Assembly (NCBI GenBank): GCA_003545515.1
Contig: DPYD01000020.1
Coordinates: 6,092-21,824, forward strand
Reading direction: 5' to 3'
Length of the DNA: 15,733 nt
Source: Candidatus Kaiserbacteria bacterium
Lineage (GTDB): Bacteria; Patescibacteriota; Minisyncoccia; Phycocordibacterales; UBA2100
The translations under genes were made by a program, and so were the position numbers. Below are positions 1 to 15,733 of this stretch, one piece after another. Position 1 is the stretch's first letter. Each line of letters opens with the position of its first letter. Below the pieces are notes generated by a model, which saw only the letters and a program-made list of their open reading frames with translations, made no database searches and was not told the origin of the DNA.

Positions 1-651
1 CTTGTCGGCGTCTCGGCTCTTCTCGATAGCGTGCATCCGTGCTCATTCTCCATCCTCCTCATCACCATCGCGTTCCTCTTCGGGATGCAGATGACGAGGG
101 GAAAGATCCTTGCAATAGGCGGTATCTACATTGCAGGTATCTTCGTCGCGTATCTCGCGATCGGAGTCGGGGCATTCCAGGTGCTGCACATCTTTGACGT
201 GCCGCACTTCATGGGAAAGCTGGGTGCAACACTCCTCATTCTTTTCGGGCTCCTCAATCTCATCAACTGGGCGTATCCGTCATTCCCTCTGAAGCTCTCT
301 ATTCCCGCGGGCGCGCACCGCAAGATGGCGGAATTGATGAACACAGTTTCGGTGCCGGCGGCATTCGTGCTCGGGCTCCTCGTGGGTCTCTGCCAGTTCC
401 CATGCATGGGTGGACCCTACCTCATGGTCATAGGACTTCTCCACGACAGTGCGACGTATGCGGTCGGTATTGGCTATCTCGTTCTTTACAACGCAATCCT
501 CATTCTCCCGCTTGCCGCGGTACTCTACCTCGCAGCCAACAAGGAAGTGGTGGAAAAAATGCAAGGATGGCGGCGGACGAATGTCTCTGCGGTGCGCCTG
601 TGGAGCGGCATCGCGATGGTATTACTGGGAATAATCGTTCTCTATGTCTAG
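1..651 (+). CDS. CcdA/DsbD-type transmembrane thiol transporter (5' partial)
   Basis: Polytopic membrane protein of the CcdA/DsbD transmembrane family, which moves reducing equivalents from cytoplasmic thioredoxin to thiol proteins outside the membrane. The reading frame is open from base 1 (LVGVSALLDSVHPCSF), so the true start lies upstream; the GTG at 31 falls inside the first helix and is not the start. About six hydrophobic helices are visible. The two family cysteines, each after a proline, are present: HPC in the first helix and FPCMGGPY in the fourth. These are expected to form the redox pair. The stop TAG overlaps the next ORF by 8 nt, so the two are probably co-transcribed. A DsbA-like protein lies about 2.4 kb downstream, giving a plausible envelope thiol pathway. 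The family is clear; the exact partner is inference. Confidence 0.85.
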   Translation, partial: LVGVSALLDSVHPCSFSILLITIAFLFGMQMTRGKILAIGGIYIAGIFVAYLAIGVGAFQVLHIFDVPHFMGKLGATLLILFGLLNLINWAYPSFPLKLSIPAGAHRKMAELMNTVSVPAAFVLGLLVGLCQFPCMGGPYLMVIGLLHDSATYAVGIGYLVLYNAILILPLAAVLYLAANKEVVEKMQGWRRTNVSAVRLWSGIAMVLLGIIVLYV

Positions 652-883
652 ACAACAGCTCAAATTGGGAGATGCGGTCGCAAAACTTGCAAAAGTCCTT
701 CGCGTTCCACACTGTCCGGAGTGCGAACAACGCCGCCTCATCTTGAACGAAATTCAGAAGGTGGGCGTACGCGAAACGGTGAGAAGATTGCGGGCCGTCG
801 GATTCTCCTATTCGCCAAGCAGTGCGGACGAGCGAGCGGTCGAGGATATCGTCAAAAAGATGGAGGAATGCTGTGATAAATAA
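644..883 (+). CDS. Small Cys-containing protein overlapping the CcdA gene
   Basis: 79-residue soluble protein with no signal peptide or membrane helix. It starts at ATG 644 inside the end of the CcdA-like gene (8-nt overlap), which suggests translational coupling. A motif PHCPECEQRR lies at about residues 22-31, and a second cysteine pair sits near the C-terminus (EECCDK), so four cysteines could bind metal or take part in thiol exchange. The N-terminal layout (KLGD..AKLAKVL..C..C..RR..LN) recalls short proteins I know from phages and Patescibacteria, where a GLGD..K..GI segment precedes a Cys/Arg-rich turn, but I cannot assign a function. Coupling to a thiol transporter makes a redox role possible. 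Coding status is well supported by the overlap and a clean reading frame. Confidence 0.7.
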   Translation: MSRQQLKLGDAVAKLAKVLRVPHCPECEQRRLILNEIQKVGVRETVRRLRAVGFSYSPSSADERAVEDIVKKMEECCDK

Positions 884-899
884 CAATAAATAAAACAAT

Positions 900-1787
900 A
901 TGGAATTGGAACAACAGACAAAACGCCCGCTGGTAGAGACGTACGCGGTACCGATTCTCATCGTGGCGATTGGCGCCGGATTTCTCGCCATCTCCGGAGG
1001 TTTAACCTCCCGGAGCGACTTGCTCAGCGACGCACAATTCTCGGAGCTTCAGGAAAGGGTGATGACGTCCGGCGGCGTGGAGCTACCGGTCGTGTGGGGA
1101 GATCTTGGCAGGCGACTTGTCGAGACGGGCGCGATAGACGACACGAAGTGGGGCGAGCTGTACGGCACATTGTCGGAAGCAGAGAAACTGCTTCTCGACG
1201 GGGATAATCCTGAGCGCATGCGCATCACGCGGGAGAACGCGCCGTATCTCCTCAATCTCTTTTGGGCGTTCGGACTCGCTAATAAGAATCCGATACTCGA
1301 GGATAAAAAAGGGATGATGAATCCGGCATATGGCGGAGCGGGCGGATTCGCCTCGACAGGAGGGTGGATACTCTCGCGGGGCGACCCGATGGAGCATTAC
1401 AACACGCACTCGCTTGTGACGCTCACGGAAGCACAGCAGGAACTCATCGACAAGATTTCGCGCGGCATCTACCGCCCGTGCTGCGATAATCCGACGCATT
1501 TTCCGGATTGCAATCACGGGATGGCGATGCTTGGCTTCCTTGAGCTCATGGTGTCGCAAGGCGCGTCGGAGAGCGAGATGTGGGAGGCGGCGCTTGCCGT
1601 GAACTCCTTCTGGTTCCCGGATACGTACCTTACGATAGCGACATACATGCTTCAGCGCGGCACTCTGTGGAAGGACGTGGATGCGCGCGAAGTGCTTGGG
1701 CGGGATTACTCGAGCGCGTCCGGATATGCGAGGGTTGCATCCGAGGTCCAATCGCAAGGAGGACAGGGAAGTAGCTGCGGGGTATAA
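900..1787 (+). CDS. Membrane-anchored protein of unknown function with CC...CxH motif
   Basis: 295-residue protein with one N-terminal membrane helix (about residues 15-34) and a large, probably extracytoplasmic domain. A distinctive motif at about 193-210 reads PCCDNPTHFPDCNHGMAM: adjacent Cys194-Cys195, then Cys204 and His206, which look like metal or thiol-active ligands. A last cysteine lies three residues from the C-terminus (SSCGV). The stretch ALAVNSFWFPDTYLTIA follows the motif. I recall this motif from uncharacterised CPR proteins, so it appears to be a conserved family, but no function is known to me. It starts at ATG 900, 16 nt after the previous gene, in an AT-rich gap without a clear Shine-Dalgarno. 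It lies between the thiol transporter and a DUF305 protein, so a role in envelope metal or sulfur chemistry is a reasonable inference. Confidence 0.8.
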   Translation: MELEQQTKRPLVETYAVPILIVAIGAGFLAISGGLTSRSDLLSDAQFSELQERVMTSGGVELPVVWGDLGRRLVETGAIDDTKWGELYGTLSEAEKLLLDGDNPERMRITRENAPYLLNLFWAFGLANKNPILEDKKGMMNPAYGGAGGFASTGGWILSRGDPMEHYNTHSLVTLTEAQQELIDKISRGIYRPCCDNPTHFPDCNHGMAMLGFLELMVSQGASESEMWEAALAVNSFWFPDTYLTIATYMLQRGTLWKDVDAREVLGRDYSSASGYARVASEVQSQGGQGSSCGV

Positions 1788-1820
1788 TTAGCAGGATAAT
1801 TTATAAGTTACAACATACCT

Positions 1821-2411
1821 ATGGGAAAGAACACGGTAGTCATCAACCTCATCATGCTCGTCGTCGGGATTGGAGTTGGCTACACGTTCGGAGGCGATCG
1901 GGGCCCGGTAGCCGGGACGCACATGATGCCGGGAGGGAGCATGATGGGCAACAATATTGACCAGCACTTTATCGTGCAGATGATTCCGCACCATGAAGGA
2001 GCGATAGCGATGGCAAAAGTCGCGCTGGAGCGCTCGAAGCGGCCGGAGATACGCTCTCTCGCAGAAGGCATCATCGAAGCGCAGGAGCGCGAGGTCAACG
2101 ACATGAAAAGCTGGTACCAAGATTGGTACGGCACGACTCCGCCGAGCGAGAGCTTCAGTATGGGCGGAATGCATATGAGCGGCATGGAAGGCGACGTTGA
2201 TGAACTCGCTACGGCGGCAGATGCTAACTTCGACAGGGAATTCATCGTGCAAATGATCCCGCATCACGAGATGGCTATCGTGATGGCCGGTATGTTACAA
2301 GCGTCCACTGAACGCGCAGAAATGACACAACTCGCCGACAACATCATCGCTTCGCAGTCGCGCGAGATAGAGATGATGCAAAGTTGGCTTACAAGTTGGT
2401 ACGGGGAATGA
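1821..2411 (+). CDS. Tandem DUF305 protein, membrane-anchored, Met-rich
   Basis: 196-residue protein with an N-terminal membrane anchor (about 7-24) and two DUF305 units, at about 47-104 and 137-195. Each unit carries the family signature FIVQMIPHHE (51-59 and 141-150) and ends in an SWY.xWYG motif, so the gene arose by internal duplication. Met-rich stretches come before the first unit (HMMPGGSMMG) and between the units (SMGGMHMSGMEG); Met and His clusters of this kind commonly bind Cu(I). DUF305 proteins are found with copper-resistance genes, which suggests an envelope copper-binding role; the exact function is not established. Start ATG 1821 was chosen because the anchor follows at once. 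A TATAAT at 1783-1788 overlaps the stop of the upstream gene but has no clear -35. A strong hairpin terminator follows at 2426-2473. Confidence 0.88.
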   Translation: MGKNTVVINLIMLVVGIGVGYTFGGDRGPVAGTHMMPGGSMMGNNIDQHFIVQMIPHHEGAIAMAKVALERSKRPEIRSLAEGIIEAQEREVNDMKSWYQDWYGTTPPSESFSMGGMHMSGMEGDVDELATAADANFDREFIVQMIPHHEMAIVMAGMLQASTERAEMTQLADNIIASQSREIEMMQSWLTSWYGE

Positions 2412-2425
2412 TATTCTTTAGCCGT

Positions 2426-2473
2426 ACATAAAACGAAACAGAGCGACTTTTGCCGCTCTGTTTCGTTTTATGT
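2426..2473. terminator. Bidirectional terminator, 20-bp perfect stem
   Basis: Perfect inverted repeat: arms 2426-2445 and 2454-2473, loop of 8 nt. Each outer arm is A- or T-rich, so either strand yields a stable core stem (CAGAGCG/CGCTCTG) followed by a U-rich tract. It lies between the DUF305 gene (plus, stop 2411) and a small minus-strand ORF whose second stop is at 2476, so it can serve both convergent genes. Confidence 0.85.
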
Positions 2474-2475
2474 AG

Positions 2476-2601
2476 TTACTTCTTTGAGATCTGCTGCCAG
2501 AGTCAGATGCCGACGAGAACGAGGTCCACGAGTATTACGATTGCAATAAGAGAACCAAAAATACCCGCGCCTCCCATCATTGACCAGCTATAACCCATCA
2601 T
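2476..2601 (-). pseudogene. Mini membrane protein gene interrupted by in-frame TGA
   Basis: Minus-strand frame starting ATG-ATG at 2601 and encoding a tiny one-helix membrane protein: MMGYSWSMMGGAG, a hydrophobic helix ending IVILVDLVLVGI, then TGA at 2505-2503 after 32 codons. The same frame continues LWQQISKK to a TAA at 2478-2476, which lies 2 nt before the terminator stem. Met/Gly-rich N-terminus, one helix, then a Trp-containing basic tail is a layout I know from short CPR membrane proteins, and a Trp codon (TGG) would fit where TGA stands. I read this as a recent nonsense mutation that removes the cytoplasmic tail. The alternative is that the 32-residue form (2503-2601) is the functional product. 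No clear Shine-Dalgarno is seen; an ATTATACAT-like box lies upstream. Confidence 0.55.
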
Positions 2602-2662
2602 AAAAAATCGCTCAATGTATAATCCTTTCAAATATACCACACTCTTGCTTATTTAACTGTGC

Positions 2663-2709
2663 CTGCCCCGTTATCCGTTATCTGTCCCCGTTATCCTGTC
2701 CCCGTTATC
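2663..2709. repeat. Short tandem repeat, CTGTCCCCGTTATC units
   Basis: Two perfect tandem copies of the 14-mer CTGTCCCCGTTATC at 2682-2695 and 2696-2709. They are preceded by a copy lacking one T (CTGCCCCGTTATC, 2663-2675) and a half unit CGTTATC (2676-2682). Read on the minus strand the unit is GATAACGGGGACAG. I associate GGGGACAG motifs with the ends of REP-associated Y1 transposase elements, but no transposase ORF is present here, so at most this is a remnant. Confidence 0.7.
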
Positions 2710-2747
2710 CGACTTTGTCTCGTAGAAGAACTAGGCAGTAGTGGTAG

Positions 2748-2927
2748 CTAGTCCGCGGGAGACATCGTCTCAATGAGACGATCCTCGTTGTAGTTCTTAT
2801 GCTGTCTCAGAAGATCGGCGTTCTCTTTCAATAAGCGCCTCTCATTCTCGCGTGAGAGGTTCCACGACTGACAAGCGGGCGCTTTGTCCGCATTGCTTAT
2901 GTACCTTTCGTAGAGCGCGGACCCCAC
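2748..2927 (-). CDS. Unrecognised small ORF, possibly a gene remnant
   Basis: Minus-strand frame of 59 codons from a GTG at 2927 to TAG at 2748. The product looks protein-like: it begins VGSALYERYISNADKAPACQ and continues with a charged, heptad-like segment (SRENERRLLKENADLL) predicted to be a coiled coil, ending ETMSPAD. AGG lies 5 nt before the GTG, and a TATGAT box lies further upstream. Two stops in a row (TGA, TAG) bound the frame at its 5' side, so it is either a complete short gene with a GTG start or the 3' end of a broken one. I do not recognise the family. The tandem repeats at 2663-2709 lie about 40 nt beyond its stop. Confidence 0.4.
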   Translation of the reverse strand: MGSALYERYISNADKAPACQSWNLSRENERRLLKENADLLRQHKNYNEDRLIETMSPAD

Positions 2928-3031
2928 GACCCCCTGTATTTCCTTGCTCTATCATAGTGAACATGATTCAATGGATACGAAAATTGTAATTTAGGAATTA
3001 TAAATACGATACATTCGAAAATAAATAATCT

Positions 3032-3754
3032 ATGGAAAATCAAACGGTAGGGGCGAAAAGCAATATGATGATTCCGTTTGCGATTGTAATTGCCGGAATA
3101 TTAATTGCAGGCGCAGTGCTATATAGCAACCAGGGCCTGCCTTCGTCCGCTGTTGGGGGAGGAAACGAAGAATCAGGTTCGACTGACAGTGTTCGTCCAG
3201 TGAGCAAGAGTGATCATATGCGGGGCAATCCGGACGCGCTTGTAAAGATTGTTGAGTACTCCGATTTCGAATGTCCGTACTGTAAACAGTTTCATAACAC
3301 TATGAATCAGATCATGGATGAGTATGAAAGGGATGGGCAGGTGGCGTGGATATATCGCCAGTTTCCGCTTGACCAGCTTCATCCGGTAAAGGCGCGATCC
3401 GAATCCGTTGCTTCAGAATGTGTTAATGAGATCGGAGGAAACGATGCGTTCTGGAGATTTGCAAATCGTTTCTTTGAGTTAACGCCATCCAACAATCAAA
3501 CTGATATTGCGACGATCATACCACAAATTGTTCGAGAACTTGGCATCGATGAACAGAGCTTCAACACATGCATGGATAGCGGTAAATATGACGAACGTAT
3601 AGAATCTGACATTGCTAATGCTTTTGAAACTGGCGGGCGAGGGACTCCGTGGAGTATCGTTATTGCTCCAAATGGCAAAACATTCCAATTGTCAGGCGCC
3701 CAGCCGTACGCATCGGTAAAGCAACTCATCGAGATAGCTCTTCAGGAGAAATAA
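3032..3754 (+). CDS. DsbA-like thioredoxin-fold oxidoreductase, membrane-anchored
   Basis: 240-residue protein: N-terminal anchor (about 13-31), a Ser/Gly-rich linker to about residue 60, then a DsbA/DSBA-like thioredoxin domain. The active site is FECPYCKQFH with Cys81 and Cys84; the cis-proline loop is RGTPWSI (Thr205-Pro206). Two further cysteines, Cys130 and Cys180, lie in the helical insertion and may form a structural or second redox disulfide. It should act outside the membrane, forming or exchanging protein disulfides. A CcdA-type transporter upstream could supply electrons, although CPYC sites are more typical of oxidants. No Shine-Dalgarno precedes ATG 3032; a possible TACGAT -10 box lies at 3005-3010. 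The DUF3105 gene follows within a few bases, so the two form an operon. Confidence 0.9.
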   Translation: MENQTVGAKSNMMIPFAIVIAGILIAGAVLYSNQGLPSSAVGGGNEESGSTDSVRPVSKSDHMRGNPDALVKIVEYSDFECPYCKQFHNTMNQIMDEYERDGQVAWIYRQFPLDQLHPVKARSESVASECVNEIGGNDAFWRFANRFFELTPSNNQTDIATIIPQIVRELGIDEQSFNTCMDSGKYDERIESDIANAFETGGRGTPWSIVIAPNGKTFQLSGAQPYASVKQLIEIALQEK

Positions 3755-3756
3755 TC

Positions 3757-4305
3757 TTGGAAATCTTTAAGATGACGCGAAAAGCAATAAATTATAGCAT
3801 CGCAGTACTGGTTATCGTCAGTATCGGATACGGGCTGTATTTACTGGCACAAAGCGCTACTCCAAAAGGGGAAGATATGAGTAAAGCTATTCCTCTTATT
3901 ATGGAAGCTACCCATATTTCAACAGATAGTCCTCTTGCGGAATATAACTCGAATCCGCCGACGTCGGGGCCGCACTACGCACAAACCGCACGATCTGGAT
4001 TTCGTGACGAGACTATTCCTGATCAAAATATTATTCATAACCTTGAGCATGGTGATGTTTGGATTGCCTACCACCCGCGTATTTTAGAAACGGTAAGGGA
4101 GGATCTCAAACAATTCGCGGCGGCAAAAGTGATAATCACACCGCGCGAAGAAAATGAAACTGACATCGCTCTTGTTGCGTGGAGCCGGCTGGACACATTT
4201 AACATAGAGAACGACGCGCTACCGGAACAGCGCATCAAAGACTTCATTGCGCGCTACAGTAACAAAGGGCCGGAGCGTATTTCTGGAGCAAGCGGCGGCA
4301 TATAA
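3757..4305 (+). CDS. DUF3105 family membrane-anchored protein
   Basis: Protein with one N-terminal helix and a DUF3105 domain. The family signatures PPTSGPHY (after STDSPLAEYNSN) and HNLEHGDVWIAYHP are both present. There is no cysteine, so it is not itself a thiol enzyme; the conserved His residues suggest metal binding, but the role of DUF3105 is unknown. Start choice: TTG at 3757 has AGGAG 8 nt upstream inside the end of the DsbA gene, and gives MEIFKMTRKAINYS. An ATG at 3772 is the alternative, with weaker support (GGA at 10 nt). Either start retains the membrane helix. The start lies 2 nt after the DsbA stop, so the genes are co-transcribed and possibly translationally coupled. No terminator is obvious after the stop. 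Confidence 0.82.
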   Translation: MEIFKMTRKAINYSIAVLVIVSIGYGLYLLAQSATPKGEDMSKAIPLIMEATHISTDSPLAEYNSNPPTSGPHYAQTARSGFRDETIPDQNIIHNLEHGDVWIAYHPRILETVREDLKQFAAAKVIITPREENETDIALVAWSRLDTFNIENDALPEQRIKDFIARYSNKGPERISGASGGI

Positions 4306-4392
4306 AAGTTGATAACGATAATGTTAGAAGTACTCACCCAGGTCTTTTTTCAAGAATATCCACGATTTTGATGTAAAACGCACTGTAAATAT

Positions 4393-4421
4393 TTGACAAA
4401 GTGGTGCTTTATCCGTACCAT
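4393..4421 (+). promoter_or_regulatory. Sigma70-type promoter for the small membrane protein pair
   Basis: TTGACA at 4393-4398 and TACCAT at 4416-4421 with a 17-bp spacer: a perfect -35, ideal spacing and a fair -10. The predicted leader of about 45 nt ends in a strong Shine-Dalgarno before ATG 4474. Confidence 0.7.
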
Positions 4422-4473
4422 TAAGACCAGTTAGAATAACCACATGGTGCGGAGGGAAGAAGAGGAGGAAATA

Positions 4474-4713
4474 ATGTTCTCGTCGAATGATCTGGTCCTA
4501 ACCCGGGCCTACGGTGCCCTTATTCTTTTCGCAATCGTTGTCGCGCTTTTCCGAGCGGCATATCTTGGTTGGCGTAAATACAAAAACAAAAAGTCATCCC
4601 AAAGCGATGAAGAATATTACGCAGCAGATGATGGCACGTGGAGGGAGCGCGACGGTAGGCATGCCGGTCACACTTCCCGCAGTCCCAAGAAGGGAAGGGT
4701 ACACCATGGCTGA
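4474..4713 (+). CDS. Small single-helix membrane protein
   Basis: 79 residues from ATG 4474, chosen because AGGAGG sits 6 nt upstream; an in-frame ATG at 4444 has no such site. One membrane helix (LVLTRAYGALILFAIVVALF) is followed by a basic patch and a long polar, charged tail (KKSSQSDEEYYAADD...KKGRVHHG) that is probably cytoplasmic. I do not recognise a family. The stop overlaps the start of the next small gene (ATGGCTGA), so the two are translationally coupled. The preceding promoter and the terminator at 4873-4908 make this a two-gene transcription unit. Confidence 0.6.
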   Translation: MFSSNDLVLTRAYGALILFAIVVALFRAAYLGWRKYKNKKSSQSDEEYYAADDGTWRERDGRHAGHTSRSPKKGRVHHG

Positions 4714-4861
4714 TATCGAATTATGGGAGATGTTGCAGAACATCTCCACCGACACCGCGTTGGCGATCTTAATGGTCGCTGTCGTTCTCCTCACGGTGAT
4801 CTTTCTATGGCCCAGATTTCTTTGGGAGCTGTGGCGGTCTCGTAAGAAGAGAAACCGCTGA
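4706..4861 (+). CDS. 51-residue single-helix membrane protein
   Basis: Starts at ATG 4706, overlapping the previous stop by 8 nt, with AAGGGAAGGG just upstream. An acidic N-terminus (MADIELWEMLQNIST) is followed by one helix (ALAILMVAVVLLTVIFLW) and a short basic tail (WRSRKKRNR) that should stay in the cytoplasm. The frame is open further upstream, but that part overlaps the previous gene and has no start signal. Function unknown; pairing with another one-helix protein in one transcript suggests they act together. A GC-rich terminator follows 12 nt after the stop. Confidence 0.6.
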   Translation: MADIELWEMLQNISTDTALAILMVAVVLLTVIFLWPRFLWELWRSRKKRNR

Positions 4862-4872
4862 GAACGCGCACT

Positions 4873-4908
4873 GGCCCGCATGGGAGGACAACTCCTCCCA
4901 AGCGGGCC
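4873..4908 (+). terminator. Rho-independent-type terminator hairpin
   Basis: Stem GGCCCGC/GCGGGCC plus GGGAGG/CCTCCC separated by a 2x2 mismatch, with a small loop, followed by a T-rich tract (ATTCATTTTATGTTTTTA). It closes the 4474-4861 transcription unit. Confidence 0.75.
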
Positions 4909-4917
4909 GCATTCATT

Positions 4918-4949
4918 TTATGTTTTTATAATCTTATGTTTTTATAATC
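4918..4949. repeat. 16-bp tandem duplication
   Basis: Two exact copies of TTATGTTTTTATAATC at 4918-4933 and 4934-4949, directly after the terminator. They look like a slippage duplication; each unit also contains TATAAT-like sequence on the plus strand. Confidence 0.8.
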
Positions 4950-5071
4950 CGCAGACCGTCGGCGTCGCTGGAGATGAAAGGAATTATCCGTAATCCTTCG
5001 ATTTCGTAGCGCCAGTAAGTATTCATATACAGAAACGTCTGTATCCATACATGAAGATTTCCACGTCGGTA

Positions 5072-5080
5072 TGATAATAT
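5072..5080 (+). promoter_or_regulatory. Extended -10 box, leaderless start of the DUF4349 gene
   Basis: TGATAATAT (TG-n-TAATAT) ends 6 nt before ATG 5087. Transcription would start at or next to the start codon. No Shine-Dalgarno is present. Confidence 0.55.
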
Positions 5081-5086
5081 CTTGGT

Positions 5087-6166
5087 ATGGCTGATGAATC
5101 TACTCTGCGCGGTTTCCGACCGAAGCACGTCTCCTGGCTTACGATAGTGCTCGCGCTTTTGGCGATAGGCACTTTTTTGGCAATCTCCCGTCCGGGTATC
5201 CAATATGCGGTACCAATGGGAATAGGAGGGGGAATGATGGAATACGGCGAAGGATACACAACATCAGTACCTGTTGGCGTTCCAGACATGCCTATGAGAG
5301 ATGGCAGCGTATCAAATGTTTCAGGATCTTCGCAGGGCATGATGGCCCCGGATATGTACTACCCGGACGAGTATCCCTACCCGTACTACAACCAGAATGT
5401 CCCCGTGACCGACACACGCGAATTCCTGAAAGTGAATTACAACGCGTCCATGCAGACGCGCGATGTGCATGGGCTCACGCGCCGCGTGGAGACGACGGTA
5501 CGCGGGTACGAAGGACGCATCGACCAAGAATCAAGCTCTCCGCAATATGGCTATGTGAGCTTCGTTGTTCCTAGAGCCAAGTACGAGGCCTTTCGCGATG
5601 AGCTCGAAGGATTGGTAGACAGCCGATTTCTTACGGTCAATGTTTCATCACAGAATCTGTTGCCTCAAAAGCAGAGCATAGAAGAACAGCAGACGCAGGC
5701 CGACAGTGCGCTCGCTGATTACAAAGCGGCTCGGCAAAAAATAGTGAATGCGCATGCTAGCACGATTAAGTCGCTTCAGTCGCAGATAGTTGCGGACGCA
5801 GAAGAGCTTGTCTCTTTGCGCGCGCAGATCCAGACACCGCAGATACAAGCGCAGATACAAGCGGTGTACGACGAGTGGTCATTGCTCAATCAGCAGCTTG
5901 CCAATGAGAACGCGTCATATTCATCACAGCTTAGAAATGCGGATGCAAATATCGCATACGCCGAGAAGTGGCAGACCGCAGTCGCGACCCAGGATCAAGC
6001 ACTTCTTGATAATGTCGAGACAGTTACGGGTTTTGTGTCGCTCCAATGGATAAGCTTATGGACAATGGCCCAGCTCTACCTGCCGGGTTACTGGATACCG
6101 ACCATCTTTGCCGTACTCGCATTTCTCTCGTACCTATGGGATCGCCGCCGGTTTGCTGTTGCATAA
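5087..6166 (+). CDS. DUF4349 domain membrane protein
   Basis: 359 residues: N-terminal helix (about 15-34), a Gly/Met/Tyr-rich linker to about 105 (PDEYPYPYYNQN at 93-104), then a DUF4349 core (about 112-200) with RDVHGLTRRVETTVRGYEG and YGYVSFVVP. A long Gln-rich coiled coil follows (about 195-300) and a second helix near the C-terminus (about 330-350) ends in WDRRR. The coiled coil should lie outside the membrane between the two helices. The closing pattern of the core (FLTVNVSSQN then LLPQKQSIEEQQ) fits CPR DUF4349 proteins as I know them. The function of DUF4349 is not established; an envelope-structural or sensing role is only inference. It appears to be a single-gene unit with a leaderless promoter. 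Confidence 0.85.
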   Translation: MADESTLRGFRPKHVSWLTIVLALLAIGTFLAISRPGIQYAVPMGIGGGMMEYGEGYTTSVPVGVPDMPMRDGSVSNVSGSSQGMMAPDMYYPDEYPYPYYNQNVPVTDTREFLKVNYNASMQTRDVHGLTRRVETTVRGYEGRIDQESSSPQYGYVSFVVPRAKYEAFRDELEGLVDSRFLTVNVSSQNLLPQKQSIEEQQTQADSALADYKAARQKIVNAHASTIKSLQSQIVADAEELVSLRAQIQTPQIQAQIQAVYDEWSLLNQQLANENASYSSQLRNADANIAYAEKWQTAVATQDQALLDNVETVTGFVSLQWISLWTMAQLYLPGYWIPTIFAVLAFLSYLWDRRRFAVA

Positions 6167-6187
6167 AGAATTTAACGCATAGCAAAA

Positions 6188-6244
6188 ACCCGCCCAGGTG
6201 CTAGGCAAACCCCTGTTTCAAAAAATTCGGGTTTGGGGGTGGGT
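6188..6244. other. Large two-part hairpin downstream of the DUF4349 gene
   Basis: Outer stem ACCCGCCC (6188-6195) pairs with GGGTGGGT (one G-U), and an inner stem CAAACCC pairs with GGGTTTG around a 16-nt A/T-rich loop. On the minus strand it is followed by TTTTT, but no minus-strand gene needs a terminator here. On the plus strand it probably acts as a 3'-end structure of the DUF4349 mRNA. The region 6245-6372 holds nothing else that I can identify. Confidence 0.4.
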
Positions 6245-6372
6245 GAATCTCTAGAAGAGTATGAATCTTCGAAATGATAATTTGTTGCGCTCTCTCCACG
6301 CACTCGTCGGGAAGCTCTTGCGCAAAAGACTGCTACTATATGTGCATTAGCAGAGTGTAACCATCAGTACGT

Positions 6373-6441
6373 ATGGCAAAAGGCATGACACATCGGAAGG
6401 AGATAAAGAAGCCCAAGAAGAACAAGGGCAAGAAAAAGTAG
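6373..6441 (+). CDS. 22-residue highly basic protein
   Basis: ATG 6373 to TAG 6441 encodes MAKGMTHRKEIKKPKKNKGK followed by two lysines: half of the residues are Lys or Arg. The start MA.GM..RKE.KKPKK matches a class of tiny basic bacterial proteins I have seen annotated as hypothetical, so this is probably real despite its size. A strong terminator begins 11 nt after the stop, giving it a private transcription unit. No good Shine-Dalgarno is seen; a TATATG box lies about 30 nt upstream. A nucleic-acid-binding role is suggested only by charge. Confidence 0.6.
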   Translation: MAKGMTHRKEIKKPKKNKGKKK

Positions 6442-6451
6442 GTGGTAGGGG

Positions 6452-6477
6452 AAAGACGCCGTGCAACGGCGTCTTTT
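6452..6477 (+). terminator. Rho-independent terminator
   Basis: 10-bp stem AAAGACGCCG/CGGCGTCTTT with a 5-nt loop, ending in TTTT (6474-6477). It lies directly after the 22-residue ORF. Confidence 0.85.
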
Positions 6478-6582
6478 CATATGTAATGCACTCCTGTCGC
6501 TAGGCGCTCGGGCACGCGAGAGTACAATGGAGAAGGGCCCTCGAGCCACCTTTATAAGAAGTATTATGTAATTTATAAACAT

Positions 6583-6969
6583 ATGTCGGAAATAACAACG
6601 TTTTTAGCGCAGATTATCGGACCTGTCACCCTTGCGCTTGGTGTCGGCATCTATGTAAGCCCGAGGTATTACACAAAGATGTATAAGAACCTTGAGAATG
6701 AGACCACGGCGATACTCGTTGCGGCTATCGCGGCCATCTCAGCGGGTATGGTGATGGTTCTTGTCCACAACACCTGGAACACGTTTCCGGAGATGGTAAT
6801 TAGTGCATTGGGCTGGATCGTTCTTTTGAAAGGCGTTTCGCTCGCTGTCGCACCGCATCTCGTAGAAAACGCCGCAGAGAAACTCGCAAACTCTGGCGCG
6901 ATGAGATTCTCGGCAGTTCTCGTCGTTGTCCTTGGCGGCTATCTCTCGTACGTCGGATTTATCGCGTAG
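6583..6969 (+). CDS. Four-helix integral membrane protein, unknown function
   Basis: 128 residues almost entirely membrane-embedded, with about four helices: IIGPVTLALGVGIYV, AILVAAIAAISAGMVMVLV, MVISALGWIVLLKGVSLAV and FSAVLVVVLGGYLSYVGFI. The polar turn SPRYYTKMYKN after helix 1 and the VHNTW turn after helix 2 are typical of a small CPR/bacterial membrane family in which a conserved HN.W follows the second helix. No catalytic motif is visible. AT-rich upstream sequence contains TATTAT and TTTATA boxes but no Shine-Dalgarno. Stand-alone gene. Confidence 0.75.
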   Translation: MSEITTFLAQIIGPVTLALGVGIYVSPRYYTKMYKNLENETTAILVAAIAAISAGMVMVLVHNTWNTFPEMVISALGWIVLLKGVSLAVAPHLVENAAEKLANSGAMRFSAVLVVVLGGYLSYVGFIA

Positions 6970-7164
6970 GAGGCAGTGCTCGGCTGGACATGTTCCAAGC
7001 TGGAAGTGTTTCCCGAGAGGATGTTGACGCGCAACGATAATCGGCGTCGAACCATGTAAGGGAAGTTATCTTGATGCGTCTGCATATGCACGCGGCGGGA
7101 ACGGTATCCTAAACGGTGCCCTGTGGTATGTCTCGCAGTGTTTAAAAGTATAATTGCAATAATT

Positions 7165-8163
7165 GTGAAAAAAAAGATATCAACGATATTTGTAGTGGCA
7201 TTGTTAATGGTGATTCCTGTTGCTGTATCAGCACAGACTAATGTGGCGAGTCTTGTCGCATCATTAAAGGAGCAAATTAGGCAATTGCAGGAGCAGATAA
7301 CCGCGCTCAAGCAACAGACACAGGAGCTTAGGGCCGAGATAATTCTCACACGCAATTTAGCGCGTGGCGAGAGGGGGAATGATGTTAAAGCTCTACAAGA
7401 GATGCTTGCGCGTGACAAACAAATATATCCCGCAGGACAGGTGACGGGGTTCTTCGGACCGCTTACGGAAGAAGCAATCAAACGTTTTCAAGAAAGACAC
7501 GGCATTGAGGCCATTGGGTTAGTTGGTCCTAAAACGCGTGCCAAACTTCATGAATTATTTAGTAACAACGCCACCTCGACCTTTGCCAAGAAAAAGCAAG
7601 AGCAGGAACGGGATAAGGTTGGGAAGCACGATGATGATGCTGATGATAATGATGAAGGTGATGACAGCGACGATAACGACAATAATGATGGTCGTAATCA
7701 CGACAATCGCGGCAAGGGGAGTGACAAAATCGTATTGTGCCACAAGGGACAGACTCTCAATGTGGGCGCCCCCTCCGCGTTTGGGCATCTTATCCACGGT
7801 GACTCATTTGGTGCGTGCTCTGGAGATACTGGAGGAAATGATGATGACACAAGCACGACAACACCTGATACAACCGCACCGGTTATATCAGGTTTAACGG
7901 CGACGAATGTCGCTAGCACTTCGGCAACAGTTAGTTGGTTAACCAATGAGGGAGCGGATAGTGTCGTGTGGTACGACTCAGCCAGCACACTCATCATTGC
8001 TAGCACCACGCCGTCAGTGACAAACACGACACTCGTTACTAATCACGCAATTGGTTTGACGGGTCTTACGGCGAGCACCACGTATCAGGCGTTGGTGTCC
8101 TCGGCAGATGTCGTCGGCAACACGGCTACGTCGAGTGTTTTCTCGTTTACCACGAGTCAGTGA
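7165..8163 (+). CDS. Secreted peptidoglycan-binding protein with CHKG and Fn3-like modules
   Basis: About 332 residues from GTG 7165, chosen because it gives a classical signal peptide (MKKKISTIFVVALL...VSAQ, cleavage near residue 23); an in-frame GTG at 7123 adds 14 residues before the Lys cluster. Order: coiled coil (about 28-60), a PG_binding_1 domain (about 66-132, with GNDVKALQEML and GFFGPLTEEAIKRFQ), a Lys/Glu stretch, an Asp/Asn-rich linker (about 155-182), a small module KIVLCHKGQTLNV..HLIHGDSFGAC (about 188-218), then a Fn3-like domain (about 238-330, TAPVISGLTATNV...TATSSVFSFTT). It should bind cell-wall glycan and display adhesive modules at the surface. TATAAT at 7149-7154 lies 10 nt before the start, so the mRNA leader would be at most a few bases. 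A strong terminator follows. Confidence 0.82.
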   Translation: MKKKISTIFVVALLMVIPVAVSAQTNVASLVASLKEQIRQLQEQITALKQQTQELRAEIILTRNLARGERGNDVKALQEMLARDKQIYPAGQVTGFFGPLTEEAIKRFQERHGIEAIGLVGPKTRAKLHELFSNNATSTFAKKKQEQERDKVGKHDDDADDNDEGDDSDDNDNNDGRNHDNRGKGSDKIVLCHKGQTLNVGAPSAFGHLIHGDSFGACSGDTGGNDDDTSTTTPDTTAPVISGLTATNVASTSATVSWLTNEGADSVVWYDSASTLIIASTTPSVTNTTLVTNHAIGLTGLTASTTYQALVSSADVVGNTATSSVFSFTTSQ

Positions 8164-8218
8164 TGAGTTTTCTGTTTTCCAAGTTTGTCGTTAAGGAGAA
8201 GTAAGGATCTTATCAACC

Positions 8219-8254
8219 CAGCAGAAAGCCGCCCGTAGAGGCGGCTTTCTGCTG
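8219..8254 (+). terminator. Terminator hairpin, 15-bp perfect stem
   Basis: CAGCAGAAAGCCGCC (8219-8233) pairs perfectly with 8240-8254 around a 6-nt loop. The T-tract is weak (AAACTT follows), but the stem is very stable and lies between the secreted protein gene and the isomerase promoter. Confidence 0.7.
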
Positions 8255-8281
8255 AAACTTGCATAAGCAGTTGAAGTATTC

Positions 8282-8290
8282 TGGTATACT
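8282..8290 (+). promoter_or_regulatory. Extended -10 box, leaderless start of the isomerase gene
   Basis: TGGTATACT (TG-n-TATACT) is followed by exactly 6 nt (CCACGC) and ATG 8297. No Shine-Dalgarno and no good -35 at 17 bp; a TTGCAT lies 20 bp upstream. Confidence 0.65.
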
Positions 8291-8296
8291 CCACGC

Positions 8297-8773
8297 ATGA
8301 AAATGACACTGCACACTAATAAGGGAGACATTATGATCGAGATGATGGAAGAAGACGCGCCAAGGACGGTTGCGAATTTTGCAAAGCTCGCGAAAGAAGG
8401 ATTCTATGACGGAACAAAATTTCACCGCGTCATCAAGGATTTCATGATCCAAGGTGGAGATCCTCTAACAAAAGACGACACTCAGATTGGGCTATGGGGA
8501 ACAGGAGATCCCGGTTACAAGTTTGAGGATGAGATCCATGTGAATAATCACAACGAGGTCGGCACGATAGCTATGGCGAACTCCGGTCCGAATACTAATG
8601 GTAGCCAGTTTTTCATTAATGTCGGGAATAACAATTTTCTCGATTCCAAACACACGGTCTTTGGCCGCGTGACAATGGGGATGGATGTAGTCGGAAAGAT
8701 CGAGCAGGTAGAGACAAATGCGAGCGACAGACCGCTTGAACCGATCGTCATTAAGAGCGTTACTCTAGATTAG
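8297..8773 (+). CDS. Cyclophilin-type peptidyl-prolyl cis-trans isomerase
   Basis: 158 residues, the length of a minimal single-domain bacterial cyclophilin. No signal peptide, so cytoplasmic. Family motifs in order: FHRVIKDFMIQGGDP (the Arg and Gln-Gly-Gly line the active site), GTIAMAN with SGPNTNGSQFFI, and HTVFGRVTMGMDVVGKIE. It accelerates prolyl isomerisation during protein folding. The gene has its own leaderless-type promoter and runs convergently toward tgt with only 15 nt between the stop codons, and no obvious shared terminator. Assignment to the family is firm; paralogue naming (ppiA or ppiB) is not attempted. Confidence 0.95.
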   Translation: MKMTLHTNKGDIMIEMMEEDAPRTVANFAKLAKEGFYDGTKFHRVIKDFMIQGGDPLTKDDTQIGLWGTGDPGYKFEDEIHVNNHNEVGTIAMANSGPNTNGSQFFINVGNNNFLDSKHTVFGRVTMGMDVVGKIEQVETNASDRPLEPIVIKSVTLD

Positions 8774-8788
8774 AGAGCGATACTTCAC

Positions 8789-9928
8789 TTAAATCTCGCC
8801 TTTTTTGATGCGTTTTCGTAGAGAGGCGGCCTGTTCGTTAAAGAAATGAAGATTGTGCATTGAAGCCAATTTCATACCGGTAAGCTCATGAGCTCGCAAT
8901 AGATGCGATACGTAAGAGCGTGTGTAGGTGGCGCAAACATCGCATGAACATTTTTTATCAATGGATTTTCTCTCTTTTAAGTATCGAGGTTTTGTCATGT
9001 CGAGCTTTCCTTCGGACGTGAAAAGCGTGCCGCGTCGCGCATAGTGAGTAGGAGCGATGCAATCGAAGGTATCAATGCCTGATTGCGCAATAGGTACAAA
9101 ATCATCGGGATGTCCGATGCCGAGCGCGTGGCGCGGTTTACCCATGGGCAGAATATCGTTGACCCATGCCATGAGTTTGCTCATCATCCGCTTGTCGTAG
9201 CCGTATTCACCGCCGATGCCGAACCCGTCAAATTCCATTGCACCGATAACGCGCGCGCTTTCTTCGCGCAAATCGCGGTGCGAGCCGCCTTGTACGATTC
9301 CGTACAAAGCTTGCTTATTCGATCGTTTTGCATCAAGGCACTGATGTGCCCACCGGTGTGTTTTTTCTAGAGAGAGTCGCACGTACTCCTTATTCGCGAG
9401 GGGCGATATGCACTCGTCGAACGCATACATTATATCGGCTCCCAGATTCTCTTGGATACGAATGGATTCTTTGGGACCGAGAAACATCTTTTCCCCGTCG
9501 ATAGGTGAAAGAAAGTGCGCACCGTCTTCAGTAATACGCATGTTGACTGGCTGCATGTCTTTTTCCACTTTTCGCTCATTCGGCTTTTTGAGGAATTTCC
9601 CGAGCCCGTGATCTTTTCCGAAACCAAGACTGTACACTTGAAATCCTCCCGAATCTGTCATGAGCGGCTTTTTCCATTGCATGAACGTGTGTAGACCGCC
9701 GGATTTATGTATCAGTTTGTCGCCCGGCGCGATTTTCAAATGGTATGTATTACAAATGAGTGCTTGCGAACCAACCGTTTCCACTTCGTCTTGTGAGAGT
9801 GTGCGTACTGTTGCGCGCGTCGCAACGGGAATGAATGCGGGTGTTTCTATTTCACCATGCGGGGTCGAGATAACGCCAAGGCGCGCTCGGGATTTACCCG
9901 ACAACTTCAAGATTTTGAATTCGAACAT
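8789..9928 (-). CDS. tgt: Queuine/preQ1 tRNA-guanine transglycosylase
   Basis: 379 residues, full length for bacterial Tgt. It exchanges guanine-34 of GUN-anticodon tRNAs for preQ1 (or queuine). Visible landmarks: TDSGGFQVYS with Asp92 (general base), YGIVQGG (209-215), the base-recognition GIGGE (237-241), GIDTFDCIAPT with the nucleophile Asp289, and the zinc site CSCDVC (Cys327, Cys329, Cys332) with His358 in SMHNLHF. In the post-nucleophile loop the common PTRNARNG reads PTHYARRG, a modest variation. The start ATG 9928 is supported by a -10 box exactly 6 nt upstream. No other queuosine gene is visible in the window, so the organism may salvage its precursor or encode the pathway elsewhere. 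Confidence 0.97.
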   Translation of the reverse strand: MFEFKILKLSGKSRARLGVISTPHGEIETPAFIPVATRATVRTLSQDEVETVGSQALICNTYHLKIAPGDKLIHKSGGLHTFMQWKKPLMTDSGGFQVYSLGFGKDHGLGKFLKKPNERKVEKDMQPVNMRITEDGAHFLSPIDGEKMFLGPKESIRIQENLGADIMYAFDECISPLANKEYVRLSLEKTHRWAHQCLDAKRSNKQALYGIVQGGSHRDLREESARVIGAMEFDGFGIGGEYGYDKRMMSKLMAWVNDILPMGKPRHALGIGHPDDFVPIAQSGIDTFDCIAPTHYARRGTLFTSEGKLDMTKPRYLKERKSIDKKCSCDVCATYTRSYVSHLLRAHELTGMKLASMHNLHFFNEQAASLRKRIKKGEI

Positions 9929-9934
9929 TCGGAC

Positions 9935-9943
9935 ATCCTAGCA
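9935..9943 (-). promoter_or_regulatory. Extended -10 box, leaderless start of tgt
   Basis: On the minus strand TGCTAGGAT (TG-n-TAGGAT), then 6 nt (GTCCGA), then ATG 9928. There is no Shine-Dalgarno and no recognisable -35. Confidence 0.55.
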
Positions 9944-10025
9944 TGCAGGCACGCTCTTTCGTCTCTCACGCGCATGCGGTCATGGTAGATTTTTAGTAAC
10001 CTTCGCGACGCGATGGGTATCGCCT

Positions 10026-10274
10026 ATGTATTTCGTTTATATACTGCAATGTGGAGACGGTACGTTATATACCGGTATCACAACCGATATGGTTCGCAGA
10101 TTGGAACAGCATAAAAAGGGTGTCGGGGGCCACTACACAAAAGCTAGAGGGGCGTACAAAGTTGTATTTACCGAGAAGCACTCAGACAGATCTTCGGCTC
10201 TGAAAAGAGAGGCAGAGATAAAAAAGTGGACACGAAAAAAGAAGCTCGAATTAATACAGCTTAGTCGCTCATAA
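10026..10274 (+). CDS. GIY-YIG domain endonuclease-like protein (UPF0213/YhbQ type)
   Basis: 82 residues forming a single GIY-YIG domain. The motif appears as VYILQ...LYTGITTD, followed by the catalytic-type arginine in DMVRRLEQHK, the HYTKAR segment, and the conserved glutamate in ALKREAEIKKW (Glu62). Stand-alone proteins of this kind are widespread; nuclease activity is assumed from the fold, and the substrate is unknown. It is divergent from tgt and convergent with the minus-strand gene at 10362-10718, with a palindromic hairpin between the stops. No Shine-Dalgarno is evident before ATG 10026. Confidence 0.9.
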   Translation: MYFVYILQCGDGTLYTGITTDMVRRLEQHKKGVGGHYTKARGAYKVVFTEKHSDRSSALKREAEIKKWTRKKKLELIQLSRS

Positions 10275-10304
10275 AGACAGAATATTTCGTCAATACGTAT
10301 TATT

Positions 10305-10334
10305 CATGGCCGTCCTCCCCGGAGGACGACCATG
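10305..10334. terminator. Palindromic hairpin between convergent genes
   Basis: CATGGCCGTCCTC pairs with GAGGACGACCATG (one G-U/A-C position) around a CCGG core. It lies between the GIY-YIG gene and the convergent minus-strand gene. It lacks a long T-run on either side, so it is a terminator by position and stem strength only. Confidence 0.55.
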
Positions 10335-10361
10335 ATTCTTTGGGGTGGCGGTTCAGACCCG

Positions 10362-10718
10362 TCAATTCGACGACCCGAAGAGCCCTTCGGCGCACAGTTG
10401 CGCCGTATTGCTGTCGGCCGCTGTGCCTCCCGGAGGTATTGCCCACACCCCATTTTGGACGATTGACTTCCGCGTCCATGGGTTGCTCTCGGCTTTGAGA
10501 GCCGCCATGTTCGCCTCGAAGTTCTCGTCACCTTTGAACTTCTCGACGCAAACGGAGGCCAGTGTTTCCATAACGGCCCCCTTGGCCGCTACGGCGGCCA
10601 ACTGATTGGCGGCACCTTCCGTGTGCCAGTTGAATCCCCAGAAGCCCACGATGAACAACGCTACGGCTCCGAGGACTGCTCCCCAGAAAAGCGACTTAAG
10701 ATGAAAAGATCCTTGCAT
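10362..10718 (-). CDS. Membrane-anchored hypothetical protein of proteobacterial type
   Basis: 118 residues from ATG 10718, chosen because GGAGG lies 8 nt upstream; in-frame ATGs at 10733 and 10793 have no such site. An N-terminal helix (LFWGAVLGAVALFIVGFWGF) is followed by a small external domain with two cysteines, Cys57 (SVCVEKF) and Cys109 (QLCAEGL). The pattern helix-GFxW, AALKxxxxW, VxxGxWAxPPG, CAExL matches a hypothetical family I know mainly from Alphaproteobacteria; no function is known. The coding region looks more GC-rich than its neighbours and it uses a strong Shine-Dalgarno rather than a leaderless start, so horizontal acquisition is plausible. A weak promoter (TTGTGG-17-CATAGT) is visible upstream on the minus strand. 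Confidence 0.75.
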   Translation of the reverse strand: MQGSFHLKSLFWGAVLGAVALFIVGFWGFNWHTEGAANQLAAVAAKGAVMETLASVCVEKFKGDENFEANMAALKAESNPWTRKSIVQNGVWAIPPGGTAADSNTAQLCAEGLFGSSN

Positions 10719-10935
10719 TTTTAAGTCCTCCATGAGCGAGCGGGATGCTCGTTTTCCAAACTTCACTATGTCACAAATACGTATTGACCACAATATTTTC
10801 GATTACCACCCGCCAATCACTCTTTTGTACCAGATATACAGTCGCTAATTCTCCAATTCGTGCCTGAATTCGTGCCGATTGACGAAGTAGTGAAAACGAG
10901 CAGATGTTTCGACAACGTTATCGCTCCGAACGACA

Positions 10936-11643
10936 TCAGAAACCGAGCGCTTTCAAGAACGTGCTCAATTCTGAACCTTGGATAGGACGATATGCGCCGG
11001 ACGGCAAATTACCCAGCATTATGTTCATTATCCGAATTCTCTGCAAGTCAACAGCATCATTGTGAAGTGCCGCACACATGCGGCGTATCTGATGTTTCTT
11101 GCCCTCGGTAAGCACGATAGTAAAAAGACGCTCCCCGATGATATTCACAGTGCATTTTCTAGTCTTATAATTTTCGATATCAATGCCTTTCTCCATATGT
11201 TCCTTGAAACTCGGGCGAAGATTTACGGCGGTTTTCACGCGATATTCTTTTTCGTGCACATATTCAGGATTGAGAAGTTTATCGGTTATTCGTCCGTCGT
11301 CGGTAAGAATGATGAGACCATAGGAGTCTTTGTCGAGCCGACCGACAGGGAACACCCCTTCAAGAGGAATTTTCATGGCTATGTCCTCTTCATCTCCTTG
11401 CGGGGAGTGGGTGATTATTCCGCGCGGTTTATTGTACGCAAAATATCGGTATTTCTTTTGGCGGAATTTCACTTCTACCACGTCTCTCTCGGAGACTTTA
11501 TCACCCAGAACCGCTCGCTTGCCGTTGATCAAAACCTTTCCCTTCTCTATTATTTCGTCGGCCTCGCGGCGCGTACAGTATCGCTTGGAAGCAAGGTATT
11601 TGTTGATGCGCATCGGGTATTCGGGTTTGGCAATAGGATTCAC
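10936..11643 (-). CDS. RluF-like pseudouridine synthase (RsuA/RluB/E/F family)
   Basis: 235 residues with GTG start at 11643. An S4 RNA-binding domain (about 11-60: MRINKYLASKRYCTRREADE, then GKRAVLGDKV) precedes the catalytic domain. The nucleophile Asp104 lies in FPVGRLDKDSYGLIILTDDG; NKPRGIITH and the KKHQIRRMCAAL motif complete the fold. The S4 region and the RIRIMNIMLGNLP..Y segment most closely resemble RluF of E. coli, which modifies 23S rRNA U2604 and tRNA-Tyr U35. The long basic RluF tail is absent. It is divergent from obg across a 390-bp structured interval. The GTG start is supported by TGGTAGCAT ending exactly 6 nt upstream. Family firm; the target nucleotide is inference. Confidence 0.92.
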   Translation of the reverse strand: MNPIAKPEYPMRINKYLASKRYCTRREADEIIEKGKVLINGKRAVLGDKVSERDVVEVKFRQKKYRYFAYNKPRGIITHSPQGDEEDIAMKIPLEGVFPVGRLDKDSYGLIILTDDGRITDKLLNPEYVHEKEYRVKTAVNLRPSFKEHMEKGIDIENYKTRKCTVNIIGERLFTIVLTEGKKHQIRRMCAALHNDAVDLQRIRIMNIMLGNLPSGAYRPIQGSELSTFLKALGF

Positions 11644-11649
11644 GAAAGC

Positions 11650-11658
11650 ATGCTACCA
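11650..11658 (-). promoter_or_regulatory. Extended -10 box, leaderless start of the pseudouridine synthase
   Basis: On the minus strand TGGTAGCAT (TG-n-TAGCAT), then 6 nt (GCTTTC), then GTG 11643. There is no Shine-Dalgarno. The same hexamer and spacing occur before obg. Confidence 0.55.
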
Positions 11659-11751
11659 CAACCTCGCTATTGACGATGATCTCTTTTCTCACGATAGATT
11701 TGTATCATAAGCACAAGAATCATTCTGCGCTTATTGGAAAGCGGGAGATTT

Positions 11752-11772
11752 CCCCGCAGCTCTGCTGCGGGG
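11752..11772. repeat. GC-rich hairpin CCCCGCAGC/GCTGCGGGG
   Basis: Perfect 9-bp stem with a 3-nt loop (TCT). It lies in the gene-free interval 11644-12033. I associate such CCCCGCAGC...GCTGCGGGG hairpins with dispersed repeats or IS200/IS605-like ends in bacterial genomes; no transposase is present here. Confidence 0.7.
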
Positions 11773-11792
11773 ATGAATGGCGCGTAGAGTTT

Positions 11793-11813
11793 GAAGCGGT
11801 AGTAAGCCGCTTC
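11793..11813. other. Hairpin GAAGCGG/CCGCTTC
   Basis: 7-bp perfect stem with a 7-nt loop, 20 nt after the previous hairpin and before the large palindrome. It appears to be part of the same structured repeat block. Confidence 0.5.
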
Positions 11814-11822
11814 TCTATCCCC

Positions 11823-11850
11823 GCCTGCGCCAAGGCTTTGGCGGGCAGGC
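11823..11850. repeat. Imperfect palindrome GCCTGC-GCCAA / TTGGC-GG-GCAGGC
   Basis: Two stacked stems (6 and 5 bp) with a 2-nt bulge and a 4-nt loop. GC-rich intergenic palindromes of the form GCCTGC...GCAGGC are, in my experience, frequent in Parcubacteria. It abuts the poly-A that begins the 139-bp element. Confidence 0.65.
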
Positions 11851-11989
11851 AAAAAAACAGCCGGGTGCCGCCCAGCCCCAGTTTTGCAGTGAGGGTTTTG
11901 TTATGGCACGGAAAACAAAAGTATGCGTTCGTGTAATCGGAGTCACCGAGTACCGAGTGCAAAACTGGGGCTGGGCGGCCTGTTTTATG
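11851..11989 (+). repeat. 139-bp terminal-inverted-repeat element, copy 1
   Basis: Starts with seven A. Outer arms are AAAACAG (11854-11860) and CTGTTTT (11980-11986); inner arms are 22-bp perfect inverted repeats at 11867-11888 and 11958-11979, with a 6-nt bulge CCGGGT (11861-11866) on the left. The core of 69 bp (11889-11957) carries a sub-stem TTTTGTT/AACAAAA and a tandem ACCGAGT-ACCGAGT. A second, inverted copy lies at 15594-15732 with 5 differences over 139 positions. Here the element fills the region upstream of obg. Read on the minus strand it ends as a stem plus T7, like a terminator. No transposase and no clear target-site duplication are seen. Confidence 0.85.
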
Positions 11990-12018
11990 TAGTCATGTAT
12001 AATATTGAGAAGCAATTG

Positions 12019-12027
12019 TGATAGCAT
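12019..12027 (+). promoter_or_regulatory. obg: Extended -10 box, leaderless start of obg
   Basis: TGATAGCAT (TG-n-TAGCAT), then 6 nt (GCTCGC), then ATG 12034. A second candidate, TATAAT at 11998-12003, would give a leader of about 25 nt. No Shine-Dalgarno is present. Confidence 0.5.
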
Positions 12028-12033
12028 GCTCGC

Positions 12034-12978
12034 ATGCTTATTGACGATGTAACGGTTCGGCTCGAAGCCGGACATGGAGGTCACGGGTCTGTGGCGTTCA
12101 ATAAAGTGCGACTCTCGCAAGGACCTACGGGTGGTGACGGAGGGCGCGGAGGAAGTTTTTATTTTGAGGGAGTTTCTGACATAAACGCACTCGCCTTCTT
12201 TTCAGGCAGAAAGGTTCTCCGAGCAGAGAACGGCAAGAATGGGAGAGGTCAATTTATAGACGGTAAAAATGGTACGGATATGGTATTGAAAGTGCCGGCA
12301 GGGACGAGAATTACGAATCAAGGTACCGGGTTTATGCAGGAAATAACAGAAGTTGGAGAGAGGATTTTAGCCGCTGGCGGCGGGAGCGGAGGAAGGGGAA
12401 ATTTCAAATTTCGCTCATCAACGAATACCACGCCAAAGGAGTCGGAGGATGGAAAGAAGGGTGATATTGTCGAGTGTCATTTAGAGCTCAGACTCATCGC
12501 TGACGTGGGCCTTGTGGGACTGCCGAATGCCGGAAAATCGAGCTTACTCAATGAGCTTACGAACGCCAAAAGCAAAGTCGCACATTACGCTTTCACGACA
12601 TTGGAACCGCACCTCGGGGCGTACTACGGACGCATTATTGCAGACATCCCCGGTCTAATTGAAGGAGCATCGTCTGGGAAAGGACTTGGCGTGAAATTTC
12701 TGAAGCATATTGAACGGACAAAACGAATTTTCCACCTAATATCCGCTGAGTCTGAAGACCCAGTATACGACTATAAGATCCTTCGTAGGGAATTGGAGAT
12801 ATACAATCCCGAATTGGCTAAGAAAGAAGAGCAAGTATTCTTGACGAAAAGTGATTCCGTTTCATCCGAAAAACTGGAAACCTCCCTAAGGGCTCTCGAG
12901 GACGATGGTGTAAAATCTATACCCATATCGGTACTTGATGCAGAAAGTCTAGAGTCGGTGAAGAGATTGTTGTCATAA
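12034..12978 (+). CDS. obg: Obg/CgtA family GTPase
   Basis: 314 residues: a Gly-rich Obg fold (about 1-155, with GGDGGRGG and AAGGGSGGRGNFKF) and a GTPase domain. G1 is GLPNAGKSS (162-170), the switch I threonines lie in FTTLEPHLG, G3 is DIPGLIEG (Asp204), G4 is TKSD (271-274, with Thr where Asn is usual) and G5 is near PISVLDAES. No C-terminal OCT domain is present, in line with compact CPR versions. Obg binds the 50S subunit and links ribosome assembly to GTP levels; it is normally essential. ATG 12034 starts the canonical N-terminus (MLIDDVTVRLEAGHGG). The methyltransferase gene follows 5 nt after the stop, forming an operon. Confidence 0.95.
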   Translation: MLIDDVTVRLEAGHGGHGSVAFNKVRLSQGPTGGDGGRGGSFYFEGVSDINALAFFSGRKVLRAENGKNGRGQFIDGKNGTDMVLKVPAGTRITNQGTGFMQEITEVGERILAAGGGSGGRGNFKFRSSTNTTPKESEDGKKGDIVECHLELRLIADVGLVGLPNAGKSSLLNELTNAKSKVAHYAFTTLEPHLGAYYGRIIADIPGLIEGASSGKGLGVKFLKHIERTKRIFHLISAESEDPVYDYKILRRELEIYNPELAKKEEQVFLTKSDSVSSEKLETSLRALEDDGVKSIPISVLDAESLESVKRLLS

Positions 12979-12983
12979 CATGT

Positions 12984-13547
12984 ATGTCGTTTATAACAGA
13001 AGCGATACTTCGACCAAAGAATATTGGGGCAGTGGCTCCCAGCTCCAAAAGACTTGCGAAACTGATGACAGAAAACGCTGATTTAAAACATGCCAAAGTT
13101 GTCGTGGAGCTTGGGCCTGGAACAGGAGTATTTACAGAATTGATTTTGCAAGAAATTCCTGACAGTGCGGTTTTTATGGCGATTGAGCAGAACGAACATT
13201 TTGTCACAATAATGCGAGCACAATACCCAACCGTTGATACCATACATGGTTCGGCAGAACATCTTAAAAACTACCTCAAAGAGCGGGGAGCTGAATCCTG
13301 TGACAAAATACTATCCGGTCTACCCTGGGCATCGTTTGACGAAAGATTACAGCGATTACTGCTATCAAAGATATACGAATCGTTGTCTCCTGATGGAGTT
13401 TTCTTGACTTTCGCATACTATCCTATTAACCATCTTCCGAGAGGAAGAACATTTAAAAGACAGCTACGTCGTTATTTTAAAGACATAAAGAAAACTAGAG
13501 TAGTCCTCAATGTACCTCCTGCGTTTGTGTACATTTGTAAGAGGTAA
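12984..13547 (+). CDS. Class I SAM methyltransferase, PmtA/phospholipid N-methyltransferase-like
   Basis: 187-residue protein starting at ATG 12984, 5 nt after obg. The opening PKNIGAVAPSSKRLAKLM and motif I VELGPGTGVFTELIL (41-55) are typical of the PmtA-like methyltransferases; the acidic end of strand 2 lies in AIEQNEHF, and motif IV reads SGLPWASF (111-118), a pattern shared with PmtA-type enzymes. The C-terminal KKTRVVLNVPPAFVYICKR also fits. Substrates could be phosphatidylethanolamine or another amine lipid, but rRNA adenine dimethylases share much of this fold, so the substrate is uncertain. Its pairing with obg does not settle this. Confidence 0.83.
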   Translation: MSFITEAILRPKNIGAVAPSSKRLAKLMTENADLKHAKVVVELGPGTGVFTELILQEIPDSAVFMAIEQNEHFVTIMRAQYPTVDTIHGSAEHLKNYLKERGAESCDKILSGLPWASFDERLQRLLLSKIYESLSPDGVFLTFAYYPINHLPRGRTFKRQLRRYFKDIKKTRVVLNVPPAFVYICKR

Positions 13548-13579
13548 TCGCAAGGTCGGTTACTATAGGACACGACGTA

Positions 13580-13607
13580 TTGTTTTGTTGGAGTGTTTGA
13601 GTAGTAT
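13580..13607 (+). promoter_or_regulatory. Possible promoter for the 53-residue ORF
   Basis: TTGTTT (13580-13585) and TAGTAT (13602-13607) with a 16-bp spacer, about 50 nt upstream of ATG 13660. Acceptable but not strong. Confidence 0.35.
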
Positions 13608-13659
13608 AAGCACAGGCGATGTATGTGGATGCATCGCAAAGGCCGTAAAGGAGGTTAAC

Positions 13660-13821
13660 ATGCCCAAGAAATTATTGAGAACAGGAATGGTGCTCGAGGC
13701 CGAGCCGCGCGTGGATGAGCGGGGACAGCTTGTCACTGAAGCGCCATCAAACCCGGCGGCTTCAAAGGAAGGAAAGGGTGATCACGCAGGCCATGATGAG
13801 TTAATTCCTCCGAAACAATAA
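13660..13821 (+). CDS. 53-residue hydrophilic protein, unknown
   Basis: Starts at ATG 13660 with a perfect Shine-Dalgarno (AAAGGAGG, 6 nt spacing), the best in the window. The product MPKKLLRTGMVLEAEPRVDE.. continues with a Pro/Ser/Ala-rich middle and a His/Asp/Glu tail (DHAGHDELIPPKQ); no membrane helix, no cysteine. It looks largely disordered. The frame is open further upstream, but the ribosome site fixes this start. I do not recognise a family. Confidence 0.6.
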   Translation: MPKKLLRTGMVLEAEPRVDERGQLVTEAPSNPAASKEGKGDHAGHDELIPPKQ

Positions 13822-13849
13822 TTGTGGAGGGCATCTTTTTTCTGGCACA

Positions 13850-13886
13850 ATTTCGACCTTTCGTGCAAAGCGCGGAAGGTCGAAAT
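13850..13886. other. Hairpin ATTTCGACCTT/AAGGTCGAAAT
   Basis: 11-bp perfect stem with a 15-nt loop, 28 nt after the 53-residue ORF. It may terminate that transcript, though no T-run follows on the plus strand. Between here and 14002 I see nothing further. Confidence 0.5.
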
Positions 13887-14002
13887 CTTGCCGGAATAGT
13901 TGAAAAGTGGGGAAAACCCGCATGTATTTTCAGGTAACCATGTGGGTCACGATATTCTTTTTGGTAGTGCGTTTGCTCCAACTTGGGAGATGGCATGTGA
14001 AA

Positions 14003-14024
14003 AGCGGAGACAAGTGTCTCCGCT
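14003..14024 (-). terminator. Terminator of the minus-strand exported peptide gene
   Basis: 10-bp perfect stem AGCGGAGACA/TGTCTCCGCT with a minimal loop. On the minus strand it is followed by TTTT and lies about 20 nt after the stop of the exported peptide gene. Confidence 0.7.
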
Positions 14025-14045
14025 GATCTCTCCAGATTATAAATA

Positions 14046-14216
14046 TTAGAAATCCGGTCTTTCCGGGCGTTCGAGACGTTCCGAGCGAGTACCGTCTCTC
14101 TCTGGCCTCTCGGTTCGTACGTCGTTCCTTTCAGCGCGCTCTGGTCGCTCTGAGGCGGCGGCCGCAAAGGGGGCGAACGCCAAAAGCGACAAAACAGTAG
14201 CAATTATTTTTTTCAT
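14046..14216 (-). CDS. Small exported Arg/Glu-repeat peptide
   Basis: 56 residues from ATG 14216. A clear signal peptide (MKKIIATVLSLLAFAPFAAA, cleavage after AAA) is followed by about 35 residues built of RPER-like units: SERPERAER, RTERPERDG, RSERLERPERPDF. The mature peptide is almost only Arg, Glu, Pro, Asp, Ser and Thr, and so nearly charge-balanced and disordered. The frame is open upstream to 14336, but the signal peptide fixes the start. TATACA lies 4 nt before the ATG and there is no Shine-Dalgarno, so a leaderless or near-leaderless transcript is likely. A terminator follows. Function unknown. Confidence 0.65.
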   Translation of the reverse strand: MKKIIATVLSLLAFAPFAAAASERPERAERNDVRTERPERDGTRSERLERPERPDF

Positions 14217-14344
14217 AACTTGTATAGAATTTGCGAATAATGCGACCTTTATCTGCAGAGTACCACGATGAACCAATGGACTGAATTCGAATTGGTGGAT
14301 ATTTGAGGAACACATAAGTGGTGAGTTTTTTGGCATACTTCGTT

Positions 14345-14375
14345 AAAGACGACCGCCATAGGTGGCGTGGTCTTT
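14345..14375. other. Imperfect hairpin AAAGAC...GTCTTT
   Basis: Stem AAAGAC/GTCTTT, a small internal loop, then GCCA/TGGC around TAGG; GATGTTTT follows on the plus strand. It resembles a terminator, but no plus-strand gene ends here. It lies between the exported peptide gene and the DUF1905 remnant; a second hairpin (GAAGATT/AATCTTC, 14391-14412) follows. Confidence 0.4.
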
Positions 14376-14417
14376 GATGTTTTCCTGGCTGAAGATTTGT
14401 GGGACAATCTTCGGATC

Positions 14418-14513
14418 ATGGTGAAGCCGACGAAAAAGAAATACAAGGTAAACTCGGGGGTGTGGCTTTACCCGGGAATGGCTGGATGACATTTTGTAAA
14501 TAGTGATGTGTAA
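14418..14513 (+). pseudogene. DUF1905-type protein remnant, N-terminal fragment
   Basis: ATG 14418 opens MVKPTKKKYKVNSGVWLYPG-MAG and meets TGA at 14487-14489. The same frame then reads HFVNSDV before TAA at 14511-14513. The pattern KYKV.S.VWLYPG..GWHFV is the N-terminus of DUF1905 proteins as I know it, with TGA where the conserved Trp of GWHFV should be. The rest of the domain (about 70 residues) is missing and the metalloprotease frame begins at the break. I read this as a degraded gene truncated by a deletion. No function remains likely. A 23-residue peptide could still be made. Confidence 0.5.
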
Positions 14514-14886
14514 ACATATGATTTGGATGCGTCGGAATCGTCTGCAGTATGTGCGCTTTCGTGAAAGTGCACGCACGCTTGTTCATGAGCGCATAAATCA
14601 TTTCAATTACATGTACGGATTCGAGTTCGGGAGAGTGTACATAAAGAATCATAAATCTCGTTGGGGCAGTTGCTCTAGAAAAGGGAATCTCAATTTCAAC
14701 TACAAGATCATCTTCCTCCCATCAGAGATTGCCGATTACATCATCGTTCACGAACTTTGTCACCTTGCCGAATTCAACCATTCCAAGCGCTTTTGGAGTC
14801 ATGTATTTCGCGCTATCCCTGATCATAAGCGTCGTCGCAAGCATTTGCGTCTTATAGAGAGAGGAAGGGTTTCTCGCTCAGGGTGA
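14503..14886 (+). CDS. YgjP/DUF45-type zinc metalloprotease
   Basis: Up to 127 residues. The zinc motif is VHELCHLAEFNHSKRFW: HELCH (His83, Glu84, His87) with third ligand His93, and the upstream family signature RWGSCSRKGNLNFNYKI (53-69) is intact. Related full-length YgjP proteins are about 170-240 residues; short versions with only the C-terminal catalytic part occur in CPR genomes. The start is unsure: GTG 14503, ATG 14506, ATG 14518 or ATG 14527 are in frame and none has a Shine-Dalgarno; conserved sequence begins near RRNRLQYVRF. The 5' end overlaps the DUF1905 remnant, so a deletion may have altered the original start region. It is probably cytoplasmic; substrates are unknown. Confidence 0.85.
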   Translation: MMCKHMIWMRRNRLQYVRFRESARTLVHERINHFNYMYGFEFGRVYIKNHKSRWGSCSRKGNLNFNYKIIFLPSEIADYIIVHELCHLAEFNHSKRFWSHVFRAIPDHKRRRKHLRLIERGRVSRSG

Positions 14887-14938
14887 AGCGTGGCGGCATT
14901 TCGAACGGTGACCTCAGTGGAACCAAGTCGCCACGCAC

Positions 14939-14968
14939 TTCACAAAAGTAGGATATATGAGATAAGAT
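14939..14968 (+). promoter_or_regulatory. Promoter, leaderless start of the anchored exported protein
   Basis: TTCACA (14939-14944), an 18-bp spacer and TAAGAT (14963-14968), then exactly 6 nt (GTAGGT) and ATG 14975. Confidence 0.55.
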
Positions 14969-14974
14969 GTAGGT

Positions 14975-15598
14975 ATGCTCAAATACTTTGTTGGAATCGT
15001 CATTCTCGTGGTTATCGCGGTTGGAGGTTATTATACTTGGGATTTTTTCAAGCGGGCTCCACAAAGTCCGAAGGTAGACAACACTACTCCCTCTATTCAG
15101 ATGGCGACAAGTACATATGCGACGACGACTTTTTCGATTGTGTACCAAAACGATTTTGCTGTCGATGACCTATACTTCTATGACCAATTCGCGGGGAAGC
15201 CGATAGATGGTGTCAAATTCACTATTCCTCTTACGATGGCAACAGGCACCACTCTTTCAAGTGATACGTATCTTTCTATAGAGACTCTTCCTCGTGCCCA
15301 GAGTTGCTCTGGTGATATCTATGTCGTTCCCAACGTTGATGCACGGGAAGTTGCTGAAGGAGGTACGGTATATTCAGTAGCGACGACTTCAAGCGCCGCG
15401 GCGGGCAATATGTATGAAGAGCAGGTTTGGGCTATCAAAGATAGTTCTCCATGCACTGCTGTTCGGTATTTTATACATTCTACGGATATAGGTAACTACG
15501 AACTCGGTGCCATACGTGAGTTTGATCGCCCGGCTCTTCTGCGTGCGTTTGATACATTGCGTCGGGCGCTCTTATTGAAATCTCCTCAAACTCCATAA
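14975..15598 (+). CDS. Anchored exported protein of unknown function
   Basis: 207 residues: N-terminal membrane helix (YFVGIVILVVIAVGGYYTW, about 4-22), a short linker rich in Ser and Thr, then a beta-rich external domain. Two cysteines (in RAQSCSGD and SSPCTAV) may form a disulfide. The stretch FTIPLTMATGTTLSSDTYLS with ETLPRAQSC is a pattern I recall from Parcubacteria proteins with no assigned function. The start at ATG 14975 is supported by the -10 box 6 nt upstream. The stop TAA overlaps the edge of the second 139-bp element, which can act as its terminator. Confidence 0.78.
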   Translation: MLKYFVGIVILVVIAVGGYYTWDFFKRAPQSPKVDNTTPSIQMATSTYATTTFSIVYQNDFAVDDLYFYDQFAGKPIDGVKFTIPLTMATGTTLSSDTYLSIETLPRAQSCSGDIYVVPNVDAREVAEGGTVYSVATTSSAAAGNMYEEQVWAIKDSSPCTAVRYFIHSTDIGNYELGAIREFDRPALLRAFDTLRRALLLKSPQTP

Positions 15599-15732
15599 AA
15601 CAGGCCGCCCAGCCCTAGTTTTGCACTCGGTACTCGGTGACTCCGATTACACGAACGCATGCATTTGTTTTCCGTGCCATAACAAAACCCTCACTGCAAA
15701 ACTAGGGCTGGGCGGCACCTGGCTGTTTTTTT
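15594..15732 (-). repeat. 139-bp terminal-inverted-repeat element, copy 2 (inverted)
   Basis: Inverted copy of 11851-11989. Arms: 15604-15625 and 15695-15716, perfect 22-bp inverted repeats; outer AAAACAG/CTGTTTT at 15597-15603 and 15723-15729; bulge ACCTGG at 15717-15722; T7 at 15726-15732. Differences from copy 1, in copy 1 orientation: G to A in the bulge, C to T in the left arm, A to T and T to C in the core, and G to A in the right arm. The two arm changes pair with each other. It lies directly behind the stop of the anchored exported protein gene and in this orientation forms a stem plus T-run terminator for it. The window ends one base later. Confidence 0.85.
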
Positions 15733-15733
15733 G

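What the first reader, a model, noticed from the sequence alone, without database searches (positions are those of the whole stretch)
11851..15732. Duplicated 139-bp inverted-repeat element with compensatory stem change
Seen: two copies (11851-11989 plus, 15594-15732 minus) with 29 paired bases per arm (7 outer + 22 inner) around a 69-bp core. Only five substitutions separate them. Two are at opposite positions of the stem (11879 C to T and 11967 G to A), so both copies keep a perfect 22-bp stem. Inference: the folded form is selected, or the arms are copied from each other. The core is also nearly unchanged (2 of 69), so it is more than a terminator loop. It could be a non-autonomous mobile element moved in trans by a hairpin-recognising transposase, or a structured RNA. 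It matches no family I know.
Basis: partly seen in the sequence, partly recalled or inferred. Interest (0 to 1): 0.78.

Follow-up and report, generated by a model that had tools for sequence, protein, structure and literature searches.

The report
Mobile hairpin tied to GIY-YIG nuclease
The repeated hairpin in this small bacterial genome looks like a jumping piece of DNA whose relatives land on loops of essential RNAs such as RNase P and ribosomal RNA, and whose longer relatives carry a tiny DNA-cutting enzyme that may be what spreads them.

Summary
In detail: two copies, five substitutions, one compensated stem pair. But the unit is a 103-nt hairpin (11872-11974; 15609-15711) with arms CC(A/C)GC-N-CCA-N-TTTTG, nested in another repeat that supplies the outer 7 bp. 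Seven type-A copies (one interrupted by Ns) lie in the own genome and seven in G016. The arm motif occurs in 23 of 52 genus genomes and 33 of 148 of the order. Arms pair in 192 of 192 cells and covary. Relatives sit in RNase P RNA, 16S, 23S, group I introns and an FMN riboswitch. Five units of 287-306 nt with near-canonical arms carry a small GIY-YIG nuclease ORF, four intact; ORF-less units share a 23S site and an RNase P site with ORF-bearing ones and coexist with them in four genomes. In the genus, 31 of 110 GIY-YIG loci are hugged by inverted repeats. Best reading: a non-autonomous hairpin of a GIY-YIG-encoding, IVS-like mobile element family. Movement by the nuclease is inferred. Main weakness: no such nuclease unit was found in the window's own (79% complete) genome or in G016.

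The parts
11872..11974 (+). Hairpin unit, copy 1 (103 nt, type A): arms CCAGCCCCAGTTTTG / CAAAACTGGGGCTGG; with neighbouring paired bases the stem is 22 bp (11867-11888/11958-11979)
15609..15711 (-). Hairpin unit, copy 2 (103 nt, type A): arms with CCCTAG/CTAGGG
11889..11957 (+). 69-nt type-A core; 2 of 69 differ between the two copies; relatives have a central AACGCATGCGTT
11731..11988 (+). Outer repeat into which the unit is nested (approximate limits, by comparison with copies that lack the unit); its right end GGCCTGTTTTAT gives the outer 7-bp arm
15594..15733 (-). Remainder of the outer repeat around copy 2, cut by the end of contig C6

Best explanation
The 103-nt hairpin is a non-autonomous (ORF-less, MITE-like) member of a family of mobile hairpin elements of Patescibacteria. 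Full-length members (287-306 nt) have the same kind of inverted-repeat arms and encode one small (about 85 aa) GIY-YIG nuclease. Proposed mechanism: the nuclease cuts target DNA that codes for hairpin loops (or lies at palindrome centres) and an element copy is inserted by repair, with a short target duplication at some sites. Inside an RNA gene the arms fold on themselves and extend the host helix, so the insert is tolerated without splicing (or is cut out as rRNA intervening sequences are). Selection by the host for that fold, and one enzyme reading both ends, keep the arms complementary while their sequence drifts. Shown: dispersal, arm covariation, arms and sites shared with GIY-YIG units, coexistence, sites at stem-loops of known RNAs. 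Inferred: that the nuclease moves the ORF-less units, the repair step, and any RNA processing.
For: Dispersal: 145 motif hits in 23 of 52 genomes, reversed motif 3; 68 hits in 33 of 148, reversed 11; 60 stretches. Arm covariation. GIY-YIG ORF between near-canonical CCAGC arms in G026, G205, G128, WY5.bin43 (intact) and G163 (frameshifted). Five arm-sharing nucleases (two with diverged arms) form one clade, 100/96. Same 23S site holds ORF-bearing (L350, L233, L257) and ORF-less (L400, L396) units; same 3' RNase P site holds ORF-bearing L426 and ORF-less L397, L356. Coexistence of both forms in G026, G163, G205, WY5.bin43. Units inside Rfam RNAs; 16 of 58 units against 3.2 expected from coverage (loci were chosen by the units). 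Loop replaced. GIY-YIG ORFs bracketed by inverted repeats of 12 bp or more: 33 of 110, about 0.85 expected. 6-bp direct flanks.
Against: No CCAGC-armed GIY-YIG unit was found in G000 (79% complete; 4 GIY-YIG matches) or G016 (99%; 3 matches), though both hold the type-A units. Direct repeats flank only a minority of units, the window copies have none (1 of 6 matched; inverted 5 of 6). L351 and L251, which I also labelled CCAGC-armed, fall outside the clade. Phylum-wide, 26 of 29 GIY-YIG loci tested have no inverted repeat of 12 bp and only L340 of the other three hugs the ORF. The window copies are not inside a known RNA. Two hits are titled Verrucomicrobia. All data are assemblies, mostly MAGs.
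Confidence: 0.6

Rival explanations
1. REP/REPIN-like palindromes moved by a Y1 (RAYT or IS200-type) transposase that reads DNA hairpins.
For: Palindromic, dispersed; Y1_Tnp is present in 45 of 52 genus genomes.
Against: Y1 counts do not follow the arm motif (G064 and G012 have many units and no Y1 match; G011 and G033 the reverse). The inverted-repeat scan of ten Y1 loci showed CCAGC arms only at L026, about 1.1 kb from the Y1 match.
Confidence: 0.12
2. MITE of an ordinary DDE-type insertion sequence with CCAGC terminal repeats that was not sampled.
For: Covarying terminal repeats and 6-bp direct flanks at about 15 units (9 exact, 6 with 5 of 6, after removing array duplicates) are usual for such elements.
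Against: Among the arm hits followed partners lay within about 135 nt or were absent (six solo arms without partner: L113, L118, L123, L125, L127, L130); no pair 0.5-3 kb apart with a transposase was seen. ORF-bearing units carry GIY-YIG.
Confidence: 0.1
3. A fixed structured RNA or regulatory hairpin of the host, multiplied by ordinary duplication, its arms kept equal by template switching or gene conversion rather than by mobility.
For: Stable folds; type-A core about 82% alike between G000 and G016; quasi-palindrome correction is a known process (recalled).
Against: Unrelated interiors of 4 to over 100 nt behind the same arms; patchy presence; insertion into rnpB, rRNA, group I introns; no Rfam match in the window at gathering score.
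Confidence: 0.1

Closest known systems
Intervening sequences (IVS) of bacterial 23S rRNA, e.g. Coxiella (PMC4990558, abstract and passages seen)
   Same: Insert with complementary ends at a helix where a small tetraloop is replaced; may carry one ORF; thought to be selfish; seen at 23S here too.
   Different: Here also in RNase P RNA, 16S, group I introns, a riboswitch and intergenic repeats; ORF is GIY-YIG, not S23p/IVP; many ORF-less relatives. RNase III excision not tested.
GIY-YIG and short ORF-less inserts in CPR rRNA genes (PMC11270868, passages seen)
   Same: GIY-YIG in rRNA inserts that are not introns; short ORF-less inserts; many at top or base of stem-loops. Our units probably explain part of them.
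   Different: The passages seen name no inverted repeats or hairpins ('inverted', 'hairpin', 'palindrom' 0 occurrences) and no sites outside rRNA, and say GIY-YIG seems outside the context of homing.
MITEs (general)
   Same: Small, ORF-less, inverted-repeat derivatives sharing ends with a coding element.
   Different: Coding partner would be a nuclease, not a transposase; direct repeats only at a minority.
REP/REPIN with RAYT
   Same: Dispersed palindromes.
   Different: Y1 does not co-occur.
Rickettsia palindromic elements (recalled)
   Same: Palindromic elements that enter RNA genes and coding regions.
   Different: No comparison run; other phylum; no nuclease partner recalled.

Membership tests
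23S rRNA IVS | Hairpin insert replacing the loop of a 23S rRNA helix | tested here: met
   Met for relatives (L233: insert in a consensus LSU helix loop; L350, L257, L400, L396 at the same place by flanks). Not met for the window copies, which are intergenic.
23S rRNA IVS | Confined to 23S rRNA | tested here: not met
   Units also in RNase P, 16S, group I introns
23S rRNA IVS | Excised by RNase III without ligation | not testable with these tools
   needs RNA data
MITE | Terminal inverted repeats shared with a coding element | tested here: met
   CCAGC arms around GIY-YIG ORFs
MITE | Target-site duplication | tested here: inconclusive
   14 exact and 6 near 6-bp direct flanks in 137 arm pairs (control 0.7 and 1.7), about 9 and 6 after removing array duplicates; not in the window copies
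REP/REPIN-RAYT | Co-occurring Y1 transposase | tested here: not met
Group I intron | Catalytic core | tested here: not met
   No Rfam match in the window at gathering score
GIY-YIG homing element | Encodes a GIY-YIG nuclease | tested here: not met
   The window units have no ORF; relatives do (PF01541)
GIY-YIG homing element | Cuts and fills empty sites | not testable with these tools
   needs an assay
Rickettsia palindromic elements | Sequence relation | not tested
   recalled only

The most novel reading that the evidence does not exclude
A new class of minimal mobile element: one gene for a roughly 85-aa GIY-YIG nuclease enclosed by inverted-repeat arms, inserting at loops of structured-RNA genes, at stop/start (ATGA) and start-codon (TATG) junctions and at palindrome centres. 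It escapes harm because its own RNA folds into an extension of the host helix instead of being spliced. Several arm families, most of them tracking their own nuclease clade, have amplified ORF-less derivatives, of which the window hairpin is one. This would explain short and GIY-YIG inserts in CPR rRNA and RNase P genes and offers a route by which IVSs arise.
Probability: 0.5. Interest if true: 0.9.

Novelty: new variant of a known kind. Interest (0 to 1): 0.8.

Why it matters
CPR rRNA genes carry inserts of unexplained origin (PMC11270868, passages), and for bacterial IVSs transposition or a mobile ORF element are open hypotheses (PMC4990558, passages). A defined family with arms, ORF-bearing and ORF-less forms, repeated sites and a named candidate enzyme makes both directly testable. 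It would also be one of the smallest protein-coding mobile elements.

Tried and rejected
Y1/RAYT partner: no co-occurrence. Full insertion sequence with CCAGC ends: of 18 solo-arm regions fetched, most had a mismatched partner within about 135 nt and six had none (L113, L118, L123, L125, L127, L130). Rfam on the window: no match at gathering score. L062 looked like a chance hit (by eye). The L233/L257 site was first taken for tmRNA (note); Rfam shows 23S rRNA. T-box naming of the leaders in G005 and G026 rests on sequence motifs that I recall; Rfam gave only a 37-bit T-box match, below gathering (93), starting about 24 nt after a unit in L086/L132, and none in L179/L180. Type-A core as coding sequence: frames differ between copies and copy 2 has a stop in the arm (by eye), not supported. 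Literature: searches listed no description of hairpin-armed GIY-YIG elements that I could recognise from titles and abstract starts; passages were read in PMC11270868, PMC12455944 and PMC4990558 only; most subscription papers are not held.
Full report
OBSERVATION. The two copies are as described: five substitutions in 139 nt, two of them at paired positions, perfect 22-bp stems, strong folds. The window is G000:C6:6092-21824 and the contig stops one base after copy 2, a usual break at a repeat.

DISPERSAL. A DNA search matched 2 of 60 relatives at E<=1e-3, the own genome and G016. Type-A copies (69-nt core, AACGCATGCGTT centre): in G000 six complete (C6 twice, C61, C1, C37:1351, C9) and one interrupted by Ns (C37:7649), with a more distant one at C58; in G016 seven. 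A covariance model matched 16 of 52 genus genomes at E<=0.01; both strands of one place are counted, and at most 72 candidates per genome were scored. The motif CCMGCNCCANTTTTG gave 145 hits in 23 of 52 genus genomes against 3 for the reversed motif, and 68 hits in 33 of 148 genomes of the order against 11. Not every hit is paired: G008, G002 and G073 have single hits. An exact short-loop pattern over the genome-contig collection (one genome for each of 84,980 species) gave 60 stretches: 45 titled as Patescibacteria groups (Parcubacteria, Kaiserbacteria, Komeilibacteria, Nomurabacteria, Taylorbacteria and others), 13 only 'bacterium isolate', 2 Verrucomicrobia.

ANATOMY. The arms are constant, the interior is not: units of 34-38 nt, about 47-53 nt, 102-104 nt (most of them at least two unrelated types) and longer. 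In 13 aligned type-A copies (12 distinct) the arms pair in 192 of 192 cells; 5 of 16 pairs have changes on both sides, 16 such cells against 4.0 in shuffles. The outer 7 bp belong to a second repeat that exists without the hairpin at C64, C62 and C34.

SITES. Relatives overlap Rfam RNAs. RNase P: L397, L407, L415 and L423 at gathering score; L163, L164, L165, L359, L360, L356 and L367 below it but E<=4e-6. Group I introns: L094/L388 (two units), L361/L421, L365/L412, L368, L374, L390, L418, L424; L088 below gathering. 16S: L358/L371. 23S: L396, L400 (and the ORF units L350, L233, L257). FMN riboswitch: L096, 59.0 bits against a gathering score of 66.2. In some searches (56 of the 60 loci) 16 of 58 units lie in an RNA at gathering score; these non-tRNA matches cover 23,460 of 419,537 bases, which would give 3.2 by chance, but the loci were chosen by the units. 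A unit in G016:C20 encloses a 5S gene. Occupied against empty: a G014 rnpB stem has its tetraloop replaced by a unit, and in G026 a unit stands in place of a short hairpin before GAGGAAAG. Of 42 rnpB genes in which the script found its anchor (46 genomes had a match) three carry a unit: G014, G016, G026. In L233 the 23S insert falls in the loop of a consensus helix.

GIY-YIG LINK. A 306-nt G026 unit with arms CCAGCCCCAGTTTTG holds a complete GIY-YIG ORF. Others with near-canonical arms: G205 (287 nt), G128 (303 nt, a different class), WY5.bin43 (305 nt), intact; G163 (305 nt, in 23S), frameshifted. ORF-less units coexist in G026, G163, G205 and WY5.bin43. By flanks and Rfam, the same 23S site holds ORF-bearing L350, L233, L257 and ORF-less L400, L396; by flanks, the same 3' RNase P site holds ORF-bearing L426 and ORF-less L397, L356. 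The L426 locus (RNase P by motif; not scanned with Rfam) holds, by eye, a second GIY-YIG-like ORF between other arms and an ORF-less CCAGC unit as well.

GENERALITY. Of 110 GIY-YIG loci of the genus (30, 80 fetched; the full set is larger and one of the 110, L198, was read at a wrong place), 33 have an exact inverted repeat of 12 bp or more within 150 nt on both sides; mismatched flanks predict about 0.85. 31 hug the ORF (within 60 nt on each side); they are 31 of 67 loci outside, and 0 of 43 inside, a 43-row clade that contains the window's own GIY-YIG. On the tree five arm families need 5 changes (shuffled mean 18.0, 0 of 200 as low); L272, L233, L257, L340 and L426 form one clade (100/96), while L351 and L251 fall outside it. 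The tree has only 90 columns and its bootstrap had not settled; I assigned arm labels by eye, and the arms of L233 and L257 are diverged. Other families sit at ATGA or TATG with 4-bp direct repeats and have short forms: 9 of 16 CCCGTTAG and 3 of 6 CCCGCACAC hairpins are 56-132 nt, too short for the ORF; none was seen for CACACGAAATGAC (0 of 4) or CCCTGTTAAAT (0 of 3) in the loci held. Against generality: of 29 GIY-YIG loci tested across the phylum 3 have such repeats and one hugs the ORF. Invariant in 19 arm-flanked proteins are R26, H30 and E63, which I recall as active-site positions. NCBIfam places three of them near group I intron endonucleases, far below the cut-off; the one PDB match is weak, UPF0213 1zg2, E 0.0023.

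INSERTION MARKS. Of 137 arm pairs, tandem arrays counted several times, 14 have exact 6-bp direct flanks and 6 have 5 of 6 (control 0.7 and 1.7). After removing array duplicates 9 and 6 remain; 8 of the 9 are GTNNAC, all but one of the 9 in 34-39-nt forms. Most units show none. The window copies have inverted rather than direct flanks (5 of 6 against 1 of 6).

READING. Shown are structure, distribution, shared arms, shared sites and coexistence. That the nuclease moves the ORF-less hairpins is inferred, and weakened by the absence of a CCAGC-armed GIY-YIG in G000 (4 GIY-YIG matches) and G016 (3 matches) in what I searched. The nearest published things are 23S IVSs and the unexplained GIY-YIG and short inserts in CPR rRNA genes; I found no description of the family in the held library by the searches named.

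Noticed in passing
window 10026-10274 (+): Lone small GIY-YIG ORF (PF01541) without inverted-repeat arms; belongs to the large unarmed clade.
   Followed up: yes
L131 2229-2398 (G016:C20): A unit of the family encloses a complete 5S rRNA match and is itself flanked by 5S-like sequence.
   Followed up: partly
L102, L104, L105, L078, L087 and similar 103-nt units: Second interior type seems to hold a short reading frame MQ(N/Y).. to ..(F/C)W.SKL running through the right arm; by eye only.
   Followed up: no
L192, L208, L258, L268, L271, L277: GIY-YIG units inserted at ATGA junctions; some ORFs seem to start in the left ATGA and stop in the right one, keeping stop/start overlap of the neighbours.
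   Followed up: partly
L395, L382, L404, L378: Short arrays of 34-37-nt CCAGC hairpins separated by GTTTACCC-like spacers in Komeilibacteria and Parcubacteria.
   Followed up: no
L158 and L178 (rnpB of G075 and G020): Another hairpin, CCGGCACTTTCTA.., at different places of two RNase P genes, suggesting more hairpin families (by eye).
   Followed up: no
L397 and L423: Two records titled Verrucomicrobia carry CCAGC units in RNase P RNA: transfer or misbinning, not tested.
   Followed up: no
window 13840-13896 and 2425-2474: Two further long inverted repeats with short loops.
   Followed up: no
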